Shown here piece after piece: positions 1 through 64,000 of a stretch of DNA of 64,000 nt. The notes under the pieces are model-generated. The model did not search any database. It was not told the DNA's origin and was given only the letters and a program-made list of their open reading frames with translations. The position numbers and the translations under genes are program-made. Numbering within the stretch: the stretch's first letter is position 1; every line of letters starts with the position of its first letter. Source of the stretch: Herbidospora yilanensis (GTDB lineage Bacteria > Actinomycetota > Actinomycetes > Streptosporangiales > Streptosporangiaceae); assembly GCF_001570565.1 (NCBI RefSeq), contig NZ_BBXE01000020.1, forward strand, positions 62,001-126,000, in the 5' to 3' direction.

Positions 1-239
1 CCGAACGTTACGATCGGCTTAGACCACCGTCAATTGTCAATGAAAGTTACAGTTTATTCCGGATTTTCGCGAACACCGGAATGCGTGAATTGACGTGGCG
101 AATCCCCGGGATCGGGCGTGACCTGCGCATCTCGACACCGCCGCCGAGAACGCCCGTAGTGGCCCTAAATGAATTGCCCGGGTTCCCCGCCCGATGGAAG
201 TGTCGGCCGGGCCGAGCAATCGTGAGAGGAACCCGCGAC

Positions 240-1718
240 ATGGCCGCTTCCAGCACTCCGTCCACGACCGAACCCGAAGTCCGCACCGCCGCCGGTGTGC
301 TGCGGGGCACCAGGGAGGCGGGCCTGGCCGTGTTCCGCGGTGTCCCGTTCGCCGAACCGCCCGTCGGAGCTCTGCGGTTCCGGGCGCCGCGGCCCGCGCG
401 GAGCTGGGACGGGGTCCGGCCCGCTCTCGAACACGGCCCGCCGCCGCCCCAGTCCGGCGTGCTCGGGGCGTCGGGGAAGGCGGGCGACGACTGGCTGACG
501 CTCAACGTCTGGACCCCCGACCCCGGCGCGGCGCTCCCGGTCATGGTCTGGATCCCCGGCGGGGGTTACGCCATGGGCCACTCCGGCCTGCCCGAATACG
601 ACGCCGGGCACATCGCCTCAACCGGAACGGTCGTCGTCACGATCAACTACCGTCACGGCATCGAGGGCTTCGCGCACATCGACGGAGCTCCGGCCAACCG
701 AGGGCTGCTCGACCAGGTCGCCGCCCTGGAATGGGTCCGGGACGACATCCGGGTCTTCGGCGGCGACCCCGGCCGGGTCACGGTCTTCGGCCAGTCGGCG
801 GGCGGCGGTTCGGTCGCCGCGCTCCTCGCCATGCCCGGAGCCGCCGGCCTCTTCCACCGGGCGATCGCGCAGAGCGTCCCCGGGACGTTCTTCTCCCCCG
901 AGCTCGCCGCCGACATCGCCGCCGCGTTCGCCGCCGAGGCGGGGGTCGAACCCACGGTCGCCGGGATGTCGGAGGTGCCTCCCGGCCTGATGCCCGAGGT
1001 CGGCGACGCGGTGTTCGCCAAGATGGCCGCGTGGCGGGAGCGGTGGGGCGTGATCACCCATCGGCCGATCCCGTTCGCGCCGGTCGTCGACGGCGACGTC
1101 CTGCCCGTCACGCCATGGCAGGCGCTCCAGAGCGGTGCGGCCCGGGACGTCGCGCTGGTCGTCGGCCACACCCGTGACGAGCACCGGCTGTTCAGCCTGA
1201 TCGACGGCACGCTCGGCCAGGTCACCCACGAGCGGGCCGAGGCCGCCCTGCGCGTGCTCGCGCCGGGGTCCTACCGCGAGGCGTTCCCGGCGGCGTCCGA
1301 CGAGGAGGTCTACGAGCTGGTCAACGCCGACTGGTTGTTCCGGATGCCGAGTGTCCGTCTGGCCGAGGCGCAGGTCGCGGGTGGTGGCCGGGCGCATCTG
1401 TTCGAGCTGACCTGGCCCGCCCCGAACTTCGGCGCGTGTCACGGCCTCGACGTGCCGCTCGTCTTCGGCAACCTGACCGGCGGCCAGACCGCCGTGCTGG
1501 TCGGCGAACCGTCACCGGAGGCGGCGGAGTTGTCCGGGCGGATGAGAGGATCGTGGACGGCCTTCGCCGCGCACGGCGACCCGGGCTGGCCCGCCTACAC
1601 GACCGGCGAACGCCTCACCCGGATCTTCGACACCCCCTCGACGGTCGCCCCCTACCCGGAGGAGACCTCGCGGCTGCTCTGGAAAGACCACGCCTTCTCG
1701 GCACTGCCGCTCCTCTAG
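240..1718 (+). CDS. Carboxylesterase type B family protein
   Basis: This 492-residue alpha/beta hydrolase probably hydrolyses carboxylic esters. The nucleophile elbow GQSAGGGS places the catalytic serine near residue 186. The segment HTRDEH fits the acidic residue and CHGLDVPLVFG fits the catalytic histidine of the type B carboxylesterase/cholinesterase family. The N-terminal VRTAAGVLRG and FRGVPFAEPP segments are also typical. I chose the ATG at 240 because AGAGGA lies about 10 bases upstream; the reading frame is open further, from position 81, but that extension has no family resemblance. There is no obvious signal peptide, so it is likely cytoplasmic. A CocE-like hydrolase follows 30 bases downstream on the same strand, suggesting co-transcription. 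Substrate unknown. Confidence 0.85.
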   Translation: MAASSTPSTTEPEVRTAAGVLRGTREAGLAVFRGVPFAEPPVGALRFRAPRPARSWDGVRPALEHGPPPPQSGVLGASGKAGDDWLTLNVWTPDPGAALPVMVWIPGGGYAMGHSGLPEYDAGHIASTGTVVVTINYRHGIEGFAHIDGAPANRGLLDQVAALEWVRDDIRVFGGDPGRVTVFGQSAGGGSVAALLAMPGAAGLFHRAIAQSVPGTFFSPELAADIAAAFAAEAGVEPTVAGMSEVPPGLMPEVGDAVFAKMAAWRERWGVITHRPIPFAPVVDGDVLPVTPWQALQSGAARDVALVVGHTRDEHRLFSLIDGTLGQVTHERAEAALRVLAPGSYREAFPAASDEEVYELVNADWLFRMPSVRLAEAQVAGGGRAHLFELTWPAPNFGACHGLDVPLVFGNLTGGQTAVLVGEPSPEAAELSGRMRGSWTAFAAHGDPGWPAYTTGERLTRIFDTPSTVAPYPEETSRLLWKDHAFSALPLL

Positions 1719-1748
1719 GACAGACTTCGAAGAACACGGGGGTGCCCG

Positions 1749-3311
1749 ATGAAGCTCAGAGTCGAGCGTGACCTGCGCGTGCCGATGCGCGACGGGACCG
1801 TCCTGCTGGCCGACCGGTGGTCGCCGCCGGACGGCGACGGGCTGCCGGTCGTGCTGGTGCGCACGCCCTACGGCCGGCGGCGGGCCGTCCGGCAGATCGT
1901 CGGGCCGCTGGTCGAGGGCGGTTTCCAGGCGGTGGTGCAGAGCACGCGCGGAACGTTCGGGTCGGGCGGCGGGTTCGACCCCCTGCGGCGCGAGCGCGAC
2001 GACGGCCTCGACACGGTCGAGTGGGTCACCGCGCAACCGTGGTTCGGCGAGGCGATGGTCCTGTACGGCATGAGTTACCTCGGATTCGCCCAGTGGGCCG
2101 TGGCCGACGCGCTGCCGCCGCAGGTCAAGGCACTCGTGCCGGGGGTTTCCGAATCGGCGCTCACCCTGGAGTTCCTGCGGGCCGACGGGTTCTCGCTGGA
2201 GACGCCGTTCTCGTGGGGCGTCATGGTCGGCGTACAGGAACGGCCGTTCTTCCTGCTGCGGATGCTGCTCGGCGGCCGACGACTCCAGCGGGCCCTGCGC
2301 ACCCTGCCCCTGAACCGCGCCGACACCGCCGCGCTGGGGCGGCGCAGCGACTACATCCAGGACATCCTGCGGCACGACACCGGCAGCCCGTTCTGGCGGG
2401 AAGCCGACCACCGGCACCGGGTGGGCGGCGTCCGGGTGCCGGTGAGCCTGGTCGGCGGCTGGTTCGACATCTTCCTCCCCGGCCAGCTCCGCGACTTCCA
2501 GGCGTCGCCGGACGCGCGCCTCACGGTCGGCCCGTGGACCCACGTCTCCCCCGGGGTCATGGACGCCCAGGTCGCCGAGGCCCTGGAGTTCGCCCTGCCG
2601 CTGGCCCGGGGCGGGACGCCGGCGGAGCGCGCGCCGGTCCGCCTGTACGTCATGGGCGAGGAGAAGTGGCGCGACTTCCCGTCGTGGCCGCCGCCCGGCT
2701 ACCCGGCCCGGCGCTTCCACCTCCACCCCGGCGGCGTGCTCGCGACCGGCACGCCGGACGAGTCGGAGCCGAGCCGCTTCCGCTACGACCCCGCCGACCC
2801 CACCCCCGCCGTGGGCGGCGTCCGGATGGCCTTCGGCGTGGCGGCGGGCCCCGTCGACAACACCGCCCTCGAAAGCCGGGCCGACGTCCTCACCTTCACC
2901 ACGCCCCCGCTGGAGGAGGCCGTCGAGGTCGTCGGCGAGGTGCGGGCCGAGGTCTTCTTCCGCTCCAGCCTGCCGCACGCCGACGTGTTCGTCCGGCTGT
3001 GCGACGTCGGTCCCGACGGCCGTTCGACCAACGTGTGCGACGGCCTGACCGGCGTCGCAGGGGCCGACGAGGTCACGGCCGTCGACGTGCGCCTCTGGCC
3101 GACCGCCCACGTGTTCGGGCCGGGCCACCGCATCCGCGTCCAGGTCTCCAGCGGGGCGTTCCCCCGCTACAACCGCAACCCCGGCACCGGCGAACCGCGC
3201 GCCACCGCCACCACGCTGCGCGTCGCCGACCAGGAGGTGTTCCACGACCCGGGCCGTCCGTCGGCCCTCGTCCTGCCGGTCCGGGCCGCCGGTCCTACGC
3301 TGGAAAGATGA
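1749..3311 (+). CDS. CocE/NonD family serine hydrolase
   Basis: This 520-residue protein belongs to the CocE/X-Pro dipeptidyl-peptidase S15 family, which cleaves esters, amides or acyl-proline bonds. The N-terminus contains MRDGTVLLADRW and VLVRTPYG, both characteristic. The GMSYLGF motif supplies the GxSYxG nucleophile elbow around residue 100. The C-terminal third (about 370-520) is the jelly-roll domain, with FRSSLPHADVFVRLCDV and the closing segments around GHRIRVQVSS. GGGGG lies just upstream of the ATG at 1749. The stop codon overlaps the next start as ATGA (3308-3311), so translation is probably coupled. Physiological substrate cannot be read from the sequence. Confidence 0.88.
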   Translation: MKLRVERDLRVPMRDGTVLLADRWSPPDGDGLPVVLVRTPYGRRRAVRQIVGPLVEGGFQAVVQSTRGTFGSGGGFDPLRRERDDGLDTVEWVTAQPWFGEAMVLYGMSYLGFAQWAVADALPPQVKALVPGVSESALTLEFLRADGFSLETPFSWGVMVGVQERPFFLLRMLLGGRRLQRALRTLPLNRADTAALGRRSDYIQDILRHDTGSPFWREADHRHRVGGVRVPVSLVGGWFDIFLPGQLRDFQASPDARLTVGPWTHVSPGVMDAQVAEALEFALPLARGGTPAERAPVRLYVMGEEKWRDFPSWPPPGYPARRFHLHPGGVLATGTPDESEPSRFRYDPADPTPAVGGVRMAFGVAAGPVDNTALESRADVLTFTTPPLEEAVEVVGEVRAEVFFRSSLPHADVFVRLCDVGPDGRSTNVCDGLTGVAGADEVTAVDVRLWPTAHVFGPGHRIRVQVSSGAFPRYNRNPGTGEPRATATTLRVADQEVFHDPGRPSALVLPVRAAGPTLER

Positions 3312-4123
3312 CGATCTTCGGGGACCCGATCGACGTGCGCCGCCTCTTTCCCGCCGAGCGGCGGGCCCTGCTGGAGGTGCTCGACGGGCTCTCGCCGGAC
3401 GACTGGACCCGGCCGACCGTCTGCCCCGGCTGGGACGTCCACGACGTCGCCGCCCACCTCCTCCACGACTACGCCCGGCGGTTGTCCGGCAGCCGTGACG
3501 GGCATCGGGGCGACGGCTTCCGCGACGGCGAGACGCTGCCCGTGTTCCTCGCGCGGGTCAACGACGAGTTCGTGCGGGCGGCGCGGGCCTTCTCCCCGGC
3601 GGTCCTGCTCGACCAGATCCGGCATCTGGGCGTCCAACTGGACGCGTACTGGGGGGCCACGGACCTCGACGGCCCCGCCGACCTGGACGTCTCGTGGGCG
3701 GCGACCGACGTGCCGAGCCCGGCGTGGCTCGACGTGGCGCGGGAGTACACCGAGTGCTGGGTGCACCAGCAGCAGATCCGTGACGCGGTGTCCCGCCCGG
3801 GTGCGCTCGGCGACGACCTCGCCGGTCCGGTCGCCGACACGTTCGCGCGGGCGCTGCCGTTCGCGCTGCGGGGCCTGGCACGCGACGAGGGCACGTCCGT
3901 CGTGCTGAAGGTGGACGGGCGCGAGTGGTCGGCGGTGTGGCGGGCGGGCCGGTGGCGTATGGGCGCCGGGGATCCGGCCGCCGAGGTGGCCATGGACTTC
4001 GACACGTTCTGGCGGCTGGGCGGCAGGGGGATCACCGTCGAGGAGGGCCGCCGGAGGGCCGTGGTGAGCGGCGACCCGGAGCTGACGCGGGCGGCCACCA
4101 CACTGCTGGCCGTGGTGGCCTGA
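3308..4123 (+). CDS. Maleylpyruvate isomerase N-terminal (DinB-like) family protein
   Basis: The 271-residue product matches the actinobacterial family with a mycothiol-dependent maleylpyruvate isomerase N-terminal domain. This is a four-helix DinB-like fold that usually binds a metal through three histidines. Histidines suited to that role are in CPGWDVHDVAAHL (about residues 40-52) and ECWVHQQQIRD (about 155). The C-terminal part (about 190-271) looks like the small SCP2-like domain often found in this family. The start overlaps the preceding stop by four bases (ATGA), so it belongs to the same operon as the CocE-like hydrolase. Many members of this family have unknown substrates, so a thiol-dependent isomerase or transferase role is only a possibility. 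Confidence 0.8.
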   Translation: MTIFGDPIDVRRLFPAERRALLEVLDGLSPDDWTRPTVCPGWDVHDVAAHLLHDYARRLSGSRDGHRGDGFRDGETLPVFLARVNDEFVRAARAFSPAVLLDQIRHLGVQLDAYWGATDLDGPADLDVSWAATDVPSPAWLDVAREYTECWVHQQQIRDAVSRPGALGDDLAGPVADTFARALPFALRGLARDEGTSVVLKVDGREWSAVWRAGRWRMGAGDPAAEVAMDFDTFWRLGGRGITVEEGRRRAVVSGDPELTRAATTLLAVVA

Positions 4124-4126
4124 CGG

Positions 4127-4312
4127 TCAGGAGGCGGGGCCGACGTCGGGATCGGGTTCGGGCATGTCGGATTCTTCGAAGTCCACCACGTCGTCGGCCT
4201 CCTCCAGCGGCTCAGGGTCGCGGGGGACGGGGTGGTCGGGGGTCTCGGTCTCGGCGCCCGACCGTTGGGCGACGATCTGGCTCTCGCCGTCTATGCCACG
4301 GTTTTCGACCAT
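4127..4312 (-). CDS. Small acidic hypothetical protein
   Basis: This is a 61-residue open frame converging on the preceding gene with only three bases between the two stops. The product is rich in Glu, Asp and Pro (for example EEADDVVDFEESDMPEPDPD), has no hydrophobic segment and is probably disordered. The ATG at 4312 has no strong ribosome binding site. No family is recognised. The frame lies in a gap that otherwise holds nothing, which favours it being real, but a composition artefact is possible. Confidence 0.4.
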   Translation of the reverse strand: MVENRGIDGESQIVAQRSGAETETPDHPVPRDPEPLEEADDVVDFEESDMPEPDPDVGPAS

Positions 4313-4440
4313 GGGTGACCCGTGCCCGGCACACCGGGTCGTACACGTGAAGGGGGCCGGGCGGTCAGACGGCCGGGATGTTGTGACACGGGCTCAGAGG
4401 ATCATGCACCCCCGGGCCGGATAACGGCTCGATGCCGATC

Positions 4441-4475
4441 CTTTCAACATTCTGTTGACAACATTTCGTTGAAAG
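4441..4475. promoter_or_regulatory. 35-bp compound palindrome over promoter of small HTH gene
   Basis: The outer arms CTTTCAAC (4441-4448) and GTTGAAAG (4468-4475) are exact inverted repeats, and TGTTG-A-CAACA (4453-4463) is a second palindrome centred on the same axis. The left half also contains the palindrome TCAACA-TTC-TGTTGA (4445-4458). TTGACA at 4455-4460 is a consensus -35, with CATGAT at 4479-4484 as a possible -10 after 18 bases. The arrangement suggests an autoregulatory operator that blocks the promoter. Confidence 0.6.
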
Positions 4476-4491
4476 CGCCATGATGGCGGGC

Positions 4492-4851
4492 GTGTACGCA
4501 TCACTGACCCACATCGCCACCCGCCACGCCACGACCGAGACCCAGCGCTCCCGCCAGGTCCACCCGACGGTGCTCGGCGCCCACGAGGCGGTCCGCCTCG
4601 TCACCATGCTGGCCGCCGGCTCCGCCGCCCCCGACCCCGGCGAACCGGAGGTCGACGCCTCCGACCTGACCGCGGCCCTGACGCTGATGCCCCTGGTCAG
4701 AGGCGAGATCGACCAACTGGAGGCGAGCCTGCTGCTGATCGCCCGGGGGCGCGGGCTGACGTGGCAGGAGATCGCGAACGCCCTGGGCCTCGGCTCGCCC
4801 CAGGCAGCCAAACAGCGCTACGAACGCCTGGCCGGCCGCGTCGCTACCTGA
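4492..4851 (+). CDS. Small helix-turn-helix DNA-binding protein
   Basis: The frame gives a 119-residue protein from a GTG at 4492, or 123 residues from an ATG at 4480. The C-terminus reads RGRGLTWQEIANALGLGS followed by PQAAKQRYERL, a helix-turn-helix of the kind found in small actinobacterial regulators. The middle (ASDLTAALTLMPLVRGEIDQLE) is helical. I prefer GTG 4492: a -35 at 4455 and a -10-like CATGAT at 4479 would start the transcript about there, making it leaderless, and the ATGs at 4480 and 4483 overlap that -10. With an ordinary promoter further upstream, ATG 4483 behind GAAAG is the alternative. The gene lies directly under a large palindrome. Its 3' end overlaps the convergent HEAT-repeat gene by eight bases. 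Confidence 0.75.
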   Translation: MYASLTHIATRHATTETQRSRQVHPTVLGAHEAVRLVTMLAAGSAAPDPGEPEVDASDLTAALTLMPLVRGEIDQLEASLLLIARGRGLTWQEIANALGLGSPQAAKQRYERLAGRVAT

Positions 4852-6106
4852 GCACCCATTCCACCCGCGCCCGCAACTTCTCCGGCGCCTTCGGGAGGAG
4901 CCCGGCCAGTTCCTCCCGCAAGGCCTCGTCGGGGCACGACCGGTGGAGCGCGACCGGCACCCGGTCACACCACACCCGCAGGTCCGTCGACGCGACGGCC
5001 GCCAGGTCGGGGTCGTCGAGCAGCAGCAGGTCTGCCTTCAGCCGCGTCCACGGATCGGCGGCGACCAGCAGGCGATGCCCGGCCCGCCGCACGTGCGGCG
5101 GATTGGCCCGATCGAGCAGCCCGAAATCCGGCGCGGCCCCGGCGTCCCGCAGGCTCTTGGCCACCTCCCGAACCACCCGCGCCGACGGGTCGCGGACCAG
5201 CGGGGCCACGTCGTCATGCCGTCCCCACACCCGCAGGGCGGTGACCGCGGCGGCCCGTACCCGCGCCCGCGTATCCCGCAGGAACGGGACGACCCGATCG
5301 GCGTCGGCGGGCCCGCCGCTCTCCCCCAGCCCCAGGAGCGAGACGGCACTCCCCAGACCGGCGCGATACCAGGGCGCGGGGTCGCCCCCCGCCCGCCTGA
5401 CGAGTCCCTGGGCCGTCAGACGAACGACCTTCGAGCGGTCGCCGAGGAACTCGCCGCCCCGATGCGGAGCCAAGACCAGCGCACGGGCTCTGACCTGGGC
5501 GAACGGCGACCGGAGGAACGGCTCCGGGTCGCTCCGCTCGATCAGGTACATCGCCGCACGGAGCAGCGCACCCGGCGCGGTCATCCGCTCGTGCAGACCG
5601 CGCACGGCCTCGACGTCGTCCCGCCGGATCAGTTCCTCGACGACGAGACGCATCGTCGGCCCGTCGAAGTCGGCGTGCGCGTCGAGGGCGATCACCGGGC
5701 GGAGCAGGTCGAGCAGGCCCGGCCCGCCGATCCTGCCGCGCAGCCGCATGGCGGTCGGGATCATGAGCCGCGCCGCCTCGGGCCGCGTCGCGACGTTGAC
5801 GAGGATGTGCCGGGCGTACTCGCGCACCGGCCCGGCCCAGTCGAGGGCCCGGATGACGAGCAGCGGCCACAACACCGGGTGGCGCGCGAGCTGCGGGATC
5901 GCCCGCTCCCGGAACTCTCCCCGGCTGCTGCACGCCATCAGCAGCACGTGGACCGGCCGCCGCATCAGCGTGACGTCCCGCGGCGCCTGGAGGTAGTGGC
6001 CGGAGCGGATCGACTCGTCCAAGGCGATCCACGTGCCGGGGGTCAGCTCCCAGAGCCGGCTCTCCGGGACGGCGCCGTCGAACAGGTCGTACACGCTGAT
6101 CTGCAT
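4844..6106 (-). CDS. HEAT-repeat protein of unknown function
   Basis: The 420-residue product is a soluble all-helical repeat protein. Short helix pairs recur with the HEAT/PBS-lyase spacing, for example ADRVVPFLRDTRARVRAAAV, HDDVAPLVRDPSARVVREV and NPPHVRRAGHRLLVAADP in the C-terminal half. Such repeats normally act as protein-binding scaffolds. The N-terminus (MQISVYDLFDGAVPESRLWE) lacks a signal peptide. The ATG at 6106 has a GGAG about 13 bases upstream. It converges on the small HTH gene with an 8-base overlap of coding ends. No enzymatic motif is visible and the partner is unknown. Confidence 0.75.
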   Translation of the reverse strand: MQISVYDLFDGAVPESRLWELTPGTWIALDESIRSGHYLQAPRDVTLMRRPVHVLLMACSSRGEFRERAIPQLARHPVLWPLLVIRALDWAGPVREYARHILVNVATRPEAARLMIPTAMRLRGRIGGPGLLDLLRPVIALDAHADFDGPTMRLVVEELIRRDDVEAVRGLHERMTAPGALLRAAMYLIERSDPEPFLRSPFAQVRARALVLAPHRGGEFLGDRSKVVRLTAQGLVRRAGGDPAPWYRAGLGSAVSLLGLGESGGPADADRVVPFLRDTRARVRAAAVTALRVWGRHDDVAPLVRDPSARVVREVAKSLRDAGAAPDFGLLDRANPPHVRRAGHRLLVAADPWTRLKADLLLLDDPDLAAVASTDLRVWCDRVPVALHRSCPDEALREELAGLLPKAPEKLRARVEWVLR

Positions 6107-6236
6107 ACGAGATGGTCGCAGCTCCGGCAGCGGCCATTCGACCCGTTCAGTGACGCATCAGCCGGACTGCCCGTCGCTGCGGATGGTCAGCGCCCAGCCC
6201 TCACCAGGCGACTGCCGCACCCCATCCTCGACCGCG

Positions 6237-7454
6237 TCAGCGGACCGCCAGGCCGGTGACCGCCCGGGAGATGATCAGTCGCTGGATCTCCGACGTGCCC
6301 TCGAAGATGGTGAAGATCTTCGCGTCGCGGTGGAAGCGCTCCACCGGGTGGTCGCGCGTGTAGCCCGCCCCGCCCAGCACCTGGATCGCCTGCTCCGTCA
6401 CCCACACCGCCGTCTCCCCCGCCACCAGCTTCGACATCGACCCCTCGGCCTGGGAGAACCCGGCCCCCTGACGCCCCATCCAGGCCGCCTTCCATGTCAG
6501 CAGCCGCGCCACCTCGATCCGGGTCGCCATGTCGGCCAGCAGGAAGGCGATGGCCTGGTTCTCGCCGATGGCCCGCCCGAACTGCCGCCGCTCCCCCGCG
6601 TAGTCCCGCGCGTACTCGAACGCCGCTCGCGCGATCCCCACCGCCATCGACGCCACGACGGGGCGGGTCGCCTCGAAGGTCCGCAGCGCGGCCTGCCCGC
6701 CCGACTTCTGCCCGGACCGCGCCCGCGCCAGCCGCTCCTCCATCTTCTCCACCCCGCCCAGCAGGCACGAGGCCGGCAGCACCACGTCGTCCAGGACCAC
6801 CTCGGCGGTGTGGGAGGCCCGGATGCCGTGCTTGCGGAACTTCTGGCCCTGGGAGAAGCCCGGGGTGCCGGGCGGGACGACGAACGTCACCTGCCCGCGC
6901 GCGCCCAGCGACGGGTCGACGGTCGCCACGACGATGTGGACGGCGGCGATGCCGCCGTTCGACACCCAGGTCTTGGTCCCGTTCAGGCGGAAGTCGCCGG
7001 AGGGCAACCGGGTGGCATGCGTCCTGATGGCGCCCACGTCGGAGCCCGCGTCGGGCTCCGAGGCGCAGAAGGCGCCCACCGCCACGTCGTCTGGTGTGCC
7101 GAACATGACCGGCAACCACGTGCCCACCTGTTCGTCGGTCCCGTTGGCCGACAACGCGGCGGCGGCCAGGCCCGTCGCGGTCAGTGACAGGCCGATGCCG
7201 GCGTCGCCCCAGAACAGTTCCTCGAAGGCGACCGGCAACCCGAGGCCGCTGCTCTCGAACCACTGCGTGGCGAAGAAGTCCATCGAATAGAGGCCGATCT
7301 TGGCCGCCTCCTGGAGCACCGGCCACGGGGTCTCCTCGCGGTCGTCCCACAGGGCGCCGGCGGGGCGGACGACGTCTCGGGCGAACGCGTGCACCCACTC
7401 GCGGACCTCACGGACGTCGTCGGGCAATTCCGGGTTGAAGGTCGTCACCGCCAC
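6237..7454 (-). CDS. Acyl-CoA dehydrogenase
   Basis: This 405-residue flavoprotein catalyses alpha,beta-dehydrogenation of acyl-CoA esters, passing electrons to ETF. Family marks are [13 protein letters not shown] (substrate/FAD loop), GTKTWVSNG, the [15 protein letters not shown] region, and [21 protein letters not shown] in the C-terminal helical domain. The C-terminal [15 protein letters not shown] carries the usual catalytic-glutamate position (about residue 385). Length is normal. The start is GTG at 7454, with a second in-frame GTG two codons later. It stands alone and reads away from the secreted protein gene at 7557. Chain-length preference cannot be judged by eye. Confidence 0.92.
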
Positions 7455-7556
7455 AGGCTACCCCTTGACGTTCATGTTCCCGTTAAGTTAAATCAAGGAT
7501 CGAAATAAGGCATTGAGAAAGACCCTTCACACCCCCCTTCACTGTGGAGAACACGC

Positions 7557-10130
7557 ATGAGAGGTCTGTCCAGGCTCGCCGCCTTGGGCACCGCGTCGGC
7601 GGTCGTGGCCGCCGCGCTGATCGCCTTACCGGCGAGCCCCGCCTTCGCCGACGTCCTGCTGTCGCAGGGCAAGACGGCGACGTCATCCTCCGTCGAAGGC
7701 GGCGGCACGCCCGCCTCGGCGGCCGTCGACGGCAACACCGGCACCCGCTGGTCGAGCCTCTACACCAACGACCAGTGGCTGCAGGTCGACCTCGGCTCGG
7801 CCCAGGCGATCAACAAGGTGACCCTTCTCTGGGAGGGGGCCTACGGGAGCGCGTACAAGATCCAGGGCTCGGCCGACGGCACCTCCTGGACGGATCTGCA
7901 GAGCGTCACCGGAGGTGACGGCGGCACCGACACCCTGACTGTGAGCGGTACCTATCGGTATGTCCGCATGCAGGGCGTGACCCGGGCCACCGGGTGGGGC
8001 TACTCGCTCTGGGAGTTCCAGGTCTTCGGGCCGGACGCCGCCGGCGGGACCTGTGGCACCACCAACGCGGCGCTGAACAAGCCCGCCACCGCCTCCTCGC
8101 TCCAGGGCGCCGGCTTCCCGGCCTCGGCCGCGTTCGACGGCAACACCGGCACCCGCTGGTCCAGTCTCGCGGCCGACCCGCAGTGGGTGCAGGTCGACCT
8201 CGGCTCCGCCGTGGACATCTGCAAGATCGACCTGCGCTGGGAGGCCGCGTACGCGTCCAGCTTCCAGCTCCAGTCGTCGACCAACGGCACCACCTGGACG
8301 ACACTCAAGTCGGTGACCGGTGCGACCGGCGGCGTGCAGTCCCACACGGTGACCGGCAACGGCCGCTACATCAGGGTGAACGGCACGGCCCGGGGCACCG
8401 GCTACGGCTACTCGCTCTGGGAGGTCGCGGTTTACACCGGCAGCGGGCCCGTCGACCCGGGCGACCCGGGCGGCCCGATCACGGGCGGCGGCGACCTCGG
8501 CCCGAACGTCCACGTCTACGACCCCTCGACCCCGGCCGCGACCATCCAGAGCCAGCTCGACTCGGTGTTCACGCAGCAGGAGTCGGCGCAGTTCGGCACC
8601 GGACGGCACGCGTTCATGTTCAAGCCGGGCACCTACAACGTCAACGCGAAGGTCGGGTTCTACACCTCGATCTACGGCCTCGGCCAGAACCCCGGCGACG
8701 TCACCATCAACGGCGGCATCACCGTCGACGCCGGCTGGTTCAACGGCAACGCGACGCAGAACTTCTGGCGCTCCACCGAGAACCTGTCGGTCCAGCCGAC
8801 CGGCGGCACCAACCAGTGGGCCGTGTCGCAGGCCGCGCCGTTCCGCCGCATGTGGATCAAGGGCAACCTGAACCTCGCGCCGACCGGCTACGGCTGGGCG
8901 TCGGGCGGCTACATCGCCGACTCGCGCGTCGACGGGACCGTGGGCCCCTACTCGCAGCAGCAGTGGTACACCCGTGACTCCACGATCGGCGGCTGGCTGA
9001 ACGGCGTGTGGAACATGGTGTTCTCGGGCGTCAACGGTGCCCCGGCCACCGGTTTCCCCGAGCCCGTCTACACCACGCTGCAGAACACCCCGCTCTCGCG
9101 GGAGAAGCCGTACCTGTACGTCGACGGCTCCGGCGCCTACCGCGTCTTCGTGCCCTCGCTCCGCACCAACGCGCGCGGCCAGAGCTGGGCGAACGGCGCC
9201 ACCCCCGGCACCTCGCTCCCGCTGTCGCAGTTCTACGTCGCCAAGCCCGGCGACTCGGCCGCCCGCATCAACGCGGCGCTCGCCCAGGGCCTGCACCTGC
9301 TGCTGACCCCGGGCATCTACCGCACCAGCGCCCCGATCAACATCGACCGGGCCAACACCGTCGTCCTGGGCCTCGGCCTGGCGACGATCATCCCCGAGAA
9401 CGCGTCTGTGGCGATGAAGGTCGCCGACGTGGACGGCGTCCGCCTCGCGGGCTTCCTGATCGACGCCGGACCGCAGAAGTCGCCCGTGCTCATCGAGGTC
9501 GGCCCGCCCGGCTCCTCGGCCGACCACAGCGCCAACCCCACCACTCTGTCGGACGTGTTCGTCCGCATCGGCGGCGCCTTCGCCGGCAACGCCGAGGTCA
9601 GCGTCATCGTCAACAGCGACGACGTGATCATCGACCACACCTGGTTGTGGCGCGGCGACCACGGCGAGGGCATCGGCTGGAACGTCAACACGGCCGAGAC
9701 CGGCCTGATCGTGAACGGTGACGACGTGCTGGCCACCGGCCTGTTCGTCGAGCACTACCGCAAGTACGACGTCGAGTGGTACGGCGAGCGCGGCCGGACG
9801 ATCTTCTTCCAGAACGAGAAGGCCTACGACCCGCCGAACCAGGCCGCCTACATGAACGGCTCGGTCAAGGGCTGGGCCGCCTACAAGGTGGGCGACAACG
9901 TCCAGGTCCACGAGGGCTGGGGCATGGGCTCCTACTGCTACTTCAACGTCGACCCGACCATCCAGGTCGACCGGGTCTTCGAGGTGCCGATCAGGTCCAC
10001 GGTGCGGTTCCACAGCCTGCTGGCGGTCTCGCTGGGCGGCAACGGGATCATCAACCATGTGATCAACACGACGGGCGGACCCGCCCAGGGCACGGCGACC
10101 ATCCCCGCCAAGGTGGTCTCGTATCCCTAA
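7557..10130 (+). CDS. Secreted protein with two F5/8-type (discoidin) domains and a beta-helix domain
   Basis: The 857-residue protein begins with a Sec signal peptide ending around residue 31 (ALPASPAFA). Two F5/8 type C carbohydrate-binding domains follow, about residues 32-157 and 164-296. They share near-identical segments such as FDGNTGTRWSSL/VDGNTGTRWSSL and GYSLWE. After a Pro/Gly linker, residues about 315-857 resemble a right-handed parallel beta-helix of the pectate-lyase/GH55-like type, with FKPGTYNVNAKVGFYTSIYG and LLLTPGIYRTSAPINIDR as coil-start segments. It is probably an extracellular glycan-binding lyase or hydrolase. The substrate and catalytic residues are not identifiable by eye. 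GGAG precedes the ATG, and a hairpin follows the stop. Confidence 0.85.
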   Translation: MRGLSRLAALGTASAVVAAALIALPASPAFADVLLSQGKTATSSSVEGGGTPASAAVDGNTGTRWSSLYTNDQWLQVDLGSAQAINKVTLLWEGAYGSAYKIQGSADGTSWTDLQSVTGGDGGTDTLTVSGTYRYVRMQGVTRATGWGYSLWEFQVFGPDAAGGTCGTTNAALNKPATASSLQGAGFPASAAFDGNTGTRWSSLAADPQWVQVDLGSAVDICKIDLRWEAAYASSFQLQSSTNGTTWTTLKSVTGATGGVQSHTVTGNGRYIRVNGTARGTGYGYSLWEVAVYTGSGPVDPGDPGGPITGGGDLGPNVHVYDPSTPAATIQSQLDSVFTQQESAQFGTGRHAFMFKPGTYNVNAKVGFYTSIYGLGQNPGDVTINGGITVDAGWFNGNATQNFWRSTENLSVQPTGGTNQWAVSQAAPFRRMWIKGNLNLAPTGYGWASGGYIADSRVDGTVGPYSQQQWYTRDSTIGGWLNGVWNMVFSGVNGAPATGFPEPVYTTLQNTPLSREKPYLYVDGSGAYRVFVPSLRTNARGQSWANGATPGTSLPLSQFYVAKPGDSAARINAALAQGLHLLLTPGIYRTSAPINIDRANTVVLGLGLATIIPENASVAMKVADVDGVRLAGFLIDAGPQKSPVLIEVGPPGSSADHSANPTTLSDVFVRIGGAFAGNAEVSVIVNSDDVIIDHTWLWRGDHGEGIGWNVNTAETGLIVNGDDVLATGLFVEHYRKYDVEWYGERGRTIFFQNEKAYDPPNQAAYMNGSVKGWAAYKVGDNVQVHEGWGMGSYCYFNVDPTIQVDRVFEVPIRSTVRFHSLLAVSLGGNGIINHVINTTGGPAQGTATIPAKVVSYP

Positions 10131-10139
10131 CTGAAAGCT

Positions 10140-10181
10140 GGGCCGTGGGTCTCCCGGGCGCCGCCGGGAGGCTCACGGCCC
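10140..10181 (+). terminator. Hairpin after the discoidin/beta-helix gene
   Basis: GGGCCGTG (10140-10147) pairs with CACGGCCC (10174-10181), and CTCCCGG (10151-10157) pairs with CCGGGAG (10164-10170) around a six-base loop. It begins ten bases after the stop. There is no U-tract, which is common in high-GC actinobacteria. Confidence 0.7.
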
Positions 10182-10265
10182 CTCCATGTGCGGGCGAGTG
10201 CGATTCGTGAGGACCTTTTCCGGCTTGTCGCCTATAAGGTGACCTGCACCGGAATGGGGTTTAAG

Positions 10266-11285
10266 ATGCCGATCTTCCTCGCGCGGCTGCTGGCCCGGAT
10301 CAGCACCTGGTGGACGCCCGTGCTCGTGCTGGCCGTGGTGTTCGTGACGAGCTGGCCCTTGATGACGCTGGCCGAACCGGGCGCCGACATCACCTCGCCG
10401 GGCAACTTCTGGTGGTGGTTCGTGGTGACGTCCTCGACCGTGGGCTATGGCGACCTGTTCCCCAAGTCTCCGGCGGGCCATGTCGTGGGCGTATACGTGA
10501 TCGTCGGCGGCATCGCCGCACTGACGACGCTGTTCACCCGCCTCGCCACCCGGATCGAACGGACGAGGGGACGCCGCATGCACGGCTCGATCACTGTGCG
10601 CCTGTCCGGGCACATCGTGCTGCTGGGCTACAGCCCGGGGCGCACCGAGACGATGGTGGACGAACTGTGCGCCGACGGCACGAGAGTGGTCGTCTGCGCC
10701 TGGGACGAGGTCCAGAGCCATCCCATGCCCGAGAAGGACGTCGAGTTCGTCCGCGGCGACCTGGCCGACGAGAAGACGCTGGTCAGAGCGGGTGTCGACA
10801 GAGCGCACAGCGTGCTGGTCGACGCCCGCGACGACAACGAGGCCCTCGCCGTCGCGCTGACCGCCGACCACGTGATCACCACCGCGCATCTGGTGGTGGC
10901 GCTGCGCGATCTCGCGCGGGTCAGGCAGGTCCGGTACGTCGGCGAGAAGGTCCGCTGCGTGCAGTGGCACACCCCGCACATGATCACCGAGGAGCTGAGG
11001 GACCCCGGGATCAGCGAGATCTACGCCCAGCTCATGACCCATGGCGGCGCCGACACCTATTCGGTCCCGCTCATGGTCGGGCCGGTGACGGTCGAGCACT
11101 GCCAGACGGTGCTGGGCCGCCACCACGGCGCGACCCTGCTGGCCGCCCGCGACGGCGCGCGGCTGCTGGTCAACCCGCCGTGGCGGACCGAACTGAGCGC
11201 GGGAACGGTCCTGTACTACATGGGCTCGGCCCGGCTCGACGCCGCCCGGCTCGCCGTCAGTCTTGGAGCTCCGGCCAGTCGATGA
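10266..11285 (+). CDS. Potassium channel with TrkA-N (RCK-like) domain
   Basis: From the ATG at 10266 the product has 339 residues. A first transmembrane helix (PVLVLAVVFVTSWPLMTLA) is followed by a pore helix, the K+ selectivity filter SSTVGYGDLFP and a second helix (GVYVIVGGIAALTTLF). The rest is a cytosolic RCK/TrkA-N domain beginning GHIVLLGYSPGRTETMVDEL, a Rossmann fold that gates such channels by ligand or nucleotide. It is a 2-TM channel subunit that should assemble as a tetramer or as two gating-ring dimers. A further in-frame ATG at 10254 exists; GGGG before 10266 favours the shorter form. The 3' end overlaps the convergent Uma2 gene by 29 bases. Confidence 0.88.
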   Translation: MPIFLARLLARISTWWTPVLVLAVVFVTSWPLMTLAEPGADITSPGNFWWWFVVTSSTVGYGDLFPKSPAGHVVGVYVIVGGIAALTTLFTRLATRIERTRGRRMHGSITVRLSGHIVLLGYSPGRTETMVDELCADGTRVVVCAWDEVQSHPMPEKDVEFVRGDLADEKTLVRAGVDRAHSVLVDARDDNEALAVALTADHVITTAHLVVALRDLARVRQVRYVGEKVRCVQWHTPHMITEELRDPGISEIYAQLMTHGGADTYSVPLMVGPVTVEHCQTVLGRHHGATLLAARDGARLLVNPPWRTELSAGTVLYYMGSARLDAARLAVSLGAPASR

Positions 11286-11856
11286 TCATCGGGATCGGGG
11301 TGCCGACCTCGGGCGAGCCGCCCTCGTCGCGCATGAGGGTGCCGATGTGCTTGTACGTCATGGTCGCCTGGTCGAGATGGTAACGCTCGACGGCGGAGGC
11401 GCCCGTCCGGTCGAGCCGGACGATCCAGTAGTACAGAATCCCGGCCCGCCCGTACTCACTGGGTTTGCCGCACGTGTCGGTGGTCTCGGTCCCGGTCTCG
11501 ACGATCTCCACGGCCAGCACGACGTCGTCGGGGCGCAGCACGTGGTCGTCGTCGAGGCACCGGAAGAGCACCACGTCGGGCCGCCGCACGTGCAGCGGCA
11601 CGTCCCGGAGCCGGACGTCGGCCGCGTTCGCGACGGTCAGGCAGCCGTAGCCCCGGGCCATCGCCTCGCGGGCGTGCTTCTCCAGGAGGTCGGCGAGCCG
11701 CCGGGCCACGATCTGGTGCCCGCGGCCGTTGGCCGGGCGGTGCACCACATAACCGTCGACGACCTCGATCAGCAGGTCGTCGGGCAGCAGCGCGTACTCC
11801 TCCACCGTCAGCGGGTGGGGCTGGGAACTGAGCGTGCGGAACCAGTCGTCTGGCAC
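11257..11856 (-). CDS. Uma2 family (DUF820) restriction-endonuclease-fold protein
   Basis: This 199-residue protein has the Uma2 layout: LTVEEYALLPDD, then LIEVVDGYVVHRP, then RRPDVVLF and DDVVLAVEIVE. The last two carry the Asp and Glu of a PD-(D/E)XK nuclease core, followed by the Lys/Tyr of GKPSEYGRAGILYYWIV. Members are abundant in actinobacteria and cyanobacteria, with no firmly established function. The start is GTG at 11856; TATCCT lies about six bases upstream in the transcript direction, so the mRNA may be leaderless. It converges on the K+ channel gene and follows gpgS on the same strand with only four bases between. Confidence 0.85.
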   Translation of the reverse strand: MPDDWFRTLSSQPHPLTVEEYALLPDDLLIEVVDGYVVHRPANGRGHQIVARRLADLLEKHAREAMARGYGCLTVANAADVRLRDVPLHVRRPDVVLFRCLDDDHVLRPDDVVLAVEIVETGTETTDTCGKPSEYGRAGILYYWIVRLDRTGASAVERYHLDQATMTYKHIGTLMRDEGGSPEVGTPIPMIIDWPELQD

Positions 11857-11860
11857 CGTC

Positions 11861-12775
11861 TCAGGATAGAACCCCCGCCATGGGAGGTCTCTCCGCTACG
11901 GAGACATCGTGCTCCACCGCCTCGTGCTTCTCCGGACCCCGCCGGAACTGGGTGAGCCGCATCTGCCCGCTGCCGAGCGGCACCCCGGTCAGCCGCGACC
12001 AGGCGGTCTGCATGATCTGCGCGGCCATCCCGCCGAGGGCCTCGGTCGACTGGTGGGAGTGGACGCGGCGGCCGAGGTCGACCTGCGCCAGCGCGTCGAG
12101 GCCGCACAGGCCGAGCAGGTCGATCAGCAGGCCGAGTTCCACGCCGTAGCCGGTCACGAAGGGCACCCGCTCCAGGGCGGTCCGGCGGCCGGCGTACTCG
12201 CCCGCGAGCGGCTGGACGAACCCGGCCAGCTCGGGCCAGTGCAGATTGATCAGCGGTCGGGCCACCAGCTCGGTCACCCGGCCGCCGCCGGTCTGCTCGG
12301 CGCCGAACGGGCGGTCGTAGCAGCCCTTCACGTACGCCACCGTCGGGTCGGTCAGCAGCGGCCCCAGCAGCCCCGTGACGAACGAGGTCTCGAACTCGCG
12401 CAGATCGGAGTCGATGAAGACCAGCAGGTCGCCGCGGGTGACGGCGAGGGACTTCCAGAGCGCCTCGCCCTTGCCGTCGAGCGGCTTGAGGTCGGGCAGG
12501 ATCTCGTCCTGGGCGATCACCGTCGCGCCCGCCCGCGCGGCCACGGCCGCGGTGTCGTCGGTCGACCGGGAGTCGATCACCACCAGCTCGTCGACCAGGC
12601 CGGGGAGATCACGCCGGATGGCCCCGACGATCTCGCCGACGGTCTCGCGCTCGTTCCGGGCCGGGAGGACGACGCTGATCGTCGTGGGTCCCTTGGCGTC
12701 GAGCAGCGCCGGAAGGGGCCAGTCGGACGCCGACGACGATCGCCTGCCCGACCACGCCAGCACCTCAGGCAGCAC
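11861..12775 (-). CDS. gpgS: Glucosyl-3-phosphoglycerate synthase
   Basis: The 304-residue GT-A, family-81 type glycosyltransferase makes glucosyl-3-phosphoglycerate from an NDP-glucose and 3-phosphoglycerate. This is the first step of methylglucose lipopolysaccharide or glucosylglycerate synthesis. Visible marks are SVVLPARNERETVGEIV at the nucleotide-binding N-terminus, VIDSRSTDDT, KGEALWKSL, the metal-binding FIDSDLREF motif, and QPLAGEYAGRR with PFVTGYGVELGLLIDL in the acceptor region. The start is GTG at 12775 behind a strong GGGGGGAG. In mycobacteria gpgS sits next to folP2; here folP2 is over 22 kb away at 35277. Likely cytosolic. Confidence 0.9.
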   Translation of the reverse strand: MLPEVLAWSGRRSSSASDWPLPALLDAKGPTTISVVLPARNERETVGEIVGAIRRDLPGLVDELVVIDSRSTDDTAAVAARAGATVIAQDEILPDLKPLDGKGEALWKSLAVTRGDLLVFIDSDLREFETSFVTGLLGPLLTDPTVAYVKGCYDRPFGAEQTGGGRVTELVARPLINLHWPELAGFVQPLAGEYAGRRTALERVPFVTGYGVELGLLIDLLGLCGLDALAQVDLGRRVHSHQSTEALGGMAAQIMQTAWSRLTGVPLGSGQMRLTQFRRGPEKHEAVEHDVSVAERPPMAGVLS

Positions 12776-12830
12776 GCCCCCACTCCCCCCTGAACGTCAC
12801 GCACACACCTTATGGGGTGGCGTGACCGTT

Positions 12831-14330
12831 CTAATCTGCGGCGTGGCGTTCGAGGAACGCGTACACGTCGGCCTCGTCGACGCCCGGGAACGAACCGGGT
12901 GGCAGCGCGGCCAGCACGTGGGAGTTGGCGCGGGCCGACGGGAAGGCGTACCCCTCCCAGCGCTGGGCCAGCTCGGCCGGCGGGCGGCGGCAGCAGTCGC
13001 CGTTCGGGCAGTTCGACCTGGTCCGCCGGGTGGTCTCGCGGCCCCGGAACCAGCGCGACTCGCGGAACGGCACGCCGAGCGTGATCGCGAAGTCCTTCTC
13101 GTGGGACGGGTCGACGTGGGCGACGCAGAAGTGGGTGCCGGTGGGGCCGTCGCTGTACTGGTGGTAGACCGAGTAGCGGTCGGGCGAGCGGAACACCTGG
13201 CGGCCCGACCACTGCTGGCACAACCGCTGGCCCTCGATCGCGCCCTGCTCGTCGGCCGGGAAGACGATGCCGTCGTTCTCGTACGCCTTGTAGATGATCC
13301 CCCCGGCGTCGTTGCGGACGAAGTGGCAGACCAGGTCGAGGTGGTGGGTGGCCAGGTTGGTGAAACGGTGGGCGGCCATCTCGTAGGAGACGGCGAACAC
13401 GTCCCGCAGGTCCTCGACGGAGAGCGCGCGGTCGCGCTTGGCCTCCAGCAGGTAGGGGGCGGCGGCGGCCTCGGGGACCAGCACGGCCGCGGCGAAGTAG
13501 TTGGCCTCGACGCGCTGGCGGAGGAAGTCGGCGAAGTCGCGGGGTTTGTGGTGGCCCAGGGCGATGTGGCCGATGGTCTGGAGCAGGATCGTGCGCGGGG
13601 TGTGCATGCCGAGCTGCTCGCGCTTGAGGTAGATGCGGTGGTTGCGCAGGTCGGTCACCGAACGGGCCGAACGCGGCAGGTCGGGGGCGGTGTGCACGGT
13701 GAAGCCGTAGTGGGCGACCAGGGCCTGGATCGTGCTCTGCGACAGGGCGCCGGTGCGGTAGCCGACCGACAGCAGGGCCTCGGCGGCGGCGCTCTCGATC
13801 TCCTGGAAGTAGTTCCCGGCCTCTTTCTGCTTCTGCCGCAACTCGGCGTTGGCGGCCCGCGCCTCCTCGGGGGTGGCGGTGCCCTTGGCCTGGCGGGCCT
13901 TCAGTTCGTCGTACAGACCGAGAAGGTGTTCCAGCACGTCGTTGGGGACCCGCGCGGAGACCTTCAGCCTGCCGAGGCCGAGCGAGGTGTAGAGGGGGTC
14001 GCGCTGGGCCTCCTCCAGGGCGATCTCCAGCTGGGCGCGGCGGTTGGGGGCCTGCCGGCGCAGCAGTTCCTCGACCGGGACGCCGAGCGCGGCGGCGAGC
14101 GACTTCAGCAGCGACAACTTGGGCTCGCGCTTGCCGTTCTCCAGCAGGGAGAGCTGGCTGGGCGCCCGGCCGACCCGCTCACCGAGCTCCGAGAGGGTGA
14201 GGCCACGCTGCCTGCGGAGGTGTTTGAGGCGCTGCCCGAACGCGAGCAGGTCGATCTCCTGCGTCAAAGACAGCTGTTCTTCGCCGAGCACGGAGGGCAT
14301 TCCTTCAGGATAGGCGAAATTTCGTGACAT
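12831..14330 (-). CDS. ramB: RamB-type short-chain fatty acyl regulator (XRE HTH + ImmA/IrrE-like)
   Basis: The 499-residue product carries an N-terminal XRE helix-turn-helix (about residues 30-85: FGQRLKHLRRQRGLTLSELG, APSQLSLLENGKREP). A central ImmA/IrrE-like region follows, whose motif reads GHIALGHH, not HExxH. The large C-terminal domain includes FRNDAGGIIYKAYEND-like and CPNGDCC segments. This is the architecture of RamB/Rv0465c, regulators of acetate metabolism and isocitrate lyase. It is transcribed divergently from aceA, as its mycobacterial relative is close to icl1, so aceA is the obvious target. Two ATG starts are possible (14330 and 14300) and neither has a well-spaced ribosome site. 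It probably represses or activates according to acyl-CoA status. Confidence 0.87.
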   Translation of the reverse strand: MSRNFAYPEGMPSVLGEEQLSLTQEIDLLAFGQRLKHLRRQRGLTLSELGERVGRAPSQLSLLENGKREPKLSLLKSLAAALGVPVEELLRRQAPNRRAQLEIALEEAQRDPLYTSLGLGRLKVSARVPNDVLEHLLGLYDELKARQAKGTATPEEARAANAELRQKQKEAGNYFQEIESAAAEALLSVGYRTGALSQSTIQALVAHYGFTVHTAPDLPRSARSVTDLRNHRIYLKREQLGMHTPRTILLQTIGHIALGHHKPRDFADFLRQRVEANYFAAAVLVPEAAAAPYLLEAKRDRALSVEDLRDVFAVSYEMAAHRFTNLATHHLDLVCHFVRNDAGGIIYKAYENDGIVFPADEQGAIEGQRLCQQWSGRQVFRSPDRYSVYHQYSDGPTGTHFCVAHVDPSHEKDFAITLGVPFRESRWFRGRETTRRTRSNCPNGDCCRRPPAELAQRWEGYAFPSARANSHVLAALPPGSFPGVDEADVYAFLERHAAD

Positions 14331-14545
14331 CTTCCAGGGCGAGTGACTCAGCTCACATTGATTGGTCTAGTCCATAAAGAAAATTCGATGTTTCTTCTCA
14401 CCGTAACCTGGGAACGAATTTCTGCCCTGCGAATATTTGGCCATATTTCTAGACATATCGGCTTGTTCGGTCTCTTGACATCAACACAAACTCGAACCAA
14501 GCACCCCAGGTGACCGCCCAGCGCAACAAGGGAGTGACCGAGAAG
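14331..14545. promoter_or_regulatory. Shared ramB-aceA regulatory region
   Basis: This divergent intergenic stretch is strikingly AT-rich for the window, so promoters and regulator sites for both genes are likely here. AATAT (14432-14436) and ATATT (14443-14447) form an inverted repeat around TTGGCC. TTGACA at 14475-14480 could be a -35 for aceA, though no convincing -10 follows. I did not find a clear copy of the published corynebacterial RamB site. Confidence 0.5.
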
Positions 14546-15832
14546 ATGATGTCGGAACGCCTCAGGTCAGCCGCCGCCGAGCTGCGACATGACTGGGACA
14601 CCAATCCCCGGTGGTCCAGCATCGACCGCACCTACACCCCGGACGACGTCGTGCGGCTGCGCGGGTCCGTCCAGGAGCAGTACACCCTGGCCCGCCTCGG
14701 CGCCAAGCGGCTGTGGGACCTCCTGCACACCGAGGACTACGTCAACGCCCTGGGCGCCCTCACCGGCAACCAGGCCGTCCAGCAGGTGAAGGCCGGCCTC
14801 AAGGCCATCTACCTGTCGGGCTGGCAGGTCGCGGCCGACGCCAACCTCGGCGGCCACACCTACCCCGACCAGAGCCTCTACCCGGCCAACTCGGTGCCCG
14901 CCGTGGTCCGGCGCGTCAACAACGCGCTGCTGCGGGCCGACCAGATCACCTGGGCCGAGGGCGTCGAGGACGCGCCCCACTGGCTGGCGCCCATCGTCGC
15001 CGACGCCGAAGCCGGATTCGGCGGCGTGCTCAACGCCTTCGAGCTCATGAAGGGCATGATCGCGGCCGGCGCGGCGGGCGTGCACTGGGAAGACCAGCTC
15101 GCGTCCGAGAAGAAGTGCGGCCACCTCGGCGGGAAGGTCCTCATCCCGACCTCCCAGCACGTCAAGACCCTCAACGCGGCCCGCCTCGCGGCCGACGTCT
15201 GCGGCGTCTCCACTCTGATCATCGCGCGGACCGACGCCCAGGCCGCGACCCTGCTGACCAGCGACGTCGACCCGATCGACCGGCAGTTCTGCACCGGCGA
15301 CCGCTCCGCCGAGGGCTTCTACCGGGTCCGCAACGGGATCGAGCCCTGCATCGCGCGGGGGCTCGCCTACGCGCCGTACAGCGACCTGCTGTGGATGGAG
15401 ACCGGCACGCCCGACCTCGACGTCGCCCGCCGGTTCGCCGAGGCGATCAAGGACCGCTACCCCGACCAGATGCTCGCCTACAACTGCTCGCCGTCGTTCA
15501 ACTGGCGCAAGCACCTGGACGACTCCTCGATCGCCAAGTTCCAGCGCGAGCTCGGCCACATGGGATACAAGTTCCAGTTCATCACCCTGGCCGGCTTCCA
15601 CTCGCTCAACTACTCGATGTTCGACCTGGCCCGGGGCTACGCCGAAGAGGGCATGACGGCCTACGTCGGCCTCCAGGAGGCCGAGTTCGCGGCCGAGAAA
15701 CGCGGCTACACCGCCACCAAGCACCAGCGCGAGGTCGGCACCGGCTACTTCGACCTGGTCAGCACCGCCATCTCACCCGACTCCTCGACGACCGCCTACC
15801 GTGGCTCGACCGAGGAGGACCAGTTCCACTAG
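14546..15832 (+). CDS. aceA: Isocitrate lyase
   Basis: The enzyme splits isocitrate to glyoxylate and succinate, the first step of the glyoxylate shunt used on acetate and fatty acids. The signature KKCGHLGGK (about residues 190-198, with the catalytic cysteine) is intact, as are [23 protein letters not shown] and the YNCSPSFNW substrate loop. I chose the ATG at 14546 because AAGGGAG lies 11 bases upstream and the resulting 428 residues equal the usual actinobacterial length. The frame also opens at a GTG at 14510. The gene is divergent from the RamB-type regulator. No malate synthase is present in the window. Confidence 0.95.
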
Positions 15833-15840
15833 AAGCCCGG

Positions 15841-15901
15841 CCCCGCCGCCGCGACGCCGCAGGTCACCCTCGAAGGATCTGACGTATCAGCGGCGGCGGG
15901 G
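15841..15901 (+). terminator. Inverted repeat after aceA
   Basis: CCCCGCCGCCGC (15841-15852) is exactly complementary to GCGGCGGCGGGG (15890-15901) across a 37-base loop, starting eight bases after the aceA stop. No U-tract follows. It could act as a terminator or merely stabilise the 3' end. Confidence 0.5.
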
Positions 15902-15917
15902 TCGCACCACCGGGCGC

Positions 15918-15923
15918 TAGGCT
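15918..15923 (+). promoter_or_regulatory. Probable -10 of a leaderless transcript
   Basis: TAGGCT sits seven to eight bases before the GTG at 15931. TANNNT at this distance from a GTG, with no ribosome binding site, is the usual picture of a leaderless actinobacterial gene. Confidence 0.45.
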
Positions 15924-15930
15924 CCGACGG

Positions 15931-16656
15931 GTGATCACAAAGCTCGGAGTGGTCCTGGCCGTCCTCGCCACGACGGGCTGCGCCCAGGGCGCCGCCGATT
16001 CGGCCGACACCCGCCTGGCGACCCCACAGGCGTCGATTCCGGTGGCCGCTTCCGGCGCGGCCCAGTGGCCGAACGTGGTGCACCTCGTCGCCCAAGCCGA
16101 TGCATGCCACAAGAGGTCGGAGGGGACGGGCTTCGCCTACGCGCCCGAACGGGTCATGACCACCGCCCACACAGTGGCGGGAAGCACCGCCCCGATCACG
16201 GTGACCGGCTCCGACGGCAGGCGCCGCGAAGGCACCGTGGTCGTCTTCGACCCCGACCGTGACGTCGCCGTGCTACGGGTGCCGGGGTTGTCGGCGCGGC
16301 CGCTGGAGTTCGCTCCCGCCGACGACGGAGAGGAGTTCACCTTCGCCGGTTACGGAAAGGGCGGGCACTTCACCGAGAGGCCGGGCAAGATCGATCGTGT
16401 CACTCCGGCGGTGAGCTACGACATCTACAACGAGCACGAGGTGGAGCGCGAGGTGCTCGTCATCCTGGCCAAGGTCGAGCCGGGCCTCGCGGGAGCACCG
16501 ATGCTCGGGTCCGCCGGAACGGTCGCCGGCATGGTCTTCGCCGCCGACACCGAGAACCCCATCAGCGGTTACGCGCTCAGCGCCAAGGAACTCGGCCGCC
16601 CGGCGAAGAAGGGCCGGACCGCCACCGAGACCGTGTCCACCCGGGACTGCGACTGA
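15931..16656 (+). CDS. MarP-like trypsin-fold protein lacking the catalytic serine
   Basis: The 241-residue protein starts with a short hydrophobic segment ending in TTGC, a weak lipobox, so it may be a lipoprotein (mature Cys17). The rest matches the periplasmic protease domain of MarP-type actinobacterial proteases: C59, GTGFAYAPERVMTTAHTVAG with His80, DRDVAVLRV with Asp111, and a C-terminal Cys240 that could pair with Cys59. The nucleophile position, normally GNSGGP, here reads GLAGAP (residues 185-190), so serine is replaced by Ala187. MarP's four N-terminal membrane helices are also absent. It is therefore probably a non-catalytic binder or a decoy, not a protease. Start is GTG, apparently leaderless. 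Confidence 0.75.
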   Translation: MITKLGVVLAVLATTGCAQGAADSADTRLATPQASIPVAASGAAQWPNVVHLVAQADACHKRSEGTGFAYAPERVMTTAHTVAGSTAPITVTGSDGRRREGTVVVFDPDRDVAVLRVPGLSARPLEFAPADDGEEFTFAGYGKGGHFTERPGKIDRVTPAVSYDIYNEHEVEREVLVILAKVEPGLAGAPMLGSAGTVAGMVFAADTENPISGYALSAKELGRPAKKGRTATETVSTRDCD

Positions 16657-18171
<1,515 letters not shown>

Positions 18172-18332
18172 CCGGAAGTTACCTCTCCGATCCAAAGAAG
18201 TACGCAAGGCACACTGTGGCCGGATGGAACGGTCCGCGCCCGCTACTAGGCAGAAGCGGCATAACGGGTTAGGTCACTACGACCTGGGGGTAACAAACGC
18301 CTGGTCACAGCCGCATCAGCAGCCACACGCCG

Positions 18333-19337
18333 CTAGGCCGCCACCTCGCCGTCGGCCGCCTTGGCCGCGGCTTCGACCGCCTCGACGAACCGGCCCATGT
18401 TGGGGAAGACGAGCCGGGCCTCGGGGAGTATGTCGGCCATGAGCGCGAAGACGTGGGGCATCTTCCGCCATTCTTCATACCGCACCGGAACGCCGTCCGC
18501 ACGCGCCCGTTCGGCCACCCGGTGGGCGTCCTCCCGGAGCACCTCGGTGGTGCTGGTGACGATCATCAGCGGCGGCAGGCCCGTGTAGTCGCCGAAGACC
18601 GGGGAGACGAGGGGGTCGCGGTTGTCCAGGCCCTCGGTCCAGCGGCGGGCCATCCACTCGACCCGCCCGGCGGGGAGCAGCGGGTCGGCCCAGCGGTTGG
18701 CGGTCTTGCGCTCGTCGCTGAGGTCGGCCCAGGGAGACAGACAGATGGCCGCCGCCGGAAGCGGCAGCCCGTTGTCCCGCAGGGAGAGCAGCATGGCCAG
18801 GGCCAGATGTCCGCCGGCTGAATCACCTGCCAGCACGATGCCCTCGGGGGCGAAGCCCCGGTCGAGGAGGGCCCGATAGGCGTCCAGGGCGTCGGCGAGC
18901 GACTCGGCCAGTTTGTGCTGGGGTCCCTGCCGGTAGTCGAGCGCCAGCACCGGCCGCCGTGTCACGGCGGACAACCGCCACGTGATCGGCCGGTGCGTCA
19001 CTGGAGAGCAGATGAAATAGCCGCCCCCGTGGAGGTAGAGGACGACCTTGCTCTCATCGAGCTCCTGGAGATCGGAGTCGGGGTCGCCGGACCCGCGTAC
19101 CCACTCCCCCGAGCAGGCGCCGAACGACTCCTGTTCGATCGAGACGGTCGCCGGGACCAGGCCGGGCAGGCGCCCGCCCAGCTCGATGATCCGGTTGGCG
19201 ACGACCAGGCTGGTCGTCGTACGGAGAAGGACGGCCGATATGGGCTTCATGGTGCCACGCAACAGCGAGTTGGCCGCTATGGCCTGCCAGCTCAAAGGGT
19301 GCTCCGGGCGAACGTCCACGTCGATGTCAGCGTTCAT
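18333..19337 (-). CDS. Hormone-sensitive-lipase family alpha/beta hydrolase
   Basis: The 334-residue esterase has the HSL oxyanion motif YLHGGGYF and the nucleophile elbow GDSAGGHLAL. The aspartate is probably in REDAHRVAERA, and the histidine is in KMPHVFALM. It should hydrolyse short- to medium-chain acyl esters and resembles the LipU/LipN type of actinobacterial lipases. Length and domain order are normal, with an N-terminal cap of about 70 residues. AAGGAGGG is well placed before the ATG at 19337. The gene is divergent from an ABC-2 exporter operon across about 117 bases containing an inverted repeat. Confidence 0.9.
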   Translation of the reverse strand: MNADIDVDVRPEHPLSWQAIAANSLLRGTMKPISAVLLRTTTSLVVANRIIELGGRLPGLVPATVSIEQESFGACSGEWVRGSGDPDSDLQELDESKVVLYLHGGGYFICSPVTHRPITWRLSAVTRRPVLALDYRQGPQHKLAESLADALDAYRALLDRGFAPEGIVLAGDSAGGHLALAMLLSLRDNGLPLPAAAICLSPWADLSDERKTANRWADPLLPAGRVEWMARRWTEGLDNRDPLVSPVFGDYTGLPPLMIVTSTTEVLREDAHRVAERARADGVPVRYEEWRKMPHVFALMADILPEARLVFPNMGRFVEAVEAAAKAADGEVAA

Positions 19338-19380
19338 GCGGATCCCTCCTTGTCCGATTCGTTCCCTTATGCCTAGTTAG

Positions 19381-19408
19381 GTAACCCTGGATGTTACACA
19401 GGGGTTAC
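19381..19408. promoter_or_regulatory. Inverted repeat between esterase and ABC exporter genes
   Basis: GTAACCCTG (19381-19389) and CAGGGGTTAC (19399-19408) pair perfectly apart from one extra G, around a nine-base spacer. The preceding bases (GTTAGGTAACC) add a further overlapping half. It lies in the middle of a divergent promoter region, so an operator is more likely than a terminator. Confidence 0.5.
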
Positions 19409-19454
19409 GCAGATCGGCAGGGGTCAAATCCCGGGTTACGATCCTCGCCGGGAG

Positions 19455-20237
19455 GTGGCCGACTTCGTCCTCTACCTGCGCCTGTTCCAATACGGCTTCC
19501 GCCGTCACAGCACCTACCTCGCCGCGGCCCTCGCCGGGGCCTTCACCAACACGGTTTTCGGCGTTCTGCGGGCCTACGTCCTGATCGCCTTGTGGCAGGC
19601 CCGGCCCGGCCTCGCCGGATACACCCTCACCGAGGCGGTGACCTTCTGCTTCCTCACCCAGGGCTTCATCGGGCCCATGCAGGTGTTCGGCCGGGGCCTG
19701 TCGTTCGGTGACCGCATCCGGTCGGGCGACATCGCGTTCGACCTGGTCAGACCCGCTCCCCTGCTGCTCTGGAGCCTCTCGGAGGACCTCGGCAGGGCCG
19801 CCTACCTGACCATCGCGCGCAGCCTGCCGCCCGCGATCGCCGGGGCGGTCATGTTCACCCTGGCCGGTCCGGCCTCGCCCTGGTTCGTACTGTCGTTCGT
19901 GCTGGGGATCGTGGTCAGCTTCGGCTGGCGCTATCTCGTCACGCTGGCGGCGTGCTGGACCACCGACGACCGGGGCACGCACACCCTCTCGGCCCTGCTG
20001 ACCATGTTCTTCAGCGGGATGGTGCTCCCGCTCGGGCTGTTCCCGGGCTGGCTGCGCACGGTCGCGGAGTCCTCGCCGTTCGCGGCGATGGTGCAGGTCC
20101 CCGCCGACGTGTGGCTCGGCGCCGAAGCCGCGTGGAGCACCCTGGGGTTCCAGCTTCTCTGGGCCCTCGCCCTGCTCGGCCTCGGCGCGCTGCTGACCGC
20201 GGCGGCCCGGCGCAAGGTGGTGGTGCAGGGTGGGTGA
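19455..20237 (+). CDS. ABC-2 type transporter permease (first of pair)
   Basis: The 260-residue protein has about six hydrophobic helices (for example FVLSFVLGIVVSFGWRYLV and LLWALALLGLGALLTAAA). It carries the family signature RSGDIAFDLVRPAPLLLWSL in the loop after helix 2. It matches the permease family found as a trio with a second permease and a Daunorubicin-resistance-type ATPase. The start is GTG at 19455 inside GGGAGGTGG; TACGAT at 19437-19442 may be the -10, giving a very short leader. Its 3' end overlaps the next permease by eight bases. The exported substrate is unknown; lipids or natural products are common for such exporters. Confidence 0.85.
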   Translation: MADFVLYLRLFQYGFRRHSTYLAAALAGAFTNTVFGVLRAYVLIALWQARPGLAGYTLTEAVTFCFLTQGFIGPMQVFGRGLSFGDRIRSGDIAFDLVRPAPLLLWSLSEDLGRAAYLTIARSLPPAIAGAVMFTLAGPASPWFVLSFVLGIVVSFGWRYLVTLAACWTTDDRGTHTLSALLTMFFSGMVLPLGLFPGWLRTVAESSPFAAMVQVPADVWLGAEAAWSTLGFQLLWALALLGLGALLTAAARRKVVVQGG

Positions 20238-21009
20238 CTACCTCCTGCTGGCCTGGACGTGGGCCCGCGCCTCCGCGCAGTACCGCGCCTCGTTCGCCGT
20301 CTCGATCGTCAGCTCGTTCGCGATCAACGCCCTCGACGCCGTCGCCATCGGCATCGTCTTCACCCACGTCACCACCCTGGGCGGGTTCTCGCTCCGCGAG
20401 GTCATGTTCCTGTACGGCACCGGCGGCCTCTCCTTCGCCCTCGCCGACATGCTCTTCGGCAACATCGAACGCCTCAGCCAGCACATCAGGGCCGGCACCT
20501 TCGACACGATGCTGATCCGGCCGGTCTCGCCCTTCGTCCAGATGGCCGCCGACGGCTTCGGCGCCCACCGGATCGGGCGGCTGGCCCAAGCGGCGATCGT
20601 GCTGGGCCTGTCGCTGCCGGTGGTGCCGTGGTCGCGGGCCTGGATGGTGCCGGTGATGATCGTCTGCGGCGTGGTGATCTTCACGGCGGTGTTCACGCTC
20701 GGGGCGGCGCTCCAGTTCGTCCTGGTCGACGCCCCCGAGCTGGCCAACGCCTTCACCTACGGCGGGGTCACGCTGACGCAGTATCCGCTGTCGGTCTACG
20801 GCGACCAGCTCGTCCGAGGGGTGACCTACGTCGTCCCGCTGGCCTTCGTGAACTGGCAGCCGGCCCTCTACGTGCTCGGGCGGCCCGACCCCCTCGGGCT
20901 GGCCGACTGGCTGCGCTTCGCCTCGCCGGCGGCCGCCCTGCTGCTGTCCGCCGCGGCGGCCCTCGCCTGGCGGGCGGGCCTCCGACGTTACCGATCGACG
21001 GGGAACTGA
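20230..21009 (+). CDS. ABC-2 type transporter permease (second of pair)
   Basis: This 259-residue six-helix membrane protein is the partner of the preceding permease. It shares the layout IRAGTFDTMLIRPVSPFVQM after the second helix, and helices such as VPVMIVCGVVIFTAVFTLGA. The GTG start overlaps the upstream gene by eight bases. The stop shares one base with the ATPase start (TGATG), so the three genes are translationally coupled. The two permeases are expected to form a heterodimeric channel with two copies of the ATPase. Confidence 0.85.
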   Translation: MGDYLLLAWTWARASAQYRASFAVSIVSSFAINALDAVAIGIVFTHVTTLGGFSLREVMFLYGTGGLSFALADMLFGNIERLSQHIRAGTFDTMLIRPVSPFVQMAADGFGAHRIGRLAQAAIVLGLSLPVVPWSRAWMVPVMIVCGVVIFTAVFTLGAALQFVLVDAPELANAFTYGGVTLTQYPLSVYGDQLVRGVTYVVPLAFVNWQPALYVLGRPDPLGLADWLRFASPAAALLLSAAAALAWRAGLRRYRSTGN

Positions 21010-21812
21010 TGATCGAGACCATGTCACTGGGCCGCGACTTCAAGGTGCGCGGGGTGGTCGTCGCGGCCGTACACGACCTGACCTTCCGGGTGGAGGCCGG
21101 GGAGTTCGTCGGCTGCCTGGGCCCGAACGGCGCCGGGAAGTCCACGACGATCAAGATGCTGACCGGGATCCTGGCCCCCACGCGCGGCCGGGCGCTGGTG
21201 GCCGGGCTCGACCCGGCGCGGCAGCGGAAGGCGCTGGCGCGGCGGATCGGGGTGGTCTTCGGGCAGCGGACGACGTTGTGGTGGGATCTGCCGCTGCGCG
21301 ACAGCTTCGAACTGGTCCGACTCCTTTACAAAGTAGATCGTGACCGGTTCCGGACGCGGCTGGCCGAGCTGACCGAGGTGCTGGACCTGGGCCCGTTCCT
21401 GAAGACGCCCGTCCGGCAGCTCAGCCTGGGCCAGCGCATGCGCGGCGACATCACCGCCGCCCTGCTGCACGACCCCGAGGTGCTGGTGCTCGACGAGCCC
21501 ACGATCGGGCTCGACGTGGTCGCCAAGGCCGAGGTCCGGTCGTTCCTGGCCCGGCTCAACGCCGAGCGCGGCACGACGGTGCTGCTGACCACCCACGACC
21601 TGGGCGACGTCGAGCGGCTCTGCCGGCGGGTGCTCCTGATCGACCACGGGCGGCTGGCCTTCGACGGGAGCGTGGCGGAGCTGCGCGCGCTGGTCCCCGG
21701 GCAGGAGTCGATCGAGGACGTGGTGGCGCACCTCTACCTCAGTAGTACTCCGGCTGCTCCTCGTACTCCTCGTCGTACTCCCGATGCGGACCCGCCCACC
21801 GTGACGGCATGA
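21009..21812 (+). CDS. ABC transporter ATP-binding protein of the two-permease exporter
   Basis: The 267-residue nucleotide-binding protein has Walker A GPNGAGKST, a Q-loop near VFGQRTTLWWDLP, signature LSLGQRMRGD, Walker B VLVLDEPTIGLD and the switch histidine in LLTTHDLGD. This is the DrrA/COG4586-like ATPase that pairs with the two permeases just upstream. The last 25 codons (SSTPAAPRTPRRTPDADPP region) are low-complexity. They overlap the convergent membrane-protein gene on the other strand by 74 bases, so the C-terminal tail may be under little constraint. Confidence 0.92.
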   Translation: MIETMSLGRDFKVRGVVVAAVHDLTFRVEAGEFVGCLGPNGAGKSTTIKMLTGILAPTRGRALVAGLDPARQRKALARRIGVVFGQRTTLWWDLPLRDSFELVRLLYKVDRDRFRTRLAELTEVLDLGPFLKTPVRQLSLGQRMRGDITAALLHDPEVLVLDEPTIGLDVVAKAEVRSFLARLNAERGTTVLLTTHDLGDVERLCRRVLLIDHGRLAFDGSVAELRALVPGQESIEDVVAHLYLSSTPAAPRTPRRTPDADPPTVTA

Positions 21813-22212
21813 GCACCGGCACGAACAGGGCGATCCCCACCAGGCCGTAGACGCCCGACGACAACAGCGCCAGCATCCCCTGGCCGGCCTCGGCGATCTC
21901 CTTCTGGACGGTGGCGCCGACGGGGGCCAGGCTCGTGGCGCGGGAGACGTCGATGGCGTACACGACCGTCCAGGCCAGCAGCACCATCGACGGCACGAAC
22001 GTGGCGATCGGCGAGATCCGGCCCGCGATCACCAGCCCGAGGAGGAGGCCGACGGCGGCCATGATGCCCAGCGCGATCAGCATCCGGTTGTCGCGGATGG
22101 GGTCGACGTCTCCGACGGACCCCCGCAGCGACTCCCGCGAGGCCCAGCCCCCTCCGAACAGCAGAGCGGCGGCGACGACGATCCCGACGAGCAGCCCCAT
22201 GAAGTGCCGCAT
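21739..22212 (-). CDS. Four-helix integral membrane protein, unknown function
   Basis: The ATG at 22212 follows GAGGTGGGTGAC. The 157-residue product has four hydrophobic helices (LLVGIVVAAALLFGGGW, MLIALGIMAAVGLLLGLVIA, PSMVLLAWTVVYAIDV, GVYGLVGIALFVPVLM). It ends in a strongly acidic, tyrosine-rich tail (EYDEEYEEQPEYY). An upstream extension of the frame to 22578 is arginine-rich and unlikely to be coding. The tail-coding part overlaps the end of the ABC ATPase gene antisense by 74 bases. No family function is known to me; the Tyr/Glu tail might interact with basic partners or be phosphorylated. Confidence 0.75.
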   Translation of the reverse strand: MRHFMGLLVGIVVAAALLFGGGWASRESLRGSVGDVDPIRDNRMLIALGIMAAVGLLLGLVIAGRISPIATFVPSMVLLAWTVVYAIDVSRATSLAPVGATVQKEIAEAGQGMLALLSSGVYGLVGIALFVPVLMPSRWAGPHREYDEEYEEQPEYY

Positions 22213-22349
22213 GTCACCCACCTCGAAAACGTTCTTGGTCCGGCGCGGCCACATTAGCGACAAAAACCAAAAAATCGCACTGCTCCTGACGGGATCGCTT
22301 TGCACGCGGCGGGTGACATCCGGTCGAAGCGTGAGAAGATGTGCGCGCC

Positions 22350-23168
22350 ATGCGGAAGAGCCACCCGACCCCCCGAGACGCCGCGGTGTCGCATGGGGTC
22401 GCGGGAGCGGCCTTCGATGATCGGAGTGGCCGTCACTCGACCGCCTCACCCTCGCGTGACCACACCGGAGACCGTCTGCCACCGGGCGCTCGCGACTCGT
22501 CCGGCGGCAGGGCCGGCTCTTCTGCCGATCGCGGCCGGTCCAGTCGCCCGGCCACGCAACCGGGTGACCACGGCCCATCCGGGTTCTCGGGTGACGACAG
22601 CCGGACCAGGTGCGCTGGTCACGGCCTGAGGCTTGCCCGGTCCGTCTCGTTCGCCGCCGTCTGCGTCGTCCTCGCCGCCCTCGGCCACCAGGCGGCCGGA
22701 GGTGACGGGCCCACCGTCGCGGCGCTCGCCGTCGGGATGCTCGGGGCCTTCGGTGCCGCCTTCGCGCTCGCGGGCCGGGAGCGGTCCGCCGGTGTCATCG
22801 GCGGGGTGCAGGTCGCGGCGCAGGTCCTGCTCCACGAGTTGTTCACCGAAGGGCAGACCGCCCGGGTGCTGATCGGCCCGCTGACCGATCCCGGCCACGA
22901 CCACGGCGGGCTCGGCGTCTCGGCCGGCATGGTGCTCGCCCACCTGACCGCCTCGCTGGTCACCGCCTGGTGGCTCGCCCGGGGCGAGGCCGCCCTGTGG
23001 GCGGTGCTGCGCCGCCTCGGCGTCGGCGCCTGGCGGGTGCTCAAGGCGCCGCCGGTCCCGGCGCTGCCGCGTCAGGTGCGGGTCCGCGCCGCGTTCGTCC
23101 TGCCCGCTCCGGCACGCCCCCTCCGACACGCCGTCGTCAGAAGAGGTCCTCCACTGGCCGGGTTCTGA
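22350..23168 (+). CDS. Integral membrane protein upstream of ycnI-like gene
   Basis: The frame gives 272 residues from ATG 22350. The first about 85 residues are Ser/Arg/Gly/His-rich and probably disordered, and codon bias there is weak, so the true start is uncertain. After them come four hydrophobic helices (SVSFAAVCVVLAALGHQAAG, VAALAVGMLGAFGAAFALAG, GVIGGVQVAAQVLLHELF, AGMVLAHLTASLVTAWWLA) containing several histidines and a GHDHGG loop. It ends in a basic cytosolic tail. The YcnI-like gene starts 44 bases later, so a shared transcript and a metal-related role, perhaps copper, are reasonable guesses. No named family was recognised. Confidence 0.65.
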   Translation: MRKSHPTPRDAAVSHGVAGAAFDDRSGRHSTASPSRDHTGDRLPPGARDSSGGRAGSSADRGRSSRPATQPGDHGPSGFSGDDSRTRCAGHGLRLARSVSFAAVCVVLAALGHQAAGGDGPTVAALAVGMLGAFGAAFALAGRERSAGVIGGVQVAAQVLLHELFTEGQTARVLIGPLTDPGHDHGGLGVSAGMVLAHLTASLVTAWWLARGEAALWAVLRRLGVGAWRVLKAPPVPALPRQVRVRAAFVLPAPARPLRHAVVRRGPPLAGF

Positions 23169-23212
23169 CCCGTCCCCTTTTTCCCTTCTGTACGACCAGT
23201 GGAGTCTTCGTC

Positions 23213-23950
23213 ATGTCCGTCTTCCGCCGCGCCCTGACCGTCACCGCGACCGCCACCGCCCTCACCCTCGGCTTCGCCCTCCCGGCGCTGGCCCACGTCT
23301 CCATCCAGCCCGGCTCGGTCGAGCAGGGCAGCTTCAGCAAGGTCGCCTTCCGCGTCCCCAACGAGCGCGACGACGCCTCGACCACCAAGATCGAGGTCAC
23401 CTTCCCGGTCGACCACCCGCTGCCGTTCGTGTCGGTCAAGCCGGTCCCCGGCTGGAAGGCCGAGGTCACCGAGGGCAAGCTGCCCACCCCGGTCCAGTCG
23501 CAGTACGGCGAGATCACCGAGGCCGTCACCAAGATCACCTGGTCGGGCGGCGAGGTGAAGCCGGGCGAGTTCCAGGAGTTCGAGGTCTCCCTCGGCGGCC
23601 TGCCCACCACGGCCGACCACCTCTACTTCCCGACGAAGCAGACCTACAGCAGCGGCGAGGTCGTCGACTGGAAGGACGAGCCGAAGGCCGACGGCGGCGA
23701 GGCCGAGCACCCCGTCCCGGCCCTGAAGCTCACCCCGCCCACCGGTGACGACCACCACGGCGCCGCCGCCTCGGCCGCCCCCAGCGCCGCCCCGGCCGTG
23801 ACCATGACCGCCGCCCCGGTCGCCGCCGACGCCCACGACCCGGGCTCCACCGACGGCACCGCCCGCCTCATCGGCGGCGCCGGCGTGGTCGTCGGCCTCG
23901 CCGGCGTGGGCGTCGCCATCGCGGCCCTGCGCCGCAGGCCGACCGCCTAG
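23213..23950 (+). CDS. YcnI family (DUF1775) copper-associated exported protein
   Basis: The 245-residue protein has a signal peptide cleaved in LPALA|HVSIQPGS. The mature chain would begin with a histidine, which YcnI-type proteins use with a conserved tryptophan to hold copper at the N-terminus. The DUF1775 domain (about residues 29-160) includes KVAFRVPNERDD, FVSVKPVPGWKAEV and ITWSGGEVKPGEFQEF. A Gly/Ala/His-rich linker leads to a C-terminal helix (LIGGAGVVVGLAGVGVAIAAL) and a basic end, so it is anchored outside the membrane. TGGAG precedes the ATG. The stop TAG shares the palindrome CTAG with the stop of the convergent permease gene. Confidence 0.88.
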   Translation: MSVFRRALTVTATATALTLGFALPALAHVSIQPGSVEQGSFSKVAFRVPNERDDASTTKIEVTFPVDHPLPFVSVKPVPGWKAEVTEGKLPTPVQSQYGEITEAVTKITWSGGEVKPGEFQEFEVSLGGLPTTADHLYFPTKQTYSSGEVVDWKDEPKADGGEAEHPVPALKLTPPTGDDHHGAAASAAPSAAPAVTMTAAPVAADAHDPGSTDGTARLIGGAGVVVGLAGVGVAIAALRRRPTA

Positions 23951-24960
23951 GACGTGATGTCTCTGGAGGTGAACCGCGCCCACGCGACCGAACCGAAGAT
24001 CGCGATGTACGCGGCGAACGCCAGCACCCCCTGACCCATGTCAGCCGTGGCCAGCGGTTCGCGGAGCGCCCCGTCGAACCGCTGGAACCACGAGGTGAGC
24101 AGATAGGGCGAGACCGCGTCGAGCTGCGGGATGACCGTGAGGATCTGGCTGACCAGCACCAGCACGACCGTGGTGACGACCGCGCCGATCGAGGTGTCGG
24201 TGAACACCGACACGGCCAGCGCGAGCGTGCCGAGCGCGATCATGCCGAGCGTGACGTAGAGCGCGATCAGGCCGATCCTGAGCAGCCCCTCCGCGAGCGG
24301 CACGGTCGTGCCCGACAGCAGGGTGACCGGCCCGACCGGGAACAGCACCAGCCCGGTGACCAGCCCCGCGACCATGATGATCAGGCACGTGACCAGCGCG
24401 AACACGGCCATCCCGGCGAACTTCACCCCCAGCAGCCGGGCCCGCCCGGCCGGGGCGGTGAGCAGGTACCGCAGCGTGCCGAGCCCGGCCTCCCCCGCGA
24501 CGGCGTCGCCGGCCACGACCGCGACGACCAGCGGCAGGATCAGCGGCACCATGAACGAGAACGCGACGAACCCGAGCGCGAGCCCGTTCCCGGCCACCTG
24601 CGTCAGCAACGCCGTGCCCTCGCCCCCGAAGACCCGGATGGCGACCCCGCAGAGCACGGGCACGACCGCGACGACGGAGAGCATCGCGACGGTCCTCGGC
24701 CGCCGGAAGACCAGCCCGACCTCCGACCGGAAGAGCCGGAGGGCCGACCGCGCCGTGGCCCGCCTGGGCCGGGCCGCGAACGGCACGCCGGCCGCCGCGA
24801 CGGCACCGGCGCCGGCGCCGGGCGAGCCCGCACGACCGCCCGGCCGCTCGCCGGCCGGTGTCGCGGCATCCGGGACGTGTGCACCGGGCCGGACGGAGGT
24901 CTCGGATGACACGAGCGGTCCCTTCTCGCGGGGCGCCGCCGTCCGCTCATGAGCCGACAT
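23947..24960 (-). CDS. ABC-2 type transporter permease
   Basis: The 337-residue permease has an Ala/Pro/Gly-rich N-terminal 65 residues. It continues with LFRSEVGLVFRRPRTVAMLSV and six hydrophobic helices, including VPLILPLVVAVVAGDAVAGE with the family's GEAGLGTLRYLLTAPAGR loop. GGGGGAGGG precedes the ATG at 24960, which lies 14 bases inside the end of the ATPase gene. It forms the membrane part of an exporter with that ATPase and a LolA-like protein. Its stop shares CTAG with the convergent ycnI-like gene. Confidence 0.88.
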   Translation of the reverse strand: MSAHERTAAPREKGPLVSSETSVRPGAHVPDAATPAGERPGGRAGSPGAGAGAVAAAGVPFAARPRRATARSALRLFRSEVGLVFRRPRTVAMLSVVAVVPVLCGVAIRVFGGEGTALLTQVAGNGLALGFVAFSFMVPLILPLVVAVVAGDAVAGEAGLGTLRYLLTAPAGRARLLGVKFAGMAVFALVTCLIIMVAGLVTGLVLFPVGPVTLLSGTTVPLAEGLLRIGLIALYVTLGMIALGTLALAVSVFTDTSIGAVVTTVVLVLVSQILTVIPQLDAVSPYLLTSWFQRFDGALREPLATADMGQGVLAFAAYIAIFGSVAWARFTSRDITS

Positions 24961-25870
24961 CGAAGCCCTCCCCCGTCAGGCCCACGAAGACGTCCTCCAG
25001 GCTGGGCCTGATCACCTGGAAGCCGCGGATCGGCACCCCCGCTTTGAACAGCAGGTCGCTGACGTGTTCGGGGGCCGTGCGGCCGATCTCCGCGCCGGCC
25101 CGGCCGGGGGTCTGGCGCACGTCGCGCAGGCCGAGGTCGGTCAGGACCCGCGCCGCGGCGGTCACGTCGGCCGTCTCGACCTCGACGCGGGCCGGCGCGC
25201 CCGACCCGAGGTCGGCCGTCGGGCTCTGGGCGACCAGGCGGCCGGCCCGCATGACGCCGATGTGGGTGCACATCTGCTCGACCTCGGCCAGCAGGTGGGA
25301 GGAGACGAAGACGGTCGTGCCGTCGGCCGCGATGTCCTTGATCAGGTTGCGGACCTCGCGGGTGCCCTGGGGGTCGAGGCCGTTGGTGGGCTCGTCGAGG
25401 ACCAGCAGGTCGCGGCGGCTCAGCAGCGTGCTCGCGATGGCCAGGCGCTGGCGCATGCCCAGCGAGTAGGCCTTGTAGCGTTTCCCGGCCGCCGCCGTGA
25501 GGCCGACGCGGTCGAGGGCCTCGGCCGCCCGCCGCCGGGCCGAGGCCGGGTCGGCGGCCGGGTTGGCGGCGTCCAGGCGCAGGAGGTTGGCGGCGCCGGA
25601 CAACCACGGGTAGAAGGCGGGGCCCTCCACCAGCGCGCCCACCCTCGTCAGGGCCGCGCGGGCGGGGTCGCCGAACAGGGTGCTGGTGCCGGCGGTCGGG
25701 GTGATCAGGCCGAGCAGCATGCGGATCGTGGTGGTCTTGCCCGATCCGTTGGGGCCCAGGAAGCCGTACACGGAACCGCCCGGGACGGTCAGGTCGACGC
25801 CGTCGACGGCGACCTGACCTCCCGGGAAGCGCTTCGTCAGGCCCCGCGTGGCGATCGCGGGAACGTTCAT
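24947..25870 (-). CDS. ABC transporter ATP-binding protein
   Basis: The 307-residue ATPase has Walker A GPNGSGKTTT, signature YSLGMRQRLAI, Walker B LLVLDEPTNGLD and switch SSHLLAEVEQ, followed by a C-terminal domain of about 95 residues typical of bacitracin/BcrA-like ATPases. Its ATG overlaps the stop of the LolA-like gene (ATGA, 25867-25870) and its 3' end overlaps the permease start by 14 bases, so the three genes form one coupled operon. It energises the exporter; the cargo is unknown. Confidence 0.93.
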   Translation of the reverse strand: MNVPAIATRGLTKRFPGGQVAVDGVDLTVPGGSVYGFLGPNGSGKTTTIRMLLGLITPTAGTSTLFGDPARAALTRVGALVEGPAFYPWLSGAANLLRLDAANPAADPASARRRAAEALDRVGLTAAAGKRYKAYSLGMRQRLAIASTLLSRRDLLVLDEPTNGLDPQGTREVRNLIKDIAADGTTVFVSSHLLAEVEQMCTHIGVMRAGRLVAQSPTADLGSGAPARVEVETADVTAAARVLTDLGLRDVRQTPGRAGAEIGRTAPEHVSDLLFKAGVPIRGFQVIRPSLEDVFVGLTGEGFDVGS

Positions 25871-26910
25871 CCGGCGGCCTTCTCCAGGGTCTCGGGGGTC
25901 ACCGCGCCGACCAGGAGGCGGCCGTCGTCGGTGAGGAGGGCCGAGACCAGCTTGGTGGTGATCACCCTGCCGCCCTCGACGGGCCTGGCCGAGGCCAGGA
26001 TCGGGTTGTCCTTCAGCGCGGCCGCGTCGAAGGGCAGCGTCACGACGGAGGTCCAGCCGTCGCCGGTGACCGCGACGTCGCCGGCGGGCATCTGGGGCCG
26101 CTGCCGGGACAACGCGGGCAGCTCGCCCTCGGTCACCTTCGCGCCGGGCGGCGGGGTGAAGGTGAAGTTCTCCGCGGCGGGCTCGGCGAAGGTGATCGAG
26201 TCGAAACCGACCTCGAAGGCGGGTTCGGCCGCGCCCTTGGCGAAGACCTGGACCCGCAGCGGCACCAGCGTCTCGCCGTCGATCGCCAGCCGCACGTCCC
26301 GGACCAGGGACTCGGCCGCCTTCGGCGCGAGCACCAGCTCGTACGCCGCCCTCCCGGCCACCGTCGCGTCGTTGCCCACGCTGACCGCCGTGTCGGTCTC
26401 GGCCATCGCGAGCGCCTGGCGGGCGGCGTCGGGCGGGGTCACGGCGGTGGGCAGGGGCGCGGGGGCCGGGGCCTCCGACGGCAGCTTGATCTTCGTGGCG
26501 GTGTTGGCGGCGCTGTCCCACCACCACGCCTGGCCGTTGTTGTAGATCACGTTCTGCTCGCTCATCGCGCCGGGGATCGCGAGGCGGAACCGGTCGGCGG
26601 AGCCGTACCAGACCTTGAGCTCGTGGGAACCCGACAACAACGCGAGCGGGCTGGTGCCGACCGGCGCGGCCGGGAGGCCGGGGATGCCGAGGGAGGCGGT
26701 CTCGACGATCGTGCCCGACATCGGCGGCAGGGTGCCCGGCCCGCTCCACTTGGCGCCGACCTCGCCGATCAGCTGCTCGGCGGTCAGCTCGGGCAACTGC
26801 GGCTCCCCCTGGACCGCCGCGATGACGGGGCCCGCTCCGATGGCGCCCGCCACCACCAGGACGGCGGCGGCCGGAACCCCCCACCTCACGGCGCGTGCTC
26901 TCGTGGACAT
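25867..26910 (-). CDS. Exported LolA-like / outer-membrane-lipoprotein-sorting-type protein
   Basis: The 347-residue protein has an uncleaved or cleaved N-terminal hydrophobic segment (GVPAAAVLVVAGAIGAGPVIAA). A region with the LolA/LppX-like half-barrel pattern follows: MSGTIVETASLGIP, WYGSADRFRLAI, AWWWDSAANTATKIKLP and FEVGFDSITFAEP. Actinobacterial members are thought to bind lipids or sense the envelope. Its ATG at 26910 follows TTGGAG. It heads an ABC-2 exporter operon and is divergent from an OmpR-type regulator, with a direct-repeat operator between, so it is probably under that regulator's control. The lipid ligand is inferred only from fold. Confidence 0.8.
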   Translation of the reverse strand: MSTRARAVRWGVPAAAVLVVAGAIGAGPVIAAVQGEPQLPELTAEQLIGEVGAKWSGPGTLPPMSGTIVETASLGIPGLPAAPVGTSPLALLSGSHELKVWYGSADRFRLAIPGAMSEQNVIYNNGQAWWWDSAANTATKIKLPSEAPAPAPLPTAVTPPDAARQALAMAETDTAVSVGNDATVAGRAAYELVLAPKAAESLVRDVRLAIDGETLVPLRVQVFAKGAAEPAFEVGFDSITFAEPAAENFTFTPPPGAKVTEGELPALSRQRPQMPAGDVAVTGDGWTSVVTLPFDAAALKDNPILASARPVEGGRVITTKLVSALLTDDGRLLVGAVTPETLEKAAG

Positions 26911-26968
26911 CTCATGCACTCCAATCTGATGGACGTGCCCACACCATGCGCGCCCGGCCCTGTGGTGA

Positions 26969-26998
26969 GGCTGAGACGTGCTGAGACTCCTCTCAGCC
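26969..26998. promoter_or_regulatory. OmpR-type direct repeats with inverted third copy
   Basis: GCTGAGAC occurs at 26970-26977 and again at 26980-26987, a 10-base period (one helical turn) typical of OmpR/PhoB-family response regulators. GGCTGAGA (26969-26976) is exactly inverted as TCTCAGCC at 26991-26998. The array sits between the LolA/ABC operon and the response regulator gene, so it may control both directions. Confidence 0.6.
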
Positions 26999-27030
26999 GG
27001 GTCACAGCGCAGAACCCGCAAAATGGGGAA

Positions 27031-27705
27031 ATGCGCGTGTTGGTGGTGGAGGACGAACGACGGATGGCCGCGGCCCTGCAACGGGGCCTGCGCGCCGAGG
27101 GCTTCGCCGTGGACCTGGCCCACGACGGCGAGGAGGGCCTCCATCTGGCCTCGACCGGGGAGTACGACATCGTCGTGCTCGACATCATGTTGCCCCGGTT
27201 GTCGGGCTACAACGTGTGCAAGCGCCTGCGCGAGGCGGAGAACTGGGTGCCGGTCCTGATGTTGTCGGCCAAGGACGGCGAGTACGACATGGCCGACGGC
27301 CTCGACCTGGGCGCCGACGACTACCTCACCAAGCCGTTCTCGTACGTGGTCCTGGTCGCCCGGCTGCGGGCCCTGCTGCGGCGCGGCGGCGGACGCCGCC
27401 CGTCGGTGCTGCGGGCCGGCGACCTGACGCTCGACCCGGCGCGGCGGCTCGTGCGGCGCCAGGAGAAGACGATCGACCTCACGCCCCGGGAGTTCGCGCT
27501 GCTGGAGTTCCTGATGCGGCACCCCGACGAGGTCGTCTCCAAGGCGGAGATCCTGGAGCACGTCTGGGACACCTACGACACCGACCCCAACGTGGTCGAG
27601 GTGTACGTCGGCTATCTCCGCCGCAAGATCGACGCGCCGTTCGGCCGGGGCGCGGTGCAGACCGTGCGGGGCGCGGGATACCGGCTGGCCAGCGATGGCG
27701 GCTAA
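27031..27705 (+). CDS. OmpR-family response regulator
   Basis: The 224-residue regulator has a receiver domain starting MRVLVVEDERRM with the phosphorylated Asp51 in VVLDIMLP, Thr/Ser switch MLSAKD and Lys in LTKPFSY. A winged-helix DNA-binding domain (about 125-222) contains LTPREFALLEFLMRHPDEVV and VEVYVGYLRRKI. It starts 33 bases after the direct-repeat array and overlaps the kinase gene downstream by 11 bases. It probably controls itself and the divergent exporter operon. The stimulus is unknown. Confidence 0.93.
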   Translation: MRVLVVEDERRMAAALQRGLRAEGFAVDLAHDGEEGLHLASTGEYDIVVLDIMLPRLSGYNVCKRLREAENWVPVLMLSAKDGEYDMADGLDLGADDYLTKPFSYVVLVARLRALLRRGGGRRPSVLRAGDLTLDPARRLVRRQEKTIDLTPREFALLEFLMRHPDEVVSKAEILEHVWDTYDTDPNVVEVYVGYLRRKIDAPFGRGAVQTVRGAGYRLASDGG

Positions 27706-29038
27706 CCCGTTCCGGTGGTGGCGGCGGCGCAGCCTGCGGGTCCGGCTGACCGTGGTCGCCACCGCCGTGCTCGGCGTCGGCCTGGCGATGGCGGCGTGGG
27801 TGTTCGTGAACGTCCTGGGCCGCTCGCTCATCGCCACCATCGACGACGAGGTGACCTCGCGGGCGCGGGAGATCGTGGCCCTGTCGGACGCCGGGCGGCT
27901 CGACGGCGAGATCGTGCCGACGAAGGCGACGATCGTGCAGGTCATCGACCGGGACGGGCGGATCACCGCGGCGACGCCGTCGACCGACCGCCTGGTGCCG
28001 CTGCTGCCGCGCGGCGCGCGCGCCGCCGCGGCCGACTCGGGGAAGCCGCAGTTCCTCGACGGCCGCCCCTACGGCATCCCGGCCGTGCTGCGGATCACGG
28101 TGCTGAGCGCCGACAACGGGGTGACGGTCCTGACGGCCCGCTCCTTCAGCGAGATCGAACGGGCCCTGAAGGCGACCGGCCACGTCCTGCTGCTCGGCAC
28201 CCCGCTGCTGCTGGTCGTGCTCGCCGGGGCGTCCTGGGTGATCATCGGCCGGACGCTCAGCCCGATCGGCGCGCTGCGCCGGGGCGCGACGGAGATCACC
28301 GGTTCGTCGCCGTCCCGGCGCCTGCCGGTCCCGGAGGCCAACGACGAGGTCCACTCGCTGGCGATGACCCTCAACGACATGCTGGCCCGCCTGGAGGAGG
28401 CCGGCTCCCGGCAGCGGGCCCTGGTCAGCGACGCCGCCCACGAGCTGCGGAGCCCGCTGGCCAGCATGCGCCTCCAGTTGGAGGTGGCGCTGAGCCACCC
28501 GGACGGCCAGGACTGGCGCGAGACGGCCGAAGGCGTCCTGGAGGACACCCTGCGGTTGTCGAAACTGGCCGAGGACCTGCTGGCCCTCGCCCGGCTCGAC
28601 GAGGGGCGGACCCTGCGCCACGAACCGGTCGAACTCGGCCGGCTGGTGACCCGCACCGCCTCCCGGTACGGCCTCGACGCCGACATCCCGGCCGAGGCCG
28701 TGGTCGTGATCGGGGCCGAGATGGACCTGGGCCGGGTGCTCGTCAACCTGATCGACAACGCCGTCCGGCACGCCCACGACAAGGTCCGCGTGGGGTTGTG
28801 GAAGGCGGGGCCGTGGGCGGTCGTCACCGTCACCGACGACGGGCCCGGCATTCCCCCGGAGGACCGCGAGCGGGTGTTCGACCGGTTCACCCGGCTCGAC
28901 ACCTCACGCTCGCGCGACGACGGCGGCACGGGGCTGGGACTGGCCATCGCGCGGGAGGTCGTCGAGGCCCACGGCGGCACGATCACGCTCGACGACGCGG
29001 AGCCGGGGCTCAGGGCGACGGTCCGGCTGCCCGTATAG
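27695..29038 (+). CDS. Sensor histidine kinase partner
   Basis: The 447-residue kinase has TM1 (LTVVATAVLGVGLAMAAWVFV) and an extracytoplasmic segment of about 130 residues. TM2 (VLLLGTPLLLVVLAGASWVII) is followed by a HAMP domain. The HisKA box is SDAAHELRSPLASMRL and the ATP-binding domain shows N-box LVNLIDNAVRHA, G1 DDGPGIPPEDRERVFDRFTR and G2 GGTGLGLAI. It begins inside the end of the regulator gene, so the two are co-translated. The extracellular region has no recognised sensor fold. The neighbouring ABC exporter and LolA-like protein suggest an envelope signal. Confidence 0.93.
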   Translation: MAANPFRWWRRRSLRVRLTVVATAVLGVGLAMAAWVFVNVLGRSLIATIDDEVTSRAREIVALSDAGRLDGEIVPTKATIVQVIDRDGRITAATPSTDRLVPLLPRGARAAAADSGKPQFLDGRPYGIPAVLRITVLSADNGVTVLTARSFSEIERALKATGHVLLLGTPLLLVVLAGASWVIIGRTLSPIGALRRGATEITGSSPSRRLPVPEANDEVHSLAMTLNDMLARLEEAGSRQRALVSDAAHELRSPLASMRLQLEVALSHPDGQDWRETAEGVLEDTLRLSKLAEDLLALARLDEGRTLRHEPVELGRLVTRTASRYGLDADIPAEAVVVIGAEMDLGRVLVNLIDNAVRHAHDKVRVGLWKAGPWAVVTVTDDGPGIPPEDRERVFDRFTRLDTSRSRDDGGTGLGLAIAREVVEAHGGTITLDDAEPGLRATVRLPV

Positions 29039-29090
29039 GTGGGTCGGAGGTAGATCTGCCGACGGTGACCAGCCCCTTGGCCGATTGCTG

Positions 29091-30638
29091 TTATGCGGGG
29101 TAGCCGGTCGAACCCGGGCTCGGAAGGTCATCGGGCACCAGAGGCGCAAGCTCGGCCGGATCTTCGTCCGATGCGACCACCCACCGCTCGCCGTCGAGCT
29201 CCACGCTCGGAACACCGCTGTGACGTGCCCCATGACGTGCGAGGCGCACGGCGAGGAATTCCCCCCTGTCGAGCACCGGAAGAAGCAACGCGGCCGCTAT
29301 CCGGGCATGGTTCGCACCCGCGCCGAGGATGACTATGCCCTCGGAACGAAGCGCCGAACGCGCCCCCCCGTTGCCGCGCAGTCGTTTCATGTAATCACCC
29401 TGCATCGCAACCGTGGCGAGCACATCTCTGGTCACCGGGATTCTTTGCGTGCGGCGAAAGAGATCGTTTATGCGCTGTTGGCCGCTCTGGAGGGAGAAGA
29501 TGGCGTCCACCTCGTCTTGGCGGAGCATGGTCAGCACATTGGCAGGTAGCGGGGCGTTCAGATGAAGCCATCTGACACTTTCCATTCCCTCCCGGCTGAG
29601 GCGTGTTTTACCGTCTCGATTCATGGACCCCGACAGGAAATTCCTGCGGAACCTTGTCACCCCCATCGACCAGAGCGACTTCCCGTGATCGAACGACAAC
29701 AGCACGCCGACTCGGCCGACGTCATCAGCCCCGATCATCCATCCATGGGACGCACTGACACGGAGAACGAATTCCACGTCGTCAACGCGAAAATCCTGGT
29801 CCACCCCCTCTGCGAGCGCGAACTCCCGGGCAAGCGACACGTGCACCAGATCACGGAAAACCATCTTCTCGCTGCGCATCAACTGCTCCCAGCGATAACG
29901 ACCGGTGTGCATTCCGTCCAGGAGTTGCTCGACAGTGCCTCGAAGCACCCGCCCCACGCGCCGCCCGTCAAGATCCATGCGGGTAAACGCCGCAACCACC
30001 CTCTCGACATCGTCGGGCGAACCAGGAGAGGGCGGCGACTTACCCATCTTCAGTTCCGGAGGCTCCATCGGTCGCGGCGCATGATCGGGGGTAGATCCCA
30101 CCGAGCCGGGGCTACCCGGCGGTTCACTGTCACCCGCCGCCGGATTTCCCGCATTCCGAAGAAAACCCTCCAGGAGTTTTCGCATCTGCCGAAATTCGTC
30201 GGCCAAGCCCGCGTGCAACGCCCCAAGGTGCCTGACCTCGTTCTGCAGGTCGACGATCTGCTGGTCAGAATTGACGGCCCCACCAACCACATCCGGGACG
30301 GGCAGGGTGGGCGCTTGACGATGCATTTCCAGGAGGACCTTGACTTGCTTGGTGACGTCCTTCGCCTGGGCCGGTGGCGTACAGATCGAAATTATCGCCT
30401 CGATAAGGAGCCAGTCCTTTTCGAGGTCAACGCCATTGAGACGCTGGGTGACCGTCGAGTGACGCGGAACAGGCCGATGTCTGAAGTGCTCCGGAGTGAA
30501 GAGGGCACACAGGCCGCGGACAGTCATGCCCGCGTCGCGAAGTTGCCGTTGCAGGAGAAGGGCGACCTGGTTGACCTCTTCGGAGGCACCTCGAAGCGGC
30601 GATCGCGGCCTGCCGACACCCGATGACTTCTTTGCCAC
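29091..30638 (-). CDS. HTH protein fused to a catalytically degenerate NaeI-type restriction endonuclease
   Basis: The 515-residue protein has an HTH-like N-terminus (about 20-105), a coiled coil (about 121-160) and a Pro/Ser linker (160-208). The last 300 residues resemble NaeI along their whole length. They include the endonuclease-domain segment TVEQLLDGMHTGRYRWEQL and the topoisomerase-like DNA-binding domain with GQQRINDLFRR, DYMKRLRGNGGARS and EGIVILG. Aligned without gaps to NaeI as I recall it, Glu70, Asp95 and Lys97 become His266, Val291 and Arg293; only Asp86 is kept (Asp282). It should bind but not cut DNA. No methyltransferase gene is near. The codons look less GC-rich than those of neighbours, suggesting transfer. 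The gene faces a 2-TM micro-protein across paired palindromes. Confidence 0.8.
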   Translation of the reverse strand: MAKKSSGVGRPRSPLRGASEEVNQVALLLQRQLRDAGMTVRGLCALFTPEHFRHRPVPRHSTVTQRLNGVDLEKDWLLIEAIISICTPPAQAKDVTKQVKVLLEMHRQAPTLPVPDVVGGAVNSDQQIVDLQNEVRHLGALHAGLADEFRQMRKLLEGFLRNAGNPAAGDSEPPGSPGSVGSTPDHAPRPMEPPELKMGKSPPSPGSPDDVERVVAAFTRMDLDGRRVGRVLRGTVEQLLDGMHTGRYRWEQLMRSEKMVFRDLVHVSLAREFALAEGVDQDFRVDDVEFVLRVSASHGWMIGADDVGRVGVLLSFDHGKSLWSMGVTRFRRNFLSGSMNRDGKTRLSREGMESVRWLHLNAPLPANVLTMLRQDEVDAIFSLQSGQQRINDLFRRTQRIPVTRDVLATVAMQGDYMKRLRGNGGARSALRSEGIVILGAGANHARIAAALLLPVLDRGEFLAVRLARHGARHSGVPSVELDGERWVVASDEDPAELAPLVPDDLPSPGSTGYPA

Positions 30639-30650
30639 TCGCGCCTCCGG

Positions 30651-30685
30651 TTGTCCAATGGATTATTCGGTTGTCCAGTGGACAA
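30651..30685. promoter_or_regulatory. Paired TTGTCCA palindromes between NaeI-like gene and micro-protein
   Basis: TTGTCCA-G-TGGACAA (30671-30685) is a perfect 15-base palindrome. TTGTCCA-A-TGGATTA (30651-30665) is an imperfect copy exactly 20 bases away, two helical turns. The pair starts 13 bases upstream of the NaeI-like start codon, so a bound dimer pair would cover its promoter. Autoregulation by the adjacent HTH-NaeI protein is the simplest reading. Confidence 0.65.
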
Positions 30686-30762
30686 TACGGAGAACGATCT
30701 CGGGTTGGAGCCGGAACTCCAGACTTGGTCGAGACCGACCCCTCGACCGGCATGGAGCCACG

Positions 30763-30954
30763 ATGAACAAGCGCCGACCTGTGAACCACGACCTCATGGC
30801 ACTACTCGCCATCCTCACGACGGGTGTGATCCTCATCGCGATCGGGCTCCCCGCCGAATCGCTCGTCGGCGTCACGGTGGCCATGTCGGCGCTGTTCGGG
30901 GCGTGGCGTTCTGGCAGGTCCGGGAACGAGGGCCAGGACCCACGCCAGCGCTGA
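30763..30954 (+). CDS. Two-helix membrane micro-protein
   Basis: The 63-residue product has a basic N-terminus (MNKRRPVNHD), two hydrophobic helices (LMALLAILTTGVILIAIGL and SLVGVTVAMSALFGAW) and a polar basic end. GGAG lies five bases before the ATG at 30763. It diverges from the NaeI-like gene and ends 14 bases before the convergent response regulator. No family is recognised. Its pairing with the pseudo-nuclease across a shared operator raises the possibility of a functional pair, but this could be chance. Confidence 0.6.
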   Translation: MNKRRPVNHDLMALLAILTTGVILIAIGLPAESLVGVTVAMSALFGAWRSGRSGNEGQDPRQR

Positions 30955-30968
30955 TTATGCGGTGGATC

Positions 30969-31604
30969 TCAGGCCAGGCCGTGCTCGTGGGCGTACACGA
31001 TGGCGGCGGGCCGGTCCCTGAGGTCCAGCTTGGTCAGGACGTTGCCCAGGTGGGTCTTCACCGTCGCCTCGGAGATGTGCAGGGCCGAGGCCGTCTCCGC
31101 GTTCGTGGCGCCCCGGGCGATCTGGGCCAGGACGTCGCGTTCCCGCCGGGTGAGCCGCGCCGCCGCCGAGCGCCCCTTCCGCTCTTTGAGGGCCACCCGG
31201 CGGAAGGCCGTCAGCACCGGCCCGGCCACCTGGGGGTCGAGCCACGACCCGCCCTCGGCCACCATCGTGACGGCCCGGACGATGTCCTCCCCCGGCGCGT
31301 CCTTCAGGATGAACCCGGCCGCGCCCGCGCCCAGCGCCGCCGCCACGGTGTCGTCGTCGTCGAAGGTCGTCAGGATCAGCACCGGCACGGCTCCCGCCAG
31401 GCGGCGGGTGGCCTCCGCGCCGTCGACCCGCCGCATGCGGACGTCCATCACGACCACGTCGGGCCTCCAGCGGGCGACGGCCTCGGCGACCTGGTCGCCG
31501 TCGTCGCACTCCCCGGCGATGGTGAAGGTGCCCTCGGGTTCGAGGATGCGCCGCAGACCGGCGCGCACGAGAGGCTGGTCGTCGACCAGCAGGACGGTGA
31601 TCAC
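30969..31604 (-). CDS. NarL/LuxR-family response regulator
   Basis: The 211-residue regulator starts at GTG 31604, overlapping the kinase stop as GTGA. The receiver domain opens ITVLLVDDQPLVRAGLRRIL with the phospho-acceptor in VVVMDVRM and Lys in FILKDAPGEDI. The C-terminal LuxR helix-turn-helix reads LTRRERDVLAQIARGATNAE and TVKTHLGNVLTKL. It is the last gene of an operon with the kinase and probably a beta-propeller protein. Target genes are unknown. Confidence 0.93.
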   Translation of the reverse strand: MITVLLVDDQPLVRAGLRRILEPEGTFTIAGECDDGDQVAEAVARWRPDVVVMDVRMRRVDGAEATRRLAGAVPVLILTTFDDDDTVAAALGAGAAGFILKDAPGEDIVRAVTMVAEGGSWLDPQVAGPVLTAFRRVALKERKGRSAAARLTRRERDVLAQIARGATNAETASALHISEATVKTHLGNVLTKLDLRDRPAAIVYAHEHGLA

Positions 31605-32767
31605 GCCGGAATCCTCGCCGACACGAGCCACTCCCCGTCGCGCGCTCCGGCGGCGCACTCGCCCCCGGCGGCGGCGGCGCGTTCCCGCATGCCCGCGAGC
31701 CCGCTCCCCGGACCGTCGTCCCGCACGCTCCCGACCGGGTTGGCGACCTCCACGAGCAGTTCGCCACCCGCCAGGGTCAGCGCCACCCGGGCCGTGCCGG
31801 TCCCGTGCCGGACCGCGTTGGCGAGGGCCTCCTGGATGATCCGGTACGCCGCCAGCTCCGCCCCCGGGTTGACCGCCGTCACCCCGTCCACGGAGAACGT
31901 GAGGTCGACGGCGCCCCGGAAACCCTCCACCAGCGCCGCCACGTCGGCGAGGCCCGGCTGCGGGGCGGTGGACGACTCCTCGCCGGAACGCAGCACCTTC
32001 ACCAGCCGCCGCAGGTCGGCCAGGCTCGCCCGCCCGTGCCTCTCGGCCTCTTCGAGGGCTTCGAGCGCCTCCGCGCCGGCGTCCCGTTTGATCGCCATCC
32101 GCGCGGCGGTGAGGTGCAGCATGGTCACCGCGAGGGTGTGCCCGACCACGTCGTGGACGTCCTGCGCCATGATCCGCCGCTGGTCGGCGGCCCGCTGGAG
32201 GGCCAGCGCCTCAAGGGCCTGGGCCACCAGGCGGCTGGAGGTGTGGCTGACCCGCACCGCGTAGGCGGCGGCGAGGGTGAGCGCGAACCCGAGGTGCACG
32301 GCCACCCACACCACGGGCGGGGCGCCGACCAGGGCGGCGAGCGCCACGAGATAGGTCAGCCCGGCGACCCCGGCCGCCAAGGGCACGGGCGCGAAGCCGA
32401 CGTTCAGCGCCACCAGCAGCAGCGCGACCGCCAGCGCCGTCAACGCGGCCACCGGGCTGCCCAGCCCGAGCAGGACCGCCGCCCCCAGCGGGACGAGGAC
32501 CGCCAGCGCGAACCACCACGACGGCCCGTCGTCGCCCTTGAGGATCCACCGCCCCCACGGGATCGCCGAGACGAGCACCAGGACGACGCCCACGACGGAC
32601 GGCCGGTCGGCGAGGGCGGCGGCCGGCACCGCCCCGGCCGTGAAGGCCAGGGCGAGCGCGGGCGCGCCCACGCGGAACATCACCGAGAGCTGGGCGGGGG
32701 CGGCGCGGCCCGCGCGGCGGAGGTCGTCCTCCCAGTCGCAGACGGCCGCGGCCGCGTAGTCGGACAT
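31601..32767 (-). CDS. NarL-type sensor histidine kinase (HisKA_3)
   Basis: The 388-residue kinase has several N-terminal membrane helices (about residues 30-170) with almost no extracytoplasmic sensor. A dimerisation box QRRIMAQDVHDVVGHTLAV carries the phosphorylated His, and a small HATPase domain has IIQEALANAVRHG and GPGSGLAGMRERAA. This is the common actinobacterial membrane-sensing type. It starts four bases after the beta-propeller gene ends and overlaps the regulator gene by four bases, so the three may be one transcript. Confidence 0.92.
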   Translation of the reverse strand: MSDYAAAAVCDWEDDLRRAGRAAPAQLSVMFRVGAPALALAFTAGAVPAAALADRPSVVGVVLVLVSAIPWGRWILKGDDGPSWWFALAVLVPLGAAVLLGLGSPVAALTALAVALLLVALNVGFAPVPLAAGVAGLTYLVALAALVGAPPVVWVAVHLGFALTLAAAYAVRVSHTSSRLVAQALEALALQRAADQRRIMAQDVHDVVGHTLAVTMLHLTAARMAIKRDAGAEALEALEEAERHGRASLADLRRLVKVLRSGEESSTAPQPGLADVAALVEGFRGAVDLTFSVDGVTAVNPGAELAAYRIIQEALANAVRHGTGTARVALTLAGGELLVEVANPVGSVRDDGPGSGLAGMRERAAAAGGECAAGARDGEWLVSARIPA

Positions 32768-32771
32768 GTCC

Positions 32772-33683
32772 CTATCGTGCTATGGCCACCACGTCGTAGG
32801 GCGTGGTCGGCGTCGGAGTGGTGTTGAAGCGGCCGTTGGGCAGGTAGAGACGGTCCTTGAAGGCGGCCACGGTGGTCGGCACGTCGAACCGGGGGTCGGT
32901 CACCTTCTTCTCGATCACGCCCTTCGTCGCGCGCCGGTCGAGCTTGACCCAGGTCACGGTGTTCAGGAAGTTCTGGACGACGACCAGCCGGCGTCCGTCG
33001 AGGAGCAGCCCGTCGCCGTTGGTGAGCAGTTCGGTCCCGAGGTCGACCTGCTTGGTCGCGCCGGTCTTCTTGTCGACCCGGAACAACTTGCCGGTGTTCG
33101 ACTGGACCAGCAGCAGCGCCTTCCCGTCGGGCGTCTGGGCGATGCCGTTGACGTTGACGCCGGTCGTGTACGCGAGGTCGCCGGTCAGCGGGATCTTCTG
33201 GGCCTCGGCGGGCAGACGGCCCCACCGGCGCAGGTCGAGCTTGTAGAGGACGGGGTTGGTGGAGTCGGTGAAGTAGGCGGCGTCCCTGGTCAGCACGACG
33301 TCGTTCACGAACGAGGCGCCGGTGGCCAGGGTGTAGCTCTTCAGCACCTTCCCGGTCCGCGCGTCGAGCACCCGGGCGTTCCCGGCGGTGCCGCCCGCGA
33401 CGAACAGGCGGTTGCGCTTGACCTTCAGGCCGAGGGAGGGGGTGCCGGGGCCCTGGTTGATGATCCTGCCCTGCCCGCTGCGCAGGTCGACCTTGTAGAT
33501 CGCCCCGGAGGTGCGGGAGCCGAAGTAGGCCGAGCGGCCCTCGTCGACGGCGACGCCCTCGGGCGGGAAGCCGTCGGGCAGGGAGAACGAGGTCGGATAT
33601 TTCGGCGCCGCCGCCGACGCGGCGGCGGGCGGAGCCGCCACCAGCACGGCCAGGAGTCCGGCAACGAGGGCTGCCACGCGCAT
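32772..33683 (-). CDS. Exported SMP-30/gluconolactonase-like beta-propeller protein
   Basis: From ATG 33683 the 303-residue product has a signal peptide (MRVAALVAGLLAVLVAAPPAAA). It then has six-bladed propeller repeats such as PEGVAVDEGRSAYFGSRTSG, GNARVLDARTGKVLKSY, NGIAQTPDGKALLLVQSNTGK and GDGLLLDGRRLVVVQNFL. Such SMP-30/NHL-like proteins may be lactonases or binding proteins; metal-binding residues were not assigned. The frame extends upstream to 33761, but without signal-peptide character. It lies just before a two-component operon on the same strand and is divergent from the PLP-enzyme gene. It might feed a signal to the kinase, which is speculative. Confidence 0.78.
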   Translation of the reverse strand: MRVAALVAGLLAVLVAAPPAAASAAAPKYPTSFSLPDGFPPEGVAVDEGRSAYFGSRTSGAIYKVDLRSGQGRIINQGPGTPSLGLKVKRNRLFVAGGTAGNARVLDARTGKVLKSYTLATGASFVNDVVLTRDAAYFTDSTNPVLYKLDLRRWGRLPAEAQKIPLTGDLAYTTGVNVNGIAQTPDGKALLLVQSNTGKLFRVDKKTGATKQVDLGTELLTNGDGLLLDGRRLVVVQNFLNTVTWVKLDRRATKGVIEKKVTDPRFDVPTTVAAFKDRLYLPNGRFNTTPTPTTPYDVVAIAR

Positions 33684-33764
33684 GAAGAAGATCCCATCTG
33701 TCGTAGGAGCGGGTCTAACGCGGGACATGAGAGGTTTCCGTAAAGTGATCCGAGTCGTCAACGT

Positions 33765-35204
33765 ATGTCAGGAGATGTCACGGTGCTCCCCCACCACGGC
33801 GCGACCGCCGAGGAACTGCTCGCCCGCCTGGCCGAGGCGCAGCAGGCCGATCTCCCGGTCCGGGGCGGCAGGGTCACCGCCTACGTGTACGACACCGGCC
33901 GCCCCGAGGTGCACGAGGCGGGCGCCGCCGCCTACGCGGGCATGCTGGAGGTCAACATGCTCGACCCCACCGCCTTCCCCAGCATGGTCGCCCTGGAGAA
34001 GGACGTCGTCCGCGCCGTCGCCGCCGAACTGGGACGGCCGGGCGCGCCCGGGATCTTCACCAGCGGCGGCACCGAGTCGATCATGCTGGCGGTCAAGGCC
34101 GCCCGCGACGCCGCGACGACCGACCGGCCGCAGATGGTCGTGCCGGTCACCGCCCACCCGGCCTTCCACAAGGCCGGGCACTACCTCGGGGTCGAGGTGG
34201 TCGCCGTGCCCGTCGACCTCGGCACCTTCACCGTCGACCCGGCGAGCGTCGAGGCGGCGATCACCGAACGGACCGTGCTCGTGGTGGTGTCGGCGCCCTC
34301 CTACCCGCAGGGCGTGATCGACCCCGTGGAGGAGGTCGCGGCCCTCGCGGCGGCCCGGGGCGTCCCCTGCCACGTCGACGCCTGCGTCGGCGGCTGGTTG
34401 TTGCCGTGGTTGCGGGAGGCGGGAGCCGAGGTGCCGCCCTTCGACCTGTCGGTGCCGGGCGTCACGTCGATCTCCTGCGACCTGCACAAGTTCGGGTACG
34501 CCCCCAAGGGCGCCTCCGTGCTGCTGTTCCGGGACGCCGCGCTGCGCCGCGCCGCCTACTTCGCCTCGGCCGCCTGGCCCGGCTACACGATCATCAACGC
34601 GACCGTGCAGAGCTCCCGGTCGGCCGGCCCGCTCGGCGGGGCGTGGGGCACCCTGCACGCGCTGGGCCGCGAGGGCTACCTCGAACTGGGCCGCACCACC
34701 CTGGAGGCCACCCGGCGGATCGCCGAGGGCGCCGCGAAGATCCCCGGCCTCCGGGTGCTGGGCGACCCCCGGGCCGCGCTGGTCGCCATCGCGGGCTCCC
34801 CCGAGGTCGACGTGTTCGTCCTGGCCGACGAGGCGCGCAAGCGGGGCTGGTTCCTCCAGCCGCAGCTCTCCTATGCCGGCATCCCCGCCAACGTCCACAT
34901 CACCGTCACCGGAGTGACCCTGGAGCGGGTCGACGCGATGCTCGCCGTCATCGCCGAATCGGCCGAGGCCGCCCGCGAACGCGGCCCGGCGACGGTCCCG
35001 GAGGGACTGCCGGAGCTGATCGCCTCCCTGAACCTCGACGAACTCGACGACCCGACGTTCGTCGAACTGGCCGCCTCGGTCGGCATCGACCTGACCTCCC
35101 GCGACCAGCCGGAGATGGCCGCCGTCAACGCGGTGCTCGACGCGCTGCCCGCGAAGACCCGCGAGGCGATCCTGGTCAGGTTCCTCTCGGTGATCTACGG
35201 CTGA
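33765..35204 (+). CDS. PLP-dependent sphingosine-1-phosphate-lyase-like enzyme
   Basis: The 479-residue fold-type I enzyme resembles S1P lyase and the group II decarboxylases. It has FTSGGTESIMLAVKAAR for phosphate binding, HPAFHKAGHYLGVE, VHVDACVGGWLLPW with the PLP-ring aspartate, and SISCDLHKFGYAPKG with Lys242 as the Schiff-base residue. Unlike the eukaryotic enzyme it has no membrane anchor. It probably cleaves or decarboxylates a phosphorylated amino alcohol or an aromatic amino acid. The ATG at 33765 has a poor ribosome site. It stands alone between divergent and convergent neighbours. Confidence 0.83.
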   Translation: MSGDVTVLPHHGATAEELLARLAEAQQADLPVRGGRVTAYVYDTGRPEVHEAGAAAYAGMLEVNMLDPTAFPSMVALEKDVVRAVAAELGRPGAPGIFTSGGTESIMLAVKAARDAATTDRPQMVVPVTAHPAFHKAGHYLGVEVVAVPVDLGTFTVDPASVEAAITERTVLVVVSAPSYPQGVIDPVEEVAALAAARGVPCHVDACVGGWLLPWLREAGAEVPPFDLSVPGVTSISCDLHKFGYAPKGASVLLFRDAALRRAAYFASAAWPGYTIINATVQSSRSAGPLGGAWGTLHALGREGYLELGRTTLEATRRIAEGAAKIPGLRVLGDPRAALVAIAGSPEVDVFVLADEARKRGWFLQPQLSYAGIPANVHITVTGVTLERVDAMLAVIAESAEAARERGPATVPEGLPELIASLNLDELDDPTFVELAASVGIDLTSRDQPEMAAVNAVLDALPAKTREAILVRFLSVIYG

Positions 35205-35276
35205 GCGGGGGGCGCACCGGCCCGGACCAGACCGCGCCCGGGCGGAGACGACCGGCTTGGCGGCCCCGGCGAGCGG

Positions 35277-36104
35277 TCACATGCGGCCGACCACGTCGAG
35301 GACCTTGCGGGCCGACGCGGCGTCGTGGACGCGGAACACCCGCGCGCCCTGCAGCGCCGAGACGGCCAGGGTGGCGAGAGTGCCCGCGTGGCGCCGGTCG
35401 ACGGGCAGGCCGCCGAGGGTCTCGCCGACGAAGTCCTTGTTCGAGACGGCCACCAGGACCGGCCAGCCGGTCGCGACCATCTCGTCGAGGCGGCGGCTGA
35501 GCTCCAGGGAGTGGTAGGTGTTCTTGCCGAAGTCGTGGGCGGGGTCGATCAGGATCCGGTCCCGCGCGACCCCCGCGGCGAGCGCCTTGCCCGCCAGCTC
35601 GGTCGTGTACGCCACCACGTCGCCCACCACGTCGTCGTAGGCGATCCGGTGGGGGCGGGTGCGTGGCTCGACGCGCCCGGCGTGGGCGCAGACCAGGCCG
35701 ATGCCGTGTTCGGCGGCCACGTCGGCCAGCCGGGGGTCGACGCCGCCCCACGTGTCGTTGAGCAGGTCGGCTCCGGCCGCCGCGACGACCTCGCCGACCT
35801 CGGCGCGCCAGGTGTCGACGCTGATGATCACCGAGGGGTGCCGGTCGCGGACCGCCGTCACGAGGTCGGCGACCCGGCGGATCTCCTCCGCCACGTCGAC
35901 GTCGTCGCCCGGTCCGGCCTTCACGCCGCCGATGTCGACGATGTCGGCGCCCGCGTCGATCTGGCGGGAGGCGGCGTCGAGGGCGGCGGCGAAGCCGTAG
36001 GTCGCGCCCCGGTCGTAGAAGGAGTCGGGCGTGCGGTTGACCACGGCCATGATCGCGTGGTCGCCGGGGCCGAACGTACGGCCACGAAGGCGCAGAGTAG
36101 ACAT
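35277..36104 (-). CDS. folP2: Dihydropteroate synthase homologue, FolP2 type
   Basis: From ATG 36104 the 275-residue TIM-barrel protein shows the DHPS landmarks in their FolP2 form: MAVVNRTPDSFYDRG, GADIVDIGGVKAGPG, ISVDTWRAEV, ADLLNDTWGG and LIDPAHDFGKNTYHSL. Canonical FolP reads NVTPDSFSDGG and has a different phosphate loop. Mycobacterial FolP2 was reported to lack ordinary DHPS activity, so folate synthesis should not be assumed. In mycobacteria folP2 neighbours gpgS; here the two are separated. An upstream extension to 36440 overlaps the LysR gene and is not convincing. Confidence 0.87.
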   Translation of the reverse strand: MSTLRLRGRTFGPGDHAIMAVVNRTPDSFYDRGATYGFAAALDAASRQIDAGADIVDIGGVKAGPGDDVDVAEEIRRVADLVTAVRDRHPSVIISVDTWRAEVGEVVAAAGADLLNDTWGGVDPRLADVAAEHGIGLVCAHAGRVEPRTRPHRIAYDDVVGDVVAYTTELAGKALAAGVARDRILIDPAHDFGKNTYHSLELSRRLDEMVATGWPVLVAVSNKDFVGETLGGLPVDRRHAGTLATLAVSALQGARVFRVHDAASARKVLDVVGRM

Positions 36105-36238
36105 CGTCAGCGAGCCTACTCCGCGCCCTCTCGGCGACCGCCGGGACGAGGGAGTGCTTCGGGAAATGGCCGATCCAGAAGTGCCCCCACCGATCCGGCC
36201 CCGAATCCGACAAGTCGGGTTTGGAACGGTCCAAGCGT

Positions 36239-37108
36239 TTAAGCGGCGGATCCTCCTTCTGCCAAGGTCACGAAGTCCTGCGCGGTCGCGGGCAGCCGTT
36301 TGCGGGCGTGCACGATCGCGATGATCTTCCTGGGAGCCGGGTCGAGCGACCGCACGACCAGGCCGGCGCGGGCCGCCTGCTCGGCCATGCCGCGATACCA
36401 CAGGAGCGAGGCCCGGCCTTCGCGTACGGCGGGGAGCCACTTGGCCCGTTCGTCCGACTCCAGCGCGGGGATGGGGCGGACACCGTACGAGGCGAAGATC
36501 TGGTCGAACTCCCGGCGGCGCGGACTGCCCTGACCGGGCAGCACCAGCCGCATGCCGTTGAGCCTGCTCATCGGCACCGGGTCGGGCAGGTCGAGACCGG
36601 GCGGCGAGATCAGCACGATCTCCTGCCGCTCCAGCGGATGACTGACCAGGTCGGTGGGCACCGGCAGGTCGGTCAGCCCGAGGTCGGCCCGCTGCTCGCG
36701 GACGGCGGTGACGACGCTGTCCCGCCCGTCGCAGCGGACGATGTGCACGCGGATCCCCGGATGCTCCGCCACGTAGGCGGGCAGCAGGCGACCCGCGAGC
36801 CCCGGTTCGAGGCTCGGCGTCGACGCGATGCGCAGTTCGGCTCCCGCCGTGTGCGACTGGGTCGCCAGCGCCTCGATCTCCCGGACGGCGTCCAGTGCCT
36901 CCCGGGCGAGCTTGACGACCCGCCGCCCCTGCGCGGTCACGACCACTCCCCGCCCGGAACGCGCGAAGAGGGTCATGCCGAGTTCCCGTTCGAGGTCCCG
37001 GATCGCGCGGGATAACGCGGGCTGCGCGATGTAGAGGGACCGTGCGGCGTCGGTCATGGTGCGGTGCTCTGCGGTGGCTACCACATAGCGGAGCTGTTGC
37101 AGATTCAT
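36239..37108 (-). CDS. LysR-family transcriptional regulator
   Basis: The 289-residue regulator has the winged HTH MNLQQLRYVVATAEHRTMTD and AARSLYIAQPALSRAIRDLE at residues 1-60, then an effector-binding domain (about 90-289) of the periplasmic-binding-protein fold. It is divergent from the zinc metallopeptidase gene across about 150 bases, in which TCCGAATCCGGA near 37137 is a partial palindrome. The usual LysR logic would make that gene or folP2 its target. Ligand unknown. Confidence 0.9.
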   Translation of the reverse strand: MNLQQLRYVVATAEHRTMTDAARSLYIAQPALSRAIRDLERELGMTLFARSGRGVVVTAQGRRVVKLAREALDAVREIEALATQSHTAGAELRIASTPSLEPGLAGRLLPAYVAEHPGIRVHIVRCDGRDSVVTAVREQRADLGLTDLPVPTDLVSHPLERQEIVLISPPGLDLPDPVPMSRLNGMRLVLPGQGSPRRREFDQIFASYGVRPIPALESDERAKWLPAVREGRASLLWYRGMAEQAARAGLVVRSLDPAPRKIIAIVHARKRLPATAQDFVTLAEGGSAA

Positions 37109-37261
37109 GCCAAAGACGCTAGGGCAGACGAGCCGTCCGAATCCGGAACATCGCAGAGATCACCTCGGACGATTACGGCCCGTGCGCGATCAGTGCTACA
37201 TCCGTGACGAGTGTGAAATCAGTATTGTTCTGCCCAATCTCCAACCAAGGGGGTCAAAGAG

Positions 37262-38647
37262 ATGGGGCAGCCGCATCCGCCACCTCCCGGGCGTCACCCA
37301 TACGGTCCAGGCGGCCCGCGACAGCCCTCGCAGGGGTACCCTGCACCCCCTCCCGCGGCCCCCCGGCCCACCCCGCCGGGACCCGCCCGCCCGCCGTCGC
37401 CGCCGTACCCGGGCGCCCAAGGCGGCCCGGGACATCCGGCACCTCCTGGTGGCCCCGGCTTCCCGGCGCCTCGGGGTGGCTCCGGACAGAGAGGACACCA
37501 AGGCGCCGCCGGGCACCCGGGACACCCGGGACCGCCCGCACACCCGGGACCGCCCGCACACCCGGGACCGCCCGCACACCCGGGACCGCCCGGGCGTTCC
37601 GGTCCGCCCGGCCCGGCGCGGCATCAGCCGCACTTCCCTCCCGGTATGCGCCCGGCCCCCGCGGGGCCCTACGGGCCGCCCCGGCAGATGCCCGTCCACT
37701 GGCAGCCCCGGCGCAAGTCGAGCGCGGGGCCGATCATCGGGGGGATCCTCGGGCTGACGGCCGTCGGGTTCGTGGTGGTCGTGCTCGGGGCGTCGATCGG
37801 CGACCGGCCGGCCGCGACGGAGCCGGTCGTGAGCTCGTTACGCGAGGGGGACCGGCCGGTGCGCGACGCGCGGCGGGGCGAGCGGCAACCCGTACGGGAG
37901 CAGCGGGCGCCGCTCAACACGTCGCTGAAGGAGAACACGGTCTACTCGGCCGGCGCGCTGCCGCGCACCCGCTGTCCGGGCGGGCGGGCGAACGTGTTCG
38001 ACCACGCGCAGATCAAGGCGCACGTCCTGAAGACGGCCAAGTGCATGGACCGGGCCTGGAAGACGACCCTGGAGAAGGTCGGCATCCCGTTCGAGCCGCC
38101 GAAGTGGGTCATCGCGTCGGGGAAGGGCCGGGGACCGTGCGGCGACTTCCCGCAGGCGAACAGCGCGGCCCCCTACTACTGCCCGCGCACCATGTCGGTC
38201 TACGCCTCGACCAAGGCCATGGCGAACGGGAACGGCGAGTCGGTCGGCTACGCGCGGATGTCGTCGTGGCACGGCTCCTACACGGCCATGATGGGCCACG
38301 AGTACGGCCACCACGTCCAGCAGCTCACCGGCCTGTCACAGGCCCGCTGGGAGCAGAACCTGGCCTCCGGGTCGGAGAGCCGGCGGCTGGCGCTGAGCCG
38401 GCGGCTCGAACTCCAGGCCAACTGTTTCGCGGGCATGTTCATGCGGTCCGTCGCGGGGAGCTACCCCGTCCCGGCAGCGCGCCGCGACGACCTGTTCGCC
38501 TTCTGGGGCAGCCTCGGCGACCACCCCGGATGGCCGCGTGACCACGGATCTCCGCCGAACAACGGCGTGTGGTTCCGGCAGGGATGGCAGAAGCAGCAGG
38601 CGTATCAGTGCAACACGTGGGTGATGCCGTCGAAGGCCGTCTCCTAG
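37262..38647 (+). CDS. Membrane-anchored neutral zinc metallopeptidase (YpfJ type)
   Basis: The 461-residue protein has about 155 N-terminal residues made almost wholly of Pro, Gly, His and Ala, including tandem GPPAHP units. A transmembrane helix follows (IIGGILGLTAVGFVVVVLGA), then an extracytoplasmic metallopeptidase domain. HEYGHH (His346, Glu347, His350) is the zinc motif, and the later RRLELQANCFAGMFM supplies the third ligand region. This is the PF04228 family of predicted zinc peptidases with unknown targets. AAGGGGG precedes the ATG. The Pro/His-rich cytosolic stretch might bind metals or SH3-like partners, but is more likely a disordered tether. Confidence 0.88.
   Translation: MGQPHPPPPGRHPYGPGGPRQPSQGYPAPPPAAPRPTPPGPARPPSPPYPGAQGGPGHPAPPGGPGFPAPRGGSGQRGHQGAAGHPGHPGPPAHPGPPAHPGPPAHPGPPGRSGPPGPARHQPHFPPGMRPAPAGPYGPPRQMPVHWQPRRKSSAGPIIGGILGLTAVGFVVVVLGASIGDRPAATEPVVSSLREGDRPVRDARRGERQPVREQRAPLNTSLKENTVYSAGALPRTRCPGGRANVFDHAQIKAHVLKTAKCMDRAWKTTLEKVGIPFEPPKWVIASGKGRGPCGDFPQANSAAPYYCPRTMSVYASTKAMANGNGESVGYARMSSWHGSYTAMMGHEYGHHVQQLTGLSQARWEQNLASGSESRRLALSRRLELQANCFAGMFMRSVAGSYPVPAARRDDLFAFWGSLGDHPGWPRDHGSPPNNGVWFRQGWQKQQAYQCNTWVMPSKAVS
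37528..37591 (+). repeat. 18-bp tandem repeat in metallopeptidase gene
   Basis: GGGACCGCCCGCACACCC occurs three times without a mismatch (37528-37545, 37546-37563, 37564-37581), followed by a partial fourth copy. It encodes GPPAHP units. Being in frame and exact, it is likely length-variable by slippage. Confidence 0.85.
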
Positions 38648-38746
38648 ACAGAGCCTTCTTTCCGGATGTGTTCAGTGTTGTCCAGATTTGAGGGCTAGAA
38701 TCCCTGGGCATCGCACGGGCAATAACGAGCAGAGGAGCGGTTGACC

Positions 38747-40684
38747 ATGCGTCGTGGGGGAGCCGCGGGTGACGAGTCACGCCAGAGACGCACTCGAAAA
38801 CGCCCCCCGAAGCCGTCCGAGGACTTCCCCGGCGCGGTAGCCGACGAAACCTACGAAGAACAACATATGCCTGCAGAGTCCTCCGGCCCGTCGGAACCCC
38901 CGCAGACCGGTTCCTTCGCCGCCATCCCGAAGACCGCCGGCCCCCAGCCTGACCCGGTCCCCAAGAACGCCGGCCCGCAGGCCTCGGTCCGGCCCGACAC
39001 CATCGTCCACTCAGGCCACTCGGGCGCTCCGGCCGCCGCTCCCGGCGAGGGGCACGTGGGCGGCCCGCCCAACTCCGGGCCGCAGTTCATGCCTCCCCCC
39101 TCCGTGCAGGGCCCTCCGGGCGAGCAGCGGATCGCCGACGACGAGATCACCCGGCCGGGTCCGCCCCGCAAGCCCGCTCCCCTGCCGCCGCGCGGTCCCG
39201 CGAAGGGCGGCGGCCCCAAGGGCCGGGCGCCGCAGTTCGGCCGTCCGCTCACCACCGGCGGCGTCATCGCGTGGACCGCCCTGTCGGCGATCGTGCCGGG
39301 GGCCGCGCACCTGCGTGCCGGACGCCGGAAGATGGGCTACGTCTTCCTCGGCACGTTCGGCGTCGTCCTGGTGGCGGCCGTGGTGTTCGGCATCGGGATC
39401 CTGGGCAACCTCGGCTCGGCCGTCCGCGAGAGCACGCTGACGGCCGTCCTGATCGGGTCGGCCACGCTCGCGCTGGCGTGGTTCGCGCTGATCCTCATGT
39501 CGTACATCTCGCTGACGCCCGACCGGCTGCCCCAGCGGGGGCAGATCATCTCGGGGGTCGTGGTGGGCGCGTTGTGCGTGGGCGTCATGGCGCCGTTCGC
39601 GTACGCGGCGAACTTCGTGAACCAGACGCAGAGCCTCTTCGACAACTTCCCCAGCGACCACGACGGCACCAACCCGCAGGCCGTGCCCATCAAGGCCGAG
39701 GACCCGTGGAACGGCAAGAAACGGGTCAACTTCCTGCTCATCGGCGGCGACGCGGCCGGCAACCGGACCGGCGTGCGCACCGACTCGATGCAGGTGGCCA
39801 GCGTCAACGTGCAGACGGGGAACACGGTCCTGTTCGCGCTGCCGCGCAACCTCCAGCACGTGCACTTCAGCAGGAACAGCCCGCTCAACAAGCAGTTCCC
39901 GAGCGGCTTCCGCGCCGAACTGCCCAACGGCGGCCTGCTGAACGAGGTCTGGCAGTACGCCGAGGACTACCCCGACCTGGGCGTGCGCGGCCCCACCGCC
40001 CTGAAGGACGCCATCAGCACCACGCTCGGCCTCCACGTCGACTACTACGCCATGGTCGACATGTACGGCTTCGCCGCCCTCGTCGACGCCATCGGCGGCC
40101 TGGAGATCAACGTACAGACCGACATCAAGTACGGCGGCGTCTACGGCACCGCCGGCACCATCAAGGCCGGCAAGCGCGTCCTGAACGGCGAGCAGGTCCT
40201 CTGGTACGGCCGCTCCCGCGTCGGCAGCGACGACTTCTCCCGCATGGGCCGCCAGCGCTGCGTGATCGGCGCGCTGGCCCAGCAGGCCTCGCCCGACAAG
40301 GTCCTGCTCAACTTCAACAGGATCGTCGCGGCGGCCAAGCGGCTCTTCCGCACCGACATCCCCCGCCCGCTGCTGGAGCACCTGGTGAACCTCGGCGTCA
40401 AGGTGAAGGACGCCAAGATCACCAGCACCCAGTTCGTGCCGCCGCAGATCTGGCCCGGCAGCGCCGACTGGGACAAGATCAAGAGAATGGTCGCCACGGC
40501 CATCCGCAAGTCCAACGGCACCGCCGCCCCCGTCCAGGCGGGCGTGACGGCCTCCCCGAGCGGCGGCAGCCCGGTCGCCTCGGGCCCCAGCCCGACCCCG
40601 AAGGCGGCGAAGCCGACCCTCACCCCGACCCCGAACTCCCAGGCGACGGAGGACCAGTCGCTCGCGGAACTCTGCGGGTTCTAG
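38747..40684 (+). CDS. LytR-CpsA-Psr (LCP) family cell-wall ligase
   Basis: The 645-residue protein has a disordered Pro-rich cytosolic N-terminus of about 165 residues. Three or four membrane helices follow (VIAWTALSAIVPGAAHL, YVFLGTFGVVLVAAVVFGIG, TAVLIGSATLALAWFALILM, ISGVVVGALCVGVMAPFAYA), then an extracellular LCP domain. The catalytic-core marks are NFLLIGGDAAGNRTGVRTDSM, FALPRNLQHVHF, YYAMVDMYGFAALVDAIGGL and YGRSRVGSDDFSRMGRQRCV. LCP proteins transfer glycopolymers from lipid carriers to peptidoglycan. Three to four helices instead of one is typical of a long actinobacterial subgroup. AGGAG before ATG 38747 decides the start over TTG 38741. Confidence 0.9.
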   Translation: MRRGGAAGDESRQRRTRKRPPKPSEDFPGAVADETYEEQHMPAESSGPSEPPQTGSFAAIPKTAGPQPDPVPKNAGPQASVRPDTIVHSGHSGAPAAAPGEGHVGGPPNSGPQFMPPPSVQGPPGEQRIADDEITRPGPPRKPAPLPPRGPAKGGGPKGRAPQFGRPLTTGGVIAWTALSAIVPGAAHLRAGRRKMGYVFLGTFGVVLVAAVVFGIGILGNLGSAVRESTLTAVLIGSATLALAWFALILMSYISLTPDRLPQRGQIISGVVVGALCVGVMAPFAYAANFVNQTQSLFDNFPSDHDGTNPQAVPIKAEDPWNGKKRVNFLLIGGDAAGNRTGVRTDSMQVASVNVQTGNTVLFALPRNLQHVHFSRNSPLNKQFPSGFRAELPNGGLLNEVWQYAEDYPDLGVRGPTALKDAISTTLGLHVDYYAMVDMYGFAALVDAIGGLEINVQTDIKYGGVYGTAGTIKAGKRVLNGEQVLWYGRSRVGSDDFSRMGRQRCVIGALAQQASPDKVLLNFNRIVAAAKRLFRTDIPRPLLEHLVNLGVKVKDAKITSTQFVPPQIWPGSADWDKIKRMVATAIRKSNGTAAPVQAGVTASPSGGSPVASGPSPTPKAAKPTLTPTPNSQATEDQSLAELCGF

Positions 40685-40694
40685 CGTGACGCGG

Positions 40695-40727
40695 AAGGCC
40701 CCCCGGGGGATTCCCCCGGGGGGCCTT
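40695..40727. terminator. Strong bidirectional terminator
   Basis: AAGGCCCCCCGGGGGA (40695-40710) and TTCCCCCGGGGGGCCTT (40711-40727) form a near-perfect 16-base stem, followed by TCGTTTT on the + strand. It lies between the LCP gene and the convergent ThuA gene. Confidence 0.9.
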
Positions 40728-40794
40728 CGTTTTGCTACCAGGCGTCCTCACCGCGAGTGGAGAACTCGCGGGCACCCCTCCCGGATGAGAGAGT

Positions 40795-42885
40795 TCACTT
40801 CTCGATCGTGAACTGGTCCACGTCGAAGAGGGACCCGGATCCACCCGTGAAGCTCAGGAAGATCGCCCCGGAGGCCGAGCTCGTGAGGTTCGCCGACACG
40901 GTCTGGAAGGTGTCCCAGCCACCGGTGTTCGGGATGGTCAGCGTGCCGATCTGGGTTCCGGTCGCGGAGCCCGCGCGGACCTGGATCTGGCCGCCCGGGC
41001 CGCCCGACGAGTAGCGCACCGTGATGCGGGTGGCGCCGTTGGCGGTGACCTGGTTGTAACCGGCCCAGTCGCCGTTGTCGATGAAGCCGAGGGTCTGCCC
41101 GCCGACGGCGGGGCCGTGACTGGCGACCTGGACGCCCGACTGCGACGTGAACGCCTCGCCCTGGACCGTGGTCTGCGTCGGCGTGGTGCCGGTGGTCAGG
41201 GTGACGGTGTCGACGTCGAGCAGGGATCCGGAGCCGCCGCTGAAGGTGAGGAACAGCGGGCCGGAGGCGTTGCCGTTCAACGAGGTGGACACGGTCTGGA
41301 AGGTGTCCCAGCTCCCGGTGTTCGGCACGTTGACCGTGCCCAGCACCGTGCCGGTCTGGGAGCCCGCCCGGATCGTGATGGTGCCGCCGGGGCCGCCCGA
41401 GGAGACGCGGGCGGAGAAGCTGTTCTTCCCGGCGGTCGAGAATCCTGCGTAGCCCACCCAGTCGCCGTTGTCGATGTAACCGACGGTCGTGCCGCCGCTG
41501 GCGGCGGCGTGCCCGGCGGGCTGGACCCCGAAGTTGGAGGTGTACGACTCCGCCTCGATCGTGGCCGGCTGCTGCGGCGGGTTGCCGTTCAGCTCCTTGA
41601 TGCGGATGTTGCGGAACGACACGTCGTCACCGGTGCCGTGGTTCTGGATGCCGATGTGGCCCTGGGCGAGCGACCGGTTGGCCACGGTGTTGGTGAAGTC
41701 GTTGATGAGGCGGCCGTTCAGGTAGACGCGCAGCCGCTCGCCCTCGACGAGGATCTCGTAGCCGTTCCACTCGCCCGGGGGGTTGAGCGCGGCGTCGCGG
41801 GCGGCGGTGTCGGCCGACTTGAAGCCGTACACGGAACCCGTCGTCTTGTCGGCGGTGTCCGTGGCGTCGATCTGGATCTCGTAGCCGTTGTCGATCGCCG
41901 AGTTCGGGTCGCTGGACGACGGGAACCCGACGAACACGCCGGAGTTGTCGTCGCCGTCCATCTTCCAGTCGAGCTTCAGCGAGTACGAGCCGTACTCCTT
42001 GGCCGAGTACCAGAGCATGCCCATGCCGCCGGTCGACTTCAGGGTCGCGTCGGAGTTGGTGAAGCTGCCCGGTCCGGCCTGCGACCAGCCGGTGGTGGAG
42101 CCGTTGTAGATCGGCGTGTAGCCGGTCTCGGCGCGGCAGTCCTGCTTGGCCCAGCCGGCCGCGTACCGGATGCCGCCGAGCAGCAGGGTGCGGAAGGCGG
42201 CCTCACCGTATGTTGCCTGCGTGTGACCGAGGCCGGTGTAGAAGCTGCGGCCGTTGCTGACGTTCTTGCACCAGGTGATGGGATGGTCGCCCATCCCGCC
42301 GCCCGAGTAACTCGATTCGTCGAGATTTTGCAGGATCTTCGCGCTGTTTCTCGGGTTCGTGCGGTACGAATACCACTCGTCAGACCGCGACCAGGTGCCG
42401 CCCAGGTGGGCGGTGGCCGCGTGGGCGCGGTCCTCGGTGCGGATCGTGGCCGTCTGGATGGCCGGGTGGCTCTGGAACCAGGCGCCGACCAGGTTGCCGT
42501 AGAACGGCCAGTCGTACTCGGTGTCGGCCGCCGCGTGCACGCCCACGTAGCCGCCGCCGCCGTTGACGTAGTTCTCGAAGGCGGTCTGCTGGGTGGCGTT
42601 CAGCACGTCGCCCGTGGTGCTGAGGAAGACCACGGCCTTGTAGTTGGCGAGGTTCCCGGCGGTGAACGCGCCGGCGTCCTCCGTCGCGGTGACCGTGAAG
42701 TTGCCGGCCGAGCCGATGGCCTGGATCGCCGCGATGCCCTGCGGGATCGAGTCGTGCCGGAAGCCCGCCGTCTTGGAGAAGACGAGCACCTGGTAGGCCG
42801 GGTCGGCGGCGTGTGCCGCCGTCGGCGCCAGCGTCGTCGCGGCGACGGCCGCCGCGGCGATCGCGCCGAGGAGTCTGCGCTTCAT
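40795..42885 (-). CDS. Secreted ThuA-DUF1080-CBM6-CBM6 protein
   Basis: From ATG 42885 (GAGGCGGG upstream) the 696-residue product has a signal peptide ending near PTAAHA. A ThuA-like glutamine-amidotransferase-fold domain follows (about 30-245: YQVLVFSKTAGFRHDSIPQG, GGGGYVGVHAAADTEYDW, HPITWCKNVSNGRSFYTGLG). Next is a DUF1080 concanavalin-like domain (about 255-440: DDNSGVFVGFPSSSDPNSA, NGYEIQIDATD) and two CBM6 modules. This architecture is linked to trehalose or 3-keto-sugar degradation outside the cell. It follows the sugar-dehydrogenase gene by eight bases on the same strand, so both are one operon. A GTG at 42897, overlapping the upstream stop, is a weaker start. Confidence 0.9.
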   Translation of the reverse strand: MKRRLLGAIAAAAVAATTLAPTAAHAADPAYQVLVFSKTAGFRHDSIPQGIAAIQAIGSAGNFTVTATEDAGAFTAGNLANYKAVVFLSTTGDVLNATQQTAFENYVNGGGGYVGVHAAADTEYDWPFYGNLVGAWFQSHPAIQTATIRTEDRAHAATAHLGGTWSRSDEWYSYRTNPRNSAKILQNLDESSYSGGGMGDHPITWCKNVSNGRSFYTGLGHTQATYGEAAFRTLLLGGIRYAAGWAKQDCRAETGYTPIYNGSTTGWSQAGPGSFTNSDATLKSTGGMGMLWYSAKEYGSYSLKLDWKMDGDDNSGVFVGFPSSSDPNSAIDNGYEIQIDATDTADKTTGSVYGFKSADTAARDAALNPPGEWNGYEILVEGERLRVYLNGRLINDFTNTVANRSLAQGHIGIQNHGTGDDVSFRNIRIKELNGNPPQQPATIEAESYTSNFGVQPAGHAAASGGTTVGYIDNGDWVGYAGFSTAGKNSFSARVSSGGPGGTITIRAGSQTGTVLGTVNVPNTGSWDTFQTVSTSLNGNASGPLFLTFSGGSGSLLDVDTVTLTTGTTPTQTTVQGEAFTSQSGVQVASHGPAVGGQTLGFIDNGDWAGYNQVTANGATRITVRYSSGGPGGQIQVRAGSATGTQIGTLTIPNTGGWDTFQTVSANLTSSASGAIFLSFTGGSGSLFDVDQFTIEK

Positions 42886-42893
42886 GTCCCGCC

Positions 42894-45800
42894 TCACTTC
42901 TCGATGGTGAAGTTGTCGACGTCGAAGAGGGCGCCCGAGCCGCCGGTGAACCGGAGGACGACCTGGCCGGTGGCCGAGCCGGCCGTCAGGTTCGCCGAGG
43001 CCGTGGCGAAGGTCTCCCAGCCGCCGGTGTTCGGGATGGCGAGGGTGCCGAGGAGCGTCCCGGTCGCCGATCCGGCCCGCACCTCGATGGTCCCGCCGGG
43101 ACCGGCCGAGGAGTGGCGGACCGTGATGCGGGTGGCGCCGTTCACGGTGACCTGGTTGTAGGCGGCCCAGTCGCCGTTCTCGATGTGCCCGGCGGTCAGG
43201 CCGCCGGTCGCCGGGCTGTGGGTGGCGATCTGCACGCCCGAGGTGGAGGTGAAGGCCTCGCCCTCGACCGTCGTGGCCGGCGGCGGGGTGCTGCCGAGCG
43301 AGAAGGTGTCGATGTCGAACAGCGCGCCGGTCCCGCCGGTGAAGGTGAGGAACAGGGCGCCGGTGCCGGTGCCGGTCAGCGACGTGGACACGTTGGCGAA
43401 GGTGTCCCAGCTCCCGGTGTTGGCGACGTTGACCGTGCCGAGGACGGCGCCGGTCTGCGATCCGGAGCGGATGGTGATCGTGCCGCCCGGCCCGCCGGAG
43501 GACACCCGGGCGGTGAACGAGGTCTTGCCCGAGGTGCTCACGTTCGAGTAGCCGGCCCAGTCGCCGTTGTCGATGTAGCCGACCGTGAGGCCGCCGCTGG
43601 CGGTGGCGTGCGAGGCGGTCTGCACGCCGGACTGCGAGGTGAACGCCTCGCCCTCGATCGTCCCGGCGGGCGGGTTGGTGGTGCCGCCGTTGAAGGTGAA
43701 CGCGTCGAGGTCGAACAGGTTGCCCTGGCCGGTGACGCCCTTGAAGACGAAGAACACCGTCGTCGTCGCGGCCGGCACGTTGCTCAGGTTGGCGGTGACG
43801 TTGGTGAAGGTGTCCCAGCTCCCGGTGTTGGCCACCGTGGCGGTGCCGAGCAGGGTGCCGGTCGCCGAGCCCGCGCGCACCTCCAGGGTGCCGCCGACGC
43901 CGCCGGAGGAGACCCGGGCCGTCAGCGAGGTCGCGCCGGTCAGGTTGTACGGGGTGAAGGAGATCCAGTCGTCGTTGTCGACGAACCCGACCGTGGTGCC
44001 GCCTTCGGCGGCGGCGTGCTGGGCGGTCTGGACGCCGTTCTGGGCGCCCCAGTGCTCGCCCTGGCGGTGCCGGGGCTGGAGGGTGCGGGTGACCGTGGTG
44101 GTCAGGCCGCCGTTGTCGGTGTACTCGGCCGTGAAGACGCCGTAGATGTTGGCGGCGGCGTCGTGCTCACCGTCGGTCGGCACGGTGATGGTGCCGGAGC
44201 AGCCGTCCTTGGAGGTGATCTGGTGGGAGTGGCTGTCGTGGCCGAGGAAGTAGGTGAACTTCACCCGGGCGCAGTTGATCGTGCCGTCCTGCGGATCGCT
44301 GACGGAGATCGTGTACGGGATCGTGTCGCCGAAGTCGAACAACGCGCCGCTCAGCGGGGTCTGCAGGTTGACCGTGGGGGCGGTGTTGCCGACGGTGATC
44401 GTCACGTTCGCCGAACCGGTCAGGCCGCCGGAGTCGCGGACCGTCAGGGTCACGTTGTAGGTGCCGTTGGCCGTGTAGGTCTTCGACGGGTTGGCGGCCG
44501 TGGAGGTGGTGCCGTCGCCGAAGTTCCACGAGTAGGTCAGCGCCGAGCCCTCGGGGTCGGCGGAGCCGGCCGAGGAGAAGGTCACCGCGAGCGGGGCCAC
44601 GCCGGAGGTCGGGGTGCCCGCGGCCTTGGCGATCGGGTTGCGGTTCGCGCCGCCGATGTACTCGATGCGGTAGAGGGCCTGGTTGCCCGAGCCGGTGCCG
44701 TAGTCGAGCACGTAGAGCGCGCCGTCGGGGCCGAAGGCCATGTCCATGACCTGGGTGCCGGTCCACGGGAAGCCGCTGATCTCGCCGACGCCGCCCGAGG
44801 AGGTCACCTCGATGGCCTTGATCCAGCGGCGGCCGTACTCGCCGGCGAAGAAGCGGCCGTCGAGCGACTGCGGGAACTTGACCGGGGAGGTGTTGTTCGG
44901 GTCGTACCGGTAGACGGGGCCGCCCATCGGGGACTCGGAACCGCCGCCGAACTCCGGCGGGCTGCCCGCGTCGCCGCCGTAGCGGATCCAGGCCGGCTTG
45001 GCCGGGGGCAGGGTCTGCAGGCCGGTGTTGCGGAAGGAGTTGTTCGTCGGGCCGCCCGTGCAGTTGTACTTGGCCAGCGACGGGCCGCTCGGGAACGTGA
45101 ACTCGTTGTAGGTCTCGGCCGTGGTGTTGGCGCCCGTGCAGTAGGGCCAGCCGTAGTTGCCCGCCGAGGTGATGCGGTTGAACTCGACCTGGCCGTTCGG
45201 GCCGCGGTTGGCGTCGCTGGAACCGGCGTCGGGGCCGTAGTCGCCCAGGTAGACGATGCCGGTGGCCTTGTCGACGCTCATCCGGAACGGGTTGCGCAGG
45301 CCCATCGCGTAGATCTCGGGACGGGTGCCGGCCGTGCCCGGCGCGAACAGGTTGCCCGAGGGGATCGTGTAGGTCCCGTTGGCCTGCGGCTTGATGCGGA
45401 GCACCTTGCCGCGCAGGTCGTTGGTGTTGCCGGCGGAGCGCTGCGCGTCGAACTGCGGGTTGCGGTTGGTGCGCTCGTCGATCGGGGTGTAGCTGTTCGA
45501 CTCGAACGGGTTGGTGTCGTCACCCGTGGTCAGGTAGAGGTTGCCCTGGGCGTCGAAGTCGATGTCACCGCCGGCGTGGCAACACTGGCCGCGGTCGTTG
45601 TCGACCCGGAGCACGATCACTTCGCTGGCCATGTCGATGGTGTTGCTCGTGGTGAGCGTGAAGCGGGACAGGTAGAACTGCCCCTTCCAGGTGTTCCAGT
45701 CGGTCTGGGTGCCCGTCGTCGGGGCGTCCCCGCTGGGGGTGCTCAGCCGGGGCGAGTAGTAGAGCCAGATGTGCCGGTTGGTGGCGAAGCCGGGGTCGAC

Positions 45801-46109
45801 CGCCACACCCTGGAGGCCCTCCTCGTCGTGCGTGTACACGTTGAGCGTGCCCGCGAGGGAGGTGTTGCCGTTGACGTCCGTGATCCGGACCTGGCCGCCG
45901 CGCGCGGTGTGCAGCACGGAGCGGTTCGGCAGGACGGCCAGGGACATCGCCTCACCGAGCTCGCCAGGTCCGGTGGCAAGCGCGATCTGCTGATAGTCCG
46001 AGGCCGGGATGTCGGCCGCGTGGGCACTGGGGGGCGCCACGACGACGCCCATCGTCACCAGGAGCGTGGTCAGGGCGGCTAACGCCCGTAACCGGTGAGG
46101 TCGAGACAT
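42894..46109 (-). CDS. Secreted glucose/sorbosone-dehydrogenase-type protein with PKD and three CBM6 modules
   Basis: From ATG 46109 the 1071-residue product has a signal peptide ending in PPSAHA. A six-bladed GSDH propeller follows (about 30-460: EGLQGVAVDPGFATNRHIWLY, CCHAGGDIDFDAQGNLYLTT, LRGKVLRIKPQ, GLRNPFRMSVD, GNYGWPYC). A PKD domain comes next (about 485-570: YSWNFGDGTTSTA), then a short Ig-like stretch and three CBM6 modules, each ending in LFD(L/I/V)D. The propeller family uses PQQ or calcium to oxidise sugars or binds them. Together with the ThuA/DUF1080 partner it probably oxidises polysaccharide-derived sugars at the cell surface. It is divergent from a ROK regulator that may respond to the product. 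Confidence 0.9.
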   Translation of the reverse strand: MSRPHRLRALAALTTLLVTMGVVVAPPSAHAADIPASDYQQIALATGPGELGEAMSLAVLPNRSVLHTARGGQVRITDVNGNTSLAGTLNVYTHDEEGLQGVAVDPGFATNRHIWLYYSPRLSTPSGDAPTTGTQTDWNTWKGQFYLSRFTLTTSNTIDMASEVIVLRVDNDRGQCCHAGGDIDFDAQGNLYLTTGDDTNPFESNSYTPIDERTNRNPQFDAQRSAGNTNDLRGKVLRIKPQANGTYTIPSGNLFAPGTAGTRPEIYAMGLRNPFRMSVDKATGIVYLGDYGPDAGSSDANRGPNGQVEFNRITSAGNYGWPYCTGANTTAETYNEFTFPSGPSLAKYNCTGGPTNNSFRNTGLQTLPPAKPAWIRYGGDAGSPPEFGGGSESPMGGPVYRYDPNNTSPVKFPQSLDGRFFAGEYGRRWIKAIEVTSSGGVGEISGFPWTGTQVMDMAFGPDGALYVLDYGTGSGNQALYRIEYIGGANRNPIAKAAGTPTSGVAPLAVTFSSAGSADPEGSALTYSWNFGDGTTSTAANPSKTYTANGTYNVTLTVRDSGGLTGSANVTITVGNTAPTVNLQTPLSGALFDFGDTIPYTISVSDPQDGTINCARVKFTYFLGHDSHSHQITSKDGCSGTITVPTDGEHDAAANIYGVFTAEYTDNGGLTTTVTRTLQPRHRQGEHWGAQNGVQTAQHAAAEGGTTVGFVDNDDWISFTPYNLTGATSLTARVSSGGVGGTLEVRAGSATGTLLGTATVANTGSWDTFTNVTANLSNVPAATTTVFFVFKGVTGQGNLFDLDAFTFNGGTTNPPAGTIEGEAFTSQSGVQTASHATASGGLTVGYIDNGDWAGYSNVSTSGKTSFTARVSSGGPGGTITIRSGSQTGAVLGTVNVANTGSWDTFANVSTSLTGTGTGALFLTFTGGTGALFDIDTFSLGSTPPPATTVEGEAFTSTSGVQIATHSPATGGLTAGHIENGDWAAYNQVTVNGATRITVRHSSAGPGGTIEVRAGSATGTLLGTLAIPNTGGWETFATASANLTAGSATGQVVLRFTGGSGALFDVDNFTIEK

Positions 46110-46483
46110 GTGGGGGGTGATCCTTTCCTGACCTGGGGATTCAGTCAGGCAAGGCGCGCGCCGCCGCGCTTGTGCCCGGGTTACAGCGTGTAAAGCGGGG
46201 TCATGCTGACGCAAATCACGACGGTGCCACGTCATCGACGTGCGTCATTCCGTCTAACTTTTGCGTGACAGCAGGCGGAATTTACCGATTTCTAACACAC
46301 CTGTCATCCCCGTGTACAGACCCGAGGCCCTGGGGAACGGGCCAGAGTTCCGTGTTACGAAACTGTAATGCAAGGCGAAGCGGTTCGACACTTGTGGCAC
46401 ATGCGTCAGGGACATTTAATTCGGCAAGGCATGCAAATTAATTCGAGACGAACGGCCGCAAGCAGACCGACGGGAAGCGAGAC
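46110..46483. promoter_or_regulatory. Divergent region between sugar-dehydrogenase operon and ROK gene
   Basis: These 374 bases hold no convincing gene and are far richer in A/T than the surroundings. TTAATTCG occurs at 46416-46423 and again at 46438-46445, 22 bases apart (two helical turns), close to the ROK start, and ATTTAATT/AAATTAAT give it a rough inverted symmetry. ROK repressors often bind AT-rich half-sites, so this is a reasonable operator candidate. Promoters for both directions are expected here but were not assigned. Confidence 0.5.
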
Positions 46484-47767
46484 GTGCGACTAACCTCAGG
46501 GCCCGCGCTGGGCAGGAACGGCTCGATGGGCGTGCCCGTCGATCAGACGATGATCCGCCGGTCCAACCTGTCGCTCGTCCTCCGTCACCTCCAGGAGCAC
46601 GGCCCCCGCTCGCGTTCGGCGGTCGCCGCCGAGACCGGGCTGAACAAGGCGACCGTCACGAGCCTCGTCGGCGAGTTACGAGCACGTGGCCTGATCCGCG
46701 AGATCGGCCCGCAGCACGCCGGCTCCGTCGGCCGCCCCGGCCTCGCCCTGGCCCTCGACGGCGCGGGCGTCGGCGCCCTCGGCCTTGAGATCAACGTCGA
46801 CTACATCGCCGCCTTCGCCACCGACCTGTCGGGCCGCGTCCTGGTCGACCGCCGCGTCGGGTTCGACGCCATGGGCTGCGAGCCCGAGGCCTCGCTCGAC
46901 GAACTGGCCCGGGTGGCCCGCGACGCGATCGCCGAGCTCCACATGCTCGGCGTCCGGGTCGCCGGGATAACGGTCGCCGTGCCCGGCCTCATAGACGGCA
47001 CCAACGGCGTCGTCCACGTCGCCCCGAACCTCGGCTGGTACGGCGTCCCCGTCGCCGAGCGCCTCTGGGAGGTCGCCCCCGGCGTCCCGGTCACCGTCGC
47101 CAACGACGCCAACCTGGCGGCGCTGGCCGAGTTCACCAACGGCGTGGCCGCCGGATCGACCGACATGGTCTACCTGACCGGTGAGGTCGGCGTCGGCGGC
47201 GGCATCATCGCCGGCGGACGCCTCCTCGGCGGCGCCGACGGCTTCGCCGGTGAAGTGGGCCACGTCATGGTCGACTCCTCCGGCGAGCGCTGCGGCTGCG
47301 GCCGCATCGGCTGCTGGGAGACCAAGGTCGGCCTGGCCGCGCTGGTCCGCATGGTCACCCCCGACCACGCCTACGGGGCACGCGACGGCATCGTCCGCGA
47401 CCCCGAGGAACGCCTGAGCGAGATCGAACGCCGCCTGGCGGCGGGCGATCCCCAGGTCGACCACGCCCTGGCGGAGGTCGGCCGCTGGCTGGGCCGCGGC
47501 TCCGCCACCCTCGTCCGGCTCTTCAACCCCCGGGTCATCGTCGTCGGCGGCTTCTTCGCGCGGCTGGAAGGGCACATCCTCCCGCGCGCCCAGGCGGAAC
47601 TCGCCCGCCTGGGGGTCACCGGCTCCGTCGCCCGCTGCACCTTCGTCGCCTCCGACCTGGGCTTCGGCGCCGCCTCGCGCGGCGCGGCCGGGGTCGTGGT
47701 CGACCGCGTCCTGGCCAACCCGACCACTGTGGAGATCCCGCCCACCACTCTGAGCACCCTGGCCTGA
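46484..47767 (+). CDS. ROK-family transcriptional regulator
   Basis: The 427-residue protein has an N-terminal MarR-like winged helix (about 20-80: LRHLQEHGPRSRSAVAAETG, NKATVTSLVGELRARGLI). The sugar-kinase-fold ROK domain follows, with VGRPGLALAL, GVRVAGITVAVPGL, VANDANLAALAEF, the GGGIIAGGRLLGG ATP/sugar site and the zinc motif GERCGCGRIGCWE. It should bind a sugar or sugar phosphate. Start is GTG 46484 behind GGAAG. Its position, divergent from the secreted sugar-dehydrogenase/ThuA operon, makes that operon the most likely target. An elaborate hairpin follows its stop. Confidence 0.9.
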   Translation: MRLTSGPALGRNGSMGVPVDQTMIRRSNLSLVLRHLQEHGPRSRSAVAAETGLNKATVTSLVGELRARGLIREIGPQHAGSVGRPGLALALDGAGVGALGLEINVDYIAAFATDLSGRVLVDRRVGFDAMGCEPEASLDELARVARDAIAELHMLGVRVAGITVAVPGLIDGTNGVVHVAPNLGWYGVPVAERLWEVAPGVPVTVANDANLAALAEFTNGVAAGSTDMVYLTGEVGVGGGIIAGGRLLGGADGFAGEVGHVMVDSSGERCGCGRIGCWETKVGLAALVRMVTPDHAYGARDGIVRDPEERLSEIERRLAAGDPQVDHALAEVGRWLGRGSATLVRLFNPRVIVVGGFFARLEGHILPRAQAELARLGVTGSVARCTFVASDLGFGAASRGAAGVVVDRVLANPTTVEIPPTTLSTLA

Positions 47768-47780
47768 CGCGACCCAGACT

Positions 47781-47871
47781 CCCGTCCGCCTGGCTTTCCG
47801 GTTCTTCGTGGCGCCGACCTCGCCGACCTCGGCGCCACGGGGATGTGCCACCCGGAGGCCAGGCGGACGGG
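47781..47871 (+). terminator. Nested 91-base hairpin after ROK gene
   Basis: CCCGTCCGCCTGGC (47781-47794) pairs exactly with GCCAGGCGGACGGG (47858-47871). TCCGG (from 47797) pairs with CCGGA (to 47856). Inside, GTGGCGCCGA (47808-47817) pairs with TCGGCGCCAC (47829-47838). CTTTTC follows. The size and nesting exceed a usual terminator. Confidence 0.75.
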
Positions 47872-47902
47872 CTTTTCACATCTGGACTTCTGGCACGATG
47901 TG

Positions 47903-49336
47903 ATGGTGTTTCCCCCGATCACCCGCCATCTGACCCCACACCGCGTCGGCGTCTGGTCACTGGCCTGGGTGTCGGCGGTGACCTACGCGGTGCTGGGCCT
48001 GGTGAGGTTCGGGACATTCCGGGCCACCATTTTCGACCTCGTGATCGTCGACCAGGCGGTGCGCGGCTACGCCACCCTCGGGCCGCCCTACGCCCCCTCG
48101 GTCGGCGTGCAGAAGGGCTACGGGCTCGACTTCCTCCAGCTCGCCGACCACTTCTCCCCGATCTACGCGCTGCTCGCACCTTTCTACGCGATCCACGACG
48201 GCCCCCGCACGCTGATCATCTGCCAGGCCGCCCTGTTCGCCGCCGCCATCCCGTTCCTGTGGTCGTACGCCCGCCGGCGGCTCGGGGTCGTCGCCGCCTA
48301 CCTCGTGTCCGTGGCGTACGCGGTGTCGTTCCCGGTGGCGCAGGCGGTCAACTTCGACGTCCACGAGGTCATGTTCGTCCCGGTGCTGAGCGCGATCATG
48401 ATCGAGCGCTTCGACCGGGGCCGGCGGCTGCCCGCCTATCTGGCGGCGTTCGGGCTGCTGCTGGTCAAAGAGGACATGGGGCTGATGCTGATCGGCTTCG
48501 GCGCGGCGCTGGCGCTGACCCGGCGGCGGCTCGACGGCGCGATCGTCGCCGCCATGGGCCTGGGCGCGCTGGCGCTGATCAGGGGTGTGCTGATCCCGTG
48601 GGCGGGCGGCTCCAACGACAACCACTGGCGCTACACCCACCTCGGCGACTCGCTCCCGGCGGCGGTGGTGAAGCTGGTCAGCGACCCCCTCAACACCCTT
48701 CATCTGGTGTTCGGCGACGCCGGCAAGATCGACACGCTGGTGCTGCTCTGCTGGCTGACGCTGTTCCTGTGCCTGTTCTCCCCGCTGGTCCTGGCGGCGG
48801 CGCCGATGGTGCTGGAGCGGCTGGTCTCCGAGAACAGCCTGTGGTGGTCGACCGAATACCACTACAACGCCTTCGTCGTCGCGATCCTCTTCTGCGCCGG
48901 CGTCGACGGCGCGAGCCGGCTGCTGAAACGCGTGGAGGCGAAGCAGACCGCGGTGATCGCCTGGGCGGTCGCGGTGGCGGTCGCCGGGCTGACCCAGGTC
49001 CCCCGCTTCGCCCTCGACCAGCTCGCCGACCCTGATTTCTACCGGCCGCACGACCGCACGGCGGCGGCCTACCAGGCGATGGCCGTGATCCCCGACGGCG
49101 TGGTGGTCGAGGCGCCCAACCACGTCGGCCCGATGCTGACCCACCGGACGACCGTGCTGGTCTGGGAGCCGACCCCGCGCGACGCGCCGTGGGTGCTGGC
49201 CGACCTCGGGCAGTGGGCGTGGCCGTGGGGGTCGGTCGACGACGCGAGGAAGTCGGTGGAGGAGCGCCGGGCGATGGGCTACCTGGTGGTCTTCGAGCGC
49301 GACGGCTTCGTCGTGCTGCACAAGCCGGGAGGTTAG
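47903..49336 (+). CDS. DUF2079 family polytopic membrane protein
   Basis: The 477-residue protein has about ten hydrophobic helices. The DUF2079 signature is near the start: RFGTFRATIFDLVIVDQAVR, YGLDFLQLADHFSPIYALLAPFYAI and NFDVHEVMFVPVLSAIMIE. Helical hydrophobic segments run to about residue 380. A soluble C-terminal domain contains IPDGVVVEAPNHVGPMLTHR. The fold resembles GT-C glycosyltransferases, so a lipid-linked sugar transferase role is plausible but unproven. ATG 47903 and GTG 47900 overlap; the frame extends upstream into the hairpin without support. It lies in its own transcription unit after that hairpin. Confidence 0.83.
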   Translation: MVFPPITRHLTPHRVGVWSLAWVSAVTYAVLGLVRFGTFRATIFDLVIVDQAVRGYATLGPPYAPSVGVQKGYGLDFLQLADHFSPIYALLAPFYAIHDGPRTLIICQAALFAAAIPFLWSYARRRLGVVAAYLVSVAYAVSFPVAQAVNFDVHEVMFVPVLSAIMIERFDRGRRLPAYLAAFGLLLVKEDMGLMLIGFGAALALTRRRLDGAIVAAMGLGALALIRGVLIPWAGGSNDNHWRYTHLGDSLPAAVVKLVSDPLNTLHLVFGDAGKIDTLVLLCWLTLFLCLFSPLVLAAAPMVLERLVSENSLWWSTEYHYNAFVVAILFCAGVDGASRLLKRVEAKQTAVIAWAVAVAVAGLTQVPRFALDQLADPDFYRPHDRTAAAYQAMAVIPDGVVVEAPNHVGPMLTHRTTVLVWEPTPRDAPWVLADLGQWAWPWGSVDDARKSVEERRAMGYLVVFERDGFVVLHKPGG

Positions 49337-49452
49337 AACGTCGTACCGGCCCGGGGGTATCGGCGGGTACGGAGGCAATTGGCGGGAGTTGGCCCGGTGG
49401 ACCGGGTGGCGGGCGTGCGCCAGATTGGTGGGCGTCGTATCCCCGTGACCGG

Positions 49453-50853
49453 ATGGATCTCCGCATGCGCGTGCTCGTCCAGCTCCGCCCCGCCCCCGAC
49501 GTGGTCGCCGCGGTCGCCGACCCGGCGGTGACCGCCACCGCGGCCGACGTCGTCAACGGGCTGCCGGGCGTGCTGCTCGACCCCACGTTCACCCCCGTCG
49601 CGGTGCCCCGGCCGCTGCCCGCCCGCACGGGCGGCGACCCGCTGTCGCTGAACCAGCCGCTGATCTTCTCGATGGCGCCCCGCGACGCCTCCGTGCTGGT
49701 CCGGGGCGAGATCGCCGACGACGAGCTGTCGACCCGCCTGGCCCTGCTGCCGGGCCGGGCCGGCGTGGTCGGCGTCTACGCCGACCCGGTCATCCAGACC
49801 TCCCTCACCTGCGGCGGCGACGGCCCCGTCGGCGACTGGCGCGACGTGCGGCGGCTGCTCGCCGTCGACAGGCTCCACGCCGAGGGGTACGACGGCTCCG
49901 GGGTCGCCCTGGCCGTCACCGACACCGGGGTGAACGAGCGCCATGTGGCGGCCGCCCTGGGCAGCGGCTTCGTCCTCGACCGCGAGCGGAGCTGGTCGCC
50001 CGACGGCGTCGTGGGGCGGCCCGGCGAGTTCGACGTCGACCACGGCACGATGTGCGCCTTCGACGCCCTCCTCGCCGCCCCGAAGGCGTCGGTGATCGAC
50101 ATCCCGGTGCTGCTCTCGCGCCGCCCCGGCGGATCGGCGCTCGACGGCCTGCTGTCCGACGCCATGGCCGCCTTCGCCCACCTGCGCACCGTCCTCGACG
50201 CCCAGCCCGCCGAGTCGCGGGCCCTCGTGGTCACCAATAGCTGGGGCTCCTTCTCCCCCGACTGGGACTTCCCGCCCGGCCACCCCGGCAACTACTCCGA
50301 CAACCCCGCCCACCCGTTCAACCTGATCGTCGGCTCGCTGGCCGCCGCCGGGGCCGACATCCTGTTCGCGGCCGGGAACTGCGGGCGGGAGTGCCCCGAC
50401 GGCCGCTGCGCCTACCCCGACCGGCCGATCACCGGGGCCAACTCCCACCCGGCGGTGTTGTCGGTGGCCGGTGTCGACGTGACCGGCGAACGGGTCGGCT
50501 ACTCCTCCCAGGGCCCCGGCCGCCTGGCCGACCGCAAGCCCGACCTGGCGGCCTACACCCATTTCGCCGGCTCGGGGGCGTTCGGGCCGGGCGAGCCCGA
50601 CTCGGGCACCAGCGCGGCCTGCCCGGTCGCGGCCGGGGTCGTGGCGGCGATCCGGTCGCGGGTGCCGTCCACGATCCTCTCGCCGTCCGATTTGCGGACT
50701 TTGCTGATGAGAAGTGCCGATGATCGTGGTGTGCTGGGGTATGACTACGACTACGGATACGGAGTCGTGAACGTGCCCGGCATCGTCGAGGCCCTGCGGG
50801 CGAGGGCAGGCGAGACGCGGACGGCCGAAGGCCGGCCGTGGCTCGCGGTGTGA
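49453..50853 (+). CDS. Intracellular subtilisin-like serine protease (S8)
   Basis: From ATG 49453 the 466-residue protein lacks a signal peptide. Residues about 1-130 look like a two-part propeptide region ([20 protein letters not shown] and [12 protein letters not shown] resemble the end of an I9 inhibitor domain). The catalytic domain shows the triad: Asp in [11 protein letters not shown], His in [10 protein letters not shown], and Ser in [13 protein letters not shown], with the oxyanion Asn in LFAAGNCG. The cysteine-rich insert [17 protein letters not shown] is unusual. It heads an operon with an 82-residue protein and a P-loop kinase. ATG 49465 is an alternative start. A cytosolic regulatory protease is suggested. 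Confidence 0.88.
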
Positions 50854-50885
50854 ACCCCGCCCCAACAAACCGGAGTTGTTGCGTG

Positions 50886-51134
50886 ATGGTTCTGATCACG
50901 GTACGGCTGCCGCGCGGCGCCACCCTGGACATGGCGCTGCGCGAACTGCGGCTGAAGAAGGAAGAAGTCGACGTCGCCTACGGCGTCGTGGCGATCGACC
51001 CCGACCACGGCCTCTACGGCCTGCGGGTCAGCGCCATGGCCGCCCACCGGCTGACCGCGACCCCGGAGGCGATGGACGGCCCGTGGGCCGACCCGAAGAT
51101 CGAGCCGATGGGGCCGCCCAGGAAGGACCGATGA
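50886..51134 (+). CDS. Small protein between subtilase and P-loop kinase, possible protease inhibitor-like fold
   Basis: The 82-residue product from ATG 50886 (GGAG upstream) reads as beta-alpha-beta-beta-alpha: [55 protein letters not shown]. The last part resembles the ending of I9 propeptide domains (GFaAkLs...), though this is a weak, by-eye resemblance. It sits 32 bases after the S8 protease gene and overlaps the kinase gene by four bases (ATGA), so it is made with both. It could restrain or fold the protease. No established family is recognised. Confidence 0.68.
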
Positions 51135-51688
51135 CCTGCTGGATCGTGGCGGGCCCACCGGGAAGCGGCAAGACCACGTTGTCCGCGCTTCTGCTGGCCC
51201 GCCTCGACCCGGCGCCCGCCCTGCTCGACAAGGACACCATGTACGGCGGCATGGTCAGCGCGATCCTGGCCGCCGCCGGGCGAGACGAGGGCGAGCGCGA
51301 GGGTCCCTGGTACGACGAGCACATCAAGAGGTACGAGTACGCGGGCATGACCGCCACCGCCCGGGAGATCCGGCGCCATGGCGCTCCCGTCCTGCTGAGC
51401 GGCCCCTTCACGGGCCAGGTCCACTCGAAGTCCCGCTGGGACGAATGGGCCGAGGAACTCGGGGGCGGCGACATCCGGTTGTTCTGGGTCCGGTCCGACG
51501 CGGCGACCCTGCGTGAGCGCATCGTCGCCCGGGGCCTGGAGCGCGACCGCGGCAAGCTGGCCGCCTTCACGGCCTACCTGAAGGCGATCAAGGTCGACGA
51601 GCCGCCCGTCGTGGACCACATGGAGATCGACAACCGCCCGGGGGCCGAACCGATGGAACGGCAGCTGGCGCGGCTGGGAATCGCGTGA
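51131..51688 (+). CDS. P-loop kinase-like ATPase
   Basis: The 185-residue protein begins with a Walker A loop, [17 protein letters not shown]. It also has [10 protein letters not shown], a substrate-binding segment LLSGPFTG and the lid-like [14 protein letters not shown], giving the layout of small AAA_33-type nucleoside or aminoglycoside kinases. Substrate unknown. The start overlaps the small-protein stop (ATGA). It is the last gene of the subtilase operon; the stop is followed in the same frame by what looks like the remnant of a membrane protein. Confidence 0.8.
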
Positions 51689-51700
51689 ACCGTCGCCCGC

Positions 51701-51902
51701 CCGGAGGGCCACCTGGAGGAGGCGGCGAGGTGGACCCTCTGCGGCGGGACGATCGTCTACTTCCTCACGTCGGGAATCATCGCGGCCGCCTCGAAGGCCG
51801 GGATCGGCCGGCCGCTCGGGTGGACGCCGCCCGCCGTCGCCGGACGGCAGGGCGCCTTCCCCGGGTTCACGGGGCCCCCGCGGGCTCGCGGAGCGACCTG
51901 AC
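51701..51902 (+). pseudogene. Possible remnant of a membrane protein (LtrA-like)
   Basis: In the same frame as the kinase, after its stop, the translation reads EGHLEEAARWTLCGGTIVYF and LTSGIIAAASKAGIGRPLGW before decaying into low-complexity sequence and a stop at 51902. There is no start codon. The amphipathic-then-hydrophobic pattern resembles the last helices of LtrA-type (low temperature requirement A) membrane proteins. It is truncated at both ends; the assignment is tentative. Confidence 0.35.
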
Positions 51903-52625
51903 CTCTTCTCTGAGCTCGGCCAGTTCGGCCAGGATGCGCTCGCTGACCTCGACCTCCTCCTCGTCCATGGCGCTCACCACGACCGCGATGAAGAGGTTGA
52001 CCACCACGAACGTGCAGATGAGGACGAAGCAGACGAAGAAGATCCAGGCCGACGGGTAGACCGTCATGACCTGGCGGGTGATGTCGGACCAGCCGTCGCC
52101 GGTCATGATCTGGAACAGGGTGAACAGCGACGTCTGCAGGTTCCCGAAGTAGTCGGGGGCGACGTGGCCGTACATGCGGGTGCCCATCACCGCGGCGACG
52201 TACAGGACCAGACCGAGCAGGGCCGCGATCGAGGCGACGCCGGGAACGGCGGTGAGCAGCGCGGACACCACCCGGCGCAGGCTCGGCACCGCCGAGACGA
52301 GCCGGAGCGCCCGCAGCACCCGCAGCGAGCGCAGGACGGTCAGGCCGCCGGCGGCCGGCATGAGCGAGACCACGACGACGATGGAGTCGAAGACGTTCCA
52401 CGGGTCGCGGAGGAACCGGCCGCGCTGGACGTAGAGCCGCGCGGCCAGTTCCACGGCGAAGATGGCCAGGGAGACCCGGTCGATCATGTGGAGGAGGTCG
52501 CCGTAGCGGGCCGTCGCGTCGGCGGAGGTCTCCACGCCGAGGGCGGCTGAGTTGATCAGGATGATGGCGATGATCGCCTGCTGGAACCGCTTGGACTCGA
52601 TGATGTGCCGGACACGCTCGCGCAC
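51867..52625 (-). CDS. Bacterial voltage-gated cation channel subunit with TGDGWSD filter
   Basis: The 252-residue protein has six transmembrane helices. Helix S4 is LRSLRVLRALRLV, with arginines at about 99, 102, 105 and 108. The pore reads SLFTLFQIMTGDGWSD with filter TGDGWSD at residues 175-181. S6 (FVCFVLICTFVVVNLFIAVVV) is followed by an acidic neck and a C-terminal coiled coil (ERILAELAELREEVRSL). This is the NaChBac/BacNav single-domain architecture, forming a homotetramer. Sodium channels have TLESW; the aspartates and position-4 glycine here fit calcium-permeable relatives better. ATG at 52625. Confident as a channel, less so on ion choice. Confidence 0.9.
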   Translation of the reverse strand: MRERVRHIIESKRFQQAIIAIILINSAALGVETSADATARYGDLLHMIDRVSLAIFAVELAARLYVQRGRFLRDPWNVFDSIVVVVSLMPAAGGLTVLRSLRVLRALRLVSAVPSLRRVVSALLTAVPGVASIAALLGLVLYVAAVMGTRMYGHVAPDYFGNLQTSLFTLFQIMTGDGWSDITRQVMTVYPSAWIFFVCFVLICTFVVVNLFIAVVVSAMDEEEVEVSERILAELAELREEVRSLREPAGAP

Positions 52626-52729
52626 CGTTTTTGCCCCCGGGGGAAGCGAACAGGAACAGCAGGCGAGCGTAATCGGGGTCGAACGAATGCCCGGGGACCC
52701 CGGGAAATACGGCGATCCCCGGCCAAAGA

Positions 52730-53344
52730 CTACCGAGAGTAGTGTTCCACCACGAGCTGCTCGTCGACCGGGATGGCGATCTGCTCGCGGACCGGCTTCT
52801 GCAGCAGGGTGACCGTGAGCTCCTTCAGGTCCACCGACAGGAAGCCCGCCGGCCGCTCGTCGGCGTAGATCCCCTCGGCCGCCGCGACGAACGGCTGCGT
52901 CTGGCGCGACTTCGGGCGTACGCCGATGACCTGGCCGGGCCTGACGAGGTAGCTCGGGATGTCGACCTTGCGGCCGTCGACGGTGATGTGGCCGTGGTTG
53001 ACGTACTGACGGGCGGCGTAGATCGAGGGCGCCAGGCCGGAGCGGACCACGACCGAGGCGAGCCGGGTCTCCAGGATGGCCAGCAGTTCCTCGCCCGAGC
53101 GGCCGGGGCGGCGGACGGCCAGGTCCCAGTAGCGGCGGAGCTGGCGCTCGGACACGTCGTAGTACCAGCGCAGCTTCTGCTTCTCCAGCAGCCGCATGCC
53201 GTAGTCGCCGACGTTGCGGCGGTTGGTCTTCCGGCCGTGCTCCCCGGGCGGGTAGGGCCGCGCCTCGAAGTACTTCACGGCCTTGCGGGTCAGCGGGACG
53301 CCCGCCCGCCGCGACAACCGCACCTTCGGACCCGTGTAGCGCAC
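52730..53344 (-). CDS. rpsD: 30S ribosomal protein S4, cysteine-free form
   Basis: The 204-residue protein has the S4 N-terminal region (KVRLSRRAGVPLTRKAVKYF, RPYPPGEHG, RLLEKQKLRWYYDVSERQLRRY) and the S4 RNA-binding domain (RLASVVVRSGLAPSIYAARQ, VNHGHITVDGRKVD). The four-cysteine zinc motif found near the N-terminus of many S4 proteins is absent. S4 binds 16S rRNA early in 30S assembly and can autoregulate. It is not beside rpoA or rpsK/rpsM, so it is either a free-standing sole copy, as in Streptomyces, or a zinc-independent paralogue. Start is GTG with AGAGGAG upstream. It shares a divergent region with an iron box. Confidence 0.93.
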   Translation of the reverse strand: MRYTGPKVRLSRRAGVPLTRKAVKYFEARPYPPGEHGRKTNRRNVGDYGMRLLEKQKLRWYYDVSERQLRRYWDLAVRRPGRSGEELLAILETRLASVVVRSGLAPSIYAARQYVNHGHITVDGRKVDIPSYLVRPGQVIGVRPKSRQTQPFVAAAEGIYADERPAGFLSVDLKELTVTLLQKPVREQIAIPVDEQLVVEHYSR

Positions 53345-53375
53345 GTGGACTCCTCTGTGGTTAGGTAACCCTTAT

Positions 53376-53394
53376 TAAGGCAAGCCTTACCTTA
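53376..53394. promoter_or_regulatory. Iron box (IdeR/DmdR-type operator)
   Basis: TAAGGCAAGCCTTACCTTA matches the 19-base IdeR/DmdR consensus TTAGGTTAGGCTAACCTAA at most positions and has the same inverted symmetry (AAGGCAAG/CTTACCTT). GGTTAGGTAACC at 53359-53370 is an adjacent palindrome containing a second TTAGGT half-site. The site lies 22 bases before the DUF2470 start and about 30 before the S4 start. Confidence 0.75.
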
Positions 53395-53415
53395 ACAGAC
53401 CCATTGGAGGCTCGG

Positions 53416-54141
53416 ATGACCCAGCCCGTCTCGGCTCCCCCGATCACGGAACGCGTCCGCACGCTGGCCGCGACGGCAGCCCCGACGCACGTCGCGGTGG
53501 CCGGCTCCGAGCTGACGGCGCTCCCCGCCCGCGGCGGCGTCGACGCCCAGGGCCGCCCGGTCCTGCTGGTCAAACCCGACGAGGTCCTGTACGGCTGCCG
53601 CGACGACCTGGCCGTCACCGTCGACCTGGTCGCCACCCGCAGCATGGGCGAGACCGAACGCGCCCGGGGCATGCTGAAGATCCGCGGCTGGGCCGCCACG
53701 GTCCCCGGCCACGAGGCCCGCCGGACGGCCGTCGCCATCGCCGAACGCTGCCCCGACGAGGACCTGTTCGCCGTCATCGAGAACACCGGCCGGGCCCCCC
53801 GCCTGCTGCGCGTGGACGTGGCCGACGTCGTCTACCTGACCGGCACCGAGAGCGGCATCCTGGACTCCGACGACTACCTGGACGCCGAACCCGACCCGTT
53901 CCTCGACCTGGCCGAGCGCATGCTGCACCACGTCAACTCGGCCCACCGCGCCCAGCTCGTGACCGCCGTGGAACACCTGCTGGGCGAGCCCGCGCCGGAC
54001 GCGTGGTTGTGGGAGCTCGACCGCTACGGGGCGACGGTCAGAGCGGGCTGCGACCGGCTGGTCCGGATGCCGTGGCCGTCACCGGCCCAGACCCCGGAGG
54101 CGCTGGAACACGCCTTGGCCTGCCTGGTCTGCGCCCACTGA
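53416..54141 (+). CDS. DUF2470 domain protein, probably iron/heme related
   Basis: The 241-residue soluble protein starts at ATG 53416 after TTGGAGG. The N-terminal part (about 15-135) looks like a split-barrel flavin/heme-type domain (VLLVKPDEVLYGCRDDLAVT, VDLVATRSMGETERARGMLK). The DUF2470 domain seems to include LDLAERMLHHVNSAHRAQLV with its histidines. DUF2470 is found at the end of HugZ/HupZ-type heme utilisation proteins. An iron box overlaps its promoter region, so expression should rise in iron limitation. Its function in heme or iron handling is inferred from the domain and the operator. Confidence 0.82.
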   Translation: MTQPVSAPPITERVRTLAATAAPTHVAVAGSELTALPARGGVDAQGRPVLLVKPDEVLYGCRDDLAVTVDLVATRSMGETERARGMLKIRGWAATVPGHEARRTAVAIAERCPDEDLFAVIENTGRAPRLLRVDVADVVYLTGTESGILDSDDYLDAEPDPFLDLAERMLHHVNSAHRAQLVTAVEHLLGEPAPDAWLWELDRYGATVRAGCDRLVRMPWPSPAQTPEALEHALACLVCAH

Positions 54142-54143
54142 CG

Positions 54144-54917
54144 TCATCCCTTGACGAGGTCCTTCGAGACCGTGCTCGCCGGGGGCGCCTTGACGGAGAC
54201 CTTCTTGCCCCAGGCGGAGTACGTGGTGACGGTGTGGAGGGTCACCTTGTCCCAGTCGTGGCTGTAGAACAGGTATCCCCCGTTGAAGTCCGTCACAAGG
54301 CGTTTGGGCAGCAGCCGGGCGTCGAGCGTGAGGGTGAAGCGGATGTTCGCCCCGGCGAGGAACACGCTGCGGCCGGCGGACAGGCGGAACCAGGGCGAGA
54401 CGGCGTGCAGGTCGGACATGTCGATCGATCCGGTGTACACGCGACCCGACCGCTCGGCGCGGCCGAGCAGCGCCTTGAGGGTCGCCGGTTCACCGGGATT
54501 GACGAGCTGGCCGAAGATCGTGGCGCTCCCACTGGGAGTGCCGTTCCTCTTCTCGACGAACCACGTCTTCCCTGCGGGCACCTCGAAACCGAGCCCCTTG
54601 GTGTAGGTCGTCGTCCCGATCATGATCGCCCGGCCGGGTGTCAGGAGCTCGGGATTCCGTTCGGGCACCCGCCCGAAGAACTCGACGCCGATGTCGGACG
54701 CGGCGACCTGTCCCGCGCGCCCGAATTGAAGCCGGCCCTCGCGCACGACGAACTTCTCGGTAGCCGTGTCCACGATCGAGGTGGTGTCGACGAACGACAC
54801 ACCCCGCCCTGGGGTCACCCGCTTTTTCAGGACGGCGACGGGATCGGGGGCGGCCTCGACGGGGGTCGCGGGTAAGACGACGAGTGCCACGAGGGCAGTG
54901 GCGATCAGACGTTTCAT
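54144..54917 (-). CDS. Exported hypothetical protein
   Basis: The 257-residue product has a signal peptide (MKRLIATALVALVVLPATPVEA) and no further membrane helix. The mature chain has alternating beta-type segments (GVSFVDTTSIVDTATEKFVV, TTTYTKGLGFEVPAGKTWFV, IRFTLTLDARLLPKRLVTDF) that recall the LppX/LprG-like lipid-binding half-barrels of actinobacteria, but there is no lipobox. Its stop is two bases from the convergent DUF2470 stop. Function unknown. Confidence 0.72.
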   Translation of the reverse strand: MKRLIATALVALVVLPATPVEAAPDPVAVLKKRVTPGRGVSFVDTTSIVDTATEKFVVREGRLQFGRAGQVAASDIGVEFFGRVPERNPELLTPGRAIMIGTTTYTKGLGFEVPAGKTWFVEKRNGTPSGSATIFGQLVNPGEPATLKALLGRAERSGRVYTGSIDMSDLHAVSPWFRLSAGRSVFLAGANIRFTLTLDARLLPKRLVTDFNGGYLFYSHDWDKVTLHTVTTYSAWGKKVSVKAPPASTVSKDLVKG

Positions 54918-54979
54918 GGTCCGGATTTTGACCCACGCCGATCAAGAAACGGCCACAGGGAGTCGGGTGGCCGGCCAGG

Positions 54980-55110
54980 CGGAGCCGTAACGGAAGAAAG
55001 ATCTTCGAGCGGAGCGAGGCCTTCCAGGGGGCGCGACGGGAGGAGCCCTTCGCCGGGACGCGAAGCGGCCGGGGGGGAGCGTGAGGGGGCGCAGCCCCCT
55101 GACAGCGGCG
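54980..55110. repeat. Intergenic repeat-like element with GGGGGC-GCA-GCCCCC hairpin
   Basis: The gap between two leftward genes contains CGAGCGGAGCGAGGCC, CGGGACGCGAAGCGGCC and a hairpin GGGGGC (55085-55090) / GCCCCC (55094-55099). Such strings recur between genes in GC-rich actinobacterial genomes, so this is probably a copy of a dispersed element. Only one copy is visible here. The hairpin also lies shortly after the ROK stop (55128) in the direction of transcription, and could terminate it. Confidence 0.45.
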
Positions 55111-55127
55111 GGTTCGGGGCCCCGAGG

Positions 55128-56282
55128 TCAGAGCGCGTCTGGATCCAGGATGCGGTCGATCACCAGCAGGGCGCAGCCGGTGATGCCGGCCCCCGGGCCC
55201 AGCCGGCTGCGTTCGATCTTGAGGCTGCGGGTGGCGAGCTGGGTGGAGCGCTGGTAGACGACCTCGCGCACCCCCGAGACCAGCGGCATGAACATCTCGG
55301 CCACGTCGCCGCCGAGCACGACCACCGACGGGTTGAGCAGGTTGACCGCGCTGGCGATGACCTCGCCGAGCCAGCGGCCGGCCTGGCGGACGACCGCCAT
55401 CGTCTCGGCGTCGCCCTGGCGGACCAGCGCGGTCACGTCGGCGAGGGTCTCGACGTCGCGGCCTCGGTCGCGGAGGGTGCGGAGGATGGCGGTGCCGCTG
55501 GCGACCGAGTCGACGCAGTCGAGGTTGCCGCAGCGGCACAGGACGCCGCCGCCGTCGCGGACCGGGATGTGGCCGATCTCGCCCGCGGCGCCGAGCGCGC
55601 CGCGCATGATGTTCCCGCTGGAGACGACGCCGGCTCCTATGCGGGTGGAGACCTTCACGAACAGCAGGTCGTCCTGGTCGGGGTAGACGCCGCGGTGCTC
55701 GCCCATCGCGATCACGTTGACGTCGTTGTCGACCAGGACGGGGACCGGGAACCGCTCGGCGATGCGGGGCGGGATCTCGACGCCGGTCCACGAGGCCATC
55801 ACGCGCGCCGATTCGGTGCGGCCCCGGGCGTATTCGACCGTGGCGGGCACACCCAGGCCGACCCCGACGAGGGGGCCGCGTCCTTCGAGGAGTTTCTCCC
55901 AGGTGTCCATCACCAGGCCGAGGACGGCGTCGGGGCCCTCCTCGACGTCGATCACCAGGTCTGTGCGTTCGATCACATCGCCGGCCAGGTCGCACAGGGC
56001 GATCTGGGTGCGGCTGGCGCCCAGTGAGGCCACCGCCACGACGCCGCCCGCGGCGTTGAACCGCAGCCGGACGGGAGGCCGCCCGCCGGTCGACGGGCCT
56101 TCGGCGTCTTCCACGACGAGGCCGCGTTGCAGCAGCTCATTGACCCGGTGGGTGACCGCGGGGCGCGAGAGGGCGGTGACGCGGCCGATCTCGGCGCGGG
56201 TCGTGGCCTCTCCGCCGCGGATGAGCTGGAGCACCTCACCGGTGGTGGCAATCCGTGACATACGTGACATCGCCTTGAGCAT
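55128..56282 (-). CDS. ROK-family regulator beside the Entner-Doudoroff operon
   Basis: The 384-residue protein has a winged HTH (about 10-65: TGEVLQLIRGGEATTRAEIG, SRPAVTHRVNELLQRGLV) and a ROK domain. The latter contains LVGVGLGVPATVEYARGR, LVDNDVNVIAMGEHRG, GAGVVSSGNIMRGALGAAGE and a zinc-type motif GVLCRCGNLDCVDSVAS. It is divergent from edd-glk-eda, so it most likely represses that operon until a sugar or sugar phosphate binds. The ATG at 56282 has no ribosome site; ATGs at 56270 and 56261 are alternatives. Confidence 0.9.
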   Translation of the reverse strand: MLKAMSRMSRIATTGEVLQLIRGGEATTRAEIGRVTALSRPAVTHRVNELLQRGLVVEDAEGPSTGGRPPVRLRFNAAGGVVAVASLGASRTQIALCDLAGDVIERTDLVIDVEEGPDAVLGLVMDTWEKLLEGRGPLVGVGLGVPATVEYARGRTESARVMASWTGVEIPPRIAERFPVPVLVDNDVNVIAMGEHRGVYPDQDDLLFVKVSTRIGAGVVSSGNIMRGALGAAGEIGHIPVRDGGGVLCRCGNLDCVDSVASGTAILRTLRDRGRDVETLADVTALVRQGDAETMAVVRQAGRWLGEVIASAVNLLNPSVVVLGGDVAEMFMPLVSGVREVVYQRSTQLATRSLKIERSRLGPGAGITGCALLVIDRILDPDAL

Positions 56283-56303
56283 AGTGGTTGACCGAAGTTC
56301 ACC

Positions 56304-56364
56304 GACTTATTCATTGTAGGTGACAAAAGTCAGCTTGATGAATACCTAAGGTTCGGGCTAATGT
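56304..56364 (+). promoter_or_regulatory. edd promoter and candidate ROK operators
   Basis: GACTT (56304-56308) is inverted at 56327-56331 (AAGTC), and TTCAT (56310-56314) at 56338-56342 (ATGAA). Just downstream, TTGATG (56335-56340) and TAATGT (56359-56364) with an 18-base spacer form a plausible promoter for edd, so a protein bound to the repeats would overlap the -35. Confidence 0.5.
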
Positions 56365-56394
56365 CCCCCTTGTCCGCATTGAGGAGGGGACGTC

Positions 56395-58218
56395 ATGACA
56401 CATCCGGCCGTGGCCGAGGTCACCCAACGCATCGTCGAACGCAGCCGGGAGTCCCGCACCGCCTATCTGTCCCGTGTGGACGCCGACGCGGCCGAACTGC
56501 GTCGACGGGGGCCCGCACGGGGCCACCTGGGGTGCGCCAACCTGGCCCACGGGTTCGCCGCCGCCGGTGCCGACAAGCCGCTGGTGCGGGCCGCCACCCG
56601 GCCGGGCGTGGCGATCGTGACGTCCTACAACGACATGTTGTCGGCGCACCAGCCGTACGAGAGTTACCCGCCGGAGCTCAAGAAGGCGGTCCGGGCGGCC
56701 GGAGGTGTCGCGCAGGTCGCGGGCGGGGTGCCGGCCATGTGCGACGGGGTCACCCAGGGCCGGGCGGGCATGGAGTTGTCGCTCTACAGCCGCGACGTGA
56801 TCGCCATGTCGACGGCCATCGCGCTCTCGCACGACATGTTCGACGCCTCCCTGCTGCTCGGGGTCTGCGACAAGATCGTGCCGGGGCTGTTCATCGGGGC
56901 GCTGCGGTTCGGCCACCTGCCGGCGATGTTCGTCCCGGCCGGGCCGATGACCTCGGGGTTGCCGAACAAGGTGAAGGCGCGGGCCCGGCAGGCGTTCGCC
57001 GAGGGCAAGATCGGCCGCGCGGAGATGCTCGACGCCGAGGCCGAGAGCTACCACTCCCCCGGCACCTGCACCTTCTACGGCACCGCCAACTCCAACCAGC
57101 TCCTGATGGAGGTCATGGGCCTGCACCTGCCGGGCGCGACCTTCGTCAACCCGCGCACCGAGTTGCGGCAGGCGCTCACGGCCGCCGCCGCCCGCCGGGT
57201 GGTGGAGCTGACCGCGCACGGCGACGAGTACACCCCGATCGGCCACGTCGTCGACGAGAAGGCGATCGTGAACGCCGTCGTGGCGCTGCTGGCCTCGGGC
57301 GGCTCGACCAACCACACCATGCACCTGGTCGCCATGGCGAACGCCGCCGGGATCACGCTGACCTGGGACGACATGGCGGCGCTGTCGAAGGTCGTGCCGC
57401 TGCTGACCCGGATGTACCCCAACGGGCAGGCCGACGTGAACCACTTCCACGCCGCGGGCGGAATGCAGGTGTTCATCGGCACGCTGCTGGACGCCGGGCT
57501 GCTGCACGACGACGTGCTGACCGTGGCCGGGCGGGGGCTGGACCTCTACCGGTCGGCGCCGGAGCTGAAGGAGGGCGAGCTCGTCTGGACCGAGCGCGCC
57601 GAGGGCAGCGCCGACCTGTCGGTGCTGCGCCCGGCCGATGAACCTTTCTCGCCCGACGGCGGCATCCACATGGTCGGCGGCAACCTGGGCCGGGCGGTCT
57701 CGAAGGTGTCGGCGGTCAAGCCCGAGCACCTGGTGATCGAGGCGCCGGCGAAGGTCTTCGACGACCAGCTCGACCTGCTGCGCGCCTTCGAGGCCGGTGA
57801 CCTCGACGGACAGGACTTCGTCGCGGTGGTCCGCTACCAGGGGCCGAGCGCCAACGGCATGCCGGAGCTGCACAAGCTGACCCCGCCGCTGGCCGTGCTG
57901 CTGGACCGGGGACAGAAGGTCGCAATCGTTACAGACGGCCGGATGTCGGGCGCGTCGGGCAAGGTCCCGGCCGCGATCCACCTGTCGCCGGAGGCGGCCA
58001 AGGGCGGCGCGATCGCCCTGATCAGGGACGGCGACCCGATCAGGCTCGACTCGACCGCCGGAACCCTGGACGTGCTGGCCGACCTGAGCGGCCGCACCCC
58101 CGACGGCGCCCCGAAACCTGACGACAAATGGGCGGGAACCGGACGCGAGCTTTTTGCCGCCTTCCGTCGTACGGTTGGACCCGCGGAACGCGGTGCCAGC
58201 ATCTTCGGAGGGTTCTAA
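56395..58218 (+). CDS. edd: Phosphogluconate dehydratase
   Basis: The 607-residue iron-sulfur enzyme dehydrates 6-phosphogluconate to KDPG, the first specific step of the Entner-Doudoroff pathway. IlvD/Edd marks are [82 protein letters not shown] and [20 protein letters not shown]. The cysteines for the [4Fe-4S] cluster are present. GAGGAGGGG precedes the ATG. The stop is immediately followed by the glk start, so edd-glk-eda is a tight operon. Confidence 0.95.
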
Positions 58219-59178
58219 GTGAGCTACCCCTGGCTCGTCGCCGACATCGGCGGCACCAATGCACGTTTTGGGATCGTCTCCGGGCCGGGTGCGGTGCCGG
58301 AGGCGGTGGCCGTCCTCAACGTGGCGGAACACCCGACGTTGCCCGGCGCGATAGCCGCCTATCTGGCCGACCACGCCGACGGCGCGCGGCCCGGGGCCGC
58401 GTGCGTGGCGATCGCCGGGCCGGTCAAGGGTGACCACTACACACTGACCAACGGCTCGTGGTCCGGGTCGGTGGCGGGCCTGGGCATCCCGCAGTCACAC
58501 GTGCTGAACGACTTCGAGGCGCTGGCGATCTCGCTGCCCCACCTGGCGGGCGACGACCTGGTGCCGCTGGGCGGCCCGGCGCCGGTGGCCGGGATGGTGA
58601 AGGCGGTGCTCGGGCCCGGCACGGGGCTGGGCGTGGCCGGGCTGGTGCCGGCCGGCGACGGCTGGGTGCCGGTGCCGGGCGAGGGCGGGCACGTGTCCGT
58701 CCCGGCGGTGACCGACCTGGAGTTCGAGATCGTCAAGGCCCTCCGGACCGACGGCCTGCCCTACGTCGACGCCGAGCACCTGCTCTCGGGCTCGGGCCTG
58801 CCCCGGCTGCACCGGGGCCTGGCGCTCGTACGCGGCATCAAGACCACCCGCAAGAGCGCCTCGGAGATCGTGGCGGGCGACGACGACCTGTGCCGCGAGA
58901 CCGTCGAGGTCTTCCTCGCCCTGCTGGGCGGGTTCGCCGGCAACGTCGCGCTCACGCTGGGCGCGCGCGGCGGCGTCTACCTCGGCGGCGGGGTGCTGCC
59001 CCGGATCGTCGACCGCGTCCGCGACAGCGACTTCCGGTCCCGGTTCGAGCTGACCGGCCCGGCGTTGTCCGACTATCTGACCGCCATCGCCACCTCGCTG
59101 ATCGTCGCCGAGCAGCCCGCTCTGACGGGTGCGGCCGCCTGGCTCCAGCAGCGGGCCACTACTGTGGAGTTCGTATGA
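58219..59178 (+). CDS. glk: Glucokinase (Glk family)
   Basis: The 319-residue enzyme phosphorylates glucose with ATP. It belongs to the Glk (PF02685) family and lacks the ROK zinc motif: WLVADIGGTNARFGIV, VAIAGPVKGDHYTLTNGSW, VLNDFEALAISLPHL, VLGPGTGLGVAGLV, PGEGGHVSVP and the C-terminal VYLGGGVLPRI. The GTG start directly follows the edd stop and its own stop overlaps eda (ATGA). Having a dedicated glucokinase in the Entner-Doudoroff operon suggests free glucose is the feedstock. Confidence 0.95.
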   Translation: MSYPWLVADIGGTNARFGIVSGPGAVPEAVAVLNVAEHPTLPGAIAAYLADHADGARPGAACVAIAGPVKGDHYTLTNGSWSGSVAGLGIPQSHVLNDFEALAISLPHLAGDDLVPLGGPAPVAGMVKAVLGPGTGLGVAGLVPAGDGWVPVPGEGGHVSVPAVTDLEFEIVKALRTDGLPYVDAEHLLSGSGLPRLHRGLALVRGIKTTRKSASEIVAGDDDLCRETVEVFLALLGGFAGNVALTLGARGGVYLGGGVLPRIVDRVRDSDFRSRFELTGPALSDYLTAIATSLIVAEQPALTGAAAWLQQRATTVEFV

Positions 59179-59789
59179 GCACCCTCCTCGACCTCGCCCC
59201 CGTGGTCCCCGTCGTCGTGGTCGACGACGTCGACACCGCCGTGCCGATGGCCCGCGCCCTCGTGGCGGGCGGGCTGCCGGTCATCGAGGTCACCCTGCGG
59301 ACCGAGGCCGGGCTGGAGTCGATCCGCCGGATCGCCGCCGAGGTCGAGGGCGCGGTCGTGGGCGCCGGCACGGTCCGCCGCCCCGCCGACGTCGAGGCCG
59401 CCGTCGAGGCCGGGTCGAGGTTCCTGGTCTCCCCCGGCTCCCCCGCCGCCCTCGTCGACGCGATGGCCGCGTCGGGGCTGCCGTTCCTGCCGGGCGTGGC
59501 GACCGCGACCGAGGTCATGGCGCTGTTCGAGCGCGGCCTGCGCGAGATGAAGTTCTTCCCGGCCGAGCAGGCCGGCGGCGTGAACTACCTGAAGGCCCTG
59601 GGCGGCCCGCTGCCCGAGGTGCGGTTCTGCCCGACCGGCGGCATCCGCCTGGCGACCGCCCCCGCCTACCTCGCGCTGCCCAACGTCGGCTGCGTCGGCG
59701 GCACCTGGCTCACGCCCGCCGACGCGCTGGCCACCGGAGACTACGCCGCCATCGAGAAACTCGCCGCGGAGGCCGCCACGCTCCGTTGA
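59175..59789 (+). CDS. eda: KDPG aldolase
   Basis: The 204-residue class I aldolase cleaves KDPG to pyruvate and glyceraldehyde 3-phosphate. Glu38 in VIEVTLRT and the Schiff-base Lys126 in EMKFFPAEQAGG are in place, as are VGAGTVRR, FLVSPGSP, LPFLPGVAT and the phosphate site CPTGGI. It ends the edd-glk-eda operon, overlapping glk by four bases. A hairpin follows before the convergent LacI gene. Confidence 0.95.
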   Translation: MSTLLDLAPVVPVVVVDDVDTAVPMARALVAGGLPVIEVTLRTEAGLESIRRIAAEVEGAVVGAGTVRRPADVEAAVEAGSRFLVSPGSPAALVDAMAASGLPFLPGVATATEVMALFERGLREMKFFPAEQAGGVNYLKALGGPLPEVRFCPTGGIRLATAPAYLALPNVGCVGGTWLTPADALATGDYAAIEKLAAEAATLR

Positions 59790-59876
59790 CAGCCTCGTCA
59801 GCCAGGCCATCCTCCCTCGGTCGAAGCTGGCGGCCATGCCCGCGTCCGCGACCCGGAAACACGGCCATGGGTACCG

Positions 59877-59911
59877 GGGCCCGTGACACCCAACCAGGAC
59901 GTCACGGGCCC
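59877..59911. terminator. Bidirectional hairpin between eda and LacI gene
   Basis: GGGCCCGTGAC (59877-59887) pairs with GTCACGGGCCC (59901-59911), followed by TTTCC. It overlaps the last bases of the LacI-family gene (stop at 59902) and serves both convergent units. Confidence 0.8.
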
Positions 59912-60924
59912 TTTCCATGTCTGCTGCCGGTCGAGCGGCGGACCACCAGCTCGGGCTGGAACATCAGCTCCAGGTTCTTCGACGGGGCGCCGTCGACGAT
60001 CTCCAGCAGGGTCTCCACGGCCGCCGAGGCCATCGCGCCGATGGGCTTGCGCACGGTCGTCAGCGGCGGGTCGGTGAACGGGATCAGCGGGGAGTCGTCG
60101 AAGCCGACCACCGACACGTGGCCCGGCACGTTCAGCCCCCGCTGGCGGGCGGCCCTGATCGCGCCGAGGGCCATCAGGTCGCTGGCGCAGAAGACGGCGG
60201 TGCAGCCCCGGTCGAACAGGGCGCCGGCCGCCGCCTGGCCCCCCTCGACGGTGGCCAGGCTGTGCTCGATCAGGTCGTCGGCGTCGGCGGCCCGGGGCAG
60301 GTGGGTCATGGCCTGCCGGAAGCCCTCGATCTTGCGCAGCGCCGGGACGAACCGGCGCTGGCCGAGCGCGAGGCCGATGCGCTCGTGGCCGAGGTCGACC
60401 AGGTGGCGGACGGCCAGCCGGGTGGCGAGGCGGTCGTCCGGGGAGATGAAGGGCGCCTGGATCGCCTCGTTGTAGCCGTCGACGAGGACGATCGGCAGTC
60501 CCCGGTCGGTCATCCGCGTGTAGCGGTCCATGCGGGCGGTGGCGTCGGCGTGCAGGCCGGAGATGAAGACGATGCCGCTGACGCCCCGGTCGATGAGCAT
60601 CTCGGTGAACTCGTCCTCGGGGGCGCCGCCGGACAGTTGCGTGCACAGGACCGGGGTGTATCCGTGCTGGCCCAGGGCCTTCTCGACGGCCTGGGCGAAG
60701 GCCGGGAAGACGGGGTTGTCCAGCTCGGGGGTGACGAGTCCGATGAGGCCGTTGCTGCGCTGGCGTAATCGGAGCGGGCGTTCGTACCCCATGAAGTCGA
60801 GGGCGGTGAGGACGGCCTGCCGGGTCGACGGGGAGACCCCCGCCTTCCCGTTGAGCACACGGCTCACGGTCGCCTCACTGACCCCCGCCTGCACCGCGAT
60901 GTCGGCGAGCCGGGCGTTGTTCAT
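59902..60924 (-). CDS. LacI-family transcriptional regulator
   Basis: From ATG 60924 (GAGGAT upstream) the 340-residue repressor has the LacI HTH NARLADIAVQAGVSEATVSR with hinge VLNGKAGVSPSTRQAV. The periplasmic-binding-like sugar domain follows (GLIGLVTPELDNPVFPAFAQ, FVSGLHADA-type and VVGFDDSPLIPFTDPPLTTV segments). It is divergent from the sugar ABC ATPase gene at 61351 across about 430 bases, a likely target. The frame upstream to 61041 is not supported. Confidence 0.92.
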   Translation of the reverse strand: MNNARLADIAVQAGVSEATVSRVLNGKAGVSPSTRQAVLTALDFMGYERPLRLRQRSNGLIGLVTPELDNPVFPAFAQAVEKALGQHGYTPVLCTQLSGGAPEDEFTEMLIDRGVSGIVFISGLHADATARMDRYTRMTDRGLPIVLVDGYNEAIQAPFISPDDRLATRLAVRHLVDLGHERIGLALGQRRFVPALRKIEGFRQAMTHLPRAADADDLIEHSLATVEGGQAAAGALFDRGCTAVFCASDLMALGAIRAARQRGLNVPGHVSVVGFDDSPLIPFTDPPLTTVRKPIGAMASAAVETLLEIVDGAPSKNLELMFQPELVVRRSTGSRHGKGP

Positions 60925-61350
60925 GCGCGTATCCTCACCGCCGGGCGGCGTTCGGGCCAGGAACGCTACTTCCCCTCGTCGTCGCATCGCGGAAAGTAGG
61001 CCGCTCACCTTTGATCCGCCCCTGTCAGGGCCGGAAGTCAAATGAACCTTTCATGTCGGTGTTTCAGCAAATGTCAGCCGATGACGGGAGACGACGCGAA
61101 AACCAGCAGGAAGTTCCGCAAGACGGACGAGGCCTCAACCGCTGATCAGGGGGTTTCGGGCCTCCCAGAACCCGGAGGCACCCCTGCTCGATTGGGTCAC
61201 CTCTCGCCCCGGCAACACCCCCGTAACCCCAAGGCCTCCCGTTTTTCACGACATGTATGGACATGGACCGTGCCCACGCGATGTACTACCTCATCAATCA
61301 CCCAGATGGCGGGCTCCGGGCACTGCGCGCCCGGAAGGGAACGAGAACCT
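60925..61350. promoter_or_regulatory. Divergent region between LacI gene and sugar ABC ATPase
   Basis: These 426 bases carry no convincing gene. ATGAA-CCT-TTCAT at 61042-61054 is a perfect 13-base palindrome in a locally AT-rich stretch and could be an operator half-pair. It lacks the central CG typical of LacI sites. No clear -35/-10 pair was identified. An open frame from 61042 joins the ATPase frame but has no coding character. Confidence 0.45.
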
Positions 61351-62640
61351 ATGAGCCAGGTCGTCCTCGACAACGTCACCAAGGTCTACCCAGGCGGATT
61401 CCTGGCTGTGGACCGGATGAACCTGCGCGCCGAGGACGGCGAACTGCTGGTGTTACTCGGCCCGTCGGGTTGCGGGAAGTCGACCTTGCTCCGCATGATC
61501 GCCGGCCTTGAGGACATCACCGACGGCGACCTCTGGCTGGGCGGGAAGATAGCCAACCACCTGGCCCCCCGCGACCGTGACGTGGCGATGGTGTTCCAGA
61601 ACGGCGCCCTCTATCCGCACCGGACCGTGCGGGGGAACCTGTCCTTCCCCCTGGAGATCGCCAAGGCCGATCCGCAGATGGTGCGCGACCGCGTCGTCGA
61701 GTTGTCGAAGGCGCTGCACATCGACGAGACCCTCGACCGCCGGCCTGGAACGCTCTCCGGCGGCCAGCGCCAGCGGGTGGCGATGGGCCGTGCCATAGTG
61801 CGTCAGCCGTCGCTCTTCCTGATGGACGAGCCCCTCTCGAACCTCGACGCGGGCATGCGCACCGAGCTCCGCATGGAGATCTCCAGTCTCGTACGGGCCC
61901 TCGGCGTCACCACCATCTATGTGACGCACGACCAGATCGAGGCCCTCACGCTGGCCGACCGGATCGCGATCATGAACCGGGGCGTGCTCCAGGACATCGG
62001 CACCCCGGCACAGGTCTACAACGACCCGGCGACCGCGTTCACCGCGGCGTTCCTCAGCTCGCAGCAGCTCAACCTGCTGGCGGCCACGGTGCGTACGCCG
62101 CAGAACCAGTTCATAATGCTGGACTTCGGCACACACCAGATCACGATGCCGTGGACCGATCCACGTGCTTACGCGGTGTCACAACACACCGGCAGCCAGA
62201 TCATCGTGGGCATCCGCCCCGACGCGCTCGCGCCGATGCCCGAGGGCATGGACGGCCCGGTGTTCATGGGCCGGGTGCGCACGCTCGAATATCACGGCCA
62301 CGAGTGGCTGGCCTACGTCGAGTGCGGCATCCCGGCAGTGGCCGTGCCCGAGCCGCCCGACCCGAGGTTCCGCGCCGCGAACGGCGGCGGCGCCAACGGC
62401 TCGAAGACGCGGTCGATGATGCGGCGGTTGTTCAACTCCGACATCGACGCCGACGACACCCCGTCGGGGCCGCAGTCGGGGCCGAACGGGCTCGGGTCGC
62501 ACCGCCGGGCCGACCTGATCGTCCGGCTGGGCGCCCGGCCGTCGTGGCGCGCGGGCGAGCACGCCCGGGTGGCCGTGGACGTGTCGCGGCTGATGTTGTT
62601 CACCCACACCGGCGCCCGCATCGACCCGCCCCGCCGATAG
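61351..62640 (+). CDS. Sugar ABC transporter ATP-binding protein (MsmK/UgpC type)
   Basis: The 429-residue ATPase has Walker A LLGPSGCGKSTLLR (about 36-49), Q-loop VFQNGALYPHRTV, signature TLSGGQRQRVAMGRA, Walker B LFLMDEPLSNLD and switch YVTHDQIEALTLADR. The C-terminal MalK/TOBE region (about 235-429) begins GTPAQVYNDPATAF and contains IVGIRPDALAPM. A polar insert of about 45 residues (GGGANGSKTRSMMRR to GLGSHRR) interrupts TOBE, making the protein longer than the usual 360-380 residues. No permease or binding protein is nearby, so it may serve several CUT1 sugar importers, as MsiK does in Streptomyces. AAGGGAACGAGAACC precedes the ATG. Confidence 0.9.
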   Translation: MSQVVLDNVTKVYPGGFLAVDRMNLRAEDGELLVLLGPSGCGKSTLLRMIAGLEDITDGDLWLGGKIANHLAPRDRDVAMVFQNGALYPHRTVRGNLSFPLEIAKADPQMVRDRVVELSKALHIDETLDRRPGTLSGGQRQRVAMGRAIVRQPSLFLMDEPLSNLDAGMRTELRMEISSLVRALGVTTIYVTHDQIEALTLADRIAIMNRGVLQDIGTPAQVYNDPATAFTAAFLSSQQLNLLAATVRTPQNQFIMLDFGTHQITMPWTDPRAYAVSQHTGSQIIVGIRPDALAPMPEGMDGPVFMGRVRTLEYHGHEWLAYVECGIPAVAVPEPPDPRFRAANGGGANGSKTRSMMRRLFNSDIDADDTPSGPQSGPNGLGSHRRADLIVRLGARPSWRAGEHARVAVDVSRLMLFTHTGARIDPPRR

Positions 62641-62648
62641 GACCCCCG

Positions 62649-63263
62649 CTAACGGCTCGCGCCCGCGTGGGCGAGCACCGAGACCACGCCGACGAGCCGG
62701 GTCACCTTGTCCTGTTCGGCCCGGTGGAAGGCCGGGCCCTGGCGGCGGGCCACGATCAGGCACAGGTCGCCGATCGGCACGCTCAGGAGGTTGAGCGCGC
62801 CCTCGGAGAACGCCGTCGCGCGGGGCGCGGTGAACCGCTCGGCCTGGAGGCTCTCCGGGGCCTGCCAGCTTCCGTGCACGACCTCTCCCGACCCGGCGTC
62901 GACGGCCACCGCCCATTCGGCGCTGACCAGGTCGGACACCGCGTCGACCAGGGTGAGCACGGCCCGCGCCGGTTCGGCGGCGACGTGGCCGAGCAGGTCG
63001 TAGTCGGGATTGGCGCCCGGCGCCTCCCGCGTGGGCCAGGCCGCCTCGACCTTGACCCCGGGCACGACGCCGATGCGGTCGCGCAGCTCGTCGGGGCTGA
63101 AGACGGCCGACCACGACACCGTGAAGTCGTCGATCGCCCGGCCCGCCTCGCGTTCGAGCACGGTCACCTGGAGGATGTCGGCCCCCATCACCCCGAAGGC
63201 CCTGGCCACCTGGCCGAGCACTCCCGGCCGATCGGGCAGCGACACCCGCAGACGCAGCAGCAT
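62649..63263 (-). CDS. ACT-domain regulatory protein
   Basis: From ATG 63263 (AGAGGAGG upstream) the 204-residue protein opens with an ACT domain (LRLRVSLPDRPGVLGQVARA, ADILQVTVLER), known for binding amino acids. After residue 105 it continues with a GAF-like segment: LTLVDAVSDLVSAEWAVAVD, VPIGDLCLIVARRQGPAFHR, LVGVVSVLAH. It looks like a small stand-alone sensor. It converges on the sugar ABC ATPase gene eight bases away and is divergent from a sensor kinase gene. Function unknown. Confidence 0.78.
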   Translation of the reverse strand: MLLRLRVSLPDRPGVLGQVARAFGVMGADILQVTVLEREAGRAIDDFTVSWSAVFSPDELRDRIGVVPGVKVEAAWPTREAPGANPDYDLLGHVAAEPARAVLTLVDAVSDLVSAEWAVAVDAGSGEVVHGSWQAPESLQAERFTAPRATAFSEGALNLLSVPIGDLCLIVARRQGPAFHRAEQDKVTRLVGVVSVLAHAGASR

Positions 63264-63433
63264 GACCAGCCTCCTCTCTTCCCCCGCCGACCACCACACT
63301 GGCTTACGCACGTTTCGGTCATGTTCCGGAAGGATGTCCAGCATAAGGCGGCGTCCGATTCCCGCCCGGGGCTTGGCCGACCTTTGGTGTTGTCGGGGCG
63401 GCGCGATGAGATCACGGTGAGTAGCCTCAAGGG

Positions 63434-64000
63434 ATGTCCCTCCCCTGGCTGCGGACCCGCTCGATACGCGCGCGCCTCACCCTCCTCGCGGTGGCCATCG
63501 CGCTGCTGATCCTCATCCCGGTCGGCGTCGGCGGCAACCTGATCACCCGCAGGCTGGTGATCGACCACATCTTCGAGACGAGCCAGAACGTCGCCTCGCA
63601 ACTCGCGACCGAGATCCGCACGGGCACCGTGCCCTCCCCCATCCCGATCCGCGACGGGATCACCTACGTCCAGATCGTCGCCCCCGGCGGCCGGGTGATC
63701 GAGTCGAGCAACCCGGCCCGCGACCTGCCCCCGGTCACGGCCGTCTGGCCGGCCCCCGACAACCGGATCATCCGCTTCACCTCCTGCGTGCTGCCCGACA
63801 AGAACTGCGTCTACGGTGTCGGGATCAGAGCCACCGCCGACTCCAACAGCGAGGTCGTGTACGCCGCCCGCGAGGCCCCCAGCTTCCTCACCACCCGCAG
63901 CCTGGCCCTGGCGATCGCGGTGCAGGTGGCGCTGCTGACGGCGCTGATCGCCTGGCTGGCCTGGCGGATCACCGGCCGCGCCCTCCACCCGGTCGAGGAC
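63434..64000 (+). CDS. Sensor histidine kinase, N-terminal part (runs off window)
   Basis: The first 189 codons are present and the frame is open to the window end. A basic start (MSLPWLRTRSIRARLTLL) leads into TM1 (LLAVAIALLILIPVGVGGNL). A periplasmic segment of about 120 residues with two cysteines (FTSCVLPDKNCVYG) follows, then TM2 (SLALAIAVQVALLTALIAWL) and the start of a HAMP domain (AWRITGRALHPVED). The catalytic domains lie beyond position 64000. AAGGG directly precedes the ATG. The product is a classic two-TM sensor; the signal is unknown. Confidence 0.8.
   Translation, partial: MSLPWLRTRSIRARLTLLAVAIALLILIPVGVGGNLITRRLVIDHIFETSQNVASQLATEIRTGTVPSPIPIRDGITYVQIVAPGGRVIESSNPARDLPPVTAVWPAPDNRIIRFTSCVLPDKNCVYGVGIRATADSNSEVVYAAREAPSFLTTRSLALAIAVQVALLTALIAWLAWRITGRALHPVED

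Follow-up and report, generated by a model that had tools for sequence, protein, structure and literature searches.

In the window, by which we mean the whole 64,000-nucleotide stretch of Herbidospora yilanensis DNA analyzed here, a 515-residue protein (P0001) with a NaeI restriction-enzyme fold and the divergently encoded small protein P0006 would form, with a probability that we put at about one half, an autoregulated, mobile two-gene switch with a pseudo-NaeI, non-cutting head. Restriction enzymes are usually regarded as cutters guarded by a methyltransferase. In P0001 a DNA-cutting enzyme has probably taken on the role of a sensor or regulator, and such a conversion would be a direct case of its kind: the NaeI fold and the second-DNA head are kept and a promoter-type DNA-binding domain is gained. 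As their motif and position suggest, the TTGTCCA-type dyads between the divergent genes would be bound by the helix-turn-helix (HTH) of P0001, which would thereby set the expression of both genes. The predicted coiled coil would dimerise the protein, the NaeI domain, with its CAP-like Topo part intact, may act in turn on the HTH, as a further head that binds or senses DNA and does not cut it, and the small hydrophobic protein would be the regulated or cooperating membrane output. The coordinates are collected in Table 1.

Table 1. Features of the P0001/P0006 locus, in window positions
Feature	Position	Strand	Basis
HTH - coiled coil - pseudo-NaeI protein P0001, 515 aa, GTG start	29091..30638	-	open frame, PF09126, AlphaFold2
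Putative XRE-like HTH module of P0001, residues ~8-110	30309..30617	-	AlphaFold2, Foldseek, N-terminal family alignment
Predicted coiled coil of P0001, residues 124-163	30150..30269	-	AlphaFold2 helix; coiled-coil call by eye
NaeI domain of P0001, residues 208-503	29130..30017	-	Pfam, PDB sequence match, Foldseek
Topo (second-DNA) part of P0001, ~residues 367-503	29130-29540	-	Endo/Topo boundary of NaeI
His266 (= NaeI Glu70)	29841..29843	-	alignment
Asp282 (= NaeI Asp86, kept)	29793..29795	-	alignment
Val291 + Arg293 (= NaeI Asp95, Lys97)	29760..29768	-	alignment
Imperfect second copy TTGTCCAATGGATTA, two mismatches	30651..30665		dyad scan
Perfect palindrome TTGTCCAGTGGACAA, probable operator	30671..30685		dyad scan
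P0006, 63-aa hydrophobic protein, divergent to P0001	30763..30954	+	hydropathy, model
Inserted unit of 1934 bp holding both genes	29035..30968		comparison with congeners

The sequence-only reading of this DNA had described a 515-residue frame with an HTH-like N-terminus, a coiled coil and a NaeI region. This architecture is confirmed, and the strand, which that reading did not give, is minus, with the GTG start at 30638 and the stop codon at 29091-29093. In a Pfam search, PF09126 (NaeI) spans residues 213-495 with an E value of 1.6e-80, and the sequence of NaeI itself (1ev7/1iaw) is the sole strong PDB match (E 1.1e-54). The alignment with NaeI, earlier drawn from TVEQLLDG to EGIVILG, holds and is longer than claimed, reaching from residue 208 to 503 with about 39% identity across the full 300-residue domain. 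The AlphaFold2 model, built from a 54-row alignment, has a mean pLDDT of 86.7 and consists of an all-helical domain within residues 20-108, a helix at 124-163 and a confident C-terminal domain. The NaeI structures 1iaw and 1ev7 are its top Foldseek matches, at target TM scores of 0.83-0.92 and rmsd of 1.9-3.1 (TM 0.92 and rmsd 1.9 for 1ev7), so that the expected NaeI fold was indeed found. Because NaeI homologues are present in the underlying alignment, the model confirms the fold and is not independent evidence for it. For the N-terminus, the Foldseek matches are weak (XRE-family regulators, E 0.6 or worse) and no Pfam HTH model matched, and no NCBIfam name was found for P0001. The module can nevertheless be aligned as a family across the relatives described below, and its weak XRE matches suggest an XRE-like HTH.

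The residues that we take to be catalytic in NaeI, E70, D86, D95 and K97, correspond in P0001 to H266, D282, V291 and R293, in exact agreement with the sequence-only reading. P0001 therefore lacks the quartet of an active Type IIE enzyme, three of the four catalytic positions being changed. T60 and E110 are also altered, to Ser and Asp respectively, and a glutamate, E289, stands two residues ahead of V291. For a view of the whole domain we used the 47 positions that are at least 95% conserved in 86 NaeI proteins with an intact quartet. Of these, 27 lie in NaeI 12-162 (Endo) and 19 at 172 or beyond (Topo), on the presumed domain boundary of NaeI. P0001 retains 15 of the 27 Endo positions versus all 19 of the Topo positions (Fisher p 0.0005), and the 12 Endo losses include T60, G66, E70, V94, D95, K97 and E110. 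The earlier proposals that cleavage is lost and that the Topo domain is retained are thus both supported, the former by the residues at and around the active site. The pattern argues strongly that the NaeI domain of P0001 folds like NaeI and would no longer cut.

To place P0001 among its relatives, 1929 genome draws, some of them of repeated genomes, were searched together with one scan of named genomes. A genome search with P0001 as the single query returned no related loci, and one with an alignment as the query returned 22. Seventeen proteins carry the P0001-type HTH module and a NaeI domain in one open frame, and one more (L138) is cut by a contig end. The 17 comprise the protein of the window, two from Nocardiopsis (L061/L127 and L062/L126), one from Streptomyces sp. 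LUP47B (L063/L129), those of S. cyaneus, S. iakyrus and S. halstedii, and ten more from other genomes. The frames of L061, L249 and L250 do not reach the end of the NaeI model. L138 and a second copy of P0001 in L001 were excluded from the residue counts. L058/L064, a 658-residue frame, was not counted as an HTH-NaeI protein, as its front reads like a wrong frame and is missed by the HTH model. P0001 has no counterpart in its own genome, where one match each was found and hence no second NaeI domain and no second copy of the HTH module. No phage homologue matched at E 1e-3, and among plasmids 13 records match, none with both domains and none with a place covering 80%.

At the positions of E70, D86, D95 and K97, P0001 reads HDVR and the other members read KYDV (L061), KYEI (L062), HDDK (L063, L134), YDDK (L124, L125), GDDR (L128), EDDK (L135, L248, L251, L252), GDDK (L136), TDTK (L137), RDDK (L249) and EDDR (L250, L253). 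At least one catalytic residue is therefore changed in 13 of the 17 fused proteins, compared with 2 among the 89 NaeI proteins that lack this HTH, a control set made up of NaeI and 88 frames, none of them matched by the HTH model. The replacement of the first catalytic glutamate is various (H, Y, G, K, T or R), and with T60 included 16 of the 17 are altered, L251 alone keeping T60 and the quartet. Scored over homologues at the four positions, the proposed loss of cleavage does not extend to the whole family: with four members keeping an intact quartet, "dead" is no rule and a graded loss is favored. The same four relatives would allow the steps of a change from nuclease to regulator to be compared in parallel. 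The remaining 87 controls keep all four residues, the exceptions being L101 (K97V) and L123 (E70Q). L101 is the same gene as L212, a fusion of a Ser/Thr kinase and NaeI (989-4339 of that locus) that reads TEDDV at T60, E70, D86, D95 and K97.

The NaeI-domain dN/dS is 0.14-0.34 in each of the six pairs of relatives examined, which share members and do not include P0001, and indicates that altered NaeI domains are maintained in the relatives. This bears on the reading of P0001 as a functionless, degenerating remnant of a restriction enzyme. The decayed active site and the long terminal branch of P0001 in the NaeI tree (1.34) would fit such a remnant. Against it stand the open 515-codon frame, the intact conserved Topo positions and the constraint on the relatives, P0001 itself being without a close relative for the measurement, and we consider a remnant very improbable. 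In a tree of 80 rows with the four catalytic columns removed, the fused proteins fall outside a 68-row cluster of other NaeI proteins, and the fused group needs two changes, with the long row L058 intruding. In a thinned tree, without L058, L057 and one L110 row, a single branch separates the fused group from the rest (support 83, not starred). These quick trees are not decisive on the grouping.

The sequence-only reading had also taken the lack of a nearby methyltransferase as agreeing with lost cleavage. Neither a motif scan nor tblastn with four NaeI-linked methyltransferases found a C5-methyltransferase in the window, and no Vsr match was found there either. By tblastn, 24 of 30 NaeI loci that lack the HTH have a C5-methyltransferase and 22 of 30 have Vsr, and both are missing from all 11 fused loci; a few of the 30 loci overlap, and the flanks of L128 and L138 are short. 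The six fused loci found later likewise have no C5-methyltransferase within flanks of only about 1-3 kb. The motif scan missed most of the methyltransferases at NaeI loci, which were recovered by Pfam (two) and tblastn, and "no methyltransferase nearby" was for this reason rejected as a stand-alone discriminator. The argument is weak: the genome has six PF00145 matches, all on other contigs. One of these genes (L153, C40:78833-79852) encodes a C5-methyltransferase that shares 67% identity with the one next to an intact NaeI in L071; with this methyltransferase present, the sole NaeI domain of the genome is the altered one.

The difference between fused and other NaeI loci is also relevant to whether P0001 could still be a nuclease, with a changed chemistry and under the control of its own HTH. 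In principle the retained Asp86 (D282) and the nearby E289 could help another metal site, and EDDK is kept by four of the 17 relatives. P0001 itself combines D95V and K97R with E70H, T60S and E110D, and the methyltransferase counts of 0/11 versus 24/30 point the same way. We regard continued cleavage by P0001 as a very remote prospect.

The second gene of the pair encodes P0006, which has a peak hydropathy of 2.64 and predicted helices at 7-26 and 31-56, and does not match Pfam. Its hydropathy, together with a structure model of modest confidence (pLDDT 71.9), suggests a membrane role. A divergent small protein with a peak hydropathy of at least 2.23 is found at all 17 HTH-NaeI loci. The pattern was noticed in 11 of them before it was tested (11/11), and the six later loci, which include L251, served as a subsequent test (6/6). 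The limits on distance and length were 350 nt and 140 aa for the first 11 loci and the controls, 400 nt and 140 aa for the later six, and 400 nt and 200 aa for L251, whose partner scores 3.10 with a corrected gene start and 1.62 with the start set by a weak domain match. Upstream of NaeI genes without the P0001-type HTH, a hydropathy of 1.9 is reached in 6 of 86 regions, the gene starts being those of the open frames in these controls and set by hand at the HTH loci. At the contig-end-cut locus L138 the divergent protein scores 2.36. An alignment of ten of the small proteins, eight from HTH-NaeI loci, shows that P0006 shares 38-44% identity with the main Streptomyces type and 27-28% with the Nocardiopsis and L137 types.

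Comparison with congeners shows that the two genes lie on an inserted unit that comprises nothing but the HTH-NaeI gene and the 63-residue gene. The GC content of the insert is 62.7% versus 71.2% for the window; along the sequence, the GC fraction of about 0.73 dips to 0.61 at the pair. In 6/6 genomes of the same genus the flanking genes, by eye a sensor kinase and a response regulator, are present without the pair. The empty site is a 4-bp junction in L199, L202 and L203, about 830 bp of other sequence in L200 and L201, and 1350 bp in L204. By eye, the sequence at the insert site encodes an HxlR-like regulator and a DoxX-like membrane protein in L200 (1685-2514; also in L201) and a solute-binding-like membrane protein in L204 (2319-3668). 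As the inserted unit holds both genes, the P0001/P0006 pair probably moves together.

Between the divergent genes, the palindromes that had been pointed out at 30651-30685 are real. The perfect TTGTCCAGTGGACAA and its imperfect copy TTGTCCAATGGATTA are 20 bp apart, centre to centre, and are the only matches in the window when three mismatches are allowed, a number (two) that 20 of 100 shuffles also reach. The sequence TTGTCCANTGGACAA is found once in the 7.85-Mb genome. The type TTGTN7ACAA recurs just upstream of other genes with the P0001-type HTH, in total at 6 of 25 such genes (8 sites) and at a single gene among 88 controls. The loci, 1.42 Mb altogether, contain 17 occurrences, some of them repeats of the same sites. 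Among HTH-NaeI loci it is present in the window only, and the others have different dyads such as TTTTCTC/GAGAAAA or TGATC/GATCA. Taken singly, the dyads give weak statistical support, with p values of 0.01-0.91 over 25 loci and 0.09 for the window. Their position and recurrence suggest that P0001 would regulate its own gene through them. The DNA looping proposed in the sequence-only reading and GCCGGC as the target are not supported; no GCCGGC site is present between 28644 and 32074, and looping across the insert by way of GCCGGC was rejected.

The HTH module of P0001 is not confined to NaeI. It also precedes SpoIIE, sigma-70-like, DUF742, TerD, PQQ propeller and NACHT C-termini, as well as C-termini with GGDEF, PAS or GAF, and this recurrence makes NaeI one of several exchangeable heads. 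The loci with other C-termini (L139-L151) mostly have a small divergent gene, of several hydrophobic types. Pfam scanning of the C-termini, carried out on loci other than L146 and L152, gave no family for L141 and L142 and a single weak one for L149. Among 13 non-NaeI loci with this HTH, six have a divergent small protein of at least 1.9 and in six others the divergent protein is less hydrophobic and belongs to a type seen repeatedly (like GLLTELPAQL), L150 falling clearly into neither group; L152, an 802-residue frame, stands outside the divergent-protein and dyad counts.

A pair of this composition brings toxin-antitoxin modules to mind: the membrane protein could be toxic when freed and the HTH protein could repress or neutralise it, NaeI serving only to tune the binding to DNA. 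The two-gene inserted unit, the dyads in the divergent promoter region and the small hydrophobic partner at 17/17 loci would all fit such a pair. The large, exchangeable C-terminal domains suggest sensing instead, and we hold a toxin-antitoxin-like pair to be decidedly unlikely. The divergent partner gene, the exchangeable C-termini and the two-gene insert, on which the switch proposed here is built, are absent from the sequence-only reading.

Going beyond the single pair, we put forward more tentatively that these loci belong to a so far undescribed kind of one-component switch in actinomycetes, mobile, made of two genes and linked to the membrane. The HTH-coiled coil and the divergently encoded small membrane protein would be its constant parts, and the sensor heads would be exchangeable. 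In the present case a retired restriction enzyme might read DNA, by its sequence or its methylation (of a phage, for example), leave it uncut, and decide when the membrane protein is made. From the shared HTH, its exchangeable C-termini and the divergent small hydrophobic protein, one would expect a single logic to underlie many Streptomyces proteins to which none is at present assigned. Among the literature matches listed, with subscription papers outside their scope, no description of an HTH-coiled coil-X protein with a divergent small hydrophobic protein was found, and the part of PMC8195603 that was available does not mention NaeI.

Altered NaeI domains are also found behind other front domains. 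Among 23 extra NaeI proteins without the P0001-type HTH, picked mostly for their long frames, 9 are altered (6/16, L207-L212; 3/7, L254, L255 and L257), and the alteration is therefore not unique to proteins with this HTH. Five giant Streptomyces proteins (L207-L211, 1605-1823 aa) end in altered NaeI domains. NB-ARC matches were obtained in all three of the giants that were scanned, L207 (1495-6309) and L208 (1145-6613) below the curated cut-off and L210 (1190-6181) just below it. L254, L255 and L257 are HTH-type NaeI proteins outside the P0001 family, with the quartets AGRR, AGRR and ADRR. In the two that were scanned, L254 and L257, HTH_31 and a coiled-coil-like stretch precede NaeI. A divergent small hydrophobic gene scores 1.76 at L254 and 2.02 at L255, and nothing above 0.16 was found at L257. 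By eye, inverted repeats of the GTTGC/GCAAC type lie upstream of all three genes (L254 1510-3273, L255 1005-2765, L257 665-2656). HTH_31-NaeI is probably a fusion separate from the P0001 family, and a decayed NaeI in the same layout suggests that recruitment occurred at least twice. It is from the different front domains rather than from a tree that we infer separate events for the altered NaeI fusions, and it looks as if NaeI domains had repeatedly become altered at the cutting site once joined to a regulatory protein.

The giant proteins lend weight to the main rival of the switch, namely that the inactive NaeI domain is a decoy or dominant-negative element: it would mimic a restriction enzyme, a phage anti-restriction protein would bind it, the HTH would change and the membrane protein would be released upon infection. 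The available part of PMC7159879 proposes that inactive modules of conflict systems act as decoys or in a dominant-negative way, and says that the diverse modules of actinobacterial conflict systems are present "typically in inactive form". NaeI-like REase domains also occur there among the effectors of vWA-MoxR ternary conflict systems, and in those passages they are termed enzymatic domains, which speaks against the decoy. So do the 19/19 Topo positions kept in P0001, beyond what a protein decoy would need, and an insert of only two genes flanked, by eye, by a sensor kinase and a response regulator. We consider a decoy rather unlikely. The inactive and NaeI-like modules described in that part of PMC7159879 make the principle of a pseudo-NaeI less than new.

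The switch proposed here can be set beside several known systems. NaeI (1ev7/1iaw, PF09126) belongs to the Type IIE enzymes; it loops DNA and is linked to topoisomerases, as the accessible part of PMC4081073 describes. P0001 resembles it in fold, in about 39% of its residues, in the Topo positions and in D86, and differs from it in the loss of E70, D95 and K97, in its place behind an HTH and a coiled coil, and in its surroundings, where a divergent small hydrophobic gene is found instead of a C5-methyltransferase or Vsr match. The vWA-MoxR effectors (PMC7159879, in the passages available) likewise use a NaeI-like domain as a module of larger proteins; here, by contrast, the constant parts are the HTH-coiled coil and the divergent small hydrophobic protein in a two-gene insert, and the HTH-coiled coil-NaeI architecture does not appear in those vWA-MoxR passages.

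XRE-family regulators and the controllers of restriction-modification systems use short palindromic operators. The N-terminus of P0001 is weakly similar to such proteins (ClgR, 3f51; C.Esp1396I, 3clc; TM about 0.5 on the target), whereas, unlike a restriction-modification controller, P0001 carries a whole restriction-enzyme fold, and no adjoining methyltransferase was found. Toxin-antitoxin and small-membrane-toxin modules share with the P0001/P0006 pair the compact inserted arrangement, the intergenic dyads and a small hydrophobic protein. The pair differs from them in being divergent and in having a very large regulator with an exchangeable C-terminus.
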